From Nitrospirota bacterium (lineage in GTDB: Bacteria > Nitrospirota > Leptospirillia > Leptospirillales > Leptospirillaceae): a stretch of DNA of 64,000 nucleotides. Numbering within the stretch: the first letter of the stretch is position 1; each line of letters starts with the position of its first letter. Shown one piece after another: positions 1-64,000 of the stretch. A model generated the notes under the pieces. It was given only the letters and a program-made list of their open reading frames with translations. It was not told where the DNA came from and did not search any database. The stretch is from the NCBI GenBank assembly GCA_021810805.1, contig JAJZHW010000001.1:241159-305158 (forward strand), given 5' to 3'. The position numbers and the translations under genes are program-made.

Positions 1-577
1 AGAGCGTCTGGCCTTGAACCTGGCCAAACATCTCTCGGCCGTGGCCACCCTGACCCGGCGATATGTGGAGACGGTGGCCCGCCATCGCCCTCCCGGCCTG
101 CGCCCCCTTCGGGTGACCGAAACCCGGAAGACCCTTCCCGGTCTTCGCCTTTTCCAAAAGCATGCCGTTCGGGTGGGGGGAGGACACTCGCACCGCTCCT
201 CGCTCTCCTCCGGCATCCTCATCAAGGACAACCACCTCGTGGGAACGGGAGGGGTGGGGGCGGCCCTGGCCTTGGCGAGGCGCGACGCTCCCCATCCCTA
301 TCGGATTGAGGTGGAGGCCGACACCCCGGACCAGGCCCGGGAGGCGGTGGCAGGAGGCGCCGACATCGTTCTTCTGGACAACATGTCGGCCGCAATGATG
401 GCCTCTCTGGTGCCCGAGCTTCGGGAAATGGGCCGGGAGGTCCTTCTCGAGGCCTCCGGGGGGCTCACGCTGGAGAAGGTTCGGGATCTTGCCGCCATCG
501 ATCTCGATGTGTTGTCGGTGGGCGCCCTGACCCACTCGCCCGGGGACATCTCTCTTCGGCTCGATTTTCTGTCCTGA
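1..577 (+). CDS. nadC: Nicotinate-nucleotide diphosphorylase (carboxylating), C-terminal part
   Basis: Quinolinate phosphoribosyltransferase converts quinolinate and PRPP to nicotinate mononucleotide, CO2 and pyrophosphate in de novo NAD synthesis in the cytosol. The reading frame is open from base 2 of the window, so the N-terminus lies outside it; the ORF track's start at 14 is an internal TTG. About 190 residues remain. They include the family motifs TRKTLPGLR and IKDNH and the C-terminal barrel strands with VEADT, IVLLDNM, LEASGG and a final VGALTHS, typical of the phosphate-binding end. The stop overlaps the birA start by one base (TGATG), indicating a cofactor operon with birA and coaX. 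The identity is secure; only the missing 5' end is unknown. Confidence 0.93.
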   Translation, partial: ERLALNLAKHLSAVATLTRRYVETVARHRPPGLRPLRVTETRKTLPGLRLFQKHAVRVGGGHSHRSSLSSGILIKDNHLVGTGGVGAALALARRDAPHPYRIEVEADTPDQAREAVAGGADIVLLDNMSAAMMASLVPELREMGREVLLEASGGLTLEKVRDLAAIDLDVLSVGALTHSPGDISLRLDFLS

Positions 578-1410
578 TGCCGACCTGGCCGAGTGACGAA
601 CCCCTTCGGCTCCGCCGGATCTATCCTGACCCTCCGGGATACTTTGCCCGGGAGCTCCCCTCCACGAACGACACTCTCAAAGCTTTGGTCCAGGCTGATG
701 AGCCGGAACCCTTCACGGTTTTGGTCTGTGGCCGACAGACCCGGGGAAGGGGGCGCCCCGGGAACCTCTGGTCCAGCCTTCGGGGGGATCTTGCCATGAG
801 CCTTTGGCTTCCGGTGGAGAGCCAGGAGCGGGCGCTTCCGCTCTCGCTCTTCGTGGCAGGAGCCTGTCTTGAGGCCCTTTCAGAGGTGCCGGGGGTCCGC
901 TGGAAATATCCCAATGACCTCTGCCGCGAGATGCCGGCCTCTTCCGACGAGGGGGGCGTGGGCAAGCTTGGAGGGATCCTGGTGGAGCCCCTGCGTCGGG
1001 AGGGCCGCCTTCGGGGCCATGTGGCCGGGGTCGGGATCAACCTGGTCGATGATCGTCCCTCCGCTCCCTTCGCCGCCGGGGCGCTTCCCCTGACCACGGT
1101 CGCTCCCTCCCATCTCCCCCCGCTTCGCCTGTCTCGCCAAATCGCGTGCTCCCTCCGATCCTTTCTCGACCGGGGGGAGGATGCCCTCCGGGAATGCCTC
1201 GACCGCCATCTCCTCTGGCGGGGACGATGGGTGGCCTATGCCCTGGAGACGGGAGAAAAGGGGGCATCGGGATTTCATTTGGGGCGCATGACGGGTCTCT
1301 CGTCGGAGGGGAGTCTTCGGGTGGTCGATTCTGACGGAAGGCCCCACCTCCTTCCGCCCCACGTCCGTACCCTGCGGCTGGTGGAGTCCCCCGGAGGAAG
1401 AGGTGTTTGA
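577..1410 (+). CDS. birA: Biotin--[acetyl-CoA-carboxylase] ligase
   Basis: Biotin protein ligase activates biotin as biotinyl-AMP and transfers it to the lysine of biotin carboxyl carrier protein. The 277-residue protein has the catalytic core only: STNDTL near the N-terminus, the RQTRGRGRPG biotinyl-AMP loop (usually GRGRxGR), KYPNDL, KLGGILVE and the GVGINL strand, with a small C-terminal SH3-like tail. There is no N-terminal winged helix, so this is the monofunctional (class I) type and not a biotin operon repressor. The ATG start overlaps the nadC stop by one base, and the 3' end overlaps the coaX GTG by 8 bases, so the three genes are probably translationally coupled. Confidence 0.93.
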   Translation: MPTWPSDEPLRLRRIYPDPPGYFARELPSTNDTLKALVQADEPEPFTVLVCGRQTRGRGRPGNLWSSLRGDLAMSLWLPVESQERALPLSLFVAGACLEALSEVPGVRWKYPNDLCREMPASSDEGGVGKLGGILVEPLRREGRLRGHVAGVGINLVDDRPSAPFAAGALPLTTVAPSHLPPLRLSRQIACSLRSFLDRGEDALRECLDRHLLWRGRWVAYALETGEKGASGFHLGRMTGLSSEGSLRVVDSDGRPHLLPPHVRTLRLVESPGGRGV

Positions 1411-2215
1411 GCGGCCCCCCTGGCGCGAGGCCTGTGGGGTGACCGTCAAGGTGGGGCTCTCAAGAATATCGGTGGCCCTCCATGGATCCCGGGGGATTGT
1501 GGCCATCCGGACAGCCCCGACTCCCCCTCCGGGGGGGAAAGCCGCCCTCGGGGAATTTTTCTCCTCCCTCTGGCCGGCCCTCTCCCGGGAGGCTCTCCCC
1601 GGAGCCCTCGTCTGTGTTGTTCCGGATCTCGCCCCGGATCTTATCGAGCATTGGAAGAGGCGCTTCGGGGTCGTTCTTCGCCCCTTCGATCTGGCCGAGG
1701 CCCCCTTCTCCTCCGAAGACTACGCCGGGGTCCTGGGAGCCGACCGGGGGGCCTCCCTCTGGGGGGCTGTGGTGCGCCACGGGAAGAGTCTGGGTCCGTC
1801 GTTCATGGTGGCGGACTTCGGCACCCACACGGTGACGACGGTCCTGTGCCGGGGTCGCATCCTCGGGGGGACGATCATGCCGGGAATCACTTTGACGATG
1901 GGGGCGGTGGGGGCGGGCCGGGTCCTTTTGGGACAGGAGGCCACTCCTCGAGGGGAAGGCTTTGGGAGAGAAAAGCTTCGTCTTGTGGCGGCGGTGGGGC
2001 GAGGGACGCGGGAGGGCATTCTCTCCGGTGCAGTGCTGGGAGGCGTCGCAGCGGTGGAGGGACTCAGGAGCCGGGCGGAAAAAGAGGTGGGAGAGCCTCT
2101 GGGTCTGATTTTGACCGGAGGACTCTCACCCCTTCTTGCCCGTTTTTTCTCCGGAGATCCTCCGGTCGATCGTCAGCTCCTGCATTACGGGGCCACGTGC
2201 TTTCTGCTGGCGTGA
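1403..2215 (+). CDS. coaX: Type III pantothenate kinase, divergent N-terminus
   Basis: CoaX phosphorylates pantothenate in the first step of coenzyme A synthesis. The 270-residue length fits the family. The second half is convincing: LGADRGASLWGAV matches the GxDR region, VADFGTHTVTTVL matches the DxGT phosphate motif, GGTIMPGI matches the G-G-x-I-x-PG turn, and there is a C-terminal LILTGG. The usual N-terminal DxGNT nucleotide motif is degenerate, reading VKVGLSRISVAL, with the conserved Asp and Asn-Thr absent. The GTG start overlaps birA by 8 bases. No upstream in-frame sequence restores the motif. It follows birA and nadC in a cofactor operon, and whether it is fully active is uncertain. 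Confidence 0.8.
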   Translation: MFERPPWREACGVTVKVGLSRISVALHGSRGIVAIRTAPTPPPGGKAALGEFFSSLWPALSREALPGALVCVVPDLAPDLIEHWKRRFGVVLRPFDLAEAPFSSEDYAGVLGADRGASLWGAVVRHGKSLGPSFMVADFGTHTVTTVLCRGRILGGTIMPGITLTMGAVGAGRVLLGQEATPRGEGFGREKLRLVAAVGRGTREGILSGAVLGGVAAVEGLRSRAEKEVGEPLGLILTGGLSPLLARFFSGDPPVDRQLLHYGATCFLLA

Positions 2216-2334
2216 GCCAGCTCTTCCCGGACCACGGCGTGCGAGGGCCGGACGATGAGGTAGAGAAGGGCGGTGATCATGACAAAGCCCAGAATGCTGA
2301 GAACTCCGAAGAGAAGTGGAATGACGGTGTCCAT
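2185..2334 (-). CDS. Small single-span membrane protein (49 aa)
   Basis: This short gene is on the minus strand and its 3' end overlaps the end of coaX by about 30 bases. The ATG at 2334 is preceded by AAAGGAGGT at ideal spacing, which fixes the start; the ORF track's longer version starts upstream of this ribosome site. The protein has a hydrophobic N-terminal stretch (about residues 4-28, IPLLFGVLSILGFVMITALL) followed by a basic/acidic tail with AVVREELAHASRK. I do not recognise a family. The strong Shine-Dalgarno and clean membrane segment argue for a real gene. It could be a small subunit of a respiratory or transport complex, but nothing nearby supports a specific role. Confidence 0.6.
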   Translation of the reverse strand: MDTVIPLLFGVLSILGFVMITALLYLIVRPSHAVVREELAHASRKHVAP

Positions 2335-2755
2335 GGCAGACCTCCTTTCAGGGGTCTCTTCGGACGCTCCCAAAAAAACTTGAGACTATGATCCCCGTCA
2401 GGGTGGGGGCCATGCCGACGGGATAGAATAGGCGATGGTCGGAGACTTCGTGTAGACTCCCAAGGCCCTTCGATGGTAGGATCATCTCGTCCGCTCTTTG
2501 ACGGATGGCGATGGGGTTCGCCTAATCCCGACCTGTCGGGTGATGACTCCTACCATGGGTGATCCTGGATCAGGGTTCCGGCACATGTGGTGGGAGCGTG
2601 CGTTCCTCCGAGTCTTCTTTCCCCCTGCCGTCTTCTTTCCCGATCCTCTCCCCAGACTGAGACTCGATGTGGTGCCAAATTGCTATGAGGTCTGCGCTTT
2701 CGTGGACCTGCGACCTTGACCCCCGGTCGGGGACATTCCGACTTCGAGGACTTCT
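2335..2755. other. Intergenic region with short inverted repeats
   Basis: There is no convincing gene in these roughly 420 bases, which separate the divergent small membrane gene and the HlyD-type gene, so promoters for both should be here. A 13-base palindrome TGATCCTGGATCA lies at 2560-2572, and a short hairpin CCCGA-cctg-TCGGG at 2527-2540. I could not place a confident -35/-10 pair. The 73-codon ORF at 2498-2719 has no ribosome site and atypical composition. Confidence 0.4.
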
Positions 2756-3700
2756 ATGGCCGAACCCGTTCAACCCCTCTCCTGGCGTTCCCCCAGAATC
2801 ATTCTGCCCCTCCTGGGGCTTTTGGCCACCCTGGTCTGGGGGCTCTTTCTGCTTGTGGACCGGGGACGCTATGTCCGTTCGGTGGACTGTTACGTGCAGG
2901 GGAAGATCACCCTGGTCTCCTCCCCCATTGGCGGGCGAGTGATCGCCCTTTCGGTCAACGAGGGCGACCCCGTCTCCATGGGAGAGGTCATTGCCACCCT
3001 CGACACCACGGGGGATCGCTACACTCGCCGCCACAACGTCTCCGCCAACATCTCCCCCTACCGGACGCTGGCCCGGGATCTGGCCAGAAAGGTCCGGGTG
3101 GCCCGGGAGGTCACCGATGCCCGGGACCACTTCCTCCGGGGCAAGACGCTCCTTGCGAACCATTTCATCTCCGAGCAGGACCTCGAGGATCTGGAGACGA
3201 CCTACCGGAAGGAAAAGGAGGCTCTGGCGGAGATCGACCGGATGGTGGCGGCCGACCGGGAGATGCTGGCGACCTCGGAGGTCCATCCGCGAAACCGGAC
3301 GGTCTTTGCCCCCCGCACCGGCCAGATCGTCCAGCGGCTGGTGACCTTGGGGGATGCGGTTCGCCCCTCCCAGCCCCTGGTGAGCCTGGTCGACCCCAAA
3401 AGCCGTGAGGATCTCTGGCTCGATGCCTACCTTCGGGAGACCCAGGTCTGGAAGGTCCACCCGGGGCAGAAGGTTCAAATTCGCATCGATAGCTATCCCG
3501 GGGTGGTCTTCTCGGGCCATGTGCTGGAGTTCATCCCGGCGGCGAGCCAGGCCTTCTCCCGACTTCCCCTCCAGAATGCCGCCGGGACCTTCGTGAAGGT
3601 GGTCCAGCGGGTTCCCGTGAGAATCGTCTTCGACAGCCTGAAGGGAAGGTCTCTTTACCCGGGGATGTCTGCCGAGGTGGCGATTGACCGGAGGTCCTGA
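2756..3700 (+). CDS. HlyD/EmrA-type membrane fusion protein
   Basis: This is a periplasmic adaptor of a tripartite efflux or secretion system that links an inner-membrane pump to an outer-membrane channel. The 314-residue protein begins with a short cytoplasmic tail and one membrane anchor (about residues 13-35). A biotinyl-lipoyl half-motif follows (VQGKITLVSSPIGGRVIALSV), then a short alpha-hairpin with TFYRKEKEA-like heptads, the second lipoyl half (VFAPRTGQIVQRLV), and a beta-barrel ending PGMSAEVAIDRR. ATG 2756 has GAGG upstream. The TolC-type gene follows directly. No MFS, RND or ABC inner-membrane partner is adjacent, so the substrate cannot be inferred. Confidence 0.85.
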   Translation: MAEPVQPLSWRSPRIILPLLGLLATLVWGLFLLVDRGRYVRSVDCYVQGKITLVSSPIGGRVIALSVNEGDPVSMGEVIATLDTTGDRYTRRHNVSANISPYRTLARDLARKVRVAREVTDARDHFLRGKTLLANHFISEQDLEDLETTYRKEKEALAEIDRMVAADREMLATSEVHPRNRTVFAPRTGQIVQRLVTLGDAVRPSQPLVSLVDPKSREDLWLDAYLRETQVWKVHPGQKVQIRIDSYPGVVFSGHVLEFIPAASQAFSRLPLQNAAGTFVKVVQRVPVRIVFDSLKGRSLYPGMSAEVAIDRRS

Positions 3701-3755
3701 GGTGTCCACAGTCCCGACTCCTCCCTTCGTGTGGTGGTGCCGCGGGAGCGGAGGG

Positions 3756-5081
3756 ATGCGGCGAAGAATGATCGGGCTCTTCCTGGCTGCAGCAATTGCC
3801 GCCCTCCTGGGAACTCCGCCCGTCTGGGCCGATCCGGCGCCCGTGGAAATCGACCGGGAGACGGTGGTCAAAACGGCCCTCGCCTCCCATCCCCTTGTAC
3901 GAATGGCGGTGGACCGGACCCGGGCCCAGGATGAAGGGGTGGGAGCCGCCCTGGCCGATTACTATCCCCACCTTACCCTCTCCATCGACCAGCTCTTTCT
4001 GAATTCGGCCTTTGTGGGAGGAGTCTTCCCGGACTACCAGCCGATCGCCCCGGAGCTTCTCAACCCGACCCTCACCCAGGAGATTACCGATTTCGGCCGG
4101 CGCCACTACCGGGTCAGTGCGGCAAGAAATCGCCTCGAGAGCCGGCGACAGGAGCTGGCGGAGGCCCGCCTTTCGGTGGTCTATCGGGCTCGGGTGGCCT
4201 TCGATCAGCTCGCCATGTTCGAACATCTCCTCATCGCCGCGAAAAAAGGCGTGGAGGATGCCACCCTTCACTACCGGCAGGCCGCCCTGCGCCTGTCCAG
4301 CGGCTTTGGCGTTGTGACCGATGTGACCATGGCCCGGCTGCTTCTGGAGAAGACGCGCCTGGCCGAAATCCGAACGGAAAATTCCCTTCGCAAGGCTCAG
4401 GCCGATCTGGCCTATGCCATGGGCCAGGAGAGCGGTCTCTATCGGACCAAGGCCGGCCCGCCTTCTGCCTCTTCCCCGTTTTCCCTCTCCGGGTCGATGG
4501 CCTATGCCATGGCCCATCGACCTCTCCTTCTGGCCGCCCAGGCCCGGGATCGGGAGGCCCACAACCGGGTGGATGAGGTTCGCACAAGAAATTATCCCCA
4601 TCTCTCCCTGTTCGCCCAGGGATACCTCCTTTGGGGGGTCCCGGCGACGATCTCGGGGGCCCCCGCCGGCACGGGCCTCTTTCTCCCCACCTTCCAGAGC
4701 GGGGTGGCGCTCACCCTCCCCATCTTTGTGGGGGGGGAGATCGCCCACGAGACCCAGCGGGCGCGGATGGAGTCTCGTCGGGAGAGCGAGAAGACGCGTC
4801 TTGTCCGGATCCGGATTGCCCGGAACATCAGAAAGCTCGTCCTCGACATGAAGACCCAGGAGGAGACTCTGAGCCTCGATGAACGTCGCTTTGACAATGC
4901 CAGGGTCAACCTTGCCCTCGTCGAAAAGCGCTTTGCCCGGGGGCTGGTGGACGGGGTCACGGCCCTCGATGCCCAGACCGAGCTTATCGCCAGCCGGGAG
5001 CGGCTGGTGGCCGACCGGTACCGGCTGGCGATGATCCAGGATGCCCTTGACCGGGAGACGGGACGACGGGTGGGATTTTAA
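3756..5081 (+). CDS. TolC-family outer membrane efflux protein
   Basis: This outer-membrane channel-tunnel component pairs with the preceding HlyD-type adaptor. From ATG 3756 there is a standard signal peptide (MRRRMIGLFLAAAIAALL...VWA) and then a mature part of about 415 residues with the duplicated TolC helical repeats, including LASHPLVRMAVDRTRAQ, the PTLTQEITDFGRR strand-to-helix segment and a second repeat ending VDGVTALDAQTELIASRERLV. A GTG at 3702 with an excellent GGAGGT site 6 bases upstream is an alternative start. It would add 18 residues ahead of the signal peptide, so I prefer 3756. The fold assignment is firm; the substrate is unknown. Confidence 0.87.
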   Translation: MRRRMIGLFLAAAIAALLGTPPVWADPAPVEIDRETVVKTALASHPLVRMAVDRTRAQDEGVGAALADYYPHLTLSIDQLFLNSAFVGGVFPDYQPIAPELLNPTLTQEITDFGRRHYRVSAARNRLESRRQELAEARLSVVYRARVAFDQLAMFEHLLIAAKKGVEDATLHYRQAALRLSSGFGVVTDVTMARLLLEKTRLAEIRTENSLRKAQADLAYAMGQESGLYRTKAGPPSASSPFSLSGSMAYAMAHRPLLLAAQARDREAHNRVDEVRTRNYPHLSLFAQGYLLWGVPATISGAPAGTGLFLPTFQSGVALTLPIFVGGEIAHETQRARMESRRESEKTRLVRIRIARNIRKLVLDMKTQEETLSLDERRFDNARVNLALVEKRFARGLVDGVTALDAQTELIASRERLVADRYRLAMIQDALDRETGRRVGF

Positions 5082-5289
5082 GATCCTCGATGCTTTGCTT
5101 TTTTTCTCCTCTGATTTCTTATATCTTTTTCTTTGAAGTCATAAAAAATCATAAAAAAATATAATTGTTTTACGGGAAATCCCTTGAGTTTTCCCTTCCG
5201 ATTCCTGTAGGCTCTGTTTGAGACAGGGAAAATAGGGTTTCCGTTGTTCCCCCCAATCGGTGCCGCCCGATGCTTGGAGGAGGATCGAC
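5082..5289. promoter_or_regulatory. AT-rich upstream region of the diguanylate cyclase gene
   Basis: This intergenic stretch is markedly AT-rich compared with its surroundings. It has a doubled TCATAAAAAA repeat and a TATAAT hexamer at 5160-5165, consistent with a promoter with upstream A-tracts. No well-spaced -35 box matches that hexamer, so the exact promoter is uncertain. Confidence 0.35.
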
Positions 5290-7143
5290 ATGAACGGACG
5301 AGAGGATCTCGCAGAGGAAGATCGGCGCATCCGGGAGGCCTTCGGGACCCTGACCCGCTTCTACGAGGCTCTGACCTCCCTCAATGCCCTGGCCCGGGAG
5401 AAGCTCTCCGAAGAGGACTTTCTGACCCGGGCGATCCCGATCCTCATCGACCGGGCCGGTTTTACCGCCGCAGGGTTCTATTTTGTCGAGGGGGAGACCC
5501 TTCGGCTGGGAGTCCATCGGATCGTCGATCCGGATCAGATGCAGGATCGCCATCCCCTTGCCTTTTCCCTGGATCCGGACTCCCCCGACAGTCGGACGGG
5601 AACGGTCCGGGCCTTCCGCAGCGGCACACCCGTCTTCGTCGACGATCTGCAAAAGGCCTACCACGATCTGGGACTCGCCCGGCGGGCCGAGGACTACCGG
5701 AGCATCTCCTTCCGTTCGACCGGATTGTGCCCCATCGTCCGGGGAGGTCAGACCGTCGGCGTCTTCGCCGTGGTCTCCGACCGGACTCACTTTTTTACCC
5801 CCGAGATCCGCGAGCTCCTTCTCGAGGTCTCCCGCATCATCTCCTTTACCCTCGATTACATCGATAGCGAATGCGCCCGCCGGCAGTCCGAAGAGTATTT
5901 CCGGACCCTCGTTGATGCCCTTCCCGATGGAGTCTGGCTCAAGGACGGCAAGGGGGCCTGGCTTTTGGCCAACAGGGTGGCGCTGGAGCTCTTCGGCCTT
6001 TTGGACCGGAGCGACTGGTTCGGAAAGACCGAAGAGGAGCTCTCCCGGGTAAACTCTCCCTTTTTCCAGGCCCACTTGACCTGTCTTGCGACGGATGAGC
6101 AGGCATGGCAGGACGGAAAAATCACCGACGCCGTTGAAGCGGTGTCGGCACCCGACGGGACTGTCCATATCATCGAGAGCCGGAAGATTCCGCTCTTCGA
6201 CGACGACGGAGCCCGCCGGCGGCTTGTGGTGATCGGACGGGACGTGACGGACCGGCTTCGGGCCGAGGAGGAGAAAAATCTCTCCGAGAAGATTTTCGAG
6301 ACGAGCCCCTTCGGGATCTTCGTCACCGACAGCGCCCGCCGGATCATCCGGGTCAATCCGGCCTTTACCGCCATTACCGGGTGGGTGGCGGCGGAGGTCT
6401 TGGGAAAAAACTCCCGGATGCTCGCCGACCCGTCTGTGGACGACGAGACCTCCCGGACCCTCTGGGAGCATGTGGACACCCGGGGAGGATGGTCGGGGGA
6501 GGCCCGCTGCCAGAAGAGCAATGGCGAGCGTTATATCGGATGGTACGACATCAAGGCACTCAAAAAGAACGGGGTGACCACCGGGTACTTCGGACTCTTT
6601 TCCGACATTACGAAAAGAAAGGAAGACGAAGAACGGATCGTTCACCAGGCCTTTCACGACCCCCTCACCGACCTGCCCAACCGGAGAAGCTTCATTTTGC
6701 GTCTCGAAGAGGAGATTGCCCGGGCGGGGCGGGATCCCTCTCTCCAATTTGCGGTGGGACTCCTCGACCTCGATGGTTTCAAGGAGGTTAACGATCGTTA
6801 TGGCCATCCGGCGGGAGACGAGCTTCTGGCGATTGTCTCCCGCCGACTGGAAAAGACCCTTCGGACGACGGACTTCCTGGCCCGCTTCGGGGGAGACGAA
6901 TTTGCCATTCTTTTTGACAAGGTGGGTGCCGGTGACCCCGTCTTTGAAAGGATCATCACCTCCATGAGGGTGCCGGCCGTCATTCGGGGCCATCAGGTTC
7001 CCCTCTCCGGAAGTCTTGGCCTCTGCCTTTGCCCCCCGGCTCCTTCCGACTCGGACCAGCTTCTGTCCCGGGCCGATGCCGCCCTCTATGAGGTGAAAAA
7101 GCGGGGACGCAATGGCTGGAGCCTCTACTCCTCCCCCCCATGA
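5290..7143 (+). CDS. GAF-PAS-PAS-GGDEF diguanylate cyclase
   Basis: This enzyme makes cyclic di-GMP from two GTP in response to sensed signals. The 617-residue protein is soluble. An N-terminal GAF-like domain spans about residues 15-190, two PAS domains about 195-320 and 330-450, and a GGDEF domain about 455-612. The active-site loop GGDEF (534-538) is intact, and RTTD (525-528) sits exactly five residues before it, so the product-inhibition I-site is present. The substrate loop DGFKEVNDRYGHPAGD is also conserved. ATG 5290 has GGAGGAGG upstream; the track's 5260 start lacks this. The upstream 200 bases are AT-rich. Its product could act on PelD, encoded about 20 kb downstream (inference). 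Confidence 0.93.
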   Translation: MNGREDLAEEDRRIREAFGTLTRFYEALTSLNALAREKLSEEDFLTRAIPILIDRAGFTAAGFYFVEGETLRLGVHRIVDPDQMQDRHPLAFSLDPDSPDSRTGTVRAFRSGTPVFVDDLQKAYHDLGLARRAEDYRSISFRSTGLCPIVRGGQTVGVFAVVSDRTHFFTPEIRELLLEVSRIISFTLDYIDSECARRQSEEYFRTLVDALPDGVWLKDGKGAWLLANRVALELFGLLDRSDWFGKTEEELSRVNSPFFQAHLTCLATDEQAWQDGKITDAVEAVSAPDGTVHIIESRKIPLFDDDGARRRLVVIGRDVTDRLRAEEEKNLSEKIFETSPFGIFVTDSARRIIRVNPAFTAITGWVAAEVLGKNSRMLADPSVDDETSRTLWEHVDTRGGWSGEARCQKSNGERYIGWYDIKALKKNGVTTGYFGLFSDITKRKEDEERIVHQAFHDPLTDLPNRRSFILRLEEEIARAGRDPSLQFAVGLLDLDGFKEVNDRYGHPAGDELLAIVSRRLEKTLRTTDFLARFGGDEFAILFDKVGAGDPVFERIITSMRVPAVIRGHQVPLSGSLGLCLCPPAPSDSDQLLSRADAALYEVKKRGRNGWSLYSSPP

Positions 7144-7408
7144 ACCCCTTCCGGCTCCTCCCTGCCCCGATCCTTTTTATCGCACTCCTCGTCCCCGCTC
7201 CCCTTGCAAATGTCTCGTGACGGCAATGAAAAACGATTGTCCGGCTTGCCTTTTTCTGAGCGATTTCGTATGATCTGTCCCATAGTGACAACCTTGGGAT
7301 GACCGCTTCATGGCTCTTTTCGCCCTCTCCCGGACAGGTCGGTGAGGGGGGATTGGGTCGTTTGTGGCTCGCGGAGAGGTAACTCTTGTCGGGAATAAGG
7401 AGATTCGT

Positions 7409-8371
7409 GTGCGGATAGCGAAAAAGAGAAGAAAGGTCAGCATCATCGGTGCCGGAAACGTCGGCGCGACCACAGCCCAGAAGATCGTCGAAAACGGCCT
7501 GGCCGATGTCGTTCTTCTCGATATTCGCGATGGGGTGGCCCAGGGAAAGGCCCTGGACATCCTGGAGGCCGGACCCCTGATGGGGTTCGATACCCGGATC
7601 ATCGGCACCGGCCATTATGAAGATATCGCCGACTCTTCGGTGGTCGTCGTAACGGCGGGCTTCTCCAGAAAGCCCGGCATGTCTCGGGACGACCTTCTTC
7701 ACAAGAATGGCGAGATCATCCGCGATGTGGCCCACAATATCTGCAAGTTTGCTCCCGACAGCATCATCATTCCGGTGACCAACCCCATGGACCTCATGGC
7801 CTATGTCCTCTGGCGGGTGACGGGCTTTCCCCGGGAGAGGGTCATCGGCATGGGGGGCGCCCTGGACAGCTCACGGTTCGCCTACTTTCTCTCCGAAGAG
7901 ACCCGGACCTCCGTCTCCAATATCCACAGCCTCGTCATGGGGGGGCATGGGGATCAAATGGTGCCTCTCCTGGACTTTTCCACCATTGCCGGGGTGCCGG
8001 TCCGGAAGATGATTCCCGCCGACCGCCTCGAGGCGCTTGTGACCCGGACCCGGAACGGGGGCGCCGAAATCGTCCACCTGATGAAGGATTCCTCGGCGTA
8101 CTTCGCCCCGGCTGCCGCCACCTATTCGATGATCGAGTCGATTCTCCACGACCGGCATCGCATCATTCCCTCCTCCGTCCTCCTCGAGGGAGAGTACGGC
8201 ATCCGCGGGGCCTTTGTGGGAGTTCCGGTGCGGCTGGGAAATCAGGGTCTCGAAGAAATCGTTCAGCTTCCTCTCTCTGCGGAGGAGTCGAGCCAGCTGG
8301 CCCATTCGGCGGCGGTCATTGCCGAGGGCATCTCTGCGCTCAATCGGCTCTTCAACGATTTTTCAGAGTAG
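7409..8371 (+). CDS. mdh: Malate dehydrogenase
   Basis: NAD-dependent interconversion of malate and oxaloacetate in the TCA cycle, in the cytosol. The protein has the Rossmann GAGNVGATTA motif, the VVVTAG strand and the substrate loop RKPGMSRDDLL, whose Arg separates malate from lactate dehydrogenases. It also has VTNPMD, GMGGALDSSRF and the catalytic GGHGDQMVP segment. The GTG at 7409 has AAGGAG six bases upstream and gives 320 residues, the normal length; the track's start at 7364 adds 15 residues with no ribosome site. It is a single gene between the diguanylate cyclase and the lpt operon. A hairpin at 8382-8401 follows it. Confidence 0.93.
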   Translation: MRIAKKRRKVSIIGAGNVGATTAQKIVENGLADVVLLDIRDGVAQGKALDILEAGPLMGFDTRIIGTGHYEDIADSSVVVVTAGFSRKPGMSRDDLLHKNGEIIRDVAHNICKFAPDSIIIPVTNPMDLMAYVLWRVTGFPRERVIGMGGALDSSRFAYFLSEETRTSVSNIHSLVMGGHGDQMVPLLDFSTIAGVPVRKMIPADRLEALVTRTRNGGAEIVHLMKDSSAYFAPAAATYSMIESILHDRHRIIPSSVLLEGEYGIRGAFVGVPVRLGNQGLEEIVQLPLSAEESSQLAHSAAVIAEGISALNRLFNDFSE

Positions 8372-8381
8372 ACTCCTGTCC

Positions 8382-8401
8382 GCAGGGGCCATGGCCTCTG
8401 C
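8382..8401 (+). other. GC-rich hairpin between mdh and lptC
   Basis: GCAGGGGCC and GGCCTCTGC form a near-perfect 9-bp stem with a two-base loop. It lacks a T-run, so it is not a standard terminator. It may stabilise the mdh transcript end or simply be chance GC structure. Confidence 0.3.
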
Positions 8402-8428
8402 GTCCGGATGTGCGTCTCGGGAGGGAGC

Positions 8429-9007
8429 ATGCTGACGCTTCTTCGCCGAAAGTCAGTATTGGTGGGCCTCTCCCTTCTTCCCCTTCTTGGCGCCATCATC
8501 CTTTTTGGCCTTCTGGCCCGCCGGCACGTCGCGGACAGGGGGGCGGTCCCCACCGATCTTCATCCCCCGGCGACGCCCGTTGTCGTCATCCGGAATTTCA
8601 CCTACTCCCGGACATTTCGCTCTCAGACCCGCTGGTTCGTCAAGGCCAGGGAGGCTCGGGTCGGTCAGGGACAGAGCCGGACGACCCTTTCGGATCTTTC
8701 CGCCCATATCATTCTTTCGGAGACCCTCTCCCTCTTTATTCTGAGTCAGGAGGGGACCATCGACCGGGTCGGACACCAGTTCCTTGTTTCGGGACGGACG
8801 GTTCCTGTGTCTGCCGCCTTTTCCAGCGGGTTGCGGGTCGTCTCGCGGCGATTGAATTACCACGATGCCTCCGATACCATCACAACGGGAGGAGCGGTTA
8901 CGCTTGTAGGGCGGGGAATTGTCATTCATGGCGAAGGTCTTTCCTCCCGACCCAAAACCCAGTCCTTCACCGTTGAGAGGAATGTGCATGCTGTCTTTGC
9001 CGGGTAG
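8429..9007 (+). CDS. lptC: LptC-like LPS export periplasmic protein
   Basis: LptC is the single-span bridge that receives lipopolysaccharide from the LptBFG extractor and passes it to LptA. The 192-residue product has an N-terminal membrane anchor (about residues 8-30, VLVGLSLLPLLGAIILFGLLA) followed by an all-beta periplasmic domain with alternating hydrophobic residues, such as WFVKAREARVG and TTGGAVTLVGRGIVIHGEGL, which fits the OstA/LptC jelly roll. ATG 8429 is preceded by GGGAGGG. Sequence similarity to characterised LptC is weak, as usual, so the call leans on fold pattern and on position directly before lptA and lptB. Confidence 0.82.
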   Translation: MLTLLRRKSVLVGLSLLPLLGAIILFGLLARRHVADRGAVPTDLHPPATPVVVIRNFTYSRTFRSQTRWFVKAREARVGQGQSRTTLSDLSAHIILSETLSLFILSQEGTIDRVGHQFLVSGRTVPVSAAFSSGLRVVSRRLNYHDASDTITTGGAVTLVGRGIVIHGEGLSSRPKTQSFTVERNVHAVFAG

Positions 9008-9047
9008 GGGAGGCTACGGGGGCGCTCCCGGGAGAAAGGCGCCGACA

Positions 9048-9695
9048 ATGCGCGGCTCTTCTCGAGCGAAGCTCCCGGAGAGGGCTTGGGTCGCTGCTTG
9101 CCTTGGGCTCCTCCTGTTTCCGGGGAGCTCCTTCGGAGGATCCTCTCCCGGTGGAGACGCCTCTTCTGTCCCGGGGGCCTCCTCTCACGGGAAGCCCCCC
9201 ACGGCCATGGTGATTCGCTCCGACCACATGCTGGCGCGCAATATCGAGAACGAAATCACCTTTTCGGGCCATGTTCACCTGGTCAAGGGGACCCTACGTC
9301 TGACATCGGAGGATCTGGTCGTCTATCTTCGCAAGGCGGGCAAGGGAAAGACCCTCATGGAGGAGACGGGGCAGGGGAGCTCCTCCCAGCGTGTGGAGAC
9401 CATGGTGGCCACCGGACATGTGATTATCCGGACCCCCCGGAGGACCGCCTATGCGGGACGCGCCGTCTATGTGGAGTCGGCCCATCTTTTCGTTCTGACG
9501 GAGGATCCGGTGGTGATCCAGAACGGCGACAGAATGAGTGGGGCGCGCATCACCTTTTTTACGAGGATGAACAAGAGCGTGGTTCAGGGGCACAGTCTGA
9601 TGCTTCTTGATTCTCATGGGACGAGTTCCCCCCCGACTTCCCCTAAGGCCCCCGCTCCGAAGGACTCGGGAGGAAGGGCGACCGATGGCCATTGA
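9048..9695 (+). CDS. lptA: LptA/OstA-like LPS transport protein
   Basis: LptA is the periplasmic protein that forms the bridge carrying LPS between LptC and LptD. From ATG 9048 the product has a signal peptide (MRGSSRAK...[12 protein letters not shown]) and then an OstA beta-domain. Diagnostic segments include [37 protein letters not shown] and [24 protein letters not shown]. The C-terminus is Pro/Ser-rich. Starts at 8982 or 8988 are possible (GAGAGG lies upstream of 8988) but would add about 20 residues ahead of the signal peptide and overlap lptC. The 3' end overlaps lptB by 11 bases. Confidence 0.85.
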
Positions 9696-10431
9696 GGCGA
9701 TTGGTCTCATGAAGACCTATCACAAGCGCCGGGTGGTCAACGGGGTGAACCTTCTCGTGAACCCCGGGGAGGTGGTGGGCCTTCTGGGGCCCAATGGAGC
9801 CGGAAAGACGACCTCCTTCTACATGATCGTGGGGCTTGTGAAGCCCGATGGCGGCCGGATCCTGATGGGGGGAGAGGACATCTCGAAAATGCCCATGCAC
9901 AAGCGGGCCCGTCTGGGGATCAGCTACCTTCCGCAGGAGTCGTCGATCTTTCGGAAGCTCTCCGTGGCCGACAACATCATGGCCGTCCTGGAGTTCATGG
10001 ACCTGACCCCGGCCGAGCGGCAGCAACGCCTCGATACCCTCCTCTCCGAGCTCAATGTGGGGCATCTCCGGACAAGCAAGGCCTATACCCTCTCCGGCGG
10101 CGAGCGTCGACGCGTGGAGGTGGCCAGGGCGTTGGCCACCAAGCCGGAATACATTCTCCTAGACGAGCCCTTCGCCGGCATCGATCCCATCGCGGTCATC
10201 GAAATTCAGAAGATCATCGCCCAGCTCAAATCCCGGGGGATCGGGGTCCTGATCACCGACCACAACGTCCGCGAGACCCTGGAGATTACCGACCGGGCCT
10301 ACGTCATCAACCAGGGGCAGATCCTCGAAGAGGGAACCCCCCGCCAGATCGCCTCTTCTCCGAAGGTTCGGGAGTTCTACCTCGGAGAGCGTTTCCTTCT
10401 GAACCAGGACATGGTCCAGGGGGCCTCGTGA
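9685..10431 (+). CDS. lptB: LPS export ABC transporter ATP-binding protein
   Basis: LptB is the ATPase that powers LPS extraction from the inner membrane by LptF and LptG, which are not in this window. The 248 residues carry Walker [10 protein letters not shown], a Q-loop at [12 protein letters not shown], signature [15 protein letters not shown], Walker [13 protein letters not shown] and the switch His in [10 protein letters not shown], all diagnostic for the LptB subfamily. The C-terminal extension [15 protein letters not shown] is also LptB-type. ATG 9685 follows an aggaaggg site. The gene overlaps lptA and its TGA overlaps the rpoN GTG. Confidence 0.96.
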
Positions 10432-11918
10432 AGCCGCAACTTGACCTTCGTCTGACTCAGAAGATGGTCATGACCCCCCAGCTTCAGCAGGCCATCAACC
10501 TGCTGATGCTCAACCGCCTCGACCTGGCCCAGGAGATGCAGGAAGCGGTGCTCGAGAACCCGCTTCTCGAGATTGTCGAGGGGGACGAGGAGAGCGACTG
10601 GGCGCCGGGCGATGAAGGGGAGGCTCCCCCTCCCACGATGGACGAGCGGATGGACCGGAACGAGCCGGAGTCCGGGGAGGAGGAGTCCGGGATCGATCCC
10701 CTGTCGAACTGGGACTACTCGGTGGACGAAAGCCTCGACAACGAGTCCTACCAAAGAGAGGAGAGGACCCTCCGGGAGTCGGATGCCGGAGAGTTCTCTT
10801 ATGAGAAGGTCCTCTCCCAGCCAACGACATTGGCCGATCACCTCGAGTGGCAGCTCTCCTTCACCGATCTCTCTCCCGGCGACCGCGAGGCCGCCTCTTA
10901 CCTTGTGGGGAACATTGACGAGGACGGATATCTGGCGCTGGAAGGAGGGGGGCTTCCCTCCGAGCTCTTTCCGGGGTGCGACCTGGAGCAGGTTCTCCGG
11001 ACAATCCAGACTCTCGACCCTCCGGGAGTCGGAGCGCGCTCCCTTCGGGAATGCCTTCAGATCCAGGCGCGTCTGCTGGGGCAGGAGGCCGCTCTCCCCG
11101 GAAGGATCCTCGATCGCGCCTTCGACGAGTTTCTGGCCATGGATGCCAAGGCCATGGCCCGGAAGACCCGGTCGACCCCACAGGCGGTGGCCGAGGCTCT
11201 GAATTTTCTGAGGGCACTTGAGCCCAAGCCCGGACGTCCGTATTATCGTGAGAGCCCCTCGATCATCGTTCCGGACCTCCGGTTTTACGAGGACGACGAA
11301 GGCGAAATGCGGGTCTCCATCAGCGAGCAGGGCCTTCCTCGCCTTCGCATCCAGCCGTCCTATCGGGCCATGCTCCGGGAGGCTCCAAAAAAGGACGAGC
11401 TTCGGGACTATCTCGAGGAAAAGATGCGGGCGGCCCAATGGTTTTTAAAGAGCATCGAACAGCGGAAGAAGACGATCCTCCGGGTGGGGGAGAGCCTCCT
11501 GGTCCATCAGGCGGACTTCTTTCGTGAGGGTCCCCGGGGCCTTCGCCCCCTGGTCCTTCGGACGATTGCCCAGGAGCTGGGTCTCCACGAATCCACCATC
11601 TCCCGGGTCACGAACCAGAAGTATGCCGAAACGCCCTTCGGCATCGTCGAGCTCAAGAGCTTTTTTTCGGGAGGGGTTCCCTCGGTGGGTGGGGGGAGCC
11701 ATTCGGCGACGAGCGTTCGGGAGAGGATCCGGGTGATGGTGCGACAGGAGTCTCCCGAGTCTCCCCTGACCGATCAGGAGATCATGAAGAAGCTGGAGGA
11801 GTCCGGGATCGTCATTGCCCGGAGAACGATTGCCAAATACCGGGCGGAGCTTGACATCCCCCCGGTCAGCCAACGCAAGAGGAGCCTCCGGGAGACCGGA
11901 GCTCTTCCCACATCCTAA
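10428..11918 (+). CDS. rpoN: RNA polymerase sigma-54 factor
   Basis: Sigma-54 directs RNA polymerase to -24/-12 promoters that need AAA+ activators. The 496-residue protein has the Gln/Leu-rich region I ([20 protein letters not shown]), an acidic region II around residues 45-110, the core-binding region ([21 protein letters not shown]), a central HTH ([12 protein letters not shown]) and the RpoN box ARRTIAKYR near the C-terminus. The GTG start overlaps the lptB stop (GTGA). The order lptA-lptB-rpoN-hpf is the conserved arrangement of many Gram-negatives. No activator protein is encoded in the window. Confidence 0.97.
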
Positions 11919-11928
11919 CGGAGGAACC

Positions 11929-12453
11929 ATGGACATTGTCCTGACAGGACGTCACATCGATCTGACCGATGCCATTCGGAATCAGGTCAACGAAAAGCTT
12001 CAGCGGGTTTCCCGCCTCGTGAGCGAGTCGGCCAAGGCCGAAGTTGTCCTCGCTGTCGAGAAGTACCGGCAGAAGATTGAAATCACCCTCCACACCCATG
12101 GCAAGATGATCCATGCCGAGTCGGTCACCTCCGACCTCTACGGCTCGCTCGACCTGGTGGTGGATAAGTTAGAACGCCAGATCCACCGGTTCAAGGAGAA
12201 ATTCATCTCCAACCGCACCAACCAGAGAGCCGAAGATGTCCTTCCCCACCTCGAGTCGACCCGTCCTTTCGCGCTCCCCTCCCTTGTGAAGACCAAGAAG
12301 TTTCCGGTGAAGAGCATGTCTCTCGAGGATGCCATCGTCCAGATGGAGCTCTTGGACAAGGACTTCTTCCTTTATCTCGAGCCGGAAAGCTCCTCGATGC
12401 GCCTTCTCTATCGTCGCAGGGACGGTTCTCTGGGGCAGATCGAACCGGTCTAG
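11929..12453 (+). CDS. hpf: Ribosome hibernation promoting factor, long form
   Basis: HPF binds the 30S decoding centre in stationary phase; the long form also dimerises 70S ribosomes into 100S particles. The 174 residues contain the N-terminal S30AE beta-alpha-beta-beta-beta-alpha domain (about 1-105, starting MDIVLTGRHIDLTDAI) and a C-terminal dimerisation domain (about 118-174, KKFPVKSMSLEDAIVQMELL...FFLYL...IEPV). ATG 11929 follows GGAGG, and the track's longer start is not needed. It sits directly after rpoN as in many genomes, but ptsN and hprK, often next, are absent here. Confidence 0.93.
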   Translation: MDIVLTGRHIDLTDAIRNQVNEKLQRVSRLVSESAKAEVVLAVEKYRQKIEITLHTHGKMIHAESVTSDLYGSLDLVVDKLERQIHRFKEKFISNRTNQRAEDVLPHLESTRPFALPSLVKTKKFPVKSMSLEDAIVQMELLDKDFFLYLEPESSSMRLLYRRRDGSLGQIEPV

Positions 12454-12492
12454 CCCGTGGCCGGGGTTTCCCGGGCCAGGGAGGGAGGGGCA

Positions 12493-13404
12493 GTGGGACT
12501 CTCGTTTCTTTTTGTGACGGGGCTTTCGGGGGCCGGCAAGAGCCAGTCCCTTCGCGTGCTGGAGGATCTGGGGTATTTTTGCGTGGACAATCTCCCGATC
12601 CCTCTTGTGCCGTCCTTTGCCGCCCTGTCCCGGGAGCGCTCGGGAGAGGTCTCCCGGGTGGCTATCGGGGTCGACATTCGGGAGAGGGGCTTCCTCAAGG
12701 AGTTTCGTGAGGCGTTTGATACCCTCAGGGCAGAGGGCCATGCCGTCGAGCTTCTCTTTCTCGACGCCGGCGACGACATTCTCATGCGCCGCTTCTCCGA
12801 GACCCGGCGCCCCCATCCCCTGTCGCTCTCGGCCGGTCTCCCTCTTCTGGAGGCCATTCGGGAGGAGCGCTCCCGACTCTCTGCCCTGAGAAAGAGGGCC
12901 GACCGGGTGGTGGAGACAAGTCGTCTCTCCACGGCCGAGCTGCGGATTGTGTTGGGAAAGGCCTACGGGAGTGAGGACCCTGAAGAGGGTCTGACGATCT
13001 ACCTCCTCTCCTTCGGCTTCAAATTCGGGATTCCCATGGATGCCGATCTGGTCTTCGACGTTCGCTTCCTTCCGAATCCGAACTACGAGGAGGCGCTGGC
13101 GCCCATGACGGGACTCGACGCTTCGGTCTGGGACTTTCTTCAGGCCCGGGGGGCCACGGAGGCGCTGGAGGATCTGTCCACCTTCCTGAAGAAACTTCTT
13201 CCCCGGTATGCCGCCGAACGCCGTTCCACCCTGACCCTGGCCATCGGATGCACCGGAGGTCGCCACCGGTCGGTGGGGATGACGGTCCATCTGGCAGAGA
13301 TCCTTGCCGGGGAGGGGTATTCTTTGCGAGTGGCGCACCGCGACATTGCCAAGGAAGAGTCCCGCTACAAGAAGAAGCTGGAGTCGCCCTCCGGAAATGC
13401 TTGA
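12493..13404 (+). CDS. rapZ: RNase adapter RapZ family nucleotide-binding protein
   Basis: RapZ-family proteins bind nucleotides; in enterics RapZ senses glucosamine-6-phosphate and guides RNase E to the small RNA GlmZ. Whether that RNA role exists here is unknown. The protein has P-loop TGLSGAGKS, a YFCVDNLPIPLVPSF segment, the Walker B-like VELLFLDA with RRFSETRRPHPL, and the C-terminal signature GCTGGRHRSVGMT. The GTG at 12493 has GGAGGGAGGGG upstream; the alternative GTG at 12457 adds 12 residues and no motif. It closes the lpt-rpoN-hpf cluster. Confidence 0.92.
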   Translation: MGLSFLFVTGLSGAGKSQSLRVLEDLGYFCVDNLPIPLVPSFAALSRERSGEVSRVAIGVDIRERGFLKEFREAFDTLRAEGHAVELLFLDAGDDILMRRFSETRRPHPLSLSAGLPLLEAIREERSRLSALRKRADRVVETSRLSTAELRIVLGKAYGSEDPEEGLTIYLLSFGFKFGIPMDADLVFDVRFLPNPNYEEALAPMTGLDASVWDFLQARGATEALEDLSTFLKKLLPRYAAERRSTLTLAIGCTGGRHRSVGMTVHLAEILAGEGYSLRVAHRDIAKEESRYKKKLESPSGNA

Positions 13405-13457
13405 TTGCCGCAGGCGTGCAAGAGTTTGGAATCTGAAACGAAAAACAGGGACGGTTG

Positions 13458-14012
13458 ATGACAAAACGATATGTTCGGATTTCAGGGGTCCTTGGCCTCC
13501 TGCTTTTCGCCCCTCTCCTGGTCTCCTCGTGCGCCTCGGAGAAGAAAAAGGCCGCAAAGGTTTACGCCTACCAGCTCCCCTGGTCGGGGAGCACCCTGGT
13601 GCGCTCCACGATCGTCCCTCTGCCTTCGGACAAGGCCTATGATGGGACCGCCCGACTGGCGGCCTATCTGACGGCCAGGTCCCGGGTCCAGGCGCTCTAT
13701 CTGGCGGCGGTCCGGGCCCTTCCCCTGGTGGGGAAGTCCACGGTGGGAGAGCTTCTGGACAAAAAGCCGGCCGTCAGAAAGCGCGTTGAAACCTTCCTCA
13801 CCCACGCCCGGATCCGGAGTGTGGCCTATCGGCCCGGCCAGGGGCTATACCTCGAGGAGGTCGCCTATCTCGGATCGGACTTCCAGTCGCTCCTGGGTGT
13901 CACCCTCCATCTTGTTCCCCACAAGAAGAAGGTAAAGAGAGGCGCCAATACCGCCAAGGCCGGTCAGGGCGGAGCCGGAGGGGGCATGCCCATGATGCCC
14001 ATGATGCCGTGA
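13458..14012 (+). CDS. Putative lipoprotein with Met/Pro-rich C-terminus
   Basis: This is an unrecognised 184-residue exported protein. The N-terminus is a lipoprotein signal (VLGLLLFAPLLVSSC, lipobox LVSSC), so Cys26 is probably acylated. The mature part is mixed alpha/beta with basic character. The tail is a low-complexity KKVKRGANTAKAGQGG run ending MPMMPMMP. The ATG at 13458 follows an AGGGA site. The stop overlaps the aroC GTG, so it is the first gene of the aro operon. The Met-rich tail resembles the tail of the Slp-like lipoprotein at 35081 and could bind soft metals such as copper (inference). Confidence 0.7.
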   Translation: MTKRYVRISGVLGLLLFAPLLVSSCASEKKKAAKVYAYQLPWSGSTLVRSTIVPLPSDKAYDGTARLAAYLTARSRVQALYLAAVRALPLVGKSTVGELLDKKPAVRKRVETFLTHARIRSVAYRPGQGLYLEEVAYLGSDFQSLLGVTLHLVPHKKKVKRGANTAKAGQGGAGGGMPMMPMMP

Positions 14013-15211
14013 TCCGGTTTCTTACGGCCGGAGAATCCCACGGACCGGGGCTCACGGGAGTGATCGAAGGCCTTCCTGCGGGGCTCGAGCTCTCCTCCGA
14101 GTGGCTGTCCCGGGATATGGCCCGACGGAAGATGGGGTACGGACGAGGGGGGCGGATGGCGATCGAAACCGATGCCGTGCGCTTTGTCTCGGGAGTTAGG
14201 AAGGGACGGACCCTCGGGGGCCCGGTGACGGTCTGGATCGAGAATCGCGACTTCAAGAACTGGGAAGGAATCATGGGGGCCGAGACCGGCCCTGCGGGAG
14301 AGGATGTTCCCCAACGGGAGGTCTTCGTTCCTCGCCCGGGCCATGCCGACCTCGTGGGTGGGGTCAAGTACGGCCACCGGGATCTCCGGAACGTTCTCGA
14401 GCGGGCGAGCGCCCGGGAAACGGCCACCCGTGTGGCCCTGGGCGCCATCGCCCGGGCCTATCTCGCCCTCTTTGGCGTGACGGTTCTTTCTGTGGTGCGC
14501 TCCATCGGGAGCGTTTCCTGGTCGGGGCCGACCGAGGCGCAGTGGTCCGACCCCGAGACCCTTCGCCAACAGACACTTGCTTCCGAAGTCTTCTGCCCCG
14601 ATGCCCCAAAAGGGGGGGAGATGGTGGAGGAGATCCGGGCGGCGAAGAAGGCGGGGGATACTCTGGGGGGCGTGTTCGAGGTGCGGGCCCTGGGGCTCCC
14701 TGTGGGTTTGGGCAGTTACGTCCAATGGGACCAGCGTCTCGACGGAAGGCTGGCCCAGGCCCTCCTTTCGATTCAGGCGATCAAGGGGGTGGAGTTTGGC
14801 CTGGGCTTCGAGGCCGCCCGGCTTCCGGGATCAAAGGTCCACGATCCAATCCTTCCGGGAGGGGAGGGGGGACCGCTGCGTCCCTCCAACGGCTCCGGAG
14901 GGCTGGAGGGAGGGGTGACCAATGGCCTCCCTCTGGTGGTTCGGGCCGCGATGAAGCCCATTGCCACCCTCTACACCCCCCTCCCGTCCGTCGATGTCCG
15001 TACCGGAGAGACGGCTCCTGCCACTGTTGAGCGATCCGACATCTGTGCCGTTCCCGCCGCCTCGGTGGTGGGAGAGGCCATGGTGTGCCTTATTCTGGCC
15101 CAGGCCTTTTCGGAGAAGGTGGGAGGGGACTCGGTGGAGGAGGTGCGGGCGCACTTTGAGGAAAGCGAGCGGCTGGCCCGGGAACGCACCCGTTGGGGAG
15201 GGGGGCGGTGA
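14009..15211 (+). CDS. aroC: Chorismate synthase
   Basis: Chorismate synthase converts 5-enolpyruvylshikimate-3-phosphate to chorismate with reduced FMN, the last common step of aromatic synthesis. The 400-residue product has RFLTAGESHGPGL at the N-terminus, the Arg-rich DMARRKMGYGRGGRM, the RPGHADLVGGVKYGHRDLRNVLERASARETA signature and a C-terminal DVRTGE...RSDICAVPAASVVGEAM. Starts at GTG 14009 overlapping the preceding stop; its own TGA overlaps the aroK GTG. It forms an aroC-aroK-aroB operon. Confidence 0.97.
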   Translation: MIRFLTAGESHGPGLTGVIEGLPAGLELSSEWLSRDMARRKMGYGRGGRMAIETDAVRFVSGVRKGRTLGGPVTVWIENRDFKNWEGIMGAETGPAGEDVPQREVFVPRPGHADLVGGVKYGHRDLRNVLERASARETATRVALGAIARAYLALFGVTVLSVVRSIGSVSWSGPTEAQWSDPETLRQQTLASEVFCPDAPKGGEMVEEIRAAKKAGDTLGGVFEVRALGLPVGLGSYVQWDQRLDGRLAQALLSIQAIKGVEFGLGFEAARLPGSKVHDPILPGGEGGPLRPSNGSGGLEGGVTNGLPLVVRAAMKPIATLYTPLPSVDVRTGETAPATVERSDICAVPAASVVGEAMVCLILAQAFSEKVGGDSVEEVRAHFEESERLARERTRWGGGR

Positions 15212-15759
15212 CCCCCATGCATCGCTTCCTTGTCCTTGTCGGCCCCCGGGGGTCGGGAAAGACGACATTGGGCCACGCCTTGGGGCGGGTTCTGGATGCT
15301 CCGGTCTACGATACCGACCGGATGGTGGAGGATCTGGCAGGGGAGTCCCTCTCCCGACTCTGGGAGCGGGAAGGGGAGGAGGCCTTCCGGGAGATGGAGT
15401 CCCGGGCACTGGAGGCCCTCCTGACTCTGGCGCCCGGAGTCGTCTCGACGGGGGGCGGGATCGTGATCCGTCCGAAAAATCGGGAGATTCTCAGCCGGAT
15501 GGGGTATGTCCTTTATCTGCATGTGCCCGAGGAGCAGCTGGTCTCCCGGTTGTCCGGCGCCTCGGAGAGGCGTCCCCGTCTTAGGGAGGGGGTTCCCCTC
15601 GATGAGGAGATCCGGCAGGTGGTTCTCGAGCGGGATCCCCTCTACCGGGAGGTGGCCGACCATATCCTTTCGGCGGGAGGCGCCTCCATCGCCATGACGG
15701 TGGAAGAGATTCTCTCGATCCTACGCCCGATCGCCTCCACTCTGGGGACGATCCCATGA
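15208..15759 (+). CDS. aroK: Shikimate kinase
   Basis: ATP-dependent phosphorylation of shikimate in the chorismate pathway. The 183-residue protein has Walker A GPRGSGKTT, the shikimate-binding YDTDRMVED and FREMESRALEAL (usual FRxxE), and VSTGGGIVIRPKN (GGG motif). The lid RPRLREG carries the adenine-binding Arg. GTG 15208 overlaps the aroC stop (GTGA) and has GGGGAGGGGG upstream; ATG 15217 is a possible alternative. The stop overlaps the aroB ATG (ATGA). Confidence 0.95.
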   Translation: MTPMHRFLVLVGPRGSGKTTLGHALGRVLDAPVYDTDRMVEDLAGESLSRLWEREGEEAFREMESRALEALLTLAPGVVSTGGGIVIRPKNREILSRMGYVLYLHVPEEQLVSRLSGASERRPRLREGVPLDEEIRQVVLERDPLYREVADHILSAGGASIAMTVEEILSILRPIASTLGTIP

Positions 15760-16841
15760 GGACCGCTCCCGTCTCCTCCTCCGGGGGGGACTATCCTGTT
15801 ATCGTCGGCGCGGGAGTCGCCGCCTCCCTGAAGGAGCGGGTGCACGAACTCTTTCCCGGCCTCTCCCGCCTGGGCATCGTTTCAAACCCGGTTGTCTGGT
15901 CCCTGCACGGGACTTCCATCCTCAAATCCCTGGGAACAGATCTCCGAACGGTGGTGGCCCTCCACCCCGACGGCGAGCCGGCCAAACACATGGGGAGCAT
16001 TCTGGTCCTCCTTGACCGATTCCTCGAGGACCGATGGGAACGCCGGGATCCCCTTTTGGTCGTGGGAGGAGGGGTGACGGGAGACATGGGAGGCCTCGTG
16101 GCCGGCCTTCTTCTGCGGGGGGTGCCGCTCCTGCATCTTCCCACGACGGTGGTGGCCCAGGTGGATTCGGCCATTGGAGGCAAGACGGGGGTCGACCATC
16201 CTCTGGGGAAGAACCTGATCGGGATGTTCAATCCTCCGCGGGCGGTCCTCTCCGACCCCGGGTTCCTTCGCACCCTTCCGATTGTCCAGCGGCGCGCCGG
16301 GGTCGGGGAGGTGATCAAGTATGCCCTGATCGGAGACCGGGCCCTTCTCTCCCTGCTGACGGAGAGGATCGAGGAGCTCGTCGCCAGTGACTTCCATGCC
16401 GCTCTCTGGGAGGAGGTGATCTTCCTCTCAAGTTCCGACAAGGCCGGGGTCGTCTCCCGGGACGAGAAGGAGTCGGGGGAGAGGATGCTCCTGAACTTTG
16501 GCCACACCTTTGGCCATGCCCTGGAGGGAGCCTTGGGATATTCCGGGATCCTCCACGGAGAGGCGGTGGCGTTGGGTATGCTGTCTGCGGCCCGGATCTC
16601 CGGGGCGATGGGACTTTCGGACAGCGCCACCTTTGGCGTGATCCGGGATCTCGTCAAACGGGCCGGCCTTCCGGATTCCTGGCCTGCCGGGGTCGCCTTC
16701 GAGGCGATCGCCCCCTATCTTGGCCGGGACAAGAAGGCCAGCCGCGGGCAGGTCGCCCTCATCCTTCCCGAGCGGCCGGGATCTGTCCGAATTGTTCGGG
16801 ACTATGATCCGGATCTTCTTTCCCTTGGAGTCTTCACGTGA
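15756..16841 (+). CDS. aroB: 3-dehydroquinate synthase
   Basis: NAD- and metal-dependent cyclisation of DAHP to 3-dehydroquinate, the second step of the shikimate pathway. The 361-residue protein has GGGVTGDMGGL (NAD loop), LPTTVVAQVDSAIGGKTGVDHPLGKNLIG, the KYALIGD segment, LNFGHTFGHALE (metal His) and LHGEAVALGM. All catalytic segments are present. ATG 15756 overlaps aroK, and the TGA overlaps the downstream GAF/ANTAR gene's GTG, so regulator and enzyme genes share a transcript. Confidence 0.97.
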   Translation: MRTAPVSSSGGDYPVIVGAGVAASLKERVHELFPGLSRLGIVSNPVVWSLHGTSILKSLGTDLRTVVALHPDGEPAKHMGSILVLLDRFLEDRWERRDPLLVVGGGVTGDMGGLVAGLLLRGVPLLHLPTTVVAQVDSAIGGKTGVDHPLGKNLIGMFNPPRAVLSDPGFLRTLPIVQRRAGVGEVIKYALIGDRALLSLLTERIEELVASDFHAALWEEVIFLSSSDKAGVVSRDEKESGERMLLNFGHTFGHALEGALGYSGILHGEAVALGMLSAARISGAMGLSDSATFGVIRDLVKRAGLPDSWPAGVAFEAIAPYLGRDKKASRGQVALILPERPGSVRIVRDYDPDLLSLGVFT

Positions 16842-18067
16842 GCCCCTTTCGAAGTTCCGCCCCCACCGCCGCGGAGATGGCCCGGGAGCTCAAGCTCCTC
16901 AAGGGCCTCCTGCGGATCACGATTTCCGTGGACACCCTCTCCGTACTCCTGGACAATGCCGTTCGCCTTCTTCTTGAGATCCTTCCGGCCGACGGGGTCT
17001 TCATCTATCTGCGGGAGGAGGACGCCCCCGTCCTCACCCTGCGGGCCACCTCCCGCTACCTTCCCGATCTGGTGGGGAAGTTTTCGATCCGGCTGGGAGA
17101 GGGGCTCACCGGATGGGTTGCGGCGGAGGAGAGTCCCGTGATCGTTCCCGAACGGGCTTATGACGATCCCCGGGCCAAGGTCTTCCAGATGATTCCCGAG
17201 GATCGCTACGAGGCCTTTCTCTCCCTCCCTCTTCGGGCCCGGGATACCTTGGTGGGGGTCATGAACCTCCACTTCAAGGAGTCCTTTGCTCCGAAGAACA
17301 GTGATATCGAACTTTTGACCCTCCTCTCCCAGGAGATGGGGTTCATGATCCGGCATATCCACCTGTTCGAGGAGGCCCAGAAAAAGGCCCGCCAGATTGA
17401 GGCGCTCTCCCAGGTCAGCCAGTCGATCACCTCCAGCCGCTACCTCGAAGAGATCCTCCACCTCATCGTCACCGTCACCGCCGAGATGACGAACTCCACC
17501 CTCTGTTCCATAATGATCTATGACCCGGAAAAGGGATTGGTGGTGCGGGCGACCCAGACGCTCTCCGACGAGTATCGGAACAAACCTCCTCTTCAGGTGG
17601 GAGAGAGTATCGCGGGGACGGTCTTCGGGGAGCGCCGGGCCATCGCGGTGGAAAATGTCCTGAAGGATCCCCGATATACCTCCCGGGAGCTGGCCACAAA
17701 GGAAAACCTTGTCTCCATGCTCTCCGTTCCGATGATGATCAAGGACCGGGCCATCGGGGTGGTCAATGTCTACACCAGCCATCTCCATCATTTTTCCCGG
17801 GACGAGGTCAAGGTTCTGCAGTCGGTGGCCAACCAGGCGGCCATCGCCTGGGAGAACACCGCCCTTTTCGAAAAGACGGCGGCCATGGAGGAGGCGCTGG
17901 AGAGCCGGAAGCGGATCGATCGCGCCAAGGGAATCCTCATGAAAAAACATCGCATTGGCGAGGAGGAGGCCTACCGCCTTCTCCAGAAGAAGAGCATGAA
18001 CATGAGAAAGTCGATGAGGGAGATTGCCGATGCCGTTCTTCTGGCCCATGACCTCAAGGTCGATTAG
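16838..18067 (+). CDS. Double-GAF protein with C-terminal ANTAR RNA-binding domain
   Basis: ANTAR proteins bind paired RNA hairpins and prevent termination. The 409-residue protein has two GAF sensor domains (about residues 20-180 and 190-345), joined by a helical linker with QIEALSQVSQSI. A C-terminal ANTAR domain (about 348-405) shows the typical RIDRAKGILMKKHRIGEEEAYRLLQ pattern and a final helix with MREIADAVL. The GTG start overlaps aroB. The ligand is unknown. It could act on its own or distant operons, and a hairpin lies immediately downstream at 18070-18091. Confidence 0.9.
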   Translation: MSPFRSSAPTAAEMARELKLLKGLLRITISVDTLSVLLDNAVRLLLEILPADGVFIYLREEDAPVLTLRATSRYLPDLVGKFSIRLGEGLTGWVAAEESPVIVPERAYDDPRAKVFQMIPEDRYEAFLSLPLRARDTLVGVMNLHFKESFAPKNSDIELLTLLSQEMGFMIRHIHLFEEAQKKARQIEALSQVSQSITSSRYLEEILHLIVTVTAEMTNSTLCSIMIYDPEKGLVVRATQTLSDEYRNKPPLQVGESIAGTVFGERRAIAVENVLKDPRYTSRELATKENLVSMLSVPMMIKDRAIGVVNVYTSHLHHFSRDEVKVLQSVANQAAIAWENTALFEKTAAMEEALESRKRIDRAKGILMKKHRIGEEEAYRLLQKKSMNMRKSMREIADAVLLAHDLKVD

Positions 18068-18069
18068 TC

Positions 18070-18091
18070 GAGTGCAGTGTGCGAAGCACTC
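18070..18091 (+). other. Hairpin downstream of the ANTAR gene
   Basis: GAGTGC and GCACTC form a 6-bp stem with a 10-base loop between the ANTAR gene and the next membrane gene. There is no T-run. It is a conceivable RNA target of the ANTAR protein, but the loop does not clearly match the known hexaloop pattern. Confidence 0.25.
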
Positions 18092-18111
18092 CAGGCGAGC
18101 GGGAGTCTGCC

Positions 18112-18474
18112 ATGGATAAAGGATTGATGACGGTGGGGGCCGTTCTTGTCGGCCTTGGAGCCTTTTTGGGTCTTTTGTTGATGGGGCTCGAGATGGGGCG
18201 CAAGTCCTTTCCCCGGGCGCTGGGCTTTATGCACCCGACCCTGGCCATGGCCGGGCTTCTCATGCTGGTGGCGCGATTCTTTATCACAGGGGGAGCGCAC
18301 TGGCTCGACCTTGGTCTGATCCTTCTCGTCCTGGCGGCCGTCTTTGGCATGGTCCTCCTCGTCCGGGGCTTCGGGGGGAGGGCGATGGTGCGCTCGGTCA
18401 CGGTGATACACGGCGGCCTCGGACTTGTGGGCCTTGGCTTTGTCCTCTACGAAATTGTCCACCGGGCTTCGTGA
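18112..18474 (+). CDS. Four-span membrane protein, unknown
   Basis: This 120-residue, almost entirely hydrophobic protein has about four membrane spans (roughly residues 5-25, 43-60, 68-88 and 98-116). GGGAG precedes ATG 18112; the track's earlier start is not needed. FMHPTLAM and the His at VIHGGLG are notable polar residues within or near spans. It follows the ANTAR gene by 44 bases, and its TGA overlaps the next gene's alternative GTG start. I do not recognise the family with confidence; its length and His positions suggest a small quinone- or heme-linked membrane protein, which is speculation. Confidence 0.7.
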   Translation: MDKGLMTVGAVLVGLGAFLGLLLMGLEMGRKSFPRALGFMHPTLAMAGLLMLVARFFITGGAHWLDLGLILLVLAAVFGMVLLVRGFGGRAMVRSVTVIHGGLGLVGLGFVLYEIVHRAS

Positions 18475-18500
18475 GCCGATCTCCCGGGAGGGGGGAAGCG

Positions 18501-19379
18501 ATGATCCGTGGAGAGGATGTCACTCCTCCTGAAAGGCGGGATCGCAAAAGGCGTGGGGCCGACCTTCGCTCCCTCTTTTGCGCCTTGGGGGTGGGGGTCG
18601 CCCTCTTCTGGGGGGCTTCCCCCTCGGGGCGCCTGACGGGAGTCGCCTCGGCTCAGGCCGAAAGGCTGGCCGATGTCTTTCCCGACCTCCGACTCGATAG
18701 CGGAAGCCGGCGATACGATTACATCGAGGCCCAGTCCGCCGCGGACCGCCTGCTGTGGGTCCTTCGGCAGCTGTCGGGATATTCCTGCCGGACCCGGACC
18801 TTCTACTCCCTGAAGCGGCTTCCCCCGGGAATCAATGCGGCCAGACAGAGCCGGGGAGGGGTCCGGCCTCGACCGGACGAGTCCTTTGATCTTACGATCC
18901 GCTATGCCCCTCTTTCCGTGGCGGTCCGGCTTCGCCATCCCCGGAAAGGGGCCACCGTTCTCTACCGCTCCGTTGACGGGGTCGCAGTGGTACGCCCCTT
19001 TGGCTTTCTTCCTCTGAAGCTCTCCCTCTCCCCCAAAAGCTCCCTCATCACCTCCCGCTTCGGCCATACGATCGACCACGCCGACTTTCTGAGCTATGAT
19101 CGACGCATTCTCCGCCCCGCCTGTCTCACCCACTCGTGCCTCCTTCTCGCCACCGGGCAATTGGGAGGGAGAGCCGTCTTGGTCATCAATGTGGCCCCGG
19201 ACCAGCTAGAAGCCCGTCCTGTCTTTGGGCGCATGTGGCTTCTTCTGGACCGGGAGACCGCCCTGCCTGTATCGGTGGCATCGGAAGGTCCGAACGGCCA
19301 CTTCTGGGAGCGTATTGATTATTGGAACTGCCGACTTTTCAAAAAGGAGCGGACGATCTCTCCGACGGTGACAAGGTAA
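18501..19379 (+). CDS. Exported DUF1571-like protein
   Basis: The 292-residue protein has a long signal peptide (hydrophobic core FCALGVGVALFWGAS, cleavage after GVASAQA). The mature part has a lipoprotein-carrier-like beta pattern: LSGYSCRTRTFYSLKRL, then VAVRLRHPRKGATVLYRSVDG, then LKLSLSPKSSLITSRFGHTI. This order resembles DUF1571 proteins, which are periplasmic and of unknown function. It has four Cys (two near CLTHSC). ATG 18501 has GGGAGGGGGG upstream; GTG 18471 overlapping the previous stop is the alternative. Substrate and role are unknown. Confidence 0.65.
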   Translation: MIRGEDVTPPERRDRKRRGADLRSLFCALGVGVALFWGASPSGRLTGVASAQAERLADVFPDLRLDSGSRRYDYIEAQSAADRLLWVLRQLSGYSCRTRTFYSLKRLPPGINAARQSRGGVRPRPDESFDLTIRYAPLSVAVRLRHPRKGATVLYRSVDGVAVVRPFGFLPLKLSLSPKSSLITSRFGHTIDHADFLSYDRRILRPACLTHSCLLLATGQLGGRAVLVINVAPDQLEARPVFGRMWLLLDRETALPVSVASEGPNGHFWERIDYWNCRLFKKERTISPTVTR

Positions 19380-19509
19380 GAACTCTGGTTTAAAATAAAG
19401 ATAAGGGAAAGTTGTTCCTCGTAAATATGCCCTCTCCCCATGCGATCTGAAGGCGATCTTATGAAGTCCCTTTTACGGGATTTTTTCTTCACTCAACGAA
19501 AGTTTTTGC
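19380..19509. other. AT-rich intergenic spacer
   Basis: These 130 bases contain GGTTTAAAATAAAGATAAG and other A/T tracts, and probably include the promoter of the next gene. No well-spaced -35/-10 pair can be defended and no terminator hairpin is seen. Confidence 0.3.
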
Positions 19510-20733
19510 GTGCTCTTTAATTCCCGCCCCTTTCCCGGGGCCCTCTTCCCCTCGGTGATCTCTCCCCAGAAGGTTCTGGACGGGCTGTCTCAGGTTGCCA
19601 GTCCCCATATTCTCCTCTTTCATGAAAAGCGGGGGTTGGTTCTCTTCCCTCCGGCCCTCCGTGCCCTTTGGCCCGGCGCGGAGCTGGGACTTGCCCTGAC
19701 GGACTTTCGCCTCTTTACCGAGGATGGCATCGTTCCCGCAGAAAAACACCATCTGGAAACATTTTGGGCGCAGATTCCGAAGGAGAGGGGGGATTGCGCC
19801 GACATGTTCGTCATCAAGGCCGGCCGGATCCGTCAGGTCTTCATGCTGGGATTTGTCTACATTCGCTTTTCTTGGGGAAGTCTGGTGATCATTGTCCCCG
19901 GGGAGAATCCCCGGGAGTTGGGGGGACGGATTTCCGATTACCGGAGATGGATGACCCCGCTACTCGTGGAGACCCTCTCCGCCTGGATGGAAGACTCCGA
20001 TCGGGAAGCCCTCATGGGATCCTTTCTTGAGATGATGCCGGAGGAGTTCCGGCACATGGCCATTGTGGAGCGCCCTGTGGCAAAGGGCTCAGATGACCGG
20101 TGGCCGGCCTATCGTCTGATGTACCGAGTGCGCGGAGGGGAGTGGCAGCGAGATGCGGTTGTCCTGGAGGCGGCCCCCAAGGAGACTCTTCAGGACCGAC
20201 GCATGGGGGGAAAGGTTGTGGATGGAGAGGTCGCCATCAGCTTCTCCATCTATACGGGAGGAATCCACTCTCTGGGGACAATCGACATTCCGGTGGCAAG
20301 GATGGCCGAGACCGGGCTGACCCGGCTCAACCTCTTTTTGCACGACTCTTCGGCCACTCTTTGCGAGAAGTCGCGGGAGACGGCCCTACCGGAGTTCTCC
20401 TACTGTCGCCACTGGGGGCGGGGGGGATACCGGCTCGAGGCCATCAGGGAGGTCGTGCGGGCCTTTCCTGCACAGAACACAGAGAGGCTTCCGGTTCTTC
20501 CTCTCTGGTTTCCCGCGGACCGCGATGCGCTTCCTCTGCTGAAGGCCCTCGACCAGGCCCGTTATGCCACGGATATTCTTTTTGTGGACGAGGGGATCCG
20601 TTTTGGCTGTCTTCTCCTGCAAAACGTCACCATGGAAAAGGCCCCCTTTGTCCGGGAAAAACTTCTTCGGGAGAAGACCCGGGTGACGATCGATGCCCCG
20701 ATCACCCTGGAGGAATTTCTCCAGACCCTCTAG
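19510..20733 (+). CDS. Conserved-looking protein of unknown function (407 aa)
   Basis: A long single-frame ORF with ordinary codon use and GTG start. No signal peptide or membrane span is evident. The sequence is mixed alpha/beta; recognisable local features are a WGSLVIIVPGENP strand-turn and a DSDREALMGSFLEMMPEE acidic helix. I do not recognise any family. It stands alone between the DUF1571-like gene and the convergent queF gene, with only 11 bases to the queF stop, so it is probably monocistronic. The start is uncertain because no good Shine-Dalgarno precedes GTG 19510. Confidence 0.65.
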   Translation: MLFNSRPFPGALFPSVISPQKVLDGLSQVASPHILLFHEKRGLVLFPPALRALWPGAELGLALTDFRLFTEDGIVPAEKHHLETFWAQIPKERGDCADMFVIKAGRIRQVFMLGFVYIRFSWGSLVIIVPGENPRELGGRISDYRRWMTPLLVETLSAWMEDSDREALMGSFLEMMPEEFRHMAIVERPVAKGSDDRWPAYRLMYRVRGGEWQRDAVVLEAAPKETLQDRRMGGKVVDGEVAISFSIYTGGIHSLGTIDIPVARMAETGLTRLNLFLHDSSATLCEKSRETALPEFSYCRHWGRGGYRLEAIREVVRAFPAQNTERLPVLPLWFPADRDALPLLKALDQARYATDILFVDEGIRFGCLLLQNVTMEKAPFVREKLLREKTRVTIDAPITLEEFLQTL

Positions 20734-20744
20734 AATCTCATCCC

Positions 20745-21173
20745 TTATTTTTTTCCTTTCTTCCGGTTCATCTCTGTGTCCACCCGAATGATGGTCTTCA
20801 GGTTCCCCCTGACATTGAAGTCTCCTGTGACATCCATCTCCCTAGGAGAGAGAAGGGTGTCGAGATCGCGGAAAATCTGGTTGATCACCGCCTCATGGGA
20901 GATGCGCCGATCCCTGAAGGCGTTGAGGTAGAGCTTGAGGGATCGAAGTTCGACGATGGTCCGGTCCGGGACATAGTTGATCTCAATGGTGGCAAAGTCG
21001 GGATATCCCGATCGGGGACAGAGACAGGTGAACTCCGGGTAGGAGAGATGAATCCGGTATTGTTGGTGGCTCTCGGGGTTCGGCCAGCCTTCAAGCTCGT
21101 TTGTTTTGATTGCCTGTGTCCCGTAGTTGCCCGGGTCAGTCGGAGGGGCCTTGGTTTTTTTTGATGGAGGCAA
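20745..21173 (-). CDS. queF: NADPH-dependent preQ0 reductase
   Basis: QueF reduces 7-cyano-7-deazaguanine to preQ1 in queuosine synthesis. The 142-residue protein is the short unimodular type. It contains the catalytic Cys in [18 protein letters not shown], the QueF motif [20 protein letters not shown] and a C-terminal strand near [11 protein letters not shown]. The start is TTG at 21173 with AAAGGA seven bases upstream. A -10-like TATGAT lies about 80 bases upstream on the minus strand. It is divergent from the pel operon, sharing the AT-rich region 21174-21505. No preQ1 riboswitch pattern is apparent. Confidence 0.93.
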
Positions 21174-21505
21174 GATGTTGTCCTTTCAGTGAAAATCCTT
21201 CAAAACCCGGGGGCAGGTTGGAAATTTCCCCGGTCTCTTTTTCATTTTATCATAGATGGTCCGGGTGGGGATCTCTCTCTTTTTCATCTTAAGTTATTGT
21301 TTTTTAAAAAAATATATTAATTTTTCAAAAAATTGCTTTATTTGGTCGGGTAAATTTTTTTTGGGGACACCCTAAGTATTGACTTGTACGAAAAAAATAA
21401 TATACATTTCTCTTGTCTTATTGAAAGTGTCGGCGAAATATTTTTTATTTTTTTTGAAAATGAGTTAGTTCCTCCAATTCTCAAAGATGCTCCAAAGGGG
21501 CGGGT
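21174..21505. promoter_or_regulatory. AT-rich divergent control region between queF and pelB
   Basis: The roughly 190 bases from 21290 to 21480 are extremely AT-rich, with long A and T runs, in a chromosome that is otherwise clearly GC-rich. They separate queF (minus) from pelB (plus) and contain the pel promoter annotated at 21379-21406. Such islands are typical targets of nucleoid proteins or activators. Confidence 0.6.
21379..21406 (+). promoter_or_regulatory. Sigma70-like promoter of the pel operon
   Basis: TTGACT at 21379-21384 and TATACA at 21401-21406 are separated by 16 bases, with upstream and downstream A/T tracts. Transcription would begin near 21413, leaving a leader of about 90 bases before the pelB GTG at 21506. 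Confidence 0.65.
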
Positions 21506-24500
21506 GTGAAGATTCCCTTTGTCTGGATACTCCTTGCGGGAGCGGCTTTTTTTCTTGTGGCCCTTCTCCTGGTTCCCGGGGACTCCGAATATGTGCGTCT
21601 GGCCATCGATGCCGGCGACTACGACTATGCCCAAAGCCTTCTCGATCGCCGCCTCAAGTCGCCCGACCCTCCGGTTTGGGCATTGCGGGACGCCGCCCAT
21701 GTGGCCGCCCTCCAGGGCTATCCCTCCCGGGCCGTTCGCTACCTCGAGAATCTTCTTAAAAAAAGCCCCGGAGAGTACAACGATCGCCTCGAGCTTGCCC
21801 GCCTCTACCTCAATCTCTATGAGCCCCGCAAGGCCGCACTCCAGCTCCACGAGCTCCTCCGCACGGAAAAACTTCCTGACAGGGACATGATGCGCCTCGC
21901 CCGCTCCTATGACATCCTCAACCTTCCGGGAGAGGCCCTGACCATTCTCCACCGCATCGCCAACGAGCATCCCAAGGATATGAACTACTGGAAGGCGATC
22001 CTCATTTACGATACCCAGACGGGAAATGCCGACGACATGGCTCGTACCCTCCGGACCCTCTCGCGAAATTTTCCCCAGCGGATCGACTATCTGACCATGC
22101 GCCTCTCCCTGGCCTCCCGCCGGGGCCGGGACCGGGAGGTGTTGCGCATGATGGCCCGCCTCAAGGTTCTGGGTGCAGGAATCGACACCTCGCTCCTTCC
22201 GGCCATGCGCTCCCTTTTCCGCATGAAGCGGCCGGTCGATGCTTACCTCCTCTATCGTACCTCGGAGCCGGAGGTGGCCAAGAACTCCGTTATTGATTCC
22301 GCGGCCTGGTTTTTCTACAAGTCCGCCTATCTTCCTTGGTCCCTCTCCGCCTTTCTTGATCTTTTGGCCCGGGAGCCGACCAACCGCAAGGTTTGGGACG
22401 AGGCCATCTGGCTCTCCGACAAGCTCCACTGGTATTCCGCCACGCGCTCCCTCATGGAAAAAAGGCAGGGGGTCCTTCCTCTTCCTGTGGAGCTCTACCA
22501 CCAGCGGATTCTTGATCTCGACGAGCGCTATGGTCTCAAGGGAAGGGCCCAGGCGGATCTTCTTCTCTGGCTGGGATCTCCGGGGGGGCCAGATCTTGAT
22601 GACATGAGGCTGGCCTGGCAGACGGCGGAGGATGTCGACAACCTCCCGCTGGCCACCGCCCGGCTTCGTCAGGCCATGAACATCTTTCCCTCGAACGGCC
22701 AGGTCCGGGAGAACCTGGTGAGAAGCTACCGGGACATGGGGCGCTATGACGACGCCGGAGCCTTCCTCTGGGCCCAGGGGCTTGAGGGAGGGGACCGATC
22801 GCTTCTTCGCCGGGCCCTTGCCGCCTTTCGGGAGGCCGACAATGTGGGCGCGCAGAAGGGGATCCTCTATTATCTTGTCTCCTCGGATTCGAGGGAGAGG
22901 TTTCGTGACGATCAGTATGCCCTCTTCACCCTCTTCGATATCGGGGGGCAACCCACCGATGTCTCTCAACTTTTGACCGCGCTGCAGCGGTTCCCCGACC
23001 TCTCTGCCTCCATGGGGATGGAGCTGGCCCGGATCATGGTCTGGGGCCACCACGACAAAAAGGCCCGGGAGGCGATCGACAGAATCGCCCGGGCCTACCC
23101 CTTTAACCGGGCGATTCTCTTTCAGGCCTCCGACTGGTTCAACGAGGCCGACCGGCTCGATCTGGCCATTGACTACGACAAGAGGCTCGTCTCCCTCCTG
23201 CCCTCGGATCCCCAGGGGCTGGCCCTTCTGATTCGGGACCGGATCTGGGCAGGCCAGGACAAGAAGGTTCTGGCCTACTACCAGAGGCTTTTGGGGCTTG
23301 ACCCTCGAAATCTCCCCGCCTTGGCCTACCTGGGGGACCATGCCTATTACCATGGACGCTTTCGTCGGGCCATCCGCCTCTACCGTCGCGCCGTGCGCTA
23401 CGGGGATACCGACTATGCGCTGGTCTATCGCCTGGGATCGGCCTTCCGTCAGGTCAAAAACCTTCGCATGGCCCGCCGCATGTTCCGGCTCTCCTGGGAG
23501 CTGCTCTCTCCAAAGCTTTCTCCCCCTCCTCACTCCGCCCGGCAGCGTACACTCTCCCAAGGGCTGGATCCTCCCGCCGGCCAATTTCGTCTTGTGGCAC
23601 AGAGCCTCGGTGGTCGTCCGCCCCCGTCGCCCTCCGGGAAAAAAGACGATGCTTATCGCCGCCGGCTCCTTTATGCCATCAAGATCCAGCATGCTCTGGG
23701 ACACGATCGGGTCGCCTATCGAAGGACACTGGACTTTCTCCGGCAGTTCCCGGACGACCGGGAGGGGCTTTACTGGGCGGCCCGTCTTCTGTGGAAGGCA
23801 AAAAGGGGGGGGAAGGCCCTGGCCTATCTCGGACGATGGCTTTCCCGCCACCCCGACTCGAAGGACTTCCTTGTCTTCCGGGCCGAGATCCTGACCGCCA
23901 CCGGTCGGGTGGGCGCGGCCCAGAGGCTCCTCTGGAGGCTCCACAAGAAATATCCCGAGGACCGGGTGATCTGGAGCGATCTGGTGGAGACCTATAAAAA
24001 GCAGGGGGATCTCGTCTCGACCCAGGCCCTGGACTCCCATATATTTTCCCAGGGGGAGACCCAGGCCCCTCGGGTCACATCCGGGATCCTGAACCTTTAT
24101 AATATGGGGGACTGGTCTCTCAGAAATCAGGATTTTGCCATCTTCTATCCCGGGGGGGCGGCCTACAGCTTCGACACCAAGGTGGAAACCCCGCTCTGGG
24201 ACTCGGCCAACTACTTTGCCGGCCGCACCGAGTATCTGGGGGGCGGAAGCGGAACGGGAATCGGAACCAACGGCTATACCTATGCCGGGGTGCGATGGTC
24301 GCCCACGCCGGGGTGGCAGGTGGTGGCAGAGGGGGGGGATACCCAGCTGGCCGGAACCCCGGGGTTCTATCTTCGCGGAACGGGGTCGGTGGGTCCGGTC
24401 ACCCTCGATCTTCAGGGCTTCGACAACATGATCTGGGGAGACTTCGGGGAGTCGATCGCCCGGGACGGTCTCCAGTCGGGGTATATGGCGACGATCTCCG

Positions 24501-24967
24501 TGGCGCCCTTTCAGCGGCTCTCCTTTGAGGCGGAATCCTGGCTCTTCGACTATACCCTCGACGGCCGGATGCTCCCCTTCGGGGAGCTGCACAACACCTT
24601 GGGGATGTTCGACCTTGTTCTCGACACCGATCCCTCTCTCGACTTTGTGGGCGGCTACGAGGACTGGACGATGGAGGCGGCGAGTCCGGCTATCGGGGCG
24701 CTGGTTCCCATCCTTGACCGCCAGCAGTTCCTGTTTGGGGCCCTGGTCTACCAGGCCCACATACAAAATCGGATGAACCTCAACCTGCAGGTGGGAGGGT
24801 ATGACGACATCTACTCCCACACCCCCTCGTACGAGGGGGGGATGGGGGTCTCCTATCGTGTCTCCCGCTCGCTCGAACTCTTTGCCAACGGAGACTATTT
24901 CAATCAATCGGTTCTTTACAGCGGGGCTTCCGTGGAAGCCGTCTGGGGGTTTTCCTTATGGTTCTGA
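21506..24967 (+). CDS. pelB: PelB-like TPR/beta-barrel exopolysaccharide export protein
   Basis: PelB threads Pel polysaccharide through the periplasm (TPR scaffold) and across the outer membrane (16-strand porin). The 1153-residue length matches PelB. There is an N-terminal anchor (about residues 4-22), then about 800 residues of TPR helices such as AALQGYPSRAVRYLENLLKKSP and RNLPALAYLGDHAYYHGRF, and a C-terminal part of about 300 residues with aromatic alternating strands ending in FSLWF, a typical terminal barrel strand. GTG 21506 follows AAAGGGG. The end overlaps pelC by 10 bases. It is the first gene of the pel operon. Confidence 0.9.
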   Translation: MKIPFVWILLAGAAFFLVALLLVPGDSEYVRLAIDAGDYDYAQSLLDRRLKSPDPPVWALRDAAHVAALQGYPSRAVRYLENLLKKSPGEYNDRLELARLYLNLYEPRKAALQLHELLRTEKLPDRDMMRLARSYDILNLPGEALTILHRIANEHPKDMNYWKAILIYDTQTGNADDMARTLRTLSRNFPQRIDYLTMRLSLASRRGRDREVLRMMARLKVLGAGIDTSLLPAMRSLFRMKRPVDAYLLYRTSEPEVAKNSVIDSAAWFFYKSAYLPWSLSAFLDLLAREPTNRKVWDEAIWLSDKLHWYSATRSLMEKRQGVLPLPVELYHQRILDLDERYGLKGRAQADLLLWLGSPGGPDLDDMRLAWQTAEDVDNLPLATARLRQAMNIFPSNGQVRENLVRSYRDMGRYDDAGAFLWAQGLEGGDRSLLRRALAAFREADNVGAQKGILYYLVSSDSRERFRDDQYALFTLFDIGGQPTDVSQLLTALQRFPDLSASMGMELARIMVWGHHDKKAREAIDRIARAYPFNRAILFQASDWFNEADRLDLAIDYDKRLVSLLPSDPQGLALLIRDRIWAGQDKKVLAYYQRLLGLDPRNLPALAYLGDHAYYHGRFRRAIRLYRRAVRYGDTDYALVYRLGSAFRQVKNLRMARRMFRLSWELLSPKLSPPPHSARQRTLSQGLDPPAGQFRLVAQSLGGRPPPSPSGKKDDAYRRRLLYAIKIQHALGHDRVAYRRTLDFLRQFPDDREGLYWAARLLWKAKRGGKALAYLGRWLSRHPDSKDFLVFRAEILTATGRVGAAQRLLWRLHKKYPEDRVIWSDLVETYKKQGDLVSTQALDSHIFSQGETQAPRVTSGILNLYNMGDWSLRNQDFAIFYPGGAAYSFDTKVETPLWDSANYFAGRTEYLGGGSGTGIGTNGYTYAGVRWSPTPGWQVVAEGGDTQLAGTPGFYLRGTGSVGPVTLDLQGFDNMIWGDFGESIARDGLQSGYMATISVAPFQRLSFEAESWLFDYTLDGRMLPFGELHNTLGMFDLVLDTDPSLDFVGGYEDWTMEAASPAIGALVPILDRQQFLFGALVYQAHIQNRMNLNLQVGGYDDIYSHTPSYEGGMGVSYRVSRSLELFANGDYFNQSVLYSGASVEAVWGFSLWF

Positions 24968-25512
24968 TTGCGCGACCCATCGTCCGTTTCGGCGGACTTG
25001 CCTTGGTCCTTTTTCTTCTGGCCTCCTGTGCCTCGGGGGGGGGATCCTCGGGCAGCCTTCCTCCGGCTCCTCGTCCTTTGACTCTCTTTGTTCAGCCCTT
25101 TTCGAATCTGACGACCACCCCGGATGCCGGCAAGTCCGTGACAACTCTTCTCGTCTCCTCGCTCCTGCGCCATCCGGAGTTGCGTCTGGCCTCGGCGGAG
25201 TCCCTTCCCTTCCCGCTTCCCCGGAATGTCTCGGCCACCAACATGAGCCTGGCGATGCGGGACCGCCTTAAAGCGGCGGGGATCGATGCGATCCTCTCGG
25301 GCTCGGTGATCGAATACACCTACCGCTCCGAGCTTGAAAGCGAGCCGGTGGTGGGGATCAACTGGACCATGACCGACATCAGAAGTGGGCGGGTCCTCTG
25401 GTCCGCGGCGCTCTCCGGGGTGGGAAGCTGCTTTCTCGGATGCAGTCAGACACTCACCTCACTCTCGACCGATCTTATCGGCCATGAGGTCTCCCGCTTT
25501 GTCCGACAATAG
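24958..25512 (+). CDS. pelC: PelC-like outer membrane lipoprotein
   Basis: PelC is the lipoprotein that forms a ring at the outer membrane and funnels Pel towards PelB. The 184 residues begin with a lipoprotein signal (GGLALVLFLLASC, lipobox LLASC). A mature domain of the TolB-N/CsgG type follows, with LTLFVQPFSNLTTTPDAGKSVT, a DAILSGSVIEY strand and VVGINWTMTDIRSGRVLWSA. ATG 24958 lies inside the end of pelB, consistent with coupling. Size, lipobox and position between pelB and the PelA hydrolase support the name. Confidence 0.87.
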   Translation: MVLIARPIVRFGGLALVLFLLASCASGGGSSGSLPPAPRPLTLFVQPFSNLTTTPDAGKSVTTLLVSSLLRHPELRLASAESLPFPLPRNVSATNMSLAMRDRLKAAGIDAILSGSVIEYTYRSELESEPVVGINWTMTDIRSGRVLWSAALSGVGSCFLGCSQTLTSLSTDLIGHEVSRFVRQ

Positions 25513-25514
25513 GA

Positions 25515-26423
25515 ATGTCCATGAAAGGGCGTGAGAGAGTTTTTGGGGGCCTTTTCTTTGGCCTTCTCTTCCTTCTCCCCTCCTGCCTTCCCTCCGCTCC
25601 CCCGACCCGGGAGCAGGGGGGCCTGCCCCCCCTGCGATTTGTCGTCTACTATGGGGATACCCCGATAAAGGGACTCATGAAGGGGCAGGACTGGGCGATC
25701 GTCTCCGATACCTATCCGATCCCCCGTGCCGGATCGGCTCTCCCCGACTCTCCCCGATACTTTGCCTACCTCTCGGTGGGGGAGGTCGACCGGGATGGCC
25801 CCATCGCCCGGGCCCTCTCCCGGACCCCGGGGGGGGAGAGGGGGGTCTTTCTCTCGGAGAACGCCTTCTGGCACTCCCATGTGGCCGACATCAGAAATCC
25901 GGCCTTCCGGAAGGCTCTCTATGATCGTGTCGAGCGGGATCGTCGCCTGGGATTTTCCGGTCTCTTTCTCGACACCCTCGACTCTCCCCTCGACTACGAG
26001 GAGCGCCACCCCAAAAAAGGGGCGGGGATCCGGCGGGCGCTGGTCTCCTTTGTGGAGACCCTTCACGCCACCTATCCCCGCCTCCTGATCGTGGGCAACA
26101 GGGGATTCTCCGCACTTTCCCAGCTGGCCCCGTCGCTTTCGGGGGTCCTCTTCGAGGATTTTTGCACCCGTTTTTCCGAGGGGCGAAAACGTTACGTCCG
26201 GGTTTCTCCCGAGGAGCGGGCCCGCCTTCTCGTTCTCATCCGCCAGGCTAAGGAGCAAAATCCCGATCTTCGCCTCCTGGCCCTCGATTACGACGATCCC
26301 GACTCTCCCGGAATCTCCCGAGGATGCGGGAGGGTTGCCCGGAGTGAAGGTTTTTCCCATTACGTCTCCGACTGGCAGCTTCTTCGCCCCGTGAAACGGC
26401 CGGAGCGGGAGAGTGGCCCATGA
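25515..26423 (+). CDS. pelA: PelA glycoside hydrolase domain as a separate protein
   Basis: This is the endo-acting alpha-1,4-N-acetylgalactosaminidase-type domain that in Pseudomonas forms the N-terminus of PelA. The 302-residue product has a lipoprotein signal (LFLLPSC) and then the barrel: RFVVYYGD, YPIPRAG, RYFAYLSVGEVDRDG, FWHSHVADIRNPAFRKALYDRV, GFSGLFLDTLDSP and GVLFEDFCTRF. The acidic residues in LFLDTLD and LFEDF are in positions expected for catalysis. It stops after the barrel; the reductase-like and deacetylase parts of PelA are instead fused to PelG at 31396. It probably trims Pel in the periplasm. Starts 2 bases after pelC and overlaps pelD. Confidence 0.83.
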   Translation: MSMKGRERVFGGLFFGLLFLLPSCLPSAPPTREQGGLPPLRFVVYYGDTPIKGLMKGQDWAIVSDTYPIPRAGSALPDSPRYFAYLSVGEVDRDGPIARALSRTPGGERGVFLSENAFWHSHVADIRNPAFRKALYDRVERDRRLGFSGLFLDTLDSPLDYEERHPKKGAGIRRALVSFVETLHATYPRLLIVGNRGFSALSQLAPSLSGVLFEDFCTRFSEGRKRYVRVSPEERARLLVLIRQAKEQNPDLRLLALDYDDPDSPGISRGCGRVARSEGFSHYVSDWQLLRPVKRPERESGP

Positions 26424-28825
26424 AGAGCTTCTTGCGACGGCTGCCGCTTTGGTGGAGGCGGACCCGCATGGCTCCCCACCTTGAGTCGTTGGGGGGGATT
26501 TTCCTGGTGGGGAGCTTCTTCGTCTACTTCTACGGGAAGTCCTCCCTGATCTTCCCCAGCTTCCACCCCTTTCTGCCCATCGTCCTTCTGGTGGCGGGCC
26601 GCTATGGCTTCGCTCCCGGGGTCCTTTCGGCCCTGGAGGCGACCGGCGGCTATTATCTGATGCTTCTGTGGCAGGACCACTTCGACACGATGGTGCCGGG
26701 GGAATTTTCCTTTCTCTGGCCGTCGGCCTTCCTTTTTTCCGGGATGGTCATGGGGGAGCTGCGGGATGCCGAGGGGAGGAAGTTTAAAGCTCTCCGGGAG
26801 AAATTTCTCCAGACCAAGGATGATGCCGATACGGTCAGCCTTCAGCTCGACATTCTGACCCGGGCCAAGAGGGAGCTCGAGCAGCGCATCTTCCTCGACC
26901 CCAACGCCGTCAGCGACATGTTCGACGTCTTCCGCTCCCTCGAACGCGATGAGATCGAGAGCATTCCCTCCTCGATCCTCTCCCTCTCCACCTCCTTTCT
27001 GGGGGCCGACTCGGCGGCTCTCTACCTCCGGCGGAAGCGGCAGTTTGTTCTGGAGGCCGAGGCCGGAATCCTTCCCTCTCCCCGGGAGATCCCCGGAGAT
27101 TATCGCCCCTTTTCCCAGGCCTACGACAAGGGAGAGACGCTGGCCCTCCCTTCCCACGGGATCCTTCCGGAGCTTCCGGCCTCCGATGAGGGGCCGGCCA
27201 TGAGTCCCCTGGGGGTCTATCCCATTCGCTCGGGGGAGGAAGAGGTCCAGTATCTTCTCGTCCTCTGGCATGCTCCCTTCGAAAAGCTGACCCCGGAATT
27301 TTTCCAGACCGCCTCCATGATCGCCGACCGCGCCTCCTCGCGGCTCATGAGCCTCAAGGTCCAGACCCAGACCCGGGAGAGCGTCTCCCAGGACGACTCG
27401 ACGGGATTCCTCCGGCCGGTCTTCTTCGCCCGGCGGGCGGCGGAGGAGCTCGGCAAGGCCTACCGCTACCTCGTCCCCCTCTCTTTGTTCGAAATCCGTT
27501 TCCAGGCCGCCGATGGCTTCTTTCTCGACCGCCATGCCGCCCTCCAGACGATGAGAAGCATTGCCAAGAAGCTTCTGCGGGAGGTCGACCTTGTGGGTGT
27601 TCCCCCCGACCATTCCCGGGTCTGGTTCTGCCTCCCTCATACGGGGGATGCGGGGGCCCGGATCGTTCTTCAGAAGCTGGGAGAGTATTGGAAGGGGGAA
27701 ACGTCACATTCCCAAATCCTCTCCAAGACGGAGCTCACCTTCCGGATGATCGTCTTCGAGCCAGGAGATCGGGCAAAAAACGCCAACATCTTTGCCGCCA
27801 TGATGAAGTATCTCGACGGTCTCTACGAGGTCGACCCCTCGAGCCAAGTGTACGGGGGGAGAGGGTTTGCAGAGCTTGTTCGCGTCACCCTTCCCGAAAA
27901 GGGATCGGTTCTGGGCCTCTTTCGCATGGCCTTTTCCGCCCCCTCCCTGGAAGAGGTGCTCCTTCTCCGAAAGGATCTGGGGTCGCGTAAAAATCACTCC
28001 GGCCGATTCTCCCTCCCCCGGGAGGCCCCGATCGGGGTTCCCCTGTCGGGGGCGTGTCTCTGGATCTTTCTCCCCCACGCCACGGAGGAGACCCTCGACG
28101 AGATCCAGACCGCGGCGCAGCAGTCTTGGTCCGAGAGCGACATCCCCAAGCTCAAGCGGGGAGGGGTGAGCTTTGACCGGCTTCTCCTAGGGAAGTCAGC
28201 CTCCCGCTCAAGCGATCTTTTAGTCAGCCTCGAGGAGATGGGGCAGGAGGAGGACGAGGCTCCCTTCCGACCCCTTGATGCCGTGCCCGCTTCAGGACGA
28301 CCGGGTGCGGCTCGGGATCGAGGGGGGACGCCCCCGATTCCGGGGGCCGAACCGATCAGCGAGGAGTCCCCCGGAAAGGGTTTCGAAGAACAGTCTGGGG
28401 CGGAGCCTCCATCGTCGCCCAGTGATCTTCCCCCGAGTCCACCCCTTTCACAGGAGGAGCCGTCTGCCGCCAGGAATTCCTTCTCGGCTCGACGATTCGC
28501 CCCCCCGGTACGGGTCGGGACTCCCTATGCGCAGGGGGAAGGGGAGGAGCAGGAAAGCTTCCCCCGGCCGCCAGCGCGCTTCCCCGAGGAGCTCCTGATG
28601 AAGGTGGAGAGCCTGATCCGGGACCATGGCGTCCAGGGGATGACCCGCCGGGAGATAGCCAAGAATTCCCGAGGGTTCGCCCGACTCGACCCTGAGGCTC
28701 AGGAGGGGCTTCTGGCCCATCTGGCCGCCGAGGGGCGGATTGTCCGGGAGCAGCAGGAGGGACGAGGCCGTCCCCGGATCAGCTATGTTCATGCGGAGAT
28801 GGTCGAGGCCCTCCATGAAGAGTAG
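26420..28825 (+). CDS. pelD: Enlarged PelD-like c-di-GMP receptor
   Basis: PelD is the inner-membrane receptor that switches on Pel polymerisation when c-di-GMP binds its degenerate GGDEF domain. The N-terminus has three to four membrane spans (about residues 22-112), then a helical stalk, a GAF domain (about 160-310) and a degenerate GGDEF domain (about 324-478). REVD at about residues 387-390 lies exactly five residues before PDHSR, which replaces GGDEF, so the I-site is kept and the active site lost. At 801 residues it is much longer than Pseudomonas PelD (455). The extra part holds a second GGDEF-like fold remnant (about 480-580), a Pro/Glu-rich linker (about 600-715) and a winged-helix-like domain (about 720-795). 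Confidence 0.85.
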   Translation: MKSFLRRLPLWWRRTRMAPHLESLGGIFLVGSFFVYFYGKSSLIFPSFHPFLPIVLLVAGRYGFAPGVLSALEATGGYYLMLLWQDHFDTMVPGEFSFLWPSAFLFSGMVMGELRDAEGRKFKALREKFLQTKDDADTVSLQLDILTRAKRELEQRIFLDPNAVSDMFDVFRSLERDEIESIPSSILSLSTSFLGADSAALYLRRKRQFVLEAEAGILPSPREIPGDYRPFSQAYDKGETLALPSHGILPELPASDEGPAMSPLGVYPIRSGEEEVQYLLVLWHAPFEKLTPEFFQTASMIADRASSRLMSLKVQTQTRESVSQDDSTGFLRPVFFARRAAEELGKAYRYLVPLSLFEIRFQAADGFFLDRHAALQTMRSIAKKLLREVDLVGVPPDHSRVWFCLPHTGDAGARIVLQKLGEYWKGETSHSQILSKTELTFRMIVFEPGDRAKNANIFAAMMKYLDGLYEVDPSSQVYGGRGFAELVRVTLPEKGSVLGLFRMAFSAPSLEEVLLLRKDLGSRKNHSGRFSLPREAPIGVPLSGACLWIFLPHATEETLDEIQTAAQQSWSESDIPKLKRGGVSFDRLLLGKSASRSSDLLVSLEEMGQEEDEAPFRPLDAVPASGRPGAARDRGGTPPIPGAEPISEESPGKGFEEQSGAEPPSSPSDLPPSPPLSQEEPSAARNSFSARRFAPPVRVGTPYAQGEGEEQESFPRPPARFPEELLMKVESLIRDHGVQGMTRREIAKNSRGFARLDPEAQEGLLAHLAAEGRIVREQQEGRGRPRISYVHAEMVEALHEE

Positions 28826-29891
28826 AGGCGACGTCAGAACACGCACTCCGGACAAAGGGAAAACACCCCCTCGGGTCTTTGTGTCCCCCCTTCTTCGCCG
28901 GGCGGGCCTCCTGGTTTTCATGGGGTTGGGAACCCTTCTTTCAGCCCTGGCATTGGAGGATCTGCTTCTGGGGCAGGCCTCGGGAAGGGAGGTTCTCCTT
29001 CTTGCCATGGGGGGAGCGGCGGCCTGGCTGCCGGGGATGGCCTTTCTCCCTTATATCTTGCGAGGGCCCTATGCCGCCGCCCCCCTGCTCCTCCCCCTGG
29101 CGGGATCCCCGCTCATGTTTCTGGCGGTCATTTTTTTCATGGTTTCCCGAAGGAAGGACTACCTGGCGGATGACCCGACGATTGAGATGATCTTTCATCC
29201 TCCCAAGGTGCAAGGGCGTCGCCAAAGGTTTACCCTAGAGGACATCCTGACCCACGACCGGAAGATCGTCTCGGCGGGCGACATCCTGCGGTGGGGCGAT
29301 GTCTCCCTGAAGCAGGCGCTGATCGATCGATTGGCCTCCCGACAGGTGACGCCACGAGCCATCCGGATCCTTCGTGGCGCCAGGAACGATCCCGAGGACG
29401 AAGTCCGCCTCTTCGCCACAACCATCCTCACCCGGATCGAGAAAAAATTTCAGGAGAGGACCACGGCCCTTATGGAAAATCCGGATGCGGTGGCGCCCCA
29501 TGCCGCCTTGGGGCGCTCCTATCTCGAGTACGCCGAGTCGGGGCTGGTGGGGGATCGGTTGGCCAAGAGCCTTTTTCATTCGGCGCTCGCGGCCTATGAG
29601 ACCTCCCTTGCCGCGGGGGAGGGGATTGACCGGGAGGAGCTTTTGCACGTGGCCCATGTGGCCGTGGCACAAAAAAACTTCGCTGTTTTCGAAAGGGCGC
29701 GGGAGCGGGTGGCCGCCGACAGTGACCCGCTCGACCTCAAGCGCCTGGAATGGGCCAGACTCTATGAATCCGGACGTCATCGCGAGCTGCGCGACGAGAT
29801 TCAGTCCTCCCGCTCCCTGTGGGAGGGGAAGGCGCTCCCGTCTTACCTGTCGGTCTGGATGGAGCCCGGCCCCTCCCGGGAGGCGTCGTGA
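28815..29891 (+). CDS. pelE: PelE-like membrane/TPR protein
   Basis: PelE is an inner-membrane protein with TPRs that joins PelD, PelF and PelG in the Pel synthase complex. The 358-residue product has two to three membrane spans (about residues 28-110, AGLLVFMGLGTLLSALAL and PYAAAPLLLPLAGSPLMFLAVIFFMV). A soluble helical part follows, with HEAT-like RARNDPEDEVRLFATTILTRI and TPR-like helices around AHAALGRSYLEYAES. ATG 28815 overlaps the end of pelD and the TGA overlaps the pelF GTG. The call rests on architecture and strict position between pelD and pelF. Confidence 0.82.
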   Translation: MKSRGDVRTRTPDKGKTPPRVFVSPLLRRAGLLVFMGLGTLLSALALEDLLLGQASGREVLLLAMGGAAAWLPGMAFLPYILRGPYAAAPLLLPLAGSPLMFLAVIFFMVSRRKDYLADDPTIEMIFHPPKVQGRRQRFTLEDILTHDRKIVSAGDILRWGDVSLKQALIDRLASRQVTPRAIRILRGARNDPEDEVRLFATTILTRIEKKFQERTTALMENPDAVAPHAALGRSYLEYAESGLVGDRLAKSLFHSALAAYETSLAAGEGIDREELLHVAHVAVAQKNFAVFERARERVAADSDPLDLKRLEWARLYESGRHRELRDEIQSSRSLWEGKALPSYLSVWMEPGPSREAS

Positions 29892-31396
29892 GCCCCGAAG
29901 ACAAAGATATCCCCGATGTCTGCCTGATACTCGAGGGAACCTACCCCTTCGTGACTGGAGGGGTCTCTTCCTGGACCCACCAGCTCATCAACCACCTGCC
30001 CGACGTGCGCTTCCACCTCTACTGTCTGATCGCCGAGCGGGAGCCGGGACCTTGGAAGTTTCCCCGTCCGGACAACGTGACAGGGGTGACGACGCTCTCT
30101 TTGGGAGCCTCTTCGGAGTCGCTGGAAGGGGAGGGGAAGATGCTCTCTCCGGGAGAGGAGAAGGCCCTGATCGATCTTTTGCGCACCTTCCACCGATCTC
30201 TCCTGGGCGGCTCCCCCGAGGCCTTTCAGACGCTCTTCGAGAGCTTCCATAAGACGGGTTTTTCTCCCGAGCTCTTCCGGACCCTCTCGGCAGGTCGGCA
30301 GGCCTGGTCCCTGATCGGAGAGTTTTACCAGGCTCAGTTTGCCCATGAGGCCTTTATCGACTTCTTCTGGATGTGGCGGACGACCCATCTCCCCCTCTTT
30401 GCGCTTCTCTCCGCCCCCCTTCCCCGGGCCCGCCTCTACCATTCGCTGGCCTCGGGCTATGCCGGGATGCTGGGGGTCATGGGCAAGCTGGCCTATGATC
30501 GCCCCTTTGTCCTTACAGAACATGGCATTTATACCCGGGAGCGAAAGATCGAGATTGCCCTGGCACAGTGGATCGGCAAGAGTCAGGAGGACGAGGCCAC
30601 CGTGCGGCCCATCCGGGAGACGGTCAAGGGCTTCTGGATGCGGATTTTCGAGCAGCTGGGGCGGATCGTCTACCACTACTCCGATACCATCGTGACGCTT
30701 TTCGAGGGAAACCGGAGCATCCAGATCCGGGACGGGGCCGATCCGGAGAAGACGCAGGTGATCCCCAACGGGATCACCATCGGTGAGCGGCCAGTCCTCC
30801 CTCAAATCCCCAAGCCTTCCGGGGGTGAGCGGGTCGTGGGATTCATTGGCCGGGTGGTGCCCATCAAGGACGTCAAGACCTTCATCCAGGCCTGCCGTCT
30901 TGTGGCCGACCAGTACCCCGCCGTGCGCGTCCTGATCATGGGTCCCATGGACCAGGATCCGGAGTATGCCCGGGAGTGTCAGAGCCTCGTGGAGCTCTTG
31001 GGGCTGTCGGGTCAGGTGAGCTTTACCGGGTCGGTACGGGTGGAGGACTATCTTCCGTCGCTCGATCTCCTTGTCCTGACCTCGCTTTCCGAGGCCCAGC
31101 CCCTGGTCATCATGGAGGGAGCCGTCTACGAGGTTCCCACCGTCGCCACCCGGGTCGGAGCCTGCGACGAGCTCATCAACGGTCGGCTTCGGGAGGATCG
31201 CCTCCTGGGGCCGGGAGGAATCGTGACCTCGGTCGGCAATCCCGACGAGACGGCGCTGGCGATCCTTCGGCTCCTCCGGGACGAGGCTCTCCGTCGGCGC
31301 ATGGGTCGTGCTGCGCGGATCCGGATGGAGCGCTTCTACCGGGAGGAGGCGGTCTTCTCGGCCTATCGGGAGATCTACCGAAAGGGAGGGCGGTAG
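29888..31396 (+). CDS. pelF: PelF glycosyltransferase (GT4)
   Basis: PelF is the cytoplasmic UDP-GalNAc-using transferase that polymerises Pel. The 502-residue length matches. It starts with DVCLILEGTYPFVTGGVSSW, the PelF signature with the flexible acceptor loop. It continues with FVLTEHGIYTRERKIEI and the GT4 core GFIGRVVPIKDVKTFIQA, and has the donor-site sequence LTSLSEAQPLVIMEGAVYEVPTVATRVGACDELI (ExxxxxxE region). GTG 29888 overlaps pelE (GTGA), and the stop overlaps the pelG GTG by one base. Confidence 0.95.
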   Translation: MSPEDKDIPDVCLILEGTYPFVTGGVSSWTHQLINHLPDVRFHLYCLIAEREPGPWKFPRPDNVTGVTTLSLGASSESLEGEGKMLSPGEEKALIDLLRTFHRSLLGGSPEAFQTLFESFHKTGFSPELFRTLSAGRQAWSLIGEFYQAQFAHEAFIDFFWMWRTTHLPLFALLSAPLPRARLYHSLASGYAGMLGVMGKLAYDRPFVLTEHGIYTRERKIEIALAQWIGKSQEDEATVRPIRETVKGFWMRIFEQLGRIVYHYSDTIVTLFEGNRSIQIRDGADPEKTQVIPNGITIGERPVLPQIPKPSGGERVVGFIGRVVPIKDVKTFIQACRLVADQYPAVRVLIMGPMDQDPEYARECQSLVELLGLSGQVSFTGSVRVEDYLPSLDLLVLTSLSEAQPLVIMEGAVYEVPTVATRVGACDELINGRLREDRLLGPGGIVTSVGNPDETALAILRLLRDEALRRRMGRAARIRMERFYREEAVFSAYREIYRKGGR

Positions 31397-34300
31397 TGGC
31401 CGGCATCGGATTTGTCCTCCGCAAGCTCGTCTCCCGGGAGGACCTCTCGTCGCTCGCGGGCGGCTTCATCCTGTCGGCGGTGGTTGCGGCCGGCCCCTGG
31501 CTTCTCACCACGGTGGGGCTCCTGATCGTCAGCTACTCGAGCCTCGGCTCCTTCACCCGGGTCCGGGACTATCTTCTCTTTCGCTCCCTGGTCACCTTTG
31601 CCTTTTTTGCCTCCCTGATGATGGTCTCCTTTCTGCAACTTCCCGCCACCCGATTCGTGGCCGACCGCTTCTTCGAGATGAAATTTTCCGACAACCGCTC
31701 CATCTATCTCACCTCCATGGGGCTCTCCCTACTTTTTGCGGTCCCGATGGCGCTGGCTCTCGTCTATCCTCTTCACTTAAGCCTGGCCGAGAGCCTGGGG
31801 TATTACGGGCTACTCATCGTGCTGATTCTTCTGTGGATCACAACCTCCCTTGTCTCGACCCTCCACGACTACGGCACGGTGGGGGCGGCCTTCTTGCTGG
31901 GAGTGGCGGCCTCGGTGGCGGGGACCCTCTTCGGCGCCCGCCACGGGGGCACCGCCGGGGCCCTCTTTGGCTATCTTCTGGGGGAGGGGGTGATCGTGGC
32001 GCTCCTGGGCGCCAGGATTTTTGTGGAGTTCCCCGGGGAGATCCGATGGAACCGGACCTTTGTCTCCTTTCTCAGGCGACGGGGGCGACTCATGGTCCTG
32101 GGGCTCGTCATGACCTTGGGGATCTGGGTCGACAAGATCCTTTTCTGGTACGGGCCCGGCTCGGAGCGGATCGTGGGCTACATCCACGTGAATCGCCTCT
32201 ACGACATCGCCATGTTCTTTTCTCTCCTGACGGTGATTCCCACGCTGGCGCTCTTTGTCTTCTACTTCGAGACGGGATTCTACGAGCGCTACCGGGGGGT
32301 CTTCGTTCTCCTCGAAGGCCGGCGTCCCCTGGCCGAGGTCCTCGAGGCCAAGGAGCGGATGGTGGCCTTCATCAAGCGGGGTCTGGGCTACATCCTCAAG
32401 ATCCAGGGGGCGGTGACATTCATCGTCGTGCTGAACGCCCACGGAATCCTCTCCCTGTTCCACGCCGACCTTCTGGCGCTGCCCATCTTCCGCATGGGGG
32501 CCCTGGGGGGATTGTGCCAGGTGATCCTCACCATGGAGTTCACTCTTCTACTGTACTTCAACCAGCAGAAGATGGTGAGCGCCCTGGCCTGGGTCCTGCT
32601 TCTGTCGAATGCCGGACTGACGGTGCTTCTCTGGAACGTCAGCCCCCGTCTTGAGGGGATGGGATACCTGTCCGCCTGCCTTTTCTCGGCGGTCTACGGG
32701 TATTATCTCGTGGACCGCGGGGTCTACGACTTCGAATTCACCGTCTTCATGAATCCTCCGGACTATACGACGGAAGACTCTCGCCCGGAGGGGAAGGAGG
32801 ATCTGGTGATCCCCGACACGCCTCCGGGCGGAGAAAGGGGAAAGACCGTCGTGGCGGGTCTTCTTGTTCTGGCCGTGCTGGCTGGGGCCGCGCCGGGTCT
32901 GGCTCACGCGGGGGAGAAAAAAGCCGGAAATTCGCCGTCCCACTGGGAGCGGATCCACCGCACATGCTACGTGCTCTACTACGGCCCCCGGAAAGAGACT
33001 GACGATGCCAACAACTTCCGGGCCTACTGGGAATTCCCGCTCAACTACCTGGGCTTCGATGCGGTCTATCGGAACATGGCCCGGGGATTCCCCGATCCGG
33101 CCTCTCTCTCCCGGTACCGGGCCGTCTTCCTGCAGATCGACCGGAACCCCCTCCCGGACTCTCTCGCCTTCTGGCGCTTCGTCTCGGGGCTTCTCGACAG
33201 GAAAATTCCCTTTGCCATCCTCGAGGACTTCCCCGAGAGGGAAAAGGGGGATCCGAACTTCGAGGCGGCGGGCCTTCTTCGGGATCAAGTTCTTCTCCGG
33301 ATGGGGCTCAAGCGGGAGGGGGTCTGGGACACCAACCCCTTCGACCTCGACTATGGCCACCGGGATCCCTCCATGGAAGGGTTCGAGTATCCCCTCCCCC
33401 TGACTCCGCTGGCGTTTCGGCCGGTGGTGAGCATCAACCCTACGAACCAGATATTTTTGGGCGTGAAGAGCAACGAGACGAGGAATGAGGGGCTGGAGAG
33501 CCCTTATGGGATGCTGGCCCCCTGGGGGGGGATGGTCTTTGACCCCTTCATGATCCGCTGGCCCTCCCTCGATGCCGACCACACCCTCTGGTTTGTCGAC
33601 CCCTTTCGATTTCTCGAGTCCGTTCTCCATAGCCGCCCCTTTCCACGGATGGACCTCACCACCCTTAACGGCAACCGCATCTTCTACAGCCAGGTGGACG
33701 GAGATGCCTTCGAGACCCTCTCCCACTACAAGAGGCGGCGCATGTCGGCGGAGGTCCTCTATCGGGAGATCTACCGACCCATCCCCTTGCCCTTCACCGT
33801 CTCGGTCATCACAAGCCAGATCGATCCCCGAGTGCAGGGGTCGCGATCCCGGGTCTTCTGGGCCCGGAAGATTTTTGCCCTCCCGAATGTCGAGGCGGGT
33901 TCCCACACCTTCAGCCATCCCTTCTACTGGGTGCCGACCAAAAAACAGAAGGACGAGGGGCCGATCCACATCGAGATCCCCCACTATCATCTGAACCTCG
34001 AGACGGAGATCCGGGGATCGATCGACTACATCAACAAACACCTTCTTCCCCCGGGCAAGACCGTCCGTCTTCTCCAGTGGAGCGGCGATACCCGTCCGGG
34101 CCCCGATGCCCTGAAAGAGCTTGTCGGAACCGGCGTCGACAATCTCAACGGCTCGGATACCCGCTTCGACGACAATGCCCCCTCTTACACCTTCGTCTTT
34201 CCCTACTTTCGTCGGGTGGGTCCCTTTCTCCAGTATTTCAACAGCGACGTGAACGACTATATCCTGACCAACGACTGGAACGGCCCCTATTACGGCTATC

Positions 34301-34968
34301 TGAACGTCACCAAGACCTTCCTTCGCACCGACCGCCCCCGGCGGGTCGACCCCATCGATGTTTATTTCCACTTTTATGCGGGTCAGCGGGAGTCGGCCTT
34401 GAATGCCCTTCGCCAGGTGCTGACCTGGGTGATGCGCCAACCCATTGCCCCGCTGTACTCCTCCCAGTTTGTCTCGGTGGAGAAGGGGTATATCGCGGCC
34501 CATATCGATCGCATGAAATCCGGGACAACACTCTTCCGGGTCTCGGAATACGGGGCGGACACCACGGTGCGCTTTGACCATGCTGAGGATCGCTACCCCG
34601 ATCTCTCCTGCTCGCGGGGGGTGATCGGATATCGCCATCGGGGTGGAAGCCTTTATCTCTATCTCCTGCCAGGAGGGAAAACGGCGCGACTGTGTCTGTC
34701 CACGACCCCTCCGGAGGGGCCCACTCTGGCCCGGGCAACAGGGTATGTCTCTTTGGTGGGCGCCCTCTCCCCCCGGAGCTTCTCTTTCATCTATAATGGA
34801 TGGGTTCCCTCCGATCGGGTCGTCTGGCGGGGGTTGCCCCCGTCGGCGGACTACTCGCTGGAGGGGGAGGGGATCGCGGAGCGGCGAACCCTTCGGACGG
34901 ATGCTCAGGGGCGTCTTGTCCTGACCCACCTCGAATCGGGACGTCGCTACCGGGTGACGGCGGAATAG
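31396..34968 (+). CDS. pelG: PelG membrane protein fused to PelA deacetylase part
   Basis: One uninterrupted frame encodes 1190 residues. Residues 1 to about 460 are PelG, the polytopic MATE/Wzx-like transporter of the Pel synthase, with about 12 spans (starts GIGFVLRKLVSREDLSSLAGG). After a polar linker there is a hydrophobic segment (about 484-505, ending LAHA) that resembles a signal peptide. The rest matches the non-hydrolase part of PelA: a reductase-like domain (CYVLYYGPRKETDD...), then a CE4-like deacetylase with QVDGDAFET (about 767) and HTFSH (about 836) as metal triad, and C-terminal beta domains. GTG 31396 overlaps pelF; the track start at 30976 lies inside pelF. An internal GTG near 32850 with GGAGAAAGGGG upstream could give a separate PelA product. 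Confidence 0.88.
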   Translation: MAGIGFVLRKLVSREDLSSLAGGFILSAVVAAGPWLLTTVGLLIVSYSSLGSFTRVRDYLLFRSLVTFAFFASLMMVSFLQLPATRFVADRFFEMKFSDNRSIYLTSMGLSLLFAVPMALALVYPLHLSLAESLGYYGLLIVLILLWITTSLVSTLHDYGTVGAAFLLGVAASVAGTLFGARHGGTAGALFGYLLGEGVIVALLGARIFVEFPGEIRWNRTFVSFLRRRGRLMVLGLVMTLGIWVDKILFWYGPGSERIVGYIHVNRLYDIAMFFSLLTVIPTLALFVFYFETGFYERYRGVFVLLEGRRPLAEVLEAKERMVAFIKRGLGYILKIQGAVTFIVVLNAHGILSLFHADLLALPIFRMGALGGLCQVILTMEFTLLLYFNQQKMVSALAWVLLLSNAGLTVLLWNVSPRLEGMGYLSACLFSAVYGYYLVDRGVYDFEFTVFMNPPDYTTEDSRPEGKEDLVIPDTPPGGERGKTVVAGLLVLAVLAGAAPGLAHAGEKKAGNSPSHWERIHRTCYVLYYGPRKETDDANNFRAYWEFPLNYLGFDAVYRNMARGFPDPASLSRYRAVFLQIDRNPLPDSLAFWRFVSGLLDRKIPFAILEDFPEREKGDPNFEAAGLLRDQVLLRMGLKREGVWDTNPFDLDYGHRDPSMEGFEYPLPLTPLAFRPVVSINPTNQIFLGVKSNETRNEGLESPYGMLAPWGGMVFDPFMIRWPSLDADHTLWFVDPFRFLESVLHSRPFPRMDLTTLNGNRIFYSQVDGDAFETLSHYKRRRMSAEVLYREIYRPIPLPFTVSVITSQIDPRVQGSRSRVFWARKIFALPNVEAGSHTFSHPFYWVPTKKQKDEGPIHIEIPHYHLNLETEIRGSIDYINKHLLPPGKTVRLLQWSGDTRPGPDALKELVGTGVDNLNGSDTRFDDNAPSYTFVFPYFRRVGPFLQYFNSDVNDYILTNDWNGPYYGYLNVTKTFLRTDRPRRVDPIDVYFHFYAGQRESALNALRQVLTWVMRQPIAPLYSSQFVSVEKGYIAAHIDRMKSGTTLFRVSEYGADTTVRFDHAEDRYPDLSCSRGVIGYRHRGGSLYLYLLPGGKTARLCLSTTPPEGPTLARATGYVSLVGALSPRSFSFIYNGWVPSDRVVWRGLPPSADYSLEGEGIAERRTLRTDAQGRLVLTHLESGRRYRVTAE

Positions 34969-35080
34969 CTCAAAGTTTTATGGTAAAATGAGAAATTGTG
35001 TCGGCGAAAGGAGACGGAGGGGCCGGACCCGGGGCCCATGGGGCCGGGAAAATCATGACTCTTTTTTGGAGGTGACCGCA

Positions 35081-35668
35081 ATGATGACAAAGTGCCAAGT
35101 GGGGGGTGCGGGGGCAAGAGCCCTGCTCGTTCTGGTCCTTCTCGGAACGGGCAGCGCCCTTTCGGCCTGCTCCCTTTTTGAGCCCTCTCCCCCCTTTACC
35201 AAGGCGGAGTTGGCGCGGACCGACCGGGAGATCCTCTTTCGGGATGTGGACCACCATCTGAGGTCGATGGAGGGGCAGCGGGTCGTTCTCGGGGGGAAGA
35301 TCATTTCGGTGAAGAGGGGGACTCCTCTCTCGCTCGTTTTTGTGCGGGAGTATCCGCTGGATCCGACCTTCCTTCCCGAAACGCACCAGCAGTCCCGGGG
35401 GGATTTCGCCATCGAGACCGACATGCCGCTTCCCGCCGACCGGTTCAAGCCGGACCATACGGTAGAGGTGATCGGGACGATCCGGGCGCCCATGCGCGTG
35501 GTCATGGGGCAAAACAGCACCAAAAGAATACCTGTGGTGCGGGCGATCCATCTCCATGCCGAGGCTCCGGCTCCTCCCCCCGATCCCTACATGATGGATC
35601 CCGGCATGATGGATCCGGGGATGATGGATCCCTACATGATGGGACCCATGATGCCCATGATGTGGTAG
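35081..35668 (+). CDS. Slp-family outer membrane lipoprotein with Met-rich tail
   Basis: This 195-residue lipoprotein (signal ALLVLVLLGTGSALSAC) has the Slp-type OB-like domain: DVDHHLRSMEGQRVVLGGKIISVKRG, a central strand set and TVEVIGTIRAP. The C-terminus repeats MMDPG/YMMDP units and ends MMPMMW, giving about 15 Met in 28 residues. ATG 35081 follows a near-perfect GGAGGTGA. A -10-like TAAAAT lies at 34984-34989. In enterics Slp is a starvation and acid-stress lipoprotein; function here is unknown, and metal binding by the tail is an inference. Confidence 0.78.
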   Translation: MMTKCQVGGAGARALLVLVLLGTGSALSACSLFEPSPPFTKAELARTDREILFRDVDHHLRSMEGQRVVLGGKIISVKRGTPLSLVFVREYPLDPTFLPETHQQSRGDFAIETDMPLPADRFKPDHTVEVIGTIRAPMRVVMGQNSTKRIPVVRAIHLHAEAPAPPPDPYMMDPGMMDPGMMDPYMMGPMMPMMW

Positions 35669-35709
35669 GGGAGGATCGCTCGCCCTTGAAATCCGGGCAG
35701 GGTGATGGC

Positions 35710-36180
35710 ATGATTCCCTTCATGCCGACCGTCACTCCCTTCCGCGTCCGTTATTCGGAAACCGATGCCCAGAAACGGGCCCACCACTCCCACTATCCGG
35801 TTTGGTTCGAGATGGGGCGGGCCGAGTATTGCCGGGCCATGGGCTTCGACTACCGGGCGATGGAGGAGGGGGGCGTCTTCCTTGTGGTGGCGAAGCTCGA
35901 GTGCCGCTATACCGGGAGCCTCCGCTACGACGATCTTGCCGCCATCGAGACCCGGTTGGTCCGGGTGGGCCGCCGCATCCTGGAGTTTTCCTACCGGGTG
36001 ACGGAGACCTCGTCGGGGGCGGTGGCCGCGTTGGGCTCAACGATCCTGGTCCCCGTGGACGAGGAGGGCCGCGTCGTGTCGATTCCCGAGGCCGTCCTCT
36101 CGCTCCTCACTCCCTGTGCCGAGGAGGAGCCGACGCCGGTTCCCTCCTTGTCAGAGACCTCACTTCCCTCAGGCGGATAG
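35710..36180 (+). CDS. 4HBT-family (YbgC-like) acyl-CoA thioesterase
   Basis: Hotdog-fold thioesterases hydrolyse acyl-CoA thioesters. The 156-residue product has the family start VRYSETDAQKRAHHSHYPVWFEMGR, with the catalytic-type Asp in SETDA, and EYCRAMGFDYRAMEEGG, VVAKLECRYTGSLRYDD and EFSYRVTE strands of the hotdog. ATG 35710 follows AGGGTGA. YbgC is often the first gene of tol-pal operons, but here the tol cluster lies 15 kb away. The stop codon lies inside the 5' acceptor stem of tRNA-Val, an unusual 10-base overlap. Confidence 0.85.
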   Translation: MIPFMPTVTPFRVRYSETDAQKRAHHSHYPVWFEMGRAEYCRAMGFDYRAMEEGGVFLVVAKLECRYTGSLRYDDLAAIETRLVRVGRRILEFSYRVTETSSGAVAALGSTILVPVDEEGRVVSIPEAVLSLLTPCAEEEPTPVPSLSETSLPSGG

Positions 36181-36246
36181 CTCAGTCGGTAGAGCGCAGC
36201 TCTTACACAGCTGTTGTCGCGGGTTCGATCCCCGCTCCGCCTACCA
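36171..36246 (+). tRNA. tRNA-Val (anticodon TAC)
   Basis: It folds as a complete cloverleaf: acceptor AGGCGGA/TCCGCCT, D stem GCTC/GAGC, anticodon stem CAGCT/AGCTG with loop CTTACAC (anticodon TAC), and T stem GCGGG/CCCGC with TTCGATC. The CCA is encoded. The 3' end is the attachment site of the integrated element to the right; the element repeat begins inside the T arm at 36233. Confidence 0.95.
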
Positions 36247-36262
36247 TCCTATGATTTTTCAC
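36233..36262 (+). repeat. Left attachment repeat
   Basis: Thirty bases starting CGCTCCGCCTACCATCC are identical to 43399-43428. The copy begins within the tRNA-Val T arm and runs past the CCA, as expected of a tyrosine-recombinase attachment site in a tRNA 3' end. Confidence 0.92.
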
Positions 36263-36290
36263 CGGCCGACAGCATCCAATATAAAACGAG

Positions 36291-36316
36291 AAGCCCGCGT
36301 AAAACCGGGCTTTTTT
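36291..36316 (+). terminator. Rho-independent terminator after tRNA-Val
   Basis: AAGCCCG and CGGGCTT form a 7-bp stem with an 8-base loop, followed by TTTTTT. It lies just inside the element, so the element supplies the terminator for the tRNA it occupies. Confidence 0.85.
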
Positions 36317-36370
36317 CATGTTTTCCTGTCTTCTTCCGTCCGATGGGGTCCATTGACAGCCTGGGGAATT

Positions 36371-36420
36371 GGGGGTATTTTTGGGGGTGCGATACCCCCA
36401 ACGGGGAGGCGATACCCCCA
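36371..36420. repeat. GGGGGTAT-type repeats near the left end of the element
   Basis: GGGGGTATTTTT is followed by GGGGGTGCGATACCCCC and GATACCCCCA. The same 12-base-period GGGGGTATCTTT pair occurs near the right end at 43317-43337, and scattered copies lie in the start of the integrase gene. These are candidate arm-type binding sites for the integrase or its excision partner. Confidence 0.5.
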
Positions 36421-36470
36421 GAATGCCCCCGATGGGCTAAAAGACATTGCTCCTCAGAAGTGGAGGCAAC

Positions 36471-37676
36471 ATGCTGACCGATACATCGATCCGGAACGCA
36501 AAGCCCAAGGAAAAGCCCTACAAACTTGCCGACAGCGGGGGGCTCTATCTCTTGGTTACTCCCAATGGCTCCCGATTGTGGCGGCTCAAATATCGGGTTG
36601 GGGGTATCGAGAAACTTCTTTCTTTTGGTTCATACCCCCAGGTGAGCCTCAAGGAAGCGAGAGACAAGGCATTTGAGGCCAAGCAAGGGCTCTTTTCGGG
36701 GATCGACCCATCCCAGGCGAAAAAAGCACAGAAGGCCAGCGCGTCCGGGGCCGATAGCTTTGAGGCGGTAGCGCGTGAATGGTTCGGGAAGTTTTCGACC
36801 GGATGGGCTCCTGGTCATGCGGAGCGCGTCATTCGGCTCCTGGAGCGGGATGTCTTCCCGTGGATCGGTCTTCGTCCCGTCCGGGAGATCACGGCTCCGG
36901 AATTGTTGGCCGTTCTCCGCCGAATCGAAGCGCGGGGGGCAGTCGATACGGCGCACCGCGCAAGACAGACGGCGGGGGCTGTCTTTCGGTATGCCGTCGC
37001 CACAGGAAGGGCCGAGCGCGATCCGTCCGGCGATCTTCGAGGAGCGATCCCCCCGGCGCGAGGCGGCCACATGGCGGCCGTCACCGACTCTCAGAAGCTC
37101 GGGGGGCTTCTCCGGGCCATTGATGCCTACGAGGGCGGCCTGATTGTCCGGTGCGCCCTCCGATTGGCTCCGCTTGTCTTCGTCCGTCCAGGGGAGCTCA
37201 GGGCGATGGAGTGGGCAGAAGTCAGCGTCGAGCGGGGGGAGTGGGTCATCCCCGGCCAGAAGATGAAGATGAAGCGCGAACATATTGTCCCGCTCTCCAA
37301 GCAGGCGCTCGAAATTCTCGAAGAGATCCGGCCCTTCACCGGGGCGGGGCGTTACGTCTTCCCAACCCCTACGTCCTCGAACCGGCCTCTTAGCGACATG
37401 GCACTTCTCACCGCCCTTCGTCGAATGGGAATCACGAAAGAAGAAGCGACGGTTCATGGATTCCGGGCCACGGCCTCATCGCTTCTGAACGCTCAGGGCT
37501 GGCCGTCGGATGTAATCGAGCGACAACTGGCCCATGTAGAGAAAAACCAGGTGCGGGCGGCCTACAATCGGCACGATTATCTCCCGGAACGCCGAAAGAT
37601 GATGCAGTCATGGAGTGATTATTTGGGGGAATTGAAAAGCGGGGCGGAAATCCTACCGTTTCGGAAGGTTGAATAA
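36471..37676 (+). CDS. P4-type tyrosine integrase
   Basis: This site-specific recombinase integrates the element at tRNA-Val. The 401-residue protein has the N-terminal DUF4102-type arm-binding domain (ADSGGLYLLVTPNGSRLWRLKYRVGG), a core-binding domain (about 95-190) and a catalytic domain with the first Arg in VRPGELRAMEW, HGFRATASS (His-x-x-Arg), a His in LAHVEKN, and the nucleophile in AAYNRHDY. All catalytic residues are present. ATG 36471 follows GGAGG. It is transcribed away from the tRNA, next to the left repeat, the usual position. Confidence 0.95.
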   Translation: MLTDTSIRNAKPKEKPYKLADSGGLYLLVTPNGSRLWRLKYRVGGIEKLLSFGSYPQVSLKEARDKAFEAKQGLFSGIDPSQAKKAQKASASGADSFEAVAREWFGKFSTGWAPGHAERVIRLLERDVFPWIGLRPVREITAPELLAVLRRIEARGAVDTAHRARQTAGAVFRYAVATGRAERDPSGDLRGAIPPARGGHMAAVTDSQKLGGLLRAIDAYEGGLIVRCALRLAPLVFVRPGELRAMEWAEVSVERGEWVIPGQKMKMKREHIVPLSKQALEILEEIRPFTGAGRYVFPTPTSSNRPLSDMALLTALRRMGITKEEATVHGFRATASSLLNAQGWPSDVIERQLAHVEKNQVRAAYNRHDYLPERRKMMQSWSDYLGELKSGAEILPFRKVE

Positions 37677-37692
37677 TTTTTCCAAAGGGGGC

Positions 37693-37721
37693 TTGACAAG
37701 TCCGTTTTTATCCGGTAAGTT
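37693..37721 (+). promoter_or_regulatory. Sigma70-like promoter for the alpA-primase operon
   Basis: TTGACA at 37693-37698 and TAAGTT at 37716-37721 are separated by 17 bases. The start would be near 37728, leaving a leader of about 200 bases that contains three ACCTCC repeats before alpA. Confidence 0.65.
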
Positions 37722-37764
37722 CCAAATAACACTAAGCCTCGGTTGCAACGTCTCATGGGGGGGG

Positions 37765-37891
37765 AACCTCCGGGACGCGACGCCGGGAACCACGCCTTCT
37801 CGCATCAGCCCGGCTATCGGGAGTAGACCTCCAGGGCGCGATTAGCTGATTCGAGATTGTATCCCACCGGGAGCCGACCTCCAGGGGAAAA
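37765..37891 (+). repeat. Three ACCTCC(A/G)GG repeats in the alpA leader
   Basis: Copies lie at 37765, 37826 and 37876. The last two are part of a 19-base direct repeat (CGGGAGnnGACCTCCAGGG, two mismatches) spaced 50 bases apart. CCTCCAGG is the exact complement of CCTGGAGG, the ribosome-binding region of alpA at 37919-37926, so the leader could mask alpA translation. As DNA, they could be protein-binding iterons. Confidence 0.55.
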
Positions 37892-37930
37892 GTGCAGACA
37901 CCAACGCATTTTTCCTTTCCTGGAGGCCGT

Positions 37931-38128
37931 ATGACAACGCACCAGATCCTTCGCCTACCGCAAGTCCTCGAAACTACTCGACTCTCTCGCTCAACAATCT
38001 ACAGTCTCATCCAAAAAGGCCAATTCCCTCGACCCGTCAAGCTCGGGGAGCGGGCGTCGGGTTGGCTGTTGTCCGAAATCTGCAGTTGGATTGAGTCGAG
38101 ACGAACCCTTTCTACCGTCAAGCAGTAG
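37931..38128 (+). CDS. AlpA-family HTH regulator / excisionase-like protein
   Basis: These 65 residues have the MerR-like AlpA fold: QILRLPQVLETTRLSRSTIYSLIQKGQFPRPVKLGERASGW, with a helix-turn-helix and the wing. AlpA proteins activate integrase genes or act as excisionases in satellites and P4-type elements. ATG 37931 has TGGAGG upstream; the track's longer start lies upstream of this ribosome site. It starts the operon that continues into the primase gene only 9 bases later. The repeat-rich leader suggests tight control. Confidence 0.88.
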   Translation: MTTHQILRLPQVLETTRLSRSTIYSLIQKGQFPRPVKLGERASGWLLSEICSWIESRRTLSTVKQ

Positions 38129-38137
38129 GAGGGGGGG

Positions 38138-40432
38138 ATGTCGACAAAAAAGGGGCGCCCCCTGACGAGGAGAGGCGCCCAAAGCGAACCGATCAAGGAA
38201 GATCATAGCACCGATCCAAGTGATTTCCTAGACCCTCAAGTTTCACCCGACGGAAAACGGCCCCCAAGAGAACCTCTGACGCCGGAGGCCCTGGGCCGAA
38301 TCGCCAAGACGCTCCCCAAGGGGCTGACGCCTTCCCACAAGGAAACTCTTCTTAAGTCGGGCCTCTCTGAAAAGGTCATCGCGGAGTCGGGTTACTTCTC
38401 CGTTTCCGCCGATGATATCAAGAAATTCAACCTCTCCTCGTCCCACGGCCCCGCCCTCGGGATGCCCTACCGGAACCGGGGCGGCCAGGTGGTGCAGGTT
38501 GACCTCCGGTTCGACGCTCCCATCCCCGACCCCGAACGCCCCGGAAAAAAGATCCGTTATTTAAGCCCCCCAGGGCTCCCCAAGGTTTGCGATTGGCCCC
38601 AACGGGAGCCATCGGAGGGAGACGCGATCTTCCTTGTCGAAGGCAAGAAGAAGTCCGACGCGGCCCGATCCCTGGGGCTCTTCGCCATTGCCCTCCCTGG
38701 TATTTATGGCCTCGGGAAGCGGGCCAAGGAAGCCCGGCGCGACTTCGAGGCATTCCCTTGGGAGGATCGGGAGATCGTCGTTGTCTTCGATACCGAGACG
38801 AAACCGAAGACGAAGGCCGCAGTCGAGAAGTCCCGGACGTTCACTTGCGAATACCTGGCCTCCCTCGGGGCCGTTCCGAAGGTTGCCACTCTCCCGGAGC
38901 CAGAAGGGCCGGATGGAAAGATGGGTCTTGATGATTTCTTCGTTCAGGGAGGAACGAAGGAAGACCTTTTCTCCCTGATTGAAGACCCGGCCCCGGACTG
39001 GAAGACGCGCCTCGTTCTCACCGATACCGGAGGCGTTCGGGTCAACGTCTTCAACCTTTCCCTCGTCCTCGCCAATGATCCCGACTTCGACAAATTCAAG
39101 AGAACCCGCTTCAACGACCTGACGAAGCGCCTGGAGCTTCCAGACGGAACCCCCATCGACACACCAACCTTGACCGAGCTCGCCGGAGATATTGAGGGGG
39201 CCTACAAAACTTCCCTTGTCCAAATTGACACCATTCAACGGGTTCTGGAACTTATCGGCGTGCAACGCCGATTCCACCCGATCCGGGACTGGCTCGAAGC
39301 CCTCCCGCCTTGGGACCGAACCCCCCGGATTGCGGGGTTTTTCCCGACGTACTACGGAGCCAAGGATTCCGTCTTCGTCCGGGCCGTGGGAAAGAATTTC
39401 ATGATCGCCACCGTTGCCCGAATCTTCTCTCCCGGCTGTAAACATGACCATGTTGTGGTCCTCGAAGGTCCCCAGGGGATCGGCAAGAGCACCTCAATTC
39501 AAACCCTCTTCGGGACCGAGTGGGCCACGACCGCAAGGGCCGACATTTCCTCGAAGGACTTCATCAGTGGGATTCTTGGCTTTTGGGCCATCGAGCTCTC
39601 GGAGCTTTCCTCTCTCCGTCGCTCCCAGGTCGAGTCGATCAAGGCCGCCATCAGCGCCACAGAAGACGACGTTCGCCTTCCTTATCGCCGGGACACGAAG
39701 CGATATCCTCGCCAATGCGTTTTTATTGCGTCCACCAATGAGGATTCCTACCTCCAGGACCGGACGGGAAACCGTCGCTTCTGGCCCATCCGGTGTTCGA
39801 GCGTCGATCTCGACGGCCTCGCTCGGGACCGGGAGCAACTCTTTGCCGAAGCCCTCTTCAGGTTCCGGGGCGGAGAGACTTGGTGGGTGGTTCCCGTCGA
39901 AGAGGCTCGACAAGAGCAGGAATCCCGCGTCCAGGTGGACGCCTGGGAAGAGCTCATCAGACCTTGGCTCCTGAACAAGTGGGAGGTGACCCCGAACGAA
40001 ATTTTTGAATATCTAGAGATCGATCGCTCCCGACGAGGGCATAGCGAATCAATCCGCTTGGGGATGGTCATGAGGGGGCTTGGGTGGGTGAAAAAGCGCG
40101 TCAGAAAGTCTCACGGGCTGGAATGGATTTTTGTTCCGGTCTCCAACACCGGAACAACACCGGAACACACCGGAACATCCAATGTTGACGGGTTTGTTCC
40201 AAGTGTTCCGGTCGAAAACACTCAACATTTTAAGGAGGAAAAAAACATTATCAATACGTGCACACATGATTTTATGTATATGGGGAAAGAGAAGGGCATT
40301 CAGACCGGAACACCGGAACAACCTAGTACTGACGGGCTGTTCCGATGTGTTCCGGACCTGTTCCGGTCTCCAACACCGGAACACCCCCCGAAGCCCACAA
40401 TCACCCTCACCCCGGAGGACTTCGAGGAATGA
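38138..40432 (+). CDS. DUF3854 / VapE primase-helicase
   Basis: A replication protein that combines a Toprim-like primase domain with an SF3-like VapE ATPase. The 764-residue protein has a DUF3854 domain (about 60-280, with FLVEGKKKSDA and VVVFDTET as Toprim acidic residues). The VapE domain (about 350-600) has Walker A LEGPQGIGKST, Walker B FWAIELSELSSL and the IASTNEDSYLQDRTGNRRFWP sensor motif. From about residue 665 the tail is low-complexity (SNTGTTPEHTGT-like) because the DNA there carries an origin-like repeat array. ATG 38138 has AGGAGG upstream. The TGA overlaps the next gene (ATGA). Confidence 0.92.
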   Translation: MSTKKGRPLTRRGAQSEPIKEDHSTDPSDFLDPQVSPDGKRPPREPLTPEALGRIAKTLPKGLTPSHKETLLKSGLSEKVIAESGYFSVSADDIKKFNLSSSHGPALGMPYRNRGGQVVQVDLRFDAPIPDPERPGKKIRYLSPPGLPKVCDWPQREPSEGDAIFLVEGKKKSDAARSLGLFAIALPGIYGLGKRAKEARRDFEAFPWEDREIVVVFDTETKPKTKAAVEKSRTFTCEYLASLGAVPKVATLPEPEGPDGKMGLDDFFVQGGTKEDLFSLIEDPAPDWKTRLVLTDTGGVRVNVFNLSLVLANDPDFDKFKRTRFNDLTKRLELPDGTPIDTPTLTELAGDIEGAYKTSLVQIDTIQRVLELIGVQRRFHPIRDWLEALPPWDRTPRIAGFFPTYYGAKDSVFVRAVGKNFMIATVARIFSPGCKHDHVVVLEGPQGIGKSTSIQTLFGTEWATTARADISSKDFISGILGFWAIELSELSSLRRSQVESIKAAISATEDDVRLPYRRDTKRYPRQCVFIASTNEDSYLQDRTGNRRFWPIRCSSVDLDGLARDREQLFAEALFRFRGGETWWVVPVEEARQEQESRVQVDAWEELIRPWLLNKWEVTPNEIFEYLEIDRSRRGHSESIRLGMVMRGLGWVKKRVRKSHGLEWIFVPVSNTGTTPEHTGTSNVDGFVPSVPVENTQHFKEEKNIINTCTHDFMYMGKEKGIQTGTPEQPSTDGLFRCVPDLFRSPTPEHPPKPTITLTPEDFEE
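40132..40383. repeat. Iteron-like CCGGAACA array with AT-rich core, putative origin
   Basis: Ten exact copies of CCGGAACA or its complement TGTTCCGG, plus two near-copies, lie in 252 bases in two clusters (40132-40211 and 40305-40383). A 25-base segment is repeated exactly at 40132 and 40359. The clusters flank an AT-rich stretch (about 40212-40300). All of it is inside the 3' end of the primase gene. The layout resembles replication origins recognised by a primase-helicase. Confidence 0.7.
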
Positions 40433-40866
40433 AAGCCTTGATTATCGAAGACTTCGCAACGAAGACGGGAAAGATTCTCAGGATTGGGGATGTGGTCGAG
40501 TCGGGAGACGGGGGGATCATTCACCGCCTTATACGGGGGGGGAGAGCCCGGCTCCTTCCCTCCGGGACGCACGGGGATGCCCCTTCCTGCCCCGATGAGG
40601 GGTCGAGTGAGGCTCCCCTACCCCGAGGGGATGAAACGCCCCTTCCGGCCCGGTTTAAGGCCGGGGATCGTGTCCGGTTCGTTTATAAGCGGGCTCTCGA
40701 CGCTCTGGAGGGCGTCGTCTTGGAGGCGAAGTGGCATCCCGCCCCGGTCAGTCGGTGGTGGTTCAGGGTCGAGACTGGAGGATCAAAAATTTGGACGAGC
40801 GAATCTCATGTCCAGGCCGCGCCCGGCGGTTCCGGGTCATCGAACAATGAAGGAGGTCACCAATGA
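40429..40866 (+). CDS. Element protein of unknown function (145 aa)
   Basis: ATG 40429 overlaps the primase stop (ATGA), and the 3' end overlaps the next gene by 4 bases, so it is translated as part of the same operon. The protein has two beta-rich segments, KALIIEDFATKTGKILRIGDVVESG at the N-terminus and FKAGDRVRFVYKRALDALEGVVLEAKWHP in the second half. The latter resembles a small SH3-like or phage barrel. A Pro/Gly/Asp linker joins them. No family is recognised. Confidence 0.65.
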   Translation: MKALIIEDFATKTGKILRIGDVVESGDGGIIHRLIRGGRARLLPSGTHGDAPSCPDEGSSEAPLPRGDETPLPARFKAGDRVRFVYKRALDALEGVVLEAKWHPAPVSRWWFRVETGGSKIWTSESHVQAAPGGSGSSNNEGGHQ

Positions 40867-41150
40867 AGCACGTCATTTTGAGTGAGGATCGAAACGGGAC
40901 CGGGACCATCGCCCGAGTCTGTCGGAGGCCTGATGGAAGCTATGCCGTCGAGCTCGTCGCGTACGACTTAATGGGGCGGTTGGGCGTCCAAACCATTATT
41001 GCCGATGGATGGTCCGTCGACCTTCTCCGCCACGCCCTGGTGGATTCGTGGGAATCGGAGTCCGACTTGATCGCCCGCGGGGGGGGCCGAGCGGGAGCGC
41101 GCCTGGCTCCAGACGCTCCCGGACGAAGAGGCGCGGGCCTTGGGAATTGA
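40863..41150 (+). CDS. Small element protein, probably frameshifted at a G8 run
   Basis: ATG 40863 is preceded by a strong GAAGGAGGT. The first 71 codons read as a compact beta-rich protein (HVILSEDRNGTGTIARVCRRPDG...). At a run of eight G (41079-41086) the annotated frame turns into GGGRAGARLAPDAPG to a stop at 41150. With seven G the frame would read AERERAWLQTLPDEEARALG and end at TGA 41155-41157, overlapping the next ATG. That ending looks much more protein-like, so this is probably a sequencing error, a mutation or a slippage site. Confidence 0.6.
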   Translation: MKHVILSEDRNGTGTIARVCRRPDGSYAVELVAYDLMGRLGVQTIIADGWSVDLLRHALVDSWESESDLIARGGGRAGARLAPDAPGRRGAGLGN

Positions 41151-41153
41151 AAA

Positions 41154-41231
41154 ATGATGTGGCTGGAGCAGGCGCTCTTTACTCTCGGGTTGATCGGATG
41201 GACGGCGGCATTTTGGGGGCGACGGATCTAG
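41154..41231 (+). CDS. Putative 25-residue membrane microprotein
   Basis: ATGATG at 41154-41159 overlaps the TGA that would end the preceding gene if its G8 run were corrected to G7, giving a classic coupled start. The product is almost all hydrophobic (LFTLGLIGWTAAFWG) with an acidic residue before and two Arg after the span. There is no strong ribosome site of its own. It is too short for the ORF track. Confidence 0.4.
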   Translation: MMWLEQALFTLGLIGWTAAFWGRRI

Positions 41232-41347
41232 TCCCCCCGTCAAGAGGCTGACGGTTTACATAAGGTAACTTATTTGCGGTTTTCCAGGGGGGAATTCTCC
41301 CCCCGCCGAACCGGACGGAATCCGGGCATTGGATTGGAGGAGAAAAG
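41232..41347. other. Structured spacer within the element
   Basis: The spacer has GGGGGGA-att-CTCCCCCC near 41287-41304 and a second hairpin CCGGA-cggaa-TCCGG, with GGAGGAG just before the next gene. It could be a processing or weak termination site. Confidence 0.3.
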
Positions 41348-41539
41348 ATGCGGCTTCTAAAAACTGAAACGGGGTTCAAGCTCGAAAACGGGGGGCGCTC
41401 CCTGGAGCTGACCAAGACCGACATGGCGAAGATCAGGGCGCGGGTGGCGGGCCTCCAGGCGTTGAACAGCAACGTCAGCCACGACAATGCGTATCGTCAA
41501 GTTCTCAGTGAAATCTTAACCGAAGGGAGTCACAAATGA
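41348..41539 (+). CDS. Small element protein (63 aa)
   Basis: ATG 41348 has GGAGGAG upstream. The protein starts with a beta hairpin (LLKTETGFKLENGGRSLEL) and then a long basic helix (TKTDMAKIRARVAGLQAL). No family is recognised. The stop overlaps the next ATG by 4 bases. Confidence 0.6.
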   Translation: MRLLKTETGFKLENGGRSLELTKTDMAKIRARVAGLQALNSNVSHDNAYRQVLSEILTEGSHK

Positions 41540-42096
41540 AAGCACAATTCGTCAAGACGCTTGGCAACGGAGAACCAAATCCCTACTTTGTAATCGCGCA
41601 GCGAGCTCTCGAAGAGATTGGCGGGGCCGGACGGCTCTCCCTCGAAGACCTCCGGGAGCGTTGCGGGAAGCCCCACATGGACATTCTCATTCCGGCGCTC
41701 AAGACGCTCATTGAATCCCAGGATGTTCTCAAGATCGTCGAAGGCGATAAGGTGTTTCTCGAGCTATTCACCCAAGATCGCGGCGAAGAACCGAGAGGCG
41801 CTCAATTGGTGCTAGAAACGTTGGTTCACTTCGGAATCTCTCCAAAACATGCCCAGGAGGTCCCGGTTCGCTTCGGGTCGATCATCAACCGGCTCACTGT
41901 TCCGGAGATCGAGGAGGCCGTCGAATGGCTCGTCGATCACAAGGTCATCGAGCGAGGCCGCGGGCATTCAGCTTTCAAGGCGGGTCCGCGTTGGAATGAG
42001 TTTGCAGGCGACATGCGGCCCTGGAGCATTTCCTTGGGGGCCGAGGGGGAATTTCTGAAAAGGCGCAGCTTGTCTCCAACCACGCAGGCCGACTAA
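41536..42096 (+). CDS. Element protein with winged-helix-like segments (186 aa)
   Basis: Coupled by an ATGA overlap to the preceding small gene. Two stretches look like winged-helix units: YFVIAQRALEEIGGAGRLSLEDLRERCGKPHMDILIPALKTLIESQDVLKIV, and a second around VPVRFGSIINRLTVPEIEEAVEWLVDHKVIERG. This suggests a DNA-binding regulator, but no known family is recognised. The end is followed by a GGGAGG...CCTCCC hairpin at 42098. Confidence 0.65.
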   Translation: MKAQFVKTLGNGEPNPYFVIAQRALEEIGGAGRLSLEDLRERCGKPHMDILIPALKTLIESQDVLKIVEGDKVFLELFTQDRGEEPRGAQLVLETLVHFGISPKHAQEVPVRFGSIINRLTVPEIEEAVEWLVDHKVIERGRGHSAFKAGPRWNEFAGDMRPWSISLGAEGEFLKRRSLSPTTQAD

Positions 42097-42097
42097 G

Positions 42098-42120
42098 GGA
42101 GGGGGGGGCTTCCTCCTCCC
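42098..42120 (+). terminator. Possible terminator hairpin
   Basis: GGGAGG and CCTCCC flank a short loop and are followed by ATTGTTT. The stem is strong but the T-run is short. Confidence 0.4.
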
Positions 42121-42149
42121 ATTGTTTCAGAATAGATCAGGTGGGAGTG

Positions 42150-42184
42150 GCATGAAACATGCAATAATAATGCAAAATTCATGC
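42150..42184. promoter_or_regulatory. Inverted repeat upstream of the small-terminase-like gene
   Basis: GCATGAA (42150-42156) and TTCATGC (42178-42184) are exact inverted copies around an AT-rich centre (ACATGCAATAATAATGC), just upstream of the gene at 42218. This is the layout of an operator over a promoter. Confidence 0.45.
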
Positions 42185-42217
42185 GGTGGGGAAATACTTC
42201 AAAAAGGAGACGAAAAA

Positions 42218-42559
42218 ATGGCATTAAGTGGGGATCACAACAAAATACAGGTGTCTACAGCCAAGCGGCTCCCCCCGAACGCGGGAAAAGGCCGGAAAAA
42301 AGGCGTTCCGAACAAGACAACCCGGACGTTGAGGGAGGCGCTTCTGGCCTCCTTCGAGACGCTCGGGGGCGAGGCATGGCTGGTTTCCCTTGCTGAATCC
42401 GACCCCAAGGCGTATGCGGGCCTTCTGGGTCGGCTGATTCCTTCAGAGGTCAGCGGCCACGTCCAAACGATAGGCACGAATCCAATTGTGCACCTCCACA
42501 TCTCCGACGACCCGACTATCCCGGAACCGGCCTTGACTGGTCGGTTCGGAGACCTCTGA
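42218..42559 (+). CDS. Small-terminase/DUF5681-like protein
   Basis: The 113-residue product starts at ATG 42218 after AAGGAG; the track's longer start is not supported. It has the KGRKKGVPNKTTRTLREALLASFE pattern and AWLVSLAESDPKAYAGLLGRLIPSEV, a set seen in phage small-terminase-associated and DUF5681 proteins that contain a basic leader and a helical domain. The tail is Pro-rich. In phage satellites a small terminase redirects helper packaging, so if this assignment holds it supports the satellite reading. The family call is by pattern only. Confidence 0.55.
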   Translation: MALSGDHNKIQVSTAKRLPPNAGKGRKKGVPNKTTRTLREALLASFETLGGEAWLVSLAESDPKAYAGLLGRLIPSEVSGHVQTIGTNPIVHLHISDDPTIPEPALTGRFGDL

Positions 42560-42631
42560 CCCCCCGGCCTCTCCCCCCAGGGGGCCACATTCCCCCGCTC
42601 CACGTCCCGCCCCCATGCCCCTTGCCATCAC

Positions 42632-42650
42632 GGAAGGGGCCTTCCTTTTC
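42632..42650. terminator. Weak hairpin between convergent genes
   Basis: GGAAGG-GG-CCTTCC followed by TTTTCC lies between the small-terminase-like gene and the end of the minus-strand regulator. It could act for the + strand. The loop is very tight. Confidence 0.3.
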
Positions 42651-42654
42651 CATT

Positions 42655-42696
42655 GTCACTAGTGACGGCCCTCCCCTTACCTTAGTTACACGTCAC
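42655..42696. promoter_or_regulatory. Two palindromes at the 3' side of the RHH gene
   Basis: GTCACTAGTGAC at 42655-42666 is a perfect palindrome. GTTACACGTCAC at 42685-42696 matches the operators in front of the gene with one arm mismatch and overlaps its stop codon. Confidence 0.5.
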
Positions 42697-42935
42697 GGCA
42701 AGGCCATATAGCGCGCCCGCCCTTCCTCGTCGTCCGGCAGGCTCCGAATGAGGGCGAGGTCCGCTTCCTCGATCAGGTGAAGAATCGTCTCCCGTCGAGT
42801 CTTCCCCCAATGACGCATGAGGCGGTGGAGGGCCAGGTCGGCCCCGTCGTCGAGAACCACCGAGAGGCCCTTCCCCCCGTCGCCTTTCCTTTTCCGTCGA
42901 TACTGCGCCTGTCGTTCCTTGTTCGTCATCGCCAT
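42693..42935 (-). CDS. Ribbon-helix-helix regulator
   Basis: The 80-residue protein has a basic N-terminus (TNKERQAQYRRKRKG) and an RHH core: strand LSVVLDDG, helix ADLALHRLMRHW, then GKTRRETILHLIEEADLAL. The ATG at 42935 has GGAGG seven bases upstream on the minus strand. It is transcribed towards the other element genes. Palindromes GTTAC-nn-GTAAC lie in its promoter, with further copies near the stop, so it is probably autoregulated and may be the element's repressor. Confidence 0.75.
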   Translation of the reverse strand: MAMTNKERQAQYRRKRKGDGGKGLSVVLDDGADLALHRLMRHWGKTRRETILHLIEEADLALIRSLPDDEEGRARYMALP

Positions 42936-42958
42936 GGTTTCCTCCGGGTCAAGGGTCT

Positions 42959-43004
42959 GTTACGCGTAACGGTCACGGAATGAGTCTATCATGTTACACG
43001 TAAC
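42959..43004. promoter_or_regulatory. Twin GTTACnnGTAAC operators in the RHH promoter
   Basis: GTTACGCGTAAC (42959-42970) is a perfect palindrome, and GTTACACGTAAC (42993-43004) has perfect arms. On the minus strand, TTGATT and TAGACT, 16 bases apart, flank the second palindrome, so a bound protein would block RNA polymerase. Confidence 0.65.
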
Positions 43005-43009
43005 AATCA

Positions 43010-43398
43010 AGGGAGGGGGGGGTGGAGTGAACGCCGGGTGTCAGGAATGCTAAGATGCTTGGAAGCGGAGGAATCCCCCCGTCTCTCGGGAGAATACTTT
43101 CCCTCCCTCCCGGCTTCTCGTGACTTCCGGCAACAGAAATCGGCATACGGCTCCCTATGTTTCGGTATTCCCTCCCTTGGTGGGGGAGACCTTTCGAGGA
43201 GGGAAGCGGCTAGCCCTGGGGGGCTTTCTGCGATTCTTTCCGAGGATCGGAGGGAGGGTGAAAGGGCAATGTCAGGTAACCAGATAACGGAGACGGGGGG
43301 GTAGCATTGAAGTAATGGGGGTATCTTTGGGGGTATCTTAAAAAACTAATAAATAAATATCACTCATTCATAGATATATAGTTGTATTGTTCGTTAGA
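43010..43398. other. Right part of the element, no convincing gene
   Basis: The only ORF (43038-43304, +) has no good ribosome site and an odd composition. The last 90 bases are AT-rich. Two GGGGGTATCTT repeats lie at 43317-43337 and mirror the left end. Confidence 0.5.
43317..43337. repeat. GGGGGTATCTT repeats near the right end of the element
   Basis: Two copies with a 12-base period match the pair at 36371-36388 near the left end. They are candidate arm-type sites. Confidence 0.5.
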
Positions 43399-43428
43399 CG
43401 CTCCGCCTACCATCCTATGATTTTTCAC
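43399..43428 (+). repeat. Right attachment repeat
   Basis: Identical for 30 bases to 36233-36262. The next 37 bases still match the left flank at about 24 positions, mostly with transitions, which suggests an older, larger duplication. Confidence 0.92.
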
Positions 43429-43552
43429 TGTCCGACAACGTCCGATCAAGAATGAGAAACCGTCCTCAGCCAAGTTTCAGCACAAACACGCTCTAACGCG
43501 AAAGCTTTCGATGAGTTTGGTCCACCTAAGGTCCAAATCCTGAGGAGGTAAG

Positions 43553-44542
43553 ATGAAGTGTCTTGTCACCAGCGCCCGTCCCTATGACCGTGAGGCCCTC
43601 GACCAGGCCAACGAGGGACGCCATGAGTTGACCTATGTCGAGGCCTCCTTGAGCCGGGAGACGGCCGGGATGGCTCGGGGCTTTGCCGCGGTGTGCCCTT
43701 TTGTGGACGATTGCCTCGACTCGGAGATGATCGACGCACTTTTTCAGGGGGGAACCCGACTTCTGGCCCTTCGAAGCACCGGGTACAACCATGTGGATCT
43801 CTCTGCCGCCTCCCGCCATGGGATGGCCGTCATGCGGGTGAAGGAGTATTCTCCCCAGTCTGTGGCGGAGTTTGCCGTGGGGATGATGCTGACGCTCAAC
43901 CGCCGATTGCATCGGGCCTGGTCCCGGGTCCGGGACGGCAACTTTCTCCTCGACGGGCTCTTGGGTTTCGACATGTATGGAAAGACCGTGGGAATCGTGG
44001 GGACAGGGCGGATTGGATTGGCCCTGTCCCGGATACTGGCGGGAATGGGCTGCCGACTTCTGGGCTTCGACAGCCGGCCGAACCCCGACTGCGAAGCTCT
44101 CGGAATGGCCTATCTTCCCCTCGACGAACTCCTTCGACAGAGTCAGATCCTGAGCCTCCACCTTCCCTTGAGCGACTCCACCTTCCATCTGATGAATGCC
44201 GCCCGTCTGTCCCTTCTCCCTCGCGGGGCCATGGTCATCAACACCAGCCGGGGAGGGCTTGTGGAGACCTCCGCCCTGATCGCGGCGCTCAAGTCGGGGC
44301 AGGTGGGATACGCCGGACTCGATGTCTACGAAGCGGAAACCTCCCTCTACTTCCGGAACCACGGGGAGGAGGCCATCGCCGACGACAGCTTCGAGCGACT
44401 CCTCTCCTTCCCCAATGTCCTGGTGACGGGCCACCAGGCCTTCTTTACCCGGGAGGCGCTGGCCGTCATCGCCCAAACGACCATCACCAACCTCTCGGAT
44501 TTCGAGGCGGGACGATCAAACGAGAATGTTCTGACTCCATAG
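43553..44542 (+). CDS. D-2-hydroxyacid (D-lactate) dehydrogenase
   Basis: NAD-dependent interconversion of D-2-hydroxy acids and 2-keto acids. The 329-residue length fits D-lactate dehydrogenase. It has LALRSTGYNHVDL (substrate Arg), VGIVGTGRIGLALSRIL (NAD motif), LPLSDSTFHLMN, INTSRGGLVET (catalytic Arg region), the Glu in LDVYEAE and TGHQAFFT (catalytic His). ATG 43553 has a perfect GAGGAGGTAAG upstream. It is the first chromosomal gene after the element. D-lactate is the most likely substrate from the VYEAE and YFRN segments, but this is not certain. Confidence 0.9.
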   Translation: MKCLVTSARPYDREALDQANEGRHELTYVEASLSRETAGMARGFAAVCPFVDDCLDSEMIDALFQGGTRLLALRSTGYNHVDLSAASRHGMAVMRVKEYSPQSVAEFAVGMMLTLNRRLHRAWSRVRDGNFLLDGLLGFDMYGKTVGIVGTGRIGLALSRILAGMGCRLLGFDSRPNPDCEALGMAYLPLDELLRQSQILSLHLPLSDSTFHLMNAARLSLLPRGAMVINTSRGGLVETSALIAALKSGQVGYAGLDVYEAETSLYFRNHGEEAIADDSFERLLSFPNVLVTGHQAFFTREALAVIAQTTITNLSDFEAGRSNENVLTP

Positions 44543-44563
44543 TGTTTCTCTCCTGCATCCTAT

Positions 44564-45403
44564 TTATCTTGTTTTCCCCTCGCCGGAAATCCCGAGTGTT
44601 GCGGCAATGAGCCGGATCCCTTCCAGCGCGCCCATCGGAAGGGAAAGATCCTGAGCCCGGAAGGTATTCGGCTCCCGGGGGTTGAGGCGAAGGAGAGGAG
44701 ACCCCAGGGATTCTCCGAAATGCCGGACGGTGGGAACGGCGGTTCCGGCTCCGATCTCGATGACGATCAGGCGAGAACATGTTGCTTGCCATTCTTTCCA
44801 GCGGAGTGACTGTTCCCGGGTGCGTGCCGGATTCCAGCTCCCATCGCCAAACATGAGAATGTTGGGGCGGGCGAGGCCTCCGCAGGCGGGACAGCGGGGA
44901 AGATCCGAGAGAAGTCGGACCCGTTGGGTGTCGACCTCGGGGACAAGGCTGTCGGCGGACCAGAGCTGCCCCCGGCAGTCTTCGAGGCATTGCAGATGGT
45001 GGATCGATCCGTGGCACTCCAGGATCCTGTCCTCGGGGTATCCGGCTTTGCTAAACTGTCCATCGACATTGCTTGTGAAGACGAACATGCCCTGGGGAAC
45101 ATGGGAGGCCATTCGAAGGAGGAGTGAAAACCCTTCATGAGGCACTGTCTCCCGGTAAAGCCTGAGCCGATGGCCATAGAAACCCCATGCAAGAGGGGGA
45201 TCCTCTTTGAAGGTGCGGGGGGAAGCCACCACTTCGAAGGGCAGTCCGGCCTGGCCGAGGGCGGGGTAGGTCTTCCAGAACCCCTGAGTTCCCCGAAAGT
45301 CCGGGAGCCCTGAATCGATGCCCATTCCGGCTCCGGCCGTCAGGACGATCCCGTCGACATTCTCAAAAAGCGATCGGATCTTTTGAGGAGAGGGAAAAGG
45401 CAC
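44564..45403 (-). CDS. Sirtuin (SIR2 family) NAD-dependent deacetylase
   Basis: Removes acyl groups from lysine using NAD. The 279-residue protein has TAGAGMGIDSGLPDFRG (NAD pocket), FVFTSNVDGQF (usual TQNID), ECHGSIHHLQC (catalytic His), a zinc site CLEDC...CPACGG, and RPNILMFGDGSW. The GMGIDSG and TSNVD variants differ from classical CobB and point to a less studied sirtuin class. GTG 45403 has AAGGAG upstream. It is convergent with the dehydrogenase gene, with 21 bases between stops. Confidence 0.9.
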   Translation of the reverse strand: MPFPSPQKIRSLFENVDGIVLTAGAGMGIDSGLPDFRGTQGFWKTYPALGQAGLPFEVVASPRTFKEDPPLAWGFYGHRLRLYRETVPHEGFSLLLRMASHVPQGMFVFTSNVDGQFSKAGYPEDRILECHGSIHHLQCLEDCRGQLWSADSLVPEVDTQRVRLLSDLPRCPACGGLARPNILMFGDGSWNPARTREQSLRWKEWQATCSRLIVIEIGAGTAVPTVRHFGESLGSPLLRLNPREPNTFRAQDLSLPMGALEGIRLIAATLGISGEGKTR

Positions 45404-45674
45404 ATGGGCTCCTTATGGTCCGGAGATGTTTTGGGGATGTATTCTTTCCCCTTCCCGGAGAGAGGTCAGAGGGGCTGAAGGGGGTCCGCCGGAGTTCCCC
45501 GCTCAGATTGTCATCTGCCGAAAAAAGAGAGAAAGATTCTATGTCCTGTTGTTTTATCGTGGGGCCCTGGGGAAAGCAATCCGGTTCGACTCTCGAGGCC
45601 AGGCTCTGCGTCTCGTCCCGGGAAAGTGTGATGGGTGGTTGATAGGGAAGCGTCATGAAGGAGGGAAGGCTGGA
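45404..45674. other. Divergent intergenic region
   Basis: These 271 bases lie between the sirtuin start and the methyltransferase start and should hold promoters for both. The track's extension of the methyltransferase through this region lacks a ribosome site. No clear hairpin or -35/-10 pair was identified. Confidence 0.35.
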
Positions 45675-46508
45675 ATGGAAAAGGCCGACATGCACCGTCG
45701 GGGGATTCGCCACGGCTGGGAACGGGCGGCCCCCTCTTACAGAGAGGGCTTCGGCCGGGCCTTGGCGGAAATCTCTCAATCTCTGGCGAGGATGCTTCCC
45801 TCGCCCCTTCCTGGCCCGGTTCTCGACCTGGCCTGCGGTCCGGGGACGGCCATGGCGGAGGTCGATCGACATCATGGTCCCGCCCTGGCGGTGGGATGCG
45901 ACTTTTCTCACGTCATGGCCGGCTTTGCCCGAAAGGCTGTCGTGACGGGCCACGGTGTGGTGGCCGACCAGGATCGTCTCCCCTTTGCTCCCGGAACCTT
46001 CGGGACGGTGGTCTCCTCCATGGGGACCATCTTCTCTCGGGATCCCGAAGGGCAGATTCGGAACATTTCCCGGATTCTCAAAGTGGAAGGTCACTTTGCC
46101 TTCTCCGCCTGGGGGGAACCCCATGAAACCGCTCTCGGGGAGGTCTCCCGAAGAATTGTCAGCTTGTGGCCTCATCCTTTGGGCCAGAGCCTGCCTCCTC
46201 TGGAGACGCCCTATTCCCGGGGGGAGAGTCCGTGGCTTTTTCAGGCGGCACGCCAGGCCAATCTTTCTGTTCGCTCTGTGTGTTCCCATTGGCTCGTCTT
46301 CCGCTTTGCCGACAGGATGACGGCAGCGCAGGCTCTTGCCGGGACAGGCCGGCTGGCGCTTCTCACCGAAGGCGACCCGTCAAGGGAGCGGGAACTTCTC
46401 GATCTGGCCATGGAGGCCTTTCGCCCCCATGAGGATCCCCGGACCGGACGGGTGGAGCTCTCGAACCGATACCACCTTTTTCATCTTGTCCGAACGGTTC
46501 TCCGGTGA
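45675..46508 (+). CDS. Class I SAM-dependent methyltransferase
   Basis: The 277 residues from ATG 45675 (GGAGGGAAGG upstream) contain the SAM motif VLDLACGPGTAMAEVD, the acidic end of strand 2 (VGCDFSHVMAGFA), motif II (VVADQDRLPFAPGTFGTVVSSMGTIF) and a post-motif RILKVEGHFAFSAWG. This is the UbiE/Methyltransf_11 pattern. The substrate is unknown. It overlaps the photolyase start by 4 bases, forming a two-gene unit. Confidence 0.85.
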   Translation: MEKADMHRRGIRHGWERAAPSYREGFGRALAEISQSLARMLPSPLPGPVLDLACGPGTAMAEVDRHHGPALAVGCDFSHVMAGFARKAVVTGHGVVADQDRLPFAPGTFGTVVSSMGTIFSRDPEGQIRNISRILKVEGHFAFSAWGEPHETALGEVSRRIVSLWPHPLGQSLPPLETPYSRGESPWLFQAARQANLSVRSVCSHWLVFRFADRMTAAQALAGTGRLALLTEGDPSRERELLDLAMEAFRPHEDPRTGRVELSNRYHLFHLVRTVLR

Positions 46509-47911
46509 GATCGATCGTCTGGTTCCGCCATAACCTGAGGCTCTCCGACAATGCTCCCCTGCGTCTGGCCGCGGAGCAGGGGGCGGTTCTTCCGGTCTAT
46601 GTTCACGACCCCGCGCTGTCGCTTTTTTCCGATACCGCAAGAAGGGTGTGGCGATCAAAAAGCCTGGAGTCTCTGGACAGCTCCCTCCGGAGCCGGAAAA
46701 ACCGTCTCTTTGTCTTCCAGGGATCGACGCAAGAGATCCTTCGGCGGATGGCTGCCCACATTCGTGCGCAGAAGATCTATGCCTACCGGGGACTGACCTC
46801 CGAGGATCGTGCTCTGGAGGACATATTGTCGGGAAGTCTTGCTGAAATGGGCGTTCAGCTTTGTTTGACAGGGTTCGATACCCTTTTTCCCCCAGACCGT
46901 GCCTCGGAAGGTCGCTCCTCCCCCTGGAAAATCTTCACTCCCTACTATCGATTCTGCCGATCGGCCTTCCTGCCGGAAGCTCCCCTTCCTCCTCCGGTCA
47001 GGGTCGATCCTTGCCCCGATTTTGGGGGCTTGCCCGGGGAAACGGACTTTAGGCAGGGGGAGACCCCTTTCCTCACCGGACTTGCGCCCGGTGAAGTCGG
47101 AGCCATGAATCGGCTTCAGGAGTTTGTCGAAACAGCCCTTCATGGATATGCCACCTGGCGGGATTTCCCGGGAGAGGACTTCACCTCGCGCCTCTCTCCG
47201 CATCTGGCGGCCGGAGAGATCAGTGTGCGAGAGATCTTTTGGACGGTCCAAGAGTCGAAGGCCCCCGAGGAGGATCGGCAAAAGTTTCTCGAGGAGTTGG
47301 GATGGCGCGAGTTTTCTTCGCATCTCCTCTTTCATCATCCGGAGATGCTCGTCGAGCCGCTCAGAAAGGAGTTTGACTCTTTTGAATGGCTGGTGGACGA
47401 GGAGAGATTTGCGGTCTGGAGTCAGGGACGAACAGGAATTCCGCTGGTGGATGCCGGCATGAGGGAGTTGGCTCAGACAGGATGGATGCACAACCGTGTT
47501 CGCATGGTGGTGGGCAGCTTTCTTGTGAAAAACCTTGGGATATCCTGGCAGGACGGAGAGAAATGGTTTGCAGATCACCTGATTGACTATGACCCGGCAA
47601 ACAATGCCGCCTCCTGGCAATGGGTGGCCGGTTGCGGGACCGACTCGGCGCCATATTTTCGGATCATGAATCCTGTTCTTCAGAGCCAGCGCTATGATCC
47701 AATGGCTCGCTATATCCGACGATTTCTCCCCGAGCTGTCGGCTCTGCCCGATGTGCAAGTCCACACTCTCGGGAGGTGTTCCATTTCTAAGGGGTCGGCT
47801 CTTCCGTATCGAGCGATGGACTACCCTGAGCCCTGCGTGGATCTCACCGCCAGCCGCGAGGCGGCCCTCAAGCGTTATCGGAGGATCCGCAGCACACCTC
47901 TGATGCCCTAA
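46505..47911 (+). CDS. phrB: Deoxyribodipyrimidine photolyase
   Basis: Light-driven repair of cyclobutane pyrimidine dimers with FAD. The 468-residue protein begins SIVWFRHNLRLSDNAPL (antenna domain). It has the FAD-binding region RLSPHLAAGEIS, REFSSHLLFHHPEM, GRTGIPLVDAGMRELAQTGWMHNRVRMVVGSFLVK, and ASWQWVAGCGTDSAPYFRIMNP. These match class I CPD photolyases. GTG 46505 overlaps the methyltransferase stop. The gene symbol follows the Escherichia name for class I enzymes. Confidence 0.93.
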   Translation: MRSIVWFRHNLRLSDNAPLRLAAEQGAVLPVYVHDPALSLFSDTARRVWRSKSLESLDSSLRSRKNRLFVFQGSTQEILRRMAAHIRAQKIYAYRGLTSEDRALEDILSGSLAEMGVQLCLTGFDTLFPPDRASEGRSSPWKIFTPYYRFCRSAFLPEAPLPPPVRVDPCPDFGGLPGETDFRQGETPFLTGLAPGEVGAMNRLQEFVETALHGYATWRDFPGEDFTSRLSPHLAAGEISVREIFWTVQESKAPEEDRQKFLEELGWREFSSHLLFHHPEMLVEPLRKEFDSFEWLVDEERFAVWSQGRTGIPLVDAGMRELAQTGWMHNRVRMVVGSFLVKNLGISWQDGEKWFADHLIDYDPANNAASWQWVAGCGTDSAPYFRIMNPVLQSQRYDPMARYIRRFLPELSALPDVQVHTLGRCSISKGSALPYRAMDYPEPCVDLTASREAALKRYRRIRSTPLMP

Positions 47912-48136
47912 TCGACAGGGAGTGATGGACCCTTGGCGGAGGGTTGTGGTAGCGTTCTTGTGGCTCTTGACCGGAAACAAACGTTTTAATGGGGTTTTTT
48001 GCAGAACTTCTTCTCTCGTAACCCCTTCCGGGTCCTCCGTTTAGGAAAATCTCCAATGTGTGAGGAGTGGCTTGGGGGGAGGGGGAGAAAGAGGGGACAT
48101 GTTCGGCATGGTGGTTCTGTTATTTGAGGAGGTGGG

Positions 48137-48775
48137 GTGAAGGGAAGGACGATTGGAGCCATCGCACTCACAGGGGTCGCGATCCTTCTGGGATCTTATG
48201 GGATTTGGCTTGAATCTCAGCCCCATGCTTTTCTCTCCGAGATCTCCAAAGAGAGTGGTCTCGTGCTGACAGCGAGGGCGAGCTCGGTAGGAGTTCCTTA
48301 CGTGCTGCGATATGAAGATCTGACCGTCAGGCCAGGAAAGACCCACGCGCCTTCGCCGGGAACTGCCGGGGGCGGACAGCTGTCGGCGCTCCGCTTCGAA
48401 CATCTCTCCCTCTCGGCACTCAGCCTCCACTCCGCCCGGATTACCTTTCATGACCTTTCTCTGAGAAGCTCCAATCCTCTCGCCAACATGCTTCTCTCTG
48501 CCGTGGGGGTCAAGAAGGGGGAGGTGGTGGTCCAGGAGGAGCCCGGAAAGATTGTTCTTCCGCATGTTGAGGCGACGGATAGCTCTTTGACTCTGGTGGG
48601 GAAGGGTGAGGTCGACCGCCTTCCTTCGGGGGAGGTCTCTCGCTTCGACTTCACCTTCGATCTGGAGGCAAGGGGAGCGCTGGCCCAGTTTTTGGGGGCG
48701 GGACGTCAGCCGGGCCATCTCTATGGGGAGAAGGGGCAGACTCACCTGTTTTTGGGAGGCCGACAGGTTTTTTGA
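48137..48775 (+). CDS. GspN/AsmA-like exported beta protein
   Basis: The 212-residue product has an N-terminal membrane anchor (TIGAIALTGVAILLGSYGIWL) followed by a beta-rich periplasmic part with alternating segments such as PYVLRYEDLTVRP, LRFEHLSLSALSLHSARITFHDLSL and GKIVLPHVEATDSSLTLVG. This repeated strand pattern is seen in type II secretion GspN and in AsmA-type proteins. GTG 48137 follows AGGAGGTGGG. No other secretion gene is nearby. It precedes a cytochrome-porin gene by 76 bases. Confidence 0.55.
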   Translation: MKGRTIGAIALTGVAILLGSYGIWLESQPHAFLSEISKESGLVLTARASSVGVPYVLRYEDLTVRPGKTHAPSPGTAGGGQLSALRFEHLSLSALSLHSARITFHDLSLRSSNPLANMLLSAVGVKKGEVVVQEEPGKIVLPHVEATDSSLTLVGKGEVDRLPSGEVSRFDFTFDLEARGALAQFLGAGRQPGHLYGEKGQTHLFLGGRQVF

Positions 48776-48851
48776 TGCCAAGGGAGCGGGGCCGGGCTAT
48801 ATTCTGGGAGAAGTCGACTCAGTCCTTCGTGAACCTCCGGTGGGGACGGAG

Positions 48852-50537
48852 GTGAGACCTGTCCGTCTTGTTGGGAGGACGGGAGGGCTCTTTGTCCTTG
48901 GGCTCCTCTTTGTTTTTTTTACAGCCGATCGCTCTTTTGCCTATGCCGGTTTTTCCCGAAGCTACGATCTCCCCTGCGCCTTCTGCCACATTCAATGGCC
49001 CAAGCTCTCCGACGAAGGCAATTTTTTTCGCGACCGCGGCTTCATGCTCTCCACGACCGGGACCGCAAATGGCCTTGACCTTCTCTTTGAACGCCCCGAG
49101 GCCCAGAGCTACTTTCCCATCGGCTTTCACATGACGATGGCCTATGGCGGGCAGGCGCTCGCTGGCGTTGCCACGCCCTCCCAGAAGACCACGCTGGGGA
49201 ATCAGGACTCTTCCAAGATTTCGCCGATCACCTTGGGAGGGGGAGGGTCTCCCTCCTCCGGATCCTGGTCCAATGGAGCCTTTTCCCCCGTTCCCTGGAC
49301 TCTTCTCTCCGGAGGACTCCTGTCTCCGTCGATTTCTTTCTGGGCTGAGCCGGGAGTCACGGGTCCGGTTGTCCGCACGGAGGAGTTTTCAGTGGAGAGT
49401 CTTTGGGTGCGCTTCGACGCCATTGGAGGGAGCACACTGCTCAACCTCTATGCCGGTGATACCAGCCAGGATCCTCCCTTTTCCAGTCGAAGGGCGCTCC
49501 AGAAGGGGGAGGGGACTCCCTACCTCATGTACGACTATTTGCCGGGGGCTCCTGAGGTTGTCACCAACAGCTCCATGTCCTCCTTTGCGAGTTACGGCTC
49601 GTTGGTCCTTCCTGCCTATTACGATGCGGATCGATTCCAAATGAAAAATAACCACACATCTCTGCGATATTTCGGTTATTTTTTTGAGAACGGATGCGGA
49701 AGCGAGCGCTCCTTTTCTCTCGACCCGTGTGAAACGCGTCTTTCCATTTCCCTGATGCCAAACTCCGGGCTCTACGGGAATCCCGATGGAGCCATCTTCG
49801 CCCAGAATGCGGCGGCTTCAGGGATCCCTGGGGAAAACAACGGACTGGCCGTCTTTGCCCACCTGACCCAATCCCTGGGGGGATGGGGGGCGACAAATGG
49901 TGAGAGGGTTGGCGTGTTTGCCCTCGTCGGAGAGTCGGCCCTGTCTCTTTCTGGAGGGTCCGGGGCTTCTCCCAACGGGGTTTACCATCGGGAGGGGGTG
50001 GACCTTTCCTTCAACCCGATTCCCGATGGAGGGCTGAATATCTTCGGGGCATGGGAGATCGCGGCCGATCCCGCTTCGGCGCTGGTGGCCAATCCTGCTC
50101 TCTTTGGGACGGGTGTCGGGGCGGTGTCGGGGCTTTCCTACATGTCATGGTTTGTCGAGGCGGATTACCAGCCGAGCCTTCCCGGGGTGGCAGAGGAGAC
50201 GGGAAGTGGCTCCGATATGCTCATCGTGACGGCCAATCAGGTCAACATGCTTAACCAGCCGTCCTTTTCCGGGGTCTCACAACAGCTTCCAGGGGACTTC
50301 GACAATGTCCTGGCCTTTGGTGTGGCAGATCGATATTGGCTCTATGGAGGAGATCGTACCGCCATCTCCCTTTTTGCCGAGTGGCAGTGGATGCTGAATC
50401 AGGGAGTCGGATCCTTCCTTGCCAAGGGAGGGACGGCCCTCGAGGGATACGGGACGGCGACAGGAGCCTTTGCCACCGGCGGGTTTTCAAATGTGACCTC
50501 AAACACGGTCCTTGCCGGCATCGATTTTTCATTTTGA
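48852..50537 (+). CDS. Monoheme c-type cytochrome with porin-like body
   Basis: From GTG 48852 the product has a signal peptide (LFVLGLLFVFFTADRSFAYA). The mature N-terminus follows as GFSRSYDLPCAFCHIQWPKLSDEGNFFRDRGFML, which contains one CxxCH heme motif. This type of N-terminus is known in outer-membrane cytochrome-barrel proteins. The remaining 500 residues are Gly/Ser/aromatic-rich with alternating hydrophobic strands and end FAGIDFSF, typical of a barrel end. It may pass electrons across or at the outer membrane (inference). The start is chosen from the signal peptide; the track extends 82 residues upstream in a shadow frame. Confidence 0.75.
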   Translation: MRPVRLVGRTGGLFVLGLLFVFFTADRSFAYAGFSRSYDLPCAFCHIQWPKLSDEGNFFRDRGFMLSTTGTANGLDLLFERPEAQSYFPIGFHMTMAYGGQALAGVATPSQKTTLGNQDSSKISPITLGGGGSPSSGSWSNGAFSPVPWTLLSGGLLSPSISFWAEPGVTGPVVRTEEFSVESLWVRFDAIGGSTLLNLYAGDTSQDPPFSSRRALQKGEGTPYLMYDYLPGAPEVVTNSSMSSFASYGSLVLPAYYDADRFQMKNNHTSLRYFGYFFENGCGSERSFSLDPCETRLSISLMPNSGLYGNPDGAIFAQNAAASGIPGENNGLAVFAHLTQSLGGWGATNGERVGVFALVGESALSLSGGSGASPNGVYHREGVDLSFNPIPDGGLNIFGAWEIAADPASALVANPALFGTGVGAVSGLSYMSWFVEADYQPSLPGVAEETGSGSDMLIVTANQVNMLNQPSFSGVSQQLPGDFDNVLAFGVADRYWLYGGDRTAISLFAEWQWMLNQGVGSFLAKGGTALEGYGTATGAFATGGFSNVTSNTVLAGIDFSF

Positions 50538-50595
50538 TTTTTCGATCGGGGGTTGGAGAGAGATCTGGAATTCCGCGAATTCCGGAGTTTTTCTG

Positions 50596-50624
50596 TTGAC
50601 ATTTTTCTTCGGGCACCCTACAAT
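50596..50624 (+). promoter_or_regulatory. Strong sigma70-like promoter before tRNA-Asp
   Basis: TTGACA (50596-50601) and TACAAT (50619-50624) have 17 bases between them, a near-consensus promoter for the tRNA-Asp at 50719. Confidence 0.75.
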
Positions 50625-50650
50625 CTTCCGTCGAGCGTCTTGTCCCGGAA

Positions 50651-50681
50651 GGCAAGGGGAATTGCCCCCTTTCTTTTTGAT
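50651..50681 (+). other. Hairpin with T-rich tail between promoter and tRNA-Asp
   Basis: GGCAA-GGGGAA-TTGCC is followed by CCCTTTCTTTTT. It could attenuate the tRNA transcript or end transcription from upstream. A related sequence GCAGGGAAATTGCCCC occurs after the tRNA at 50843. Confidence 0.35.
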
Positions 50682-50718
50682 CTGACGACGAGTTTTTTGG
50701 ACCGAATGAGTTCTCTTT

Positions 50719-50795
50719 GGGGCCGTAGCTCAGCTGGTTAGAGCGCTGGCCTGTCACGCCAGAGGTCGCGGGTTCGAGCCCCGTCGGCCCCGCCA
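50719..50795 (+). tRNA. tRNA-Asp (anticodon GTC)
   Basis: A complete cloverleaf: acceptor GGGGCCG/CGGCCCC, D stem GCTC/GAGC, anticodon stem CTGGC/GCCAG with loop CTGTCAC (GTC), and T arm GCGGG-TTCGAGC-CCCGT. The CCA is encoded. Confidence 0.96.
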
Positions 50796-51087
50796 TCTTT
50801 ATGCCCGGATCGTCAGCCTCATTAGTCCGGTGACATCAAAGTGCAGGGAAATTGCCCCGGTTTTTCGTGTTGAATTTTTCTCTTTCTCAATTCAGTACTC
50901 ACTGAGATAGTCTTTCTCGCGTTCCTCCTTTCTGTCGCCAATGCCGTAGGGGGCTCCTTGCGTCAGACCATGTTCGGATCTTTTCCTGCCCGTCACCCCT
51001 CTCCTCTTTCTCCGGATGTCCTGAAGGAAAAGAGTCCGAATCCACATCCCCTTCCGTCCTCATTCCCTTCTCCAAGGAAAAAATTCA
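50796..51087. other. Pyrimidine-rich spacer before tolQ
   Basis: About 290 bases, unusually rich in C and T on the + strand. A weak -35-like TTGAAT lies near 50869. It ends in AAGGA before the tolQ ATG. No gene, and only a weak hairpin (GCAGGGAAATTGCCCC, then TTTTT) after the tRNA. Confidence 0.35.
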
Positions 51088-51759
51088 ATGAATCTTTTTA
51101 ATTTCATCAACCAGATCAGCCTCCTCGCGGAAATCGTCCTGGGATTTCTTATTTTCCTTTCTTCGCTGAGCTGGGGGGTCATCTTTTACAAATGGTATGC
51201 GATCTCCAAGACGAACGGTGAGAACCGTGGGTTTGTGAAGTCGTTCAAGAAGGCGGACCGCTTCTCCCGCCTCTATCAGGATGCCGGAGAGTTTCGTCGC
51301 TCGACTCTCGCGTTTATGTTTCGGAGCGCCTACGAAAAGATCAAGGGGATCGAGGAGAGGGCGAACAGCCGTGGGGGAGAGGTTCGGGAGAACGAGATCG
51401 AAATCGTTCACCGGACCCTTTTACAGGCCCGCCAAGAAGATCTCACCCGCCTTGAATCCTATCTTCCTATTTTGGCGACGACGGCCAATATCTCTCCCTT
51501 TGTGGGGCTGTTTGGGACGGTGTGGGGCATTATCCATGCCTTCCGGGACATCAGCCATCAGTCCTCCGTGAGTATCGCCTCCGTGGCCCCTGGTATTGCC
51601 GATGCCCTTGTCACCACCGCCGCCGGTCTTTTTGCGGCCATTCCCTCCGTGATTGCCTACAATTACTTTCTTCAGAGGATCCGGTCGATTGAGTCTCTGG
51701 CCGAATCCTTCAATATGGAGCTTTTGAATCTGATGGCGGAAGGCCGCTGGAAGGAATAA
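51088..51759 (+). CDS. tolQ: TolQ proton channel subunit
   Basis: TolQ with TolR uses the proton gradient to drive TolA for outer-membrane constriction. The 223-residue protein has an N-terminal span (about 10-32), a cytoplasmic part with RRSTLAFMFRSAYEKI, and the two C-terminal spans with the hallmark LATTANISPFVGLFGTVWGIIHAF and SIASVAPGIADALVTTAAGLFAAIPSVIAYN. ATG 51088 follows AAGGA. First gene of the tol cluster, with tolR 43 bases downstream. Confidence 0.95.
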   Translation: MNLFNFINQISLLAEIVLGFLIFLSSLSWGVIFYKWYAISKTNGENRGFVKSFKKADRFSRLYQDAGEFRRSTLAFMFRSAYEKIKGIEERANSRGGEVRENEIEIVHRTLLQARQEDLTRLESYLPILATTANISPFVGLFGTVWGIIHAFRDISHQSSVSIASVAPGIADALVTTAAGLFAAIPSVIAYNYFLQRIRSIESLAESFNMELLNLMAEGRWKE

Positions 51760-51802
51760 GTCCCCTTAACGCCTTTTTTAACCCAGTTGGGCGGGAGAAT
51801 TT

Positions 51803-52225
51803 GTGAAGTTTGATTCAGGGTCCAAGCGCGACCGCATGTTGTCCGAGATCAACATGGTTCCCTTCATCGATGTTGTTCTCGTTCTCCTGATCATCTTTAT
51901 GGTCACGACCCCCCTCCTGTACCGAGGGCTCAAGATCAATCTGCCGAAAACCAGTGCCAACAGCCTGAAGAAGCCCGTTCCCAAGATCATCGTGAGCGTG
52001 ACCACGGCCAAGCAGATTTATGTGAATGGCCACGCCGTGACCTGGGAGGCGCTTTCGGCGCTCTTGGCCCGTCGCTATAAAGAAGACAAACGGGTTGTCG
52101 TCTATTTGAAGGCGGACAGAAAGGTCGACTACGGCACAGTCGTTCACTTGATGGATGTGGTGAAGTTGGCCGGCATTGATCGTCTTGGCATGATTACGGC
52201 TCCGTCCCCCAAAAATCCGGAATAA
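51803..52225 (+). CDS. tolR: TolR/ExbD-type protein
   Basis: A 140-residue inner-membrane protein with one N-terminal span (MVPFIDVVLVLLIIFMVTTPLL) that contains the conserved Asp of the proton path. A periplasmic domain follows, with KIIVSVTTAKQIYVNGHAVTWEAL and a DRKVDYGTVVHLMDVVKLAGIDRLGMIT core. GTG start with GGGAG upstream. It lies between tolQ and tolA. Confidence 0.95.
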   Translation: MKFDSGSKRDRMLSEINMVPFIDVVLVLLIIFMVTTPLLYRGLKINLPKTSANSLKKPVPKIIVSVTTAKQIYVNGHAVTWEALSALLARRYKEDKRVVVYLKADRKVDYGTVVHLMDVVKLAGIDRLGMITAPSPKNPE

Positions 52226-52231
52226 AGTGAC

Positions 52232-53044
52232 GTGATCCGTTCGGGAGTCCGACCCACCGGAGATCGAGGGATCGGCTGGTTCCTGCTGATTTCCTTGCTT
52301 CTTCATTCCTTGGCGCTGGCGGTTTTTGTCATGCACAAGAAGCCCATGTCGTTGGGCTATCAGACCGCGACTACGGTGGCATTGGTTCCCGAGGATCAGC
52401 TTGTACAAACAGCGACGCCTCCTCCGACACCGGCTCCCCCGGCGCCTGCGGTAAAGAAGGTTCGTCCGGCACCACCCCCTCCACCGCCTCCGCGCCCGAT
52501 TCATCGTGCCCCCGCACCCCGGGTGATTCGGAAGCCTCCCATTCGAAAGCCTCAACGGAAGGTGGTTCCGAAGCGAGCACTGAAGCCAGTACACCCACAT
52601 AAGCCCGCTCATCCGAAACCCGCTCACCAGAAGGCACGAGCGGTTCCGGTCAAAGCTCTTCACCACGAACCGTCACGAACGGCTCATGCACCCAAGGCGG
52701 CCCTTGCTCCGGTGGCCAACCCCTCCCCGGTGCATATGGATTTGGCGGGGAGTCAGTTCCCTACCTACTTGCAGCACCTTCTGATCTCCCGGATCAAGTC
52801 GAACTGGGCGCCACCTCCTGGTTCCCATGGTCTTTATGCCACGATCAAGTTTACTCTTCTCAAGGATGGACAGCTGTCGGGGGAGCTTGTCCTTCTCAGT
52901 GCATCGGGATCGAGAGTGTTTGATGATGCCGCCCGCTATGCCATCTTGCGCTCGGTCCCCTTTCCCCCCTTTCCTCCGTCCTATGGCAAGGAAAAGGAGG
53001 AGGTCACAGTGACACTTCAGGCCACAAAAAGGCAAGGGTTCTGA
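52232..53044 (+). CDS. tolA: TolA-like energy transducer
   Basis: TolA links TolQR to TolB/Pal across the periplasm. The 270-residue product has one N-terminal span with the TolA/TonB-type SHLH-like motif replaced by WFLLISLLLHSLALAVF, then a long Pro/Lys/His-rich stalk (PAPPAPAVKKVRPAPPPPPP onward). A C-terminal TonB-like domain follows (about 165-265: FPTYLQHLLISRIKSNWAPP...LKDGQLSGELVLLSASGSRVFDDAARYAI). GTG start 52232; the stop overlaps tolB by 1 base. Confidence 0.9.
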   Translation: MIRSGVRPTGDRGIGWFLLISLLLHSLALAVFVMHKKPMSLGYQTATTVALVPEDQLVQTATPPPTPAPPAPAVKKVRPAPPPPPPPRPIHRAPAPRVIRKPPIRKPQRKVVPKRALKPVHPHKPAHPKPAHQKARAVPVKALHHEPSRTAHAPKAALAPVANPSPVHMDLAGSQFPTYLQHLLISRIKSNWAPPPGSHGLYATIKFTLLKDGQLSGELVLLSASGSRVFDDAARYAILRSVPFPPFPPSYGKEKEEVTVTLQATKRQGF

Positions 53045-54360
53045 TGAGACAAATTTTTGTATGGAAAGCCATGGTTGGGCTCTGTCTCGTGGGCGCCCTG
53101 TTCCTGATTGCGGCTCCCGCCATGGCCATTGACCTCTCGGTGATTACCAATGAGACCCGTCTTTCCTTCAAGGTGGTTCTTGTGGGCAGTATGGAGCACA
53201 AGGGGAGCTCTTTCCTGACGAAAAAGGGGGAGGCTCTCGTACGGAAGGATCTCCTCGAAACCGGATATTTTGAGATCCTGACACCTCCTCCCGCGATTGC
53301 GGCTGTCTTTGCGCGAGAACCCCTGGACTCCGTCTCGGCGCATTCCGTGGCCCCCTTGGGGGTGGAGGGGGTCGTCGGCATGCAGTTTTCACTGCAAGGC
53401 GATGGGGTTCAACTGCATGGGGTGGTCAGAGATCCCCTGAACGGGTCGATTCTCCTCGACAAGATTTATCGAACACCGGGAAAGTATTCTCTTGTTGTGC
53501 ACGAGTTTGTCGACGACATCCTTTATCAGTTCGCTGGGATTCGAGGGGTGGCCACAAGCCGGATTGCCTTCATCGGGAGGACGCGACACGGGTATGATCT
53601 TTTCACGATGGACTTCGATGGGGAAAATACTCGAAGGATGACATTCGACAATGTGTTGGCCTTCAACCCTGCCTGGTCCCATGATCGTCGCCACATTCTC
53701 TATGTGACCTACCTTCACGGAGAGCCCCAGATCATCGACTATGATCTTTCTGCCGGGAGCCGTCACATGCTTTTTGCCTATCCCGGTCTCAACATCACCC
53801 CGACCTACTCTCCTGATGGGAAGCGTCTGGCCGTGGCTCTTTCCCGCGGCCGCCCCTCCCAGCACACCCAAATTTATCTCTATACCTTTGCGACAAAACG
53901 TTTGGAACGACTGACCTATTCCCGCAGCAATAGCCTTTCCCCGACCTTTTCTCCCTCCGGAAATGCTCTGGCCTTTGTGTCGGACCGAGATGGACACCCA
54001 CAGATTTTCTTGATGGATGCCGATGGCTCCAATGTTCACCGTTTGACCTTTGATGGCAGTTACAATGTGGCTCCGGCCTGGTCTCCCCGAGGAGACTGGA
54101 TTGCGTATGTTTGCATGAATGACATGCATCGTCCTAAAATATGCCTCATCAGTCCGGATGGAACCTCCCGTATCATGATTACGCATGGATCCGGTCGCGA
54201 TGACAGCCCCAGCTGGTCTCCTGATGGGCGATTCCTTCTCTACTCCCGACAGATTCGTGGCCATTCCAAGCTGGCAAAGATATGGATCGATGGCCATGGG
54301 CGAGAGTTTCTGGGCCAGTATTCCCGGAGTGTCCTGACTCCTTCCTGGTCGGCCCCATAA
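53044..54360 (+). CDS. tolB: Tol-Pal system protein TolB
   Basis: Periplasmic beta-propeller that binds Pal and TolA. The 438-residue protein has a signal peptide (LCLVGALFLIAAPAMA), the N-terminal TolB domain (DLLETGYFEILTPPPAI) and six WD40-like PD40 blades with repeated TYSPDGKRLAVAL, SPTFSPSGNALAFVSDRDGHPQIFLMD and PAWSPRGDWIAYV. ATG overlaps tolA. Pal normally follows, but is not here. Confidence 0.95.
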   Translation: MRQIFVWKAMVGLCLVGALFLIAAPAMAIDLSVITNETRLSFKVVLVGSMEHKGSSFLTKKGEALVRKDLLETGYFEILTPPPAIAAVFAREPLDSVSAHSVAPLGVEGVVGMQFSLQGDGVQLHGVVRDPLNGSILLDKIYRTPGKYSLVVHEFVDDILYQFAGIRGVATSRIAFIGRTRHGYDLFTMDFDGENTRRMTFDNVLAFNPAWSHDRRHILYVTYLHGEPQIIDYDLSAGSRHMLFAYPGLNITPTYSPDGKRLAVALSRGRPSQHTQIYLYTFATKRLERLTYSRSNSLSPTFSPSGNALAFVSDRDGHPQIFLMDADGSNVHRLTFDGSYNVAPAWSPRGDWIAYVCMNDMHRPKICLISPDGTSRIMITHGSGRDDSPSWSPDGRFLLYSRQIRGHSKLAKIWIDGHGREFLGQYSRSVLTPSWSAP

Positions 54361-54405
54361 ATGGCAAGAAAAACTGAAGACGACACCCTTGCAAGGAGAC
54401 CCGAT

Positions 54406-55236
54406 TTGAGCATCGATGCCAGAAATCAAACCTTCTTGATGAGGCGGAATTTCCATGTGGGAGGGGCTCTCCTGCTTACACTCACTTTGGGGCTCTCTTC
54501 TTGTGCCTCTCCTTCCGATGTTTCCGACCTTCGGGCCCAAATGGACACGTTGTCCACAAAGGTCGCCAAGGTGGAGCGTGAAGCCGGGGGAGGGGCAGGC
54601 GTTTCCGGGGGAACGCAACTGGCTGATCTTGAAACCCGTCTGGACAACCAGAAGCTCCGTATTGCCCGTCTGCGCGACCGGCTTGAACGCATGAACCACC
54701 GGCTCGACCAGCTCATGAATCGGATCGAGGCCCAGACCCCTGCCTCCGGGGCAACTCCGCCCGCTCCCAGCGCTCCTGGCACTCCTCCTCCCGGCACTGC
54801 CGGAGCAAAAACACCTGCCACGGCCGGAGCGGCAATGTCTCCCCAAACGACGAGCGAATCCCCCGACATGATCTATCACCAGGCCTATGCGGATTATCAG
54901 GCCGGCCACTTTGATATCGCGATTTCCGAATTCGACCGGTTGGTCAAGGAGTACCCCGATTCCCACCTGGCCTCCTCGGCAGTTTTCTGGGAGGCCCAGT
55001 CGCACCTTAATCTCAAACACTACAAGCGTGCCCTGGCCCTTTACGATGCCGTGATCCACAAATATGTCGACAGTCCGAAAAAGGCCACGTCCTATTACAA
55101 AAAAGGGCAAGTTTACGAGAAGCTTGGGAACAAGAAGGCGGCAGTTAAAAGCTACAAGCGCGTTCTCGAACTCTTTCCACTGGAACAGCAGCTCGACGAT
55201 CTGTCGAAAAGACGTCTTTCCCGTCTGGATGAGTAG
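54406..55236 (+). CDS. cpoB: Tol-Pal associated coiled-coil/TPR protein CpoB (YbgF)
   Basis: CpoB coordinates peptidoglycan synthesis with Tol-driven constriction. The protein has a lipoprotein-type signal (LLLTLTLGLSSC), a coiled coil (about DLRAQMDTLSTKVAKVERE and KLRIARLRDRLERMNHRLDQLMNRIE), an Ala/Pro/Thr linker, and a C-terminal TPR domain (YHQAYADYQAGHFDIAISEFDRLVKEYPDS...). TTG 54406 has AAGGAG at ideal spacing; ATG 54361 and ATG 54439 are alternatives. In Escherichia CpoB is soluble; here the Cys suggests acylation. Confidence 0.9.
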   Translation: MSIDARNQTFLMRRNFHVGGALLLTLTLGLSSCASPSDVSDLRAQMDTLSTKVAKVEREAGGGAGVSGGTQLADLETRLDNQKLRIARLRDRLERMNHRLDQLMNRIEAQTPASGATPPAPSAPGTPPPGTAGAKTPATAGAAMSPQTTSESPDMIYHQAYADYQAGHFDIAISEFDRLVKEYPDSHLASSAVFWEAQSHLNLKHYKRALALYDAVIHKYVDSPKKATSYYKKGQVYEKLGNKKAAVKSYKRVLELFPLEQQLDDLSKRRLSRLDE

Positions 55237-55239
55237 GCG

Positions 55240-57183
55240 ATGGGGCTGATCCGTGAACTGCCGGCAGCCCTGGTCAATCAGATCGCCGCCGGGGAGGTTG
55301 TCGAGCGTCCCGCCTCCGTTTTAAAGGAACTCCTGGAAAACAGCCTCGATGCCGGAGCGAAGAGGATATCCGTAGTCACAGACCTCTCGGGAGAGGGGCT
55401 CGTTCGCGTCGAGGATAATGGTTCGGGAATCATGAATGAGGATCTCCCCCGCGCCTTTCTTCGTCATGCCACAAGCAAAATCGCCTCCTTTGATGATCTT
55501 GTTCACGCGAAGTCCATGGGGTTTAGGGGAGAAGCTCTCGCCTCGATTGCCTCAGTGGCGCGGGTGACGGTAGAGACGCGCCATCAATCGGAGGAGACAG
55601 GCACTCGTCTGGAGATTGTTCCGGGTGAGGATCCCCGGCTCTCTTCCTGGGCCGGCCCTGTCGGAACCTCCATCACTGTTCGAGATCTTTTTTTTAATGT
55701 TCCCGTTCGGAAAAAGTATCTCCGCTCTCATCAAACGGAGCAGGGCCATCTTACCGAGGCCTTTCACCGTGTGGCTCTCGGCTTTCCTGACGTTCATTTT
55801 GAGCTTGCCACCTCCTCCCGAAAGATCTTCTCCCTTCCCTCCCGTCCCACTCCCCTTCTACGCATTCTCGATCTTTATCCGTCGTTTCAGGAGGATGATC
55901 TCCTTTTTCATGAACGAGGGGGCGAGGATCTTCGAGTCTCTCTGGTTTTCCTGCGCCCGGACCGTCTTCGAAAGGATCGCCAGTATCAGCATTTATTCAT
56001 CAACCGACGCTGGATTCGCCATCCTGCGCTTTTCGAGGCGATCACCCAAGGGGCCTCCGGGAGGATCTCCCGGGACCTTCACCCGGGGGTCTGGGTCTAC
56101 CTCGATCTCCCCCCCGATCGCCTCGATGTGAATGTCCACCCCACCAAGCGTGAAGTGCGTCTCCTTGAGGGGGATAGAATTTTTTCGCTCCTTCGCCGAG
56201 TGATCTCAGAGGCCTTTGAGTTGTTCTCGGAAGGGGCAAGGCCAGAGAGGACGGGAACCACGACGTCCCTTTACGAGGCGCCCCTCCTGTCGTCAACCCG
56301 CGGGGGCGGGGACGAGGTTCGGGACGGGGACACGAAGATCCCCCCCGCCTCGGGAGACTCTGCATCAAAGGAGAACGTCGCCCCTTCTTCGGAGTCCTCT
56401 GCCCTTACCAAGGAAGACAATGGTTTTCTTCCGCGGGATTCTTCTCGTCCTCGCGCCGGTTCCGCTTTTTTCCCTCGGGGGGAAAGTTCTTCCTCACTCT
56501 TTCCTGCCGAGAGGAAGGAGGAGGGTTCGCGACCCTCCTTTCGGGGGATCCCGGAGGTGCTGAAGTCTCTTCCTTCTGTCTTCGCCGGAAAAAGGCCTGA
56601 TCCGAGTGAGATTTCTGTGGTGGGTCAGTGGGTTGGAACATATCTTGTGGCCCTGGCAGGAGAGGATCTTTGGCTTGTGGACTGGCATACAGCCCATGAG
56701 AGAGTCAATTATGACCGCTATCGCAAGTCACTTCTGGGCGACGGCGGGGGAGGCTTCCGGCGAGCCTTGCTCTTCCCTCTCTCCTATCGTGTGGCTCCCT
56801 CGATCGCCGACAACCTCGATAGTCGCCTTGAAGAGCTGGCCCATTTGGGCTTCGATATTGATCGAACCGGTCCCGATCTCTTTCGCATTCGTGCAGTTCC
56901 TGTCCTGCTTGATGAACAGGATCCCGCCCGGGCGCTCGATGAGCTGGGTGTTCAAACCCGGGGCTTTGAGATTCCCGTTCTTCGCTCCGACCGTATTGAT
57001 GAAACATTGATGACCCTTTCCTGCCATCGAAGTGTCCGGAGAAATGATGTCTTCGCCCCGGATGAAGGTCTTCGGCTCATTCTGGAGCTTCTATCCTCCG
57101 AACACCCCTACAGCTGTCCTCATGGAAGACCCACGATCTTGTCCCTTGGCCGGTCGGCCGTCGACTCATGGTTCGGTCGCTAG
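55240..57183 (+). CDS. mutL: DNA mismatch repair protein MutL
   Basis: MutL couples MutS mismatch recognition to strand removal. The 647-residue protein has the GHKL ATPase motifs NQIAAGEVVERPASVLKELLENSLDAG, DNGSGI and GFRGEALASI, and a KKYLR...EQGHLTE region. A disordered linker spans about 330-430, and the C-terminal domain has SCHRSVRRND and CPHGRPT. The endonuclease motif, normally DQHA..E....E, reads DWHTAHERVNYD here, a noticeable change. ATG 55240 is 3 bases after cpoB, and the end overlaps miaA by 16 bases. Confidence 0.95.
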   Translation: MGLIRELPAALVNQIAAGEVVERPASVLKELLENSLDAGAKRISVVTDLSGEGLVRVEDNGSGIMNEDLPRAFLRHATSKIASFDDLVHAKSMGFRGEALASIASVARVTVETRHQSEETGTRLEIVPGEDPRLSSWAGPVGTSITVRDLFFNVPVRKKYLRSHQTEQGHLTEAFHRVALGFPDVHFELATSSRKIFSLPSRPTPLLRILDLYPSFQEDDLLFHERGGEDLRVSLVFLRPDRLRKDRQYQHLFINRRWIRHPALFEAITQGASGRISRDLHPGVWVYLDLPPDRLDVNVHPTKREVRLLEGDRIFSLLRRVISEAFELFSEGARPERTGTTTSLYEAPLLSSTRGGGDEVRDGDTKIPPASGDSASKENVAPSSESSALTKEDNGFLPRDSSRPRAGSAFFPRGESSSSLFPAERKEEGSRPSFRGIPEVLKSLPSVFAGKRPDPSEISVVGQWVGTYLVALAGEDLWLVDWHTAHERVNYDRYRKSLLGDGGGGFRRALLFPLSYRVAPSIADNLDSRLEELAHLGFDIDRTGPDLFRIRAVPVLLDEQDPARALDELGVQTRGFEIPVLRSDRIDETLMTLSCHRSVRRNDVFAPDEGLRLILELLSSEHPYSCPHGRPTILSLGRSAVDSWFGR

Positions 57184-58085
57184 CACCCATTGATCTGGTG
57201 ATTGCCGGTCCGACCGCTTCGGGCAAGAGCCAGCTTGCCATGAGGTGGGCCCGGGAAATCGGGGGGGAAATCGTCTCCGCCGACAGCCGCCAGATCTACC
57301 GGGAAATCTCTGTGGGAACGGGGAAGCCCTCCCTTTCGGATCAGGAGGCTGTTCCCCACCATACCATTGATCTCTGCTCAATTCGCGATGTCTATAGTGC
57401 CGGAGCTTTTGTCAGAGACGCCCGCCGCGCGATTGAAAAGATCCAGGCCCGTGGAAATAAGGTGATTGTCTGTGGAGGAACAGGACTTTACATCAAAGCA
57501 CTTCTGGAAGGGATCGTCGATCTTCCTGAAAGCGATAGCACCTCCAGCGAGACCTTTCGAGAGTCCATGGAAGAGTTCTCCACACCCACCCTTTATTTAA
57601 GGCTTATGGAGCTTGATCCGGAGCGGGCTAGGCTTCTCTCACCAAGGGATCGGGTTAGAATTCTTCGGGGGCTTTTTCTTCATGAGTTAACGGGGCTTCC
57701 CCCCACAGAGCTTTATCGCCGCTCGCGGGGACAAGCTCTTTCCTTTCGCTCATTCATTGTCCTTTCTCCCGATCGAGAGACCCTTTATGCCTCCATTGAA
57801 CGCCGTGTGGCTCTCATGCTTGATGAAGGTTGGGTTGCGGAGGTGGAGGATCTTCTGTCCCAGGGGTGCAATCCCGAGTGGCCAGGGTTTGCAAGTTTGG
57901 GGTACCGGGAGGTTGTGGCACACCTCGATGGGCGGCTGGCCTTGGGGGAGCTTCGGGAGGCCATTGTGCGAAAGACCCGTCAATATGCGAAAAGACAGGT
58001 CACATGGTTTCGCCATATGGCCGGAGCTATTCCTGTTGATCCGGCAAAAGCCCCGCATTCTCTTGGAGTCTCCTTCAAAATATGA
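57168..58085 (+). CDS. miaA: tRNA dimethylallyltransferase
   Basis: Adds a dimethylallyl group to A37 of UNN-decoding tRNAs. The 305-residue protein has the P-loop AGPTASGKSQLA, EIVSADSRQIYREISVGTGKP (DSRQxY), HHTIDL, VCGGTGLYIKALLEG and the Arg-rich RDRVRILRGL, with a C-terminal RQYAKRQVTWFRH. ATG 57168 lies inside the end of mutL, the common mutL-miaA coupling. Confidence 0.96.
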   Translation: MVRSLAPIDLVIAGPTASGKSQLAMRWAREIGGEIVSADSRQIYREISVGTGKPSLSDQEAVPHHTIDLCSIRDVYSAGAFVRDARRAIEKIQARGNKVIVCGGTGLYIKALLEGIVDLPESDSTSSETFRESMEEFSTPTLYLRLMELDPERARLLSPRDRVRILRGLFLHELTGLPPTELYRRSRGQALSFRSFIVLSPDRETLYASIERRVALMLDEGWVAEVEDLLSQGCNPEWPGFASLGYREVVAHLDGRLALGELREAIVRKTRQYAKRQVTWFRHMAGAIPVDPAKAPHSLGVSFKI

Positions 58086-58109
58086 TAAAATCCTGAAAAT
58101 TTTCGAATA

Positions 58110-59081
58110 ATGAACGGCTTGATAATGATGGAGGATTGTGTGGCGCAGGGAGTCAAAAGGCCCGTGGGCAAGAAGAGTGCAGGGGAGATCAATAGGGCTC
58201 CCATTGGTGTGATAGGCGGTTCCGGACTATACCAGCTCAAGGGATTGTCGGATCTTGTTCCGACAGTTGTCGAGACGCCCTGGGGACAACCCTCCGATCC
58301 CTATATGACGGGATTTCTCGGTGGCATTCCTGTGGTCTTTCTCTCCCGTCATGGCGCAGGCCATCGCTATCTTCCCGGAGAGGTCAATTACCGGGCAAAC
58401 ATAGCAGGGTTTGTTGCTCTTGGTGTCAAGAGAATCCTTTCAGTTTCAGCTGTTGGCTCCCTTCGGGAGGAGATTGTTCCCGGCGACATGGTGGTGATTG
58501 ACCAATTCATCGATGGAACCAAGGGCCGACCCTCCACTTTTTATGGCCAGGGCGCAGTCGGTCATACCGGCTTTGCCCATCCGATTTGCGATGATCTTGC
58601 CAAAACCCTTGTGGGAGCCTGTCGGGCCTCAGATGTTCGTCACCATGTGGGAGGGACCTATTACTGCATGGAGGGTCCAGCCTTCTCCACTCAGGCGGAG
58701 TCATTCCTCTATCGGCAATTTGGCGCCGATGTTATTGGAATGACGAATGTCACCGAAGCCAGGCTGGCTCGGGAGGCGGGACTTTGTTATGCAACGCTGG
58801 CGCTCTCGACGGATTTTGACTGTTGGCATCCCGACCATGATGCAGTTACCGTGTCGGAGGTCCTTGAGGTCATTTCAAGAAATGTCGCAAACGCCAACCG
58901 TATCCTCGCCCATGCCCTTGCGGCTGTTCGAAGTCATCCTCCCTGCTCTTGTCAGCAGGCTCCCCTTAATGCCCTGATCACCCACCGGGATATGATTCCC
59001 CCGGCAACCCGCGAGCGGCTGGCCTTCTTGGGGCTGCTTCCTCGGGAGGCCTCCATGTCTTCCCACGGATGGAGGCCATGA
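58110..59081 (+). CDS. mtnP: S-methyl-5'-thioadenosine phosphorylase
   Basis: Cleaves methylthioadenosine to adenine and methylthioribose-1-phosphate for methionine salvage. The 323-residue protein has IGVIGGSGLYQL, the phosphate-binding SRHGAGHRYLPGEVNYRANI, GTYYCMEGPAFSTQAE, GMTNVTEARLAREAGLCYATLALSTDFDCWH. These are MTAP/MtnP motifs. About 30 residues precede the core; the start is uncertain because no clear ribosome site precedes 58110 or 58128. It overlaps the kinase gene by 13 bases. Confidence 0.92.
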   Translation: MNGLIMMEDCVAQGVKRPVGKKSAGEINRAPIGVIGGSGLYQLKGLSDLVPTVVETPWGQPSDPYMTGFLGGIPVVFLSRHGAGHRYLPGEVNYRANIAGFVALGVKRILSVSAVGSLREEIVPGDMVVIDQFIDGTKGRPSTFYGQGAVGHTGFAHPICDDLAKTLVGACRASDVRHHVGGTYYCMEGPAFSTQAESFLYRQFGADVIGMTNVTEARLAREAGLCYATLALSTDFDCWHPDHDAVTVSEVLEVISRNVANANRILAHALAAVRSHPPCSCQQAPLNALITHRDMIPPATRERLAFLGLLPREASMSSHGWRP

Positions 59082-60016
59082 GTCCCAATCTCGTAATTGT
59101 GGGGACGGTAGCCCTTGATGATGTGACGACTCCCTTCGGAACAGTCAATCGTGCCTTGGGAGGATCGGCTTTTTACGGGGCGATTGCCGCCTCTTACTGG
59201 ACATCGGTAGGGATTGTTGCTGTCGTCGGAGAGGACTATCCGGAGACCGGCCTTAATCTCCTTGCCTCCCGGGGAATCGACGCCCGCGGGCTGGAGCGAA
59301 GCTCCGAGAAGACCTTTGCCTGGACGGGAGAATACTCCTATGATCTGAACACGGCAATTACCCGAGATACCCGTCTGAATTGCCTGCTTTCTTTCGATCC
59401 CAAGGTGGCGCTCCATTATCCACGTCCGGAGACACTCTTTTTGGCCAATGTTGACCCGGAAATCCAGGGAAGGATTCTCGATCAGCTCTCGGATCGCCCC
59501 CGCCTTGTGGCTCTCGATACGATGAATTACTGGATTGAATCCAAGAAGGAGGCGCTTCTCAAGGTTCTTCGCAGGACCGATCTCCTGACAATCAATGAAT
59601 CTGAGGCACGGATGCTCACTGGTGAGTTTAACCTTGTGCGGGCGGCCGATGCCATTAGGAAAATGGGTCCCAAGATCATAGTCCTGAAAAAAGGGGAGCA
59701 CGGAGCCCTTGTTTTTTATGAAGGAGGGATCTTTGCCTCTCCCGCGATGCCGCTTGAGGTTGTCAAGGATCCCACCGGGGCAGGGGACTCCTTTGCGGGA
59801 GGCCTTCTGGGTTACCTGACTCGTCATGCCAAGCTTTCTCCGGAGTTTTTGCGCCAGGCCGCCATTGTCGGCTCCACGATGGCCTCCTTTTGTGTCTCGG
59901 ATTTTGGGGTGGCCGGAACTAAGGAGTTGACTATGGACCAAATTTCACGAAGAACCGGAGAATTCCTCGACCTTACGGCATTCCCCCGGATCGATATCGG
60001 AGACCGGAGGCTTTAG
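59069..60016 (+). CDS. PfkB-family sugar/nucleoside kinase
   Basis: Ribokinase-like kinase. The 315-residue product has the N-terminal LGGSAFYGAIAA, LTINESEARMLTG and the C-terminal DPTGAGDSFAGGLLG with the catalytic Asp. Many genomes place such a kinase beside mtnP, so adenosine or a salvage sugar is a likely substrate (inference). ATG 59069 or 59078 could be the start; the gene overlaps mtnP. Confidence 0.87.
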   Translation: MEAMSPNLVIVGTVALDDVTTPFGTVNRALGGSAFYGAIAASYWTSVGIVAVVGEDYPETGLNLLASRGIDARGLERSSEKTFAWTGEYSYDLNTAITRDTRLNCLLSFDPKVALHYPRPETLFLANVDPEIQGRILDQLSDRPRLVALDTMNYWIESKKEALLKVLRRTDLLTINESEARMLTGEFNLVRAADAIRKMGPKIIVLKKGEHGALVFYEGGIFASPAMPLEVVKDPTGAGDSFAGGLLGYLTRHAKLSPEFLRQAAIVGSTMASFCVSDFGVAGTKELTMDQISRRTGEFLDLTAFPRIDIGDRRL

Positions 60017-60017
60017 C

Positions 60018-60863
60018 TTGACCTGTGCGGAGGGGAGGTGTCCGGCAGGATGGCGGGCAGTATGCTTGTTTGCGGCATTGGCGACCCTTTCTGCATGCCA
60101 CCGGGGCGTCTCCCCACGAAATCATCATATGGCCATTGAGCATTATAATGGAGGGCTTCGCAGTCTTCAGAACCACCAGCTTCAAGCAGCGTTTTGGGAA
60201 TTTGAGTATGCCAATCACCTCGATCCTCATATCCCAAAGGTTCACTATTCCTTGGGCCATGTGTATTATCTCATGCATGACCTCACTGATGCCCAGATCG
60301 AATTTCGACGGGCGCTCAAGAATAACGATGATCCATCCTCGACCTATAACTATCTCGGCAAGATTGCCCTTGAAAAGAAGCAGTATAAAGAGGCCCTCAA
60401 GGACTTTCACAAAGCCCTGAAAAATACCCTCAACAAGACTCCCTACTTTCCGCTTGCAAATATTGGCAAGACCTATATGGTCATGGGAAAGTTTGAAAAG
60501 GCCAAAGAGTATTTCGCCAAGGCTATCCTGCGAAACGATCGGTTTCTTCCTGCCTATTTCTGGCTTGGGAAAGTCCATATGTCTGAGGGGGCCTATGAAA
60601 AGGCCATCGCGGACTTCTCGGAGACGATCCGCCTTGCTCCGACCTTTTCGTCAGGCTACTTTGAGCTTGGCAGGGCCTACCTGAAGCTTGAGGATCAGAC
60701 CCGGGCCGCGGAGGCATTCGGTGAGGCCGTTCGGCTTGATCCGACTTCTAAGGTAGGGGTTCGGGCGAAGCGATATTTACTCCTTCTTCCGGAGATATTG
60801 AGAAAAAATCAGCAGGGGGCCTTGCCTTTGGCTCCGAACAAGAGCCAATTTCCGAAACCTTAG
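60018..60863 (+). CDS. TPR-repeat lipoprotein
   Basis: The 281-residue product has a lipoprotein signal (VCLFAALATLSAC) followed by at least five TPR units, for example HLDPHIPKVHYSLGHVYYLMHDLTDAQIEFRRAL, YNYLGKIALEKKQYKEALKDFHKAL, and YFELGRAYLKLEDQTRAAEAFGEAVRLDP. It resembles PilF/PilW or NlpI-type scaffolds. The start is TTG 60018 with GGAGG 7 bases upstream. It is followed by a RodZ-like gene. Confidence 0.82.
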   Translation: MTCAEGRCPAGWRAVCLFAALATLSACHRGVSPRNHHMAIEHYNGGLRSLQNHQLQAAFWEFEYANHLDPHIPKVHYSLGHVYYLMHDLTDAQIEFRRALKNNDDPSSTYNYLGKIALEKKQYKEALKDFHKALKNTLNKTPYFPLANIGKTYMVMGKFEKAKEYFAKAILRNDRFLPAYFWLGKVHMSEGAYEKAIADFSETIRLAPTFSSGYFELGRAYLKLEDQTRAAEAFGEAVRLDPTSKVGVRAKRYLLLLPEILRKNQQGALPLAPNKSQFPKP

Positions 60864-60911
60864 GAAAGCAGTTCGCTCATCAACCAGATCCTGAAAAATA
60901 AAGGGCCAGCC

Positions 60912-62033
60912 ATGGCGCACGAGGACAACGCTTTCCCCAACGAGGAGAACCGGATGAATGAGCCGGTTTATTCTGAGCCAGTTTCTTCCATTCTCCTCCG
61001 CGCTCGCGAGGCCCGAGCAATGACGATCGATGATGTTGACCGAGTGACCCATATCAGCCCGGGTTGGGTGTCCGTGATGGAGAGGGGAGACTGGAGTCAG
61101 TATCCCAGCATGGTTTATGCCCGTGGCCATGTCAAAGTCTATGCGGAATTTCTTGGGCTCGATGTTCCGGCGACCCTTCGCCAGTTTCAGCTGGATTGGA
61201 GCCAAGTTGTCCCCTCTGAACTTCCTGAAAACAACGGAAAGACCACGTCCATGAAACCCATTGGACAATCTTCAGGGGATACGAGGCTTTATTGGCTGGC
61301 GGCCGCCATCGTTGCGGTTCTTCTCCTGGGAGGGCTAGCCGTAAAGAGCGAACGGAAATCACCGGCTCCAAAAACACCGGTTTTGTCCAGCACGCCGCCT
61401 CCGACTGCTGTCGTCCCTCCTCCAGCGCCAGCGTCGGTGCCCCCCGTGAATTCATCGACGACACCCTCTCCATCCCCTTCAACTCCGGTTTCCGTTGGGC
61501 AGTCGCCTTCCCCGTCATCGACTCTCTCAGCTCCCGCGCCCTCTGTGCCTTTGACTCCTTCTCCAACGGAAGGGGGAGCTTCTCCGTCAAATCGTTTGAC
61601 ACTTAAGATGGTAGGACTCAAGAATGTCTGGGTTGTTATTTCTGTGGACGATGGAACCGTTCGACGCTTTCACCTGAGCCCCGGAGATGAACGAACACTC
61701 GTTGGCCGAAATTTCATGACATTTTCTACGCAGTCAGGGGATGGATTGGCCCTCTTCCTCAATGGAAAGCGCCTTGGGCTCGCAGGGCCCACCTCTGCGC
61801 CGGTTCTCCATCGACGCCTTAACCGGCAGACGCTCCACCATTTGAAGGTGGTTGTTGCAGCCCACTCTTCTTCAAGTGCCACCAACTTAAAATCGTCATC
61901 AACTTCCCTGGGGCAGACGAAGGGTGGGGCAGTCGCTCCTGCTTCGAAAACACCCTCTCAGCCGGTGAGCGAAATTCCTTTGGCACCTTCGACTCCTAAT
62001 GCGTCTTCGACTTCCTCTGGAGGTTCCCACTGA
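60912..62033 (+). CDS. RodZ-like HTH membrane protein
   Basis: RodZ connects MreB to the cell-wall elongasome. The 373-residue protein has an N-terminal HTH (ILLRAREARAMTIDDVDRVTHISPGWVSVMERGDW...YARGHVKVYAEFLGLD), one span (about 122-142, LYWLAAAIVAVLLLGGLAV), a long Pro/Ser/Thr linker and a C-terminal DUF4115-type beta domain (VWVVISVDDGTVRRFHLSPGDERTLVG). The C-terminal tail is Ser/Thr-rich. The ATG 60912 has GCCAG only; ATG 60954 is an alternative. It overlaps the next gene by 1 base. Confidence 0.85.
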   Translation: MAHEDNAFPNEENRMNEPVYSEPVSSILLRAREARAMTIDDVDRVTHISPGWVSVMERGDWSQYPSMVYARGHVKVYAEFLGLDVPATLRQFQLDWSQVVPSELPENNGKTTSMKPIGQSSGDTRLYWLAAAIVAVLLLGGLAVKSERKSPAPKTPVLSSTPPPTAVVPPPAPASVPPVNSSTTPSPSPSTPVSVGQSPSPSSTLSAPAPSVPLTPSPTEGGASPSNRLTLKMVGLKNVWVVISVDDGTVRRFHLSPGDERTLVGRNFMTFSTQSGDGLALFLNGKRLGLAGPTSAPVLHRRLNRQTLHHLKVVVAAHSSSSATNLKSSSTSLGQTKGGAVAPASKTPSQPVSEIPLAPSTPNASSTSSGGSH

Positions 62034-63031
62034 TGCGCCGAATATTGTCTCGAGTCCTTACCCTTTCGCTCCTTGTCCTGATGATCGGAACCTCCTCGTG
62101 TGCTCAGCCCCCAGTGGTGCTTAACTACAGCCCGAACTTTGGAGAGACACAGCCCAATCAGTTCCGGTCGTCCTTGCGGTTTGGTTTTGTGACCTTTGAT
62201 GATCAGCGGGTGGCAAAGCGGCTGATGGGGGATACGACCCTGATTGGTTGGGGATCCAATACCTTCCACACCCGGCAGAATGTGCCGGCACATGTGACGA
62301 AGGCCTTTGTTGACACATACCAATACCTTGGACTTAAAGCTGTCTGGATAAAAACTCCTCCGGACAACTTTTCATTCTCAACTAAAACATGGGTCACATC
62401 GTTGAGAACCCGCTACCCCAATGTTGACATCTTTGTCATCGGAAAGATTCGAAATTACGAGTTTCTTCTTCGCTCCGGAGGGCTTAGTGGGGCGGTTAAG
62501 GGAAAGTTTAGCGCGCTTGCTGCAACGACTCAAGCTCGGGTCGAGCTCTATTATCTCGATAGTGAGTCAGGTCGGATCATTTGGGGCAACACCCTCCATC
62601 ATGATACCTACGACCGTAAGGTGTCTAAAAAGGCTCCCACCGACTATGCATCGATGCGTCTCGATGAGGCTCTTCACAATGTCATCTTGCAGTCAATTGA
62701 TCGGGTGCTACCTAAGATTAACTCCAAGAGTCCTGGATCTGTGCAGCTCCTCTCTGGGATGATGGCCGATGTTCCCAAGACACCCGAAGGGAAAACTGCT
62801 GGAGCTGTTCCCGCAGACAAGGGAAGGATTGAAGTTGTCTCAAAGCCTTCCGGGGCCAAGGTCTATCTTGATGGAATCTACTATGGAGTCACCCCTCTCG
62901 CGTTGGACATTACTCCTGGCGTCCATCTCCTGAAGGTTAAAAAAGACGGTTTTGAAACCGGGCGGGATAAGGTGGGGGTTGTGGCAGGCAAGGTCACTCC
63001 CTGGAAAGGTGTCCTTCCGGCCAAGAATTGA
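62033..63031 (+). CDS. Lipoprotein with C-terminal PEGA domain
   Basis: The 332-residue product has a lipoprotein signal (LLVLMIGTSSC) and then an unrecognised mixed domain with TQARVELYYLDSESGRIIWGNTLHHDTYDR (as in outer-membrane polysaccharide or curli secretion lipoproteins). A C-terminal PEGA domain (about 260-325) follows: GRIEVVSKPSGAKVYLDGIYYGVTPLALDITPGVHLLKVKKDGF. PEGA domains occur on exported proteins that may bind cell wall or sugars. TGATG overlap with the RodZ-like gene; followed by a terminator at 63065. Confidence 0.8.
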   Translation: MRRILSRVLTLSLLVLMIGTSSCAQPPVVLNYSPNFGETQPNQFRSSLRFGFVTFDDQRVAKRLMGDTTLIGWGSNTFHTRQNVPAHVTKAFVDTYQYLGLKAVWIKTPPDNFSFSTKTWVTSLRTRYPNVDIFVIGKIRNYEFLLRSGGLSGAVKGKFSALAATTQARVELYYLDSESGRIIWGNTLHHDTYDRKVSKKAPTDYASMRLDEALHNVILQSIDRVLPKINSKSPGSVQLLSGMMADVPKTPEGKTAGAVPADKGRIEVVSKPSGAKVYLDGIYYGVTPLALDITPGVHLLKVKKDGFETGRDKVGVVAGKVTPWKGVLPAKN

Positions 63032-63064
63032 CAGAGCCTTGGCTCTCTTTGTTTTAACCCAATT

Positions 63065-63104
63065 CCCGGAGGAGGCACGAGTTCGTTCTTGCCTCCGGGT
63101 TTTT
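63065..63104 (+). terminator. Rho-independent terminator
   Basis: CCCGGAGG and CCTCCGGG form an 8-bp stem with the possibility of an inner AGGCA/TGCCT pairing, followed by GTTTTTCTTT. It ends the operon of TPR, RodZ-like and PEGA genes. Confidence 0.9.
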
Positions 63105-63149
63105 CTTTCGCTATCATAACCACTGCTTCTTTCCACTACAGGTTAATCT

Positions 63150-63224
63150 GCCGGCGTAGCACAGTGGTAGTGCAGTCGATTCGTAATCGACAGGTCGTCG
63201 GTTCAATCCCGACCGCCGGCTCCA
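63150..63224 (+). tRNA. tRNA-Thr (anticodon CGT)
   Basis: A cloverleaf with acceptor GCCGGCG/CGCCGGC, D stem GCAC/GTGC, anticodon stem GTCGA/TCGAC with loop TTCGTAA (CGT), and T arm GTCGG-TTCAATC-CCGAC. CCA is encoded. Confidence 0.95.
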
Positions 63225-63313
63225 GTTTTCAAGCCATTTCGATATTCTTCCCAACCTGATCTTACCCCGATTTACCCTCTTTGTTGCAACAAAATCTGCA
63301 ACAGATTTTTCCC

Positions 63314-63874
63314 CTATTTTCCGCGTTTCCCGTTGGCGATCCTGTTGACCAGCTGGCGAGAGGTCCCGACCGATTTCGCTATGGCGCTTTGTTTCATGCC
63401 CTGGCCAAGCATGGTCCGGATCCGGTCGGCTTTCATGGAGGTTTTCTCGAAACCGGAGGAGAAATACGCCTCGGCCGCCCGGAGCCAGAAAAGAACCCCG
63501 CTGACGGGCCACGGCGATGGGGGAATGTCTCCCAGGCCAATCCCCATGTCTTTTACCGCCGTTTCCCAATCGGACACCGAGAGAGCCTTTTGGATCCGTT
63601 CGAACACATGGGGGGCGTCTTTTTCGAGACGACGGGCCAGATCTTCTCTGGCGGAAGACCAGGACCGGCCGATATTCCCGGAAAGAATCCTCTCGTCCGG
63701 ACCGGCGAGTCGGAACCTGGCATGGCTAAGAACCTTCGTGCGATGAAATGCTTCCGACGGCTTTTTTCTCAAGTAAGCATTCGTTATAGCCCTCAACGTG
63801 GGCAGGACAGGGTTCGAGGGGGCTGGTGCCGGGAATATCAGGGTGGATGGGAGTTTTCGAAGGTCCGGCAAAAG
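63314..63874 (-). pseudogene. HTH protein, 5' end apparently cut by an insertion element
   Basis: The minus-strand frame is open from the stop at 63314 to beyond the window, but upstream of about 63875 it reads through an insertion-sequence end. Its C-terminus has a resolvase-type helix-turn-helix (ADRIRTMLGQGMKQSAIAKSVGTSRQLVNRI). The body has RSWSSAREDLARRLEKDAPH and an Ala/Trp-rich region of unknown family. No credible start with ribosome site exists downstream of the insertion. So it is probably a truncated gene; an internal start cannot be excluded. Confidence 0.5.
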
Positions 63875-64000
63875 TGTCAGTGGGAAGTGTAAAATCCCCC
63901 CCAAGTGGGAAATGAAAAATCCCCCCTCCCAACTGAGGAGGAGAGATGGAACACGAGGGTCATCAGGGAGAAAAAAGAGATATTCTTCTTTCCGGAACAC
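63875..64000 (+). mobile_element. Left end of an IS21-like insertion sequence
   Basis: It begins TGTCAGTGGGAAG. Two direct repeats of the form AGTGGGAA(G/A)TG.AAAATCCCCCC follow at 63879 and 63904, and then a GGAGGAG site and an ORF. Terminal TG and multiple internal repeats of 20-25 bases are typical of IS21-type ends. The other end is outside the window, so this rests on pattern only. Confidence 0.5.
63946..64000 (+). CDS. Start of a possible transposase gene, cut by window end
   Basis: ATG 63946 follows GAGGAGGAGAG at good spacing and stays open to the window end (18 codons, starting MEHEGHQGEKRD). If the repeats at 63875 are an IS21-like end, this should be istA. The protein part seen is too short to recognise. 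Confidence 0.4.
   Translation, partial: MEHEGHQGEKRDILLSGT

Follow-up and report, generated by a model that had tools for sequence, protein, structure and literature searches.

Within the 64-kb window (the whole stretch of DNA analysed here), a dense array of 8-bp repeats occupies positions 40132-40383, in the 3' coding end of a primase-helicase gene that belongs to an integrated element. The locus raises the question of what such an array is doing in translated sequence: whether it is an origin of replication, a set of control sites, the by-product of a repetitive protein or an accident of duplication. The first of these is well supported by comparison with other replicons, and the array is very probably an island-type (PICI/SaPI) iteron origin of the element, placed inside the gene of its own initiator.

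The integrated element and its initiator

The element is 7.2 kb long, is integrated at a tRNA-Val gene (36171-36246) and is bounded by a 29-bp repeat, one copy of which (attL core, 36234-36262, plus strand) overlaps the 3' end of the tRNA gene, while the other (attR core, 43400-43428, plus strand) carries the same 29 bp. Following attL are genes for a tyrosine integrase (36447-37676, plus strand; Pfam) and an AlpA-family regulator (37892-38128, plus strand; Pfam PF05930, E 5e-20), and then the initiator gene (38138-40432, plus strand), so that a tRNA attachment site and int, alpA and pri-rep genes running in one direction, the combination used to recognise PICIs and phage satellites, are all present. 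The same gene order on one strand is seen in Gram-negative PICIs (PMC6092414), and by its int, alpA, primase-helicase and tRNA attachment site the element looks like a satellite. A terS gene was sought in the element with Pfam, NCBIfam and PHROGs and none was found, the gene at 42122-42559 matching only PHROG families of unknown function. The 145-aa product of this gene contains a KGRKKGVPNKTT motif that by eye resembles the N-terminus of a small terminase; identification as TerS was rejected, as it comes without a family or phage match.

The initiator is a 764-residue protein that combines a DUF3854 (toprim-like primase) domain, a VapE helicase domain (PF05272, 1.8e-71; Pfam), a C-terminal winged helix and a tail encoded by the array. 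A profile built from 22 relatives hits PDB entry 7pds (PriRep1, solved with double-stranded DNA) at 4e-99, and the best structural matches of the AlphaFold2 model are the six chains of the same entry (Foldseek 2.7e-29). With a VapE domain and the PriRep1 fold, the protein is a VapE-type primase-helicase of the PriRep1 family. The winged helix (residues 602-667; 39941-40138, plus strand) is modelled with a pLDDT of about 90 and an H-H-H-E-E order of secondary structure, and is presumed to bind the iterons. Searched by itself with Foldseek, the C-terminal domain matched generic winged-helix folds weakly (best E 0.028), and the case for iteron binding is therefore argued from the full-length structural match.

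The array begins at residue 665, at the end of the winged helix, and ends 49 bases upstream of the initiator stop codon. The tail that it encodes (residues 671-764; 40148-40429, plus strand) is predicted to be disordered, with pLDDT below 50 for residues 671-760, and closes with an acidic tip, TPEDFEE. The stop codon overlaps the ATG of the next gene (40429-40866, plus strand) in an ATGA sequence, and a stop/start overlap is found at the same point in all five aligned sequences, which suggests translational coupling through the array. Acidic C-termini also recur in relatives, as DDWQEVD/E, ENWTEVFE and KDWKEIE where the initiator has PEDFEE. The frame may be kept open because it couples translation of the downstream gene, or because the acidic tip has a role.

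The repeat array and selection on its DNA

The initial annotation described ten exact copies of an 8-mer and two near-copies, in two clusters that flank an AT-rich core and share a 25-base segment, all within a reading frame, and each part of this description held when the array was recounted. Ten exact CCGGAACA/TGTTCCGG 8-mers lie within 40132-40383, accompanied by TGTTCCAA at 40195 (two mismatches) and TGTTCCGA at 40338 (one mismatch); the 25-base segment TGTTCCGGTCTCCAACACCGGAACA occurs identically at 40132-40156 and 40359-40383; and the open frame spans 38138-40432. The window as a whole holds 17 exact copies compared with 3.3 expected, a number reached in none of 100 shuffles, and CCGGAACA is the densest 8-mer per 260-bp stretch anywhere in the window, with 10 copies against a maximum of 4 for unrelated 8-mers.

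The order of the sites is an exact dyad, -+++-- / ++---+, with six sites in each half. The left half (40132-40211) has sites at 40132 (minus), 40149, 40160 and 40170 (all plus), 40195 (minus; the near-copy with two mismatches) and 40204 (minus), and the right half (40305-40383) mirrors it with sites at 40305 and 40313 (both plus), 40338 (minus; the near-copy with one mismatch), 40348 and 40359 (both minus) and 40376 (plus). The symmetry is also apparent when the region is compared with its own reverse complement, which matches at 55% of positions at zero shift against a background of 24%. Sites on the same strand are mostly 10-11 bp apart. The 93 bases between the halves (40212-40304), the presumed unwinding region, are 66% AT compared with 41% in the body of the gene, and the AT-richest 60 bases of this core (40222-40281) reach 73%. 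An Rfam search gave no match. The core also contains a promoter-like TTGATA-16-TAAAAT sequence on the minus strand (40254-40227), antisense to the initiator gene. It matches at 10 of 12 positions, and 0.1 such sequences are expected when the 701-bp region is shuffled.

Four relatives in the same family (L107, L108, L109 and L110, on the same contigs as L006, L007, L016 and L008, respectively) encode proteins about 40% identical to the initiator; the relatives on named contigs come from Nitrospirae and Leptospirillum assemblies, which places the host genome among Leptospirillum-like Nitrospirota. All four carry arrays of a different motif, TGGGAACA/TGTTCCCA, in frame and at positions matching the CCGGAACA sites. 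Six sites per half are present in three of the four, and the left-half order -+++-- is common to L107, L108 and L109. In two of these relatives the AT content of the gap is not clearly higher than that of the arms (0.52 versus 0.53 in L107 and 0.54 versus 0.46 in L108). In L005, the closest relative (85% identical), the contig breaks off before the tail is reached, so this sequence lies outside the tail comparison. In L109 (L016, a Leptospirillum sp. contig), a single TAG interrupts the frame of the vapE homologue upstream of the array, whose 12 sites are intact.

That the sites are translated raises the alternative that the repeats simply follow from a selected, repetitive C-terminal tail of TPEHTGT-like sequence. 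The tail is indeed encoded in an open frame, and its acidic tip has counterparts in relatives; the sites, however, lie in both orientations and in several different codon phases. When the tail is recoded with random synonymous codons, a mean of 0.8 sites and a maximum of 5 result, and none of 5000 recodings reaches the 10 observed. The result is the same for the tails of L107, L108, L109, L110, L021, L024 and L029. Since recoding never recreates the array, the DNA sites themselves must be kept, and protein repeats were rejected as the cause of the DNA repeats. Furthermore, sites that correspond in position are CCGGAACA here and TGGGAACA in the relatives, whose peptides differ under the same site layout, and in most phage relatives the array lies outside the gene altogether. 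A protein-level cause is thus very unlikely, and the pattern that selection maintains is, as read from these alignments and recodings, that of the DNA and not the protein sequence of the tail. The initial annotation had named two findings that would speak against it, a lack of 8-mer enrichment in homologous elements and a tail conserved as protein with free codon choice. Enrichment is seen in frame at the same place in the four relatives, as well as in the wider set of loci described below, and the tail is not conserved in this way. The locus is a clean case of overlapping selection, in which the DNA sites are kept and the protein segment that they encode, in a frame that remains open, is disordered and can vary freely.

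Comparison with known origins and a proposed mechanism

PICI origins lie directly 3' of pri-rep and have two iteron sets, one on each side of an AT-rich region, and plasmid maintenance requires this ori (PMC6092414); the SaPI Rep protein recognises its iterons via the C-terminal domain (PMC7581432). The element resembles these islands in having a homologous initiator (PriRep1 carries an annotation of similarity to D. nodosus vapE) and in that the array at 40132-40383 likewise places two iteron sets of opposite orientation on either side of an AT-rich region. Unlike the PICI/SaPI origin, the array does not follow the gene directly; it lies wholly in frame, within the last part of the coding sequence, and is translated. 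Measured from the winged helix, its starting point is the same, and it is therefore a variant of the PICI/SaPI-type origin rather than a plain member. In most relatives the putative origin is just downstream of the gene, whereas in this lineage it is inside.

An origin within an initiator gene is known from phage lambda, where it lies in gene O (PMC5043065), and the iterons and origin are embedded in coding sequence here as they are there. The two differ in that lambda has four 19-bp iterons and the present array twelve 8-bp sites in two mirror halves. Lambda O, moreover, is not a helicase and loads DnaB through P, whereas the initiator here is a primase-helicase, and its Pfam and fold matches are to VapE/PriRep1 and not to lambda O. 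Phage P4 alpha shares the combination of Toprim primase, helicase and winged helix, the last of which binds the origin repeats in P4 (PMC4234260), while P4 alpha differs from the PICI initiators in sequence (PMC6092414).

What the analysis shows is a set of sites in dyad order, conserved in position beside the winged-helix codons and under selection as DNA, and an initiator homologous to one whose structure was solved on DNA. From this homology and layout, binding, melting and replication are inferred. On this basis, once the element is excised, the primase-helicase would bind each 8-bp site through its C-terminal winged helix, with sites on the same strand about one helical turn apart. The protein would assemble on both mirror halves and then open the AT-rich core, leaving two oppositely facing helicases, primed by their own primase domain, to carry out bidirectional replication. 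An open frame through the origin would at the same time give the protein a disordered C-terminal tail, acidic at its tip, and, judging from the overlapping codons, keep the next gene coupled. One possible reading of six or seven sites per half is one site for each subunit of two opposed hexamers, and the 6+6 dyad thus amounts to a testable prediction of where the two helicase rings are placed at the origin.

Arrays beside other initiators

A wider survey covered 74 VapE loci, remaining after clustering at 80% identity, an array being scored where the 350 bp around the vapE stop codon contained at least five exact copies of a single 8-mer. Relatives in viral_contigs were recovered only with an alignment as the query, a single-protein scan of this set giving none. 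Arrays are present near the vapE stop in 34 of the 74 loci, and 10 of 404 control windows taken from these loci have one (Fisher p 1e-22, which treats loci as independent and serves only as a guide). By position, 26 of the 34 are at or just after the stop, seven are wholly in frame and one is further downstream, with arrays of the downstream class starting a median of 17 bases past the stop. The other 40 loci show no obvious exact 8-mer array by this definition, and some of them may have degenerate arrays. Across the surveyed arrays, same-strand spacing peaks at 8-13 bp. Mirror symmetry exceeds that of shuffled arrays (p below 0.05) in 13 of 37 arrays tested and the dyad is not universal, with further exact dyads found in L059 (6+6) and L102 (7+7). 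A Mantel test of iteron against winged-helix sequence similarity gave a weak partial correlation (0.14, p 0.04). This weak link, the loci with no obvious array and the AT content of the gap in L107 and L108 weigh against the reading as an origin. The VapE proteins of phage loci L017, L019, L100 and L102 end in short tips with a last residue F (EAAF, KEPF, NEYF and RAPF); these tips resemble the C-terminal tip of single-strand binding protein and are a possible motif for docking a host protein.

These data bear on the suggestion that the array is a product of chance or of a recent, functionless expansion. Two stretches identical over 25 bases are what a recent duplication could give; against this, relatives of about 40% identity have the sites in the same order and place despite a different motif, and arrays are in excess in VapE loci over control windows, which makes an accident of this kind barely credible.

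Strong in-frame arrays also occur in plasmids of Nostoc, Microcystis and Cyanobacterium, with a weaker one in Calothrix (loci L021, L024, L169, L170, L171 and L172). As in the Leptospirillaceae element, the repeats are inside a vapE-type gene directly after the winged helix, and the protein of Microcystis NIES-298 shares DUF3854 with the Leptospirillaceae initiator. The plasmid motifs differ from CCGGAACA, some arrays are weaker (three exact copies in L172), and the cyanobacterial arrays encode a linker to a further C-terminal segment where here the encoded stretch is a terminal tail. The segment beyond the linker (DEFKSxVW...) is conserved between the two Nostoc plasmids and Calothrix. One study of cyanobacterial plasmid replication proteins makes no mention of VapE, DUF3854 or iterons.

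Plasmid iterons often have control roles, in copy control, partition or control of transcription, and the repeats might accordingly be sites for transcriptional autoregulation, partition or incompatibility and not the origin itself. The promoter-like sequence in the AT-rich core would fit such a role. The array, however, sits where the initiator gene ends rather than at the promoter, and a search of the element for a recognisable partition gene gave none. Across phages, plasmids and islands the location of the array follows the end of the winged helix, and the PICI origins that have been tested share its layout, so that control sites are an improbable explanation.

The reading as an origin extends to a wider set of replicons. 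The layout of PICI origins has been thought to be shared by no other known replicon (PMC6092414). It is also found beside the VapE helicases of tailed-phage contigs and plasmids, and the rule of a two-armed 8-mer array at the winged-helix end therefore predicts origins in many uncharacterised replicons. More tentatively, and with slightly less than even confidence, we propose that VapE-type replicons have repeatedly taken the origin into the gene of the initiator, where it encodes a linker or tail that directly follows the DNA-binding domain. The pattern is seen in elements of the Leptospirillum family, in plasmids of cyanobacteria and in at least one contig from a phage, L029. One stretch would then serve as binding platform, melting site and disordered segment, the most regular cases being exact dyads with six or seven sites per half.

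The 8-mer itself is found beside other primases. Viral contigs were scanned for the pattern TGTTCCGG...CCGGAACA...CCGGAACA, and 50 of them (L118-L167) contain CCGGAACA arrays, mostly of about 320 bp with 9-14 copies, 14 being the maximum outside L150. The large neighbouring genes that were checked encode other primases, some of about 900 aa with a Toprim domain and others in which AAA_25 accompanies Prim-Pol or Toprim, with a weak VapE match in one of ten neighbours tested. These arrays are often within about 100 bases of the stop of the primase gene, and that of L161 is inside coding sequence. In L150, a viral contig of 111 kb, a stretch of low GC content (11457-11965) contains 24 copies of CCGGAACA in mostly alternating orientation, an arrangement unlike that of the origin arrays.
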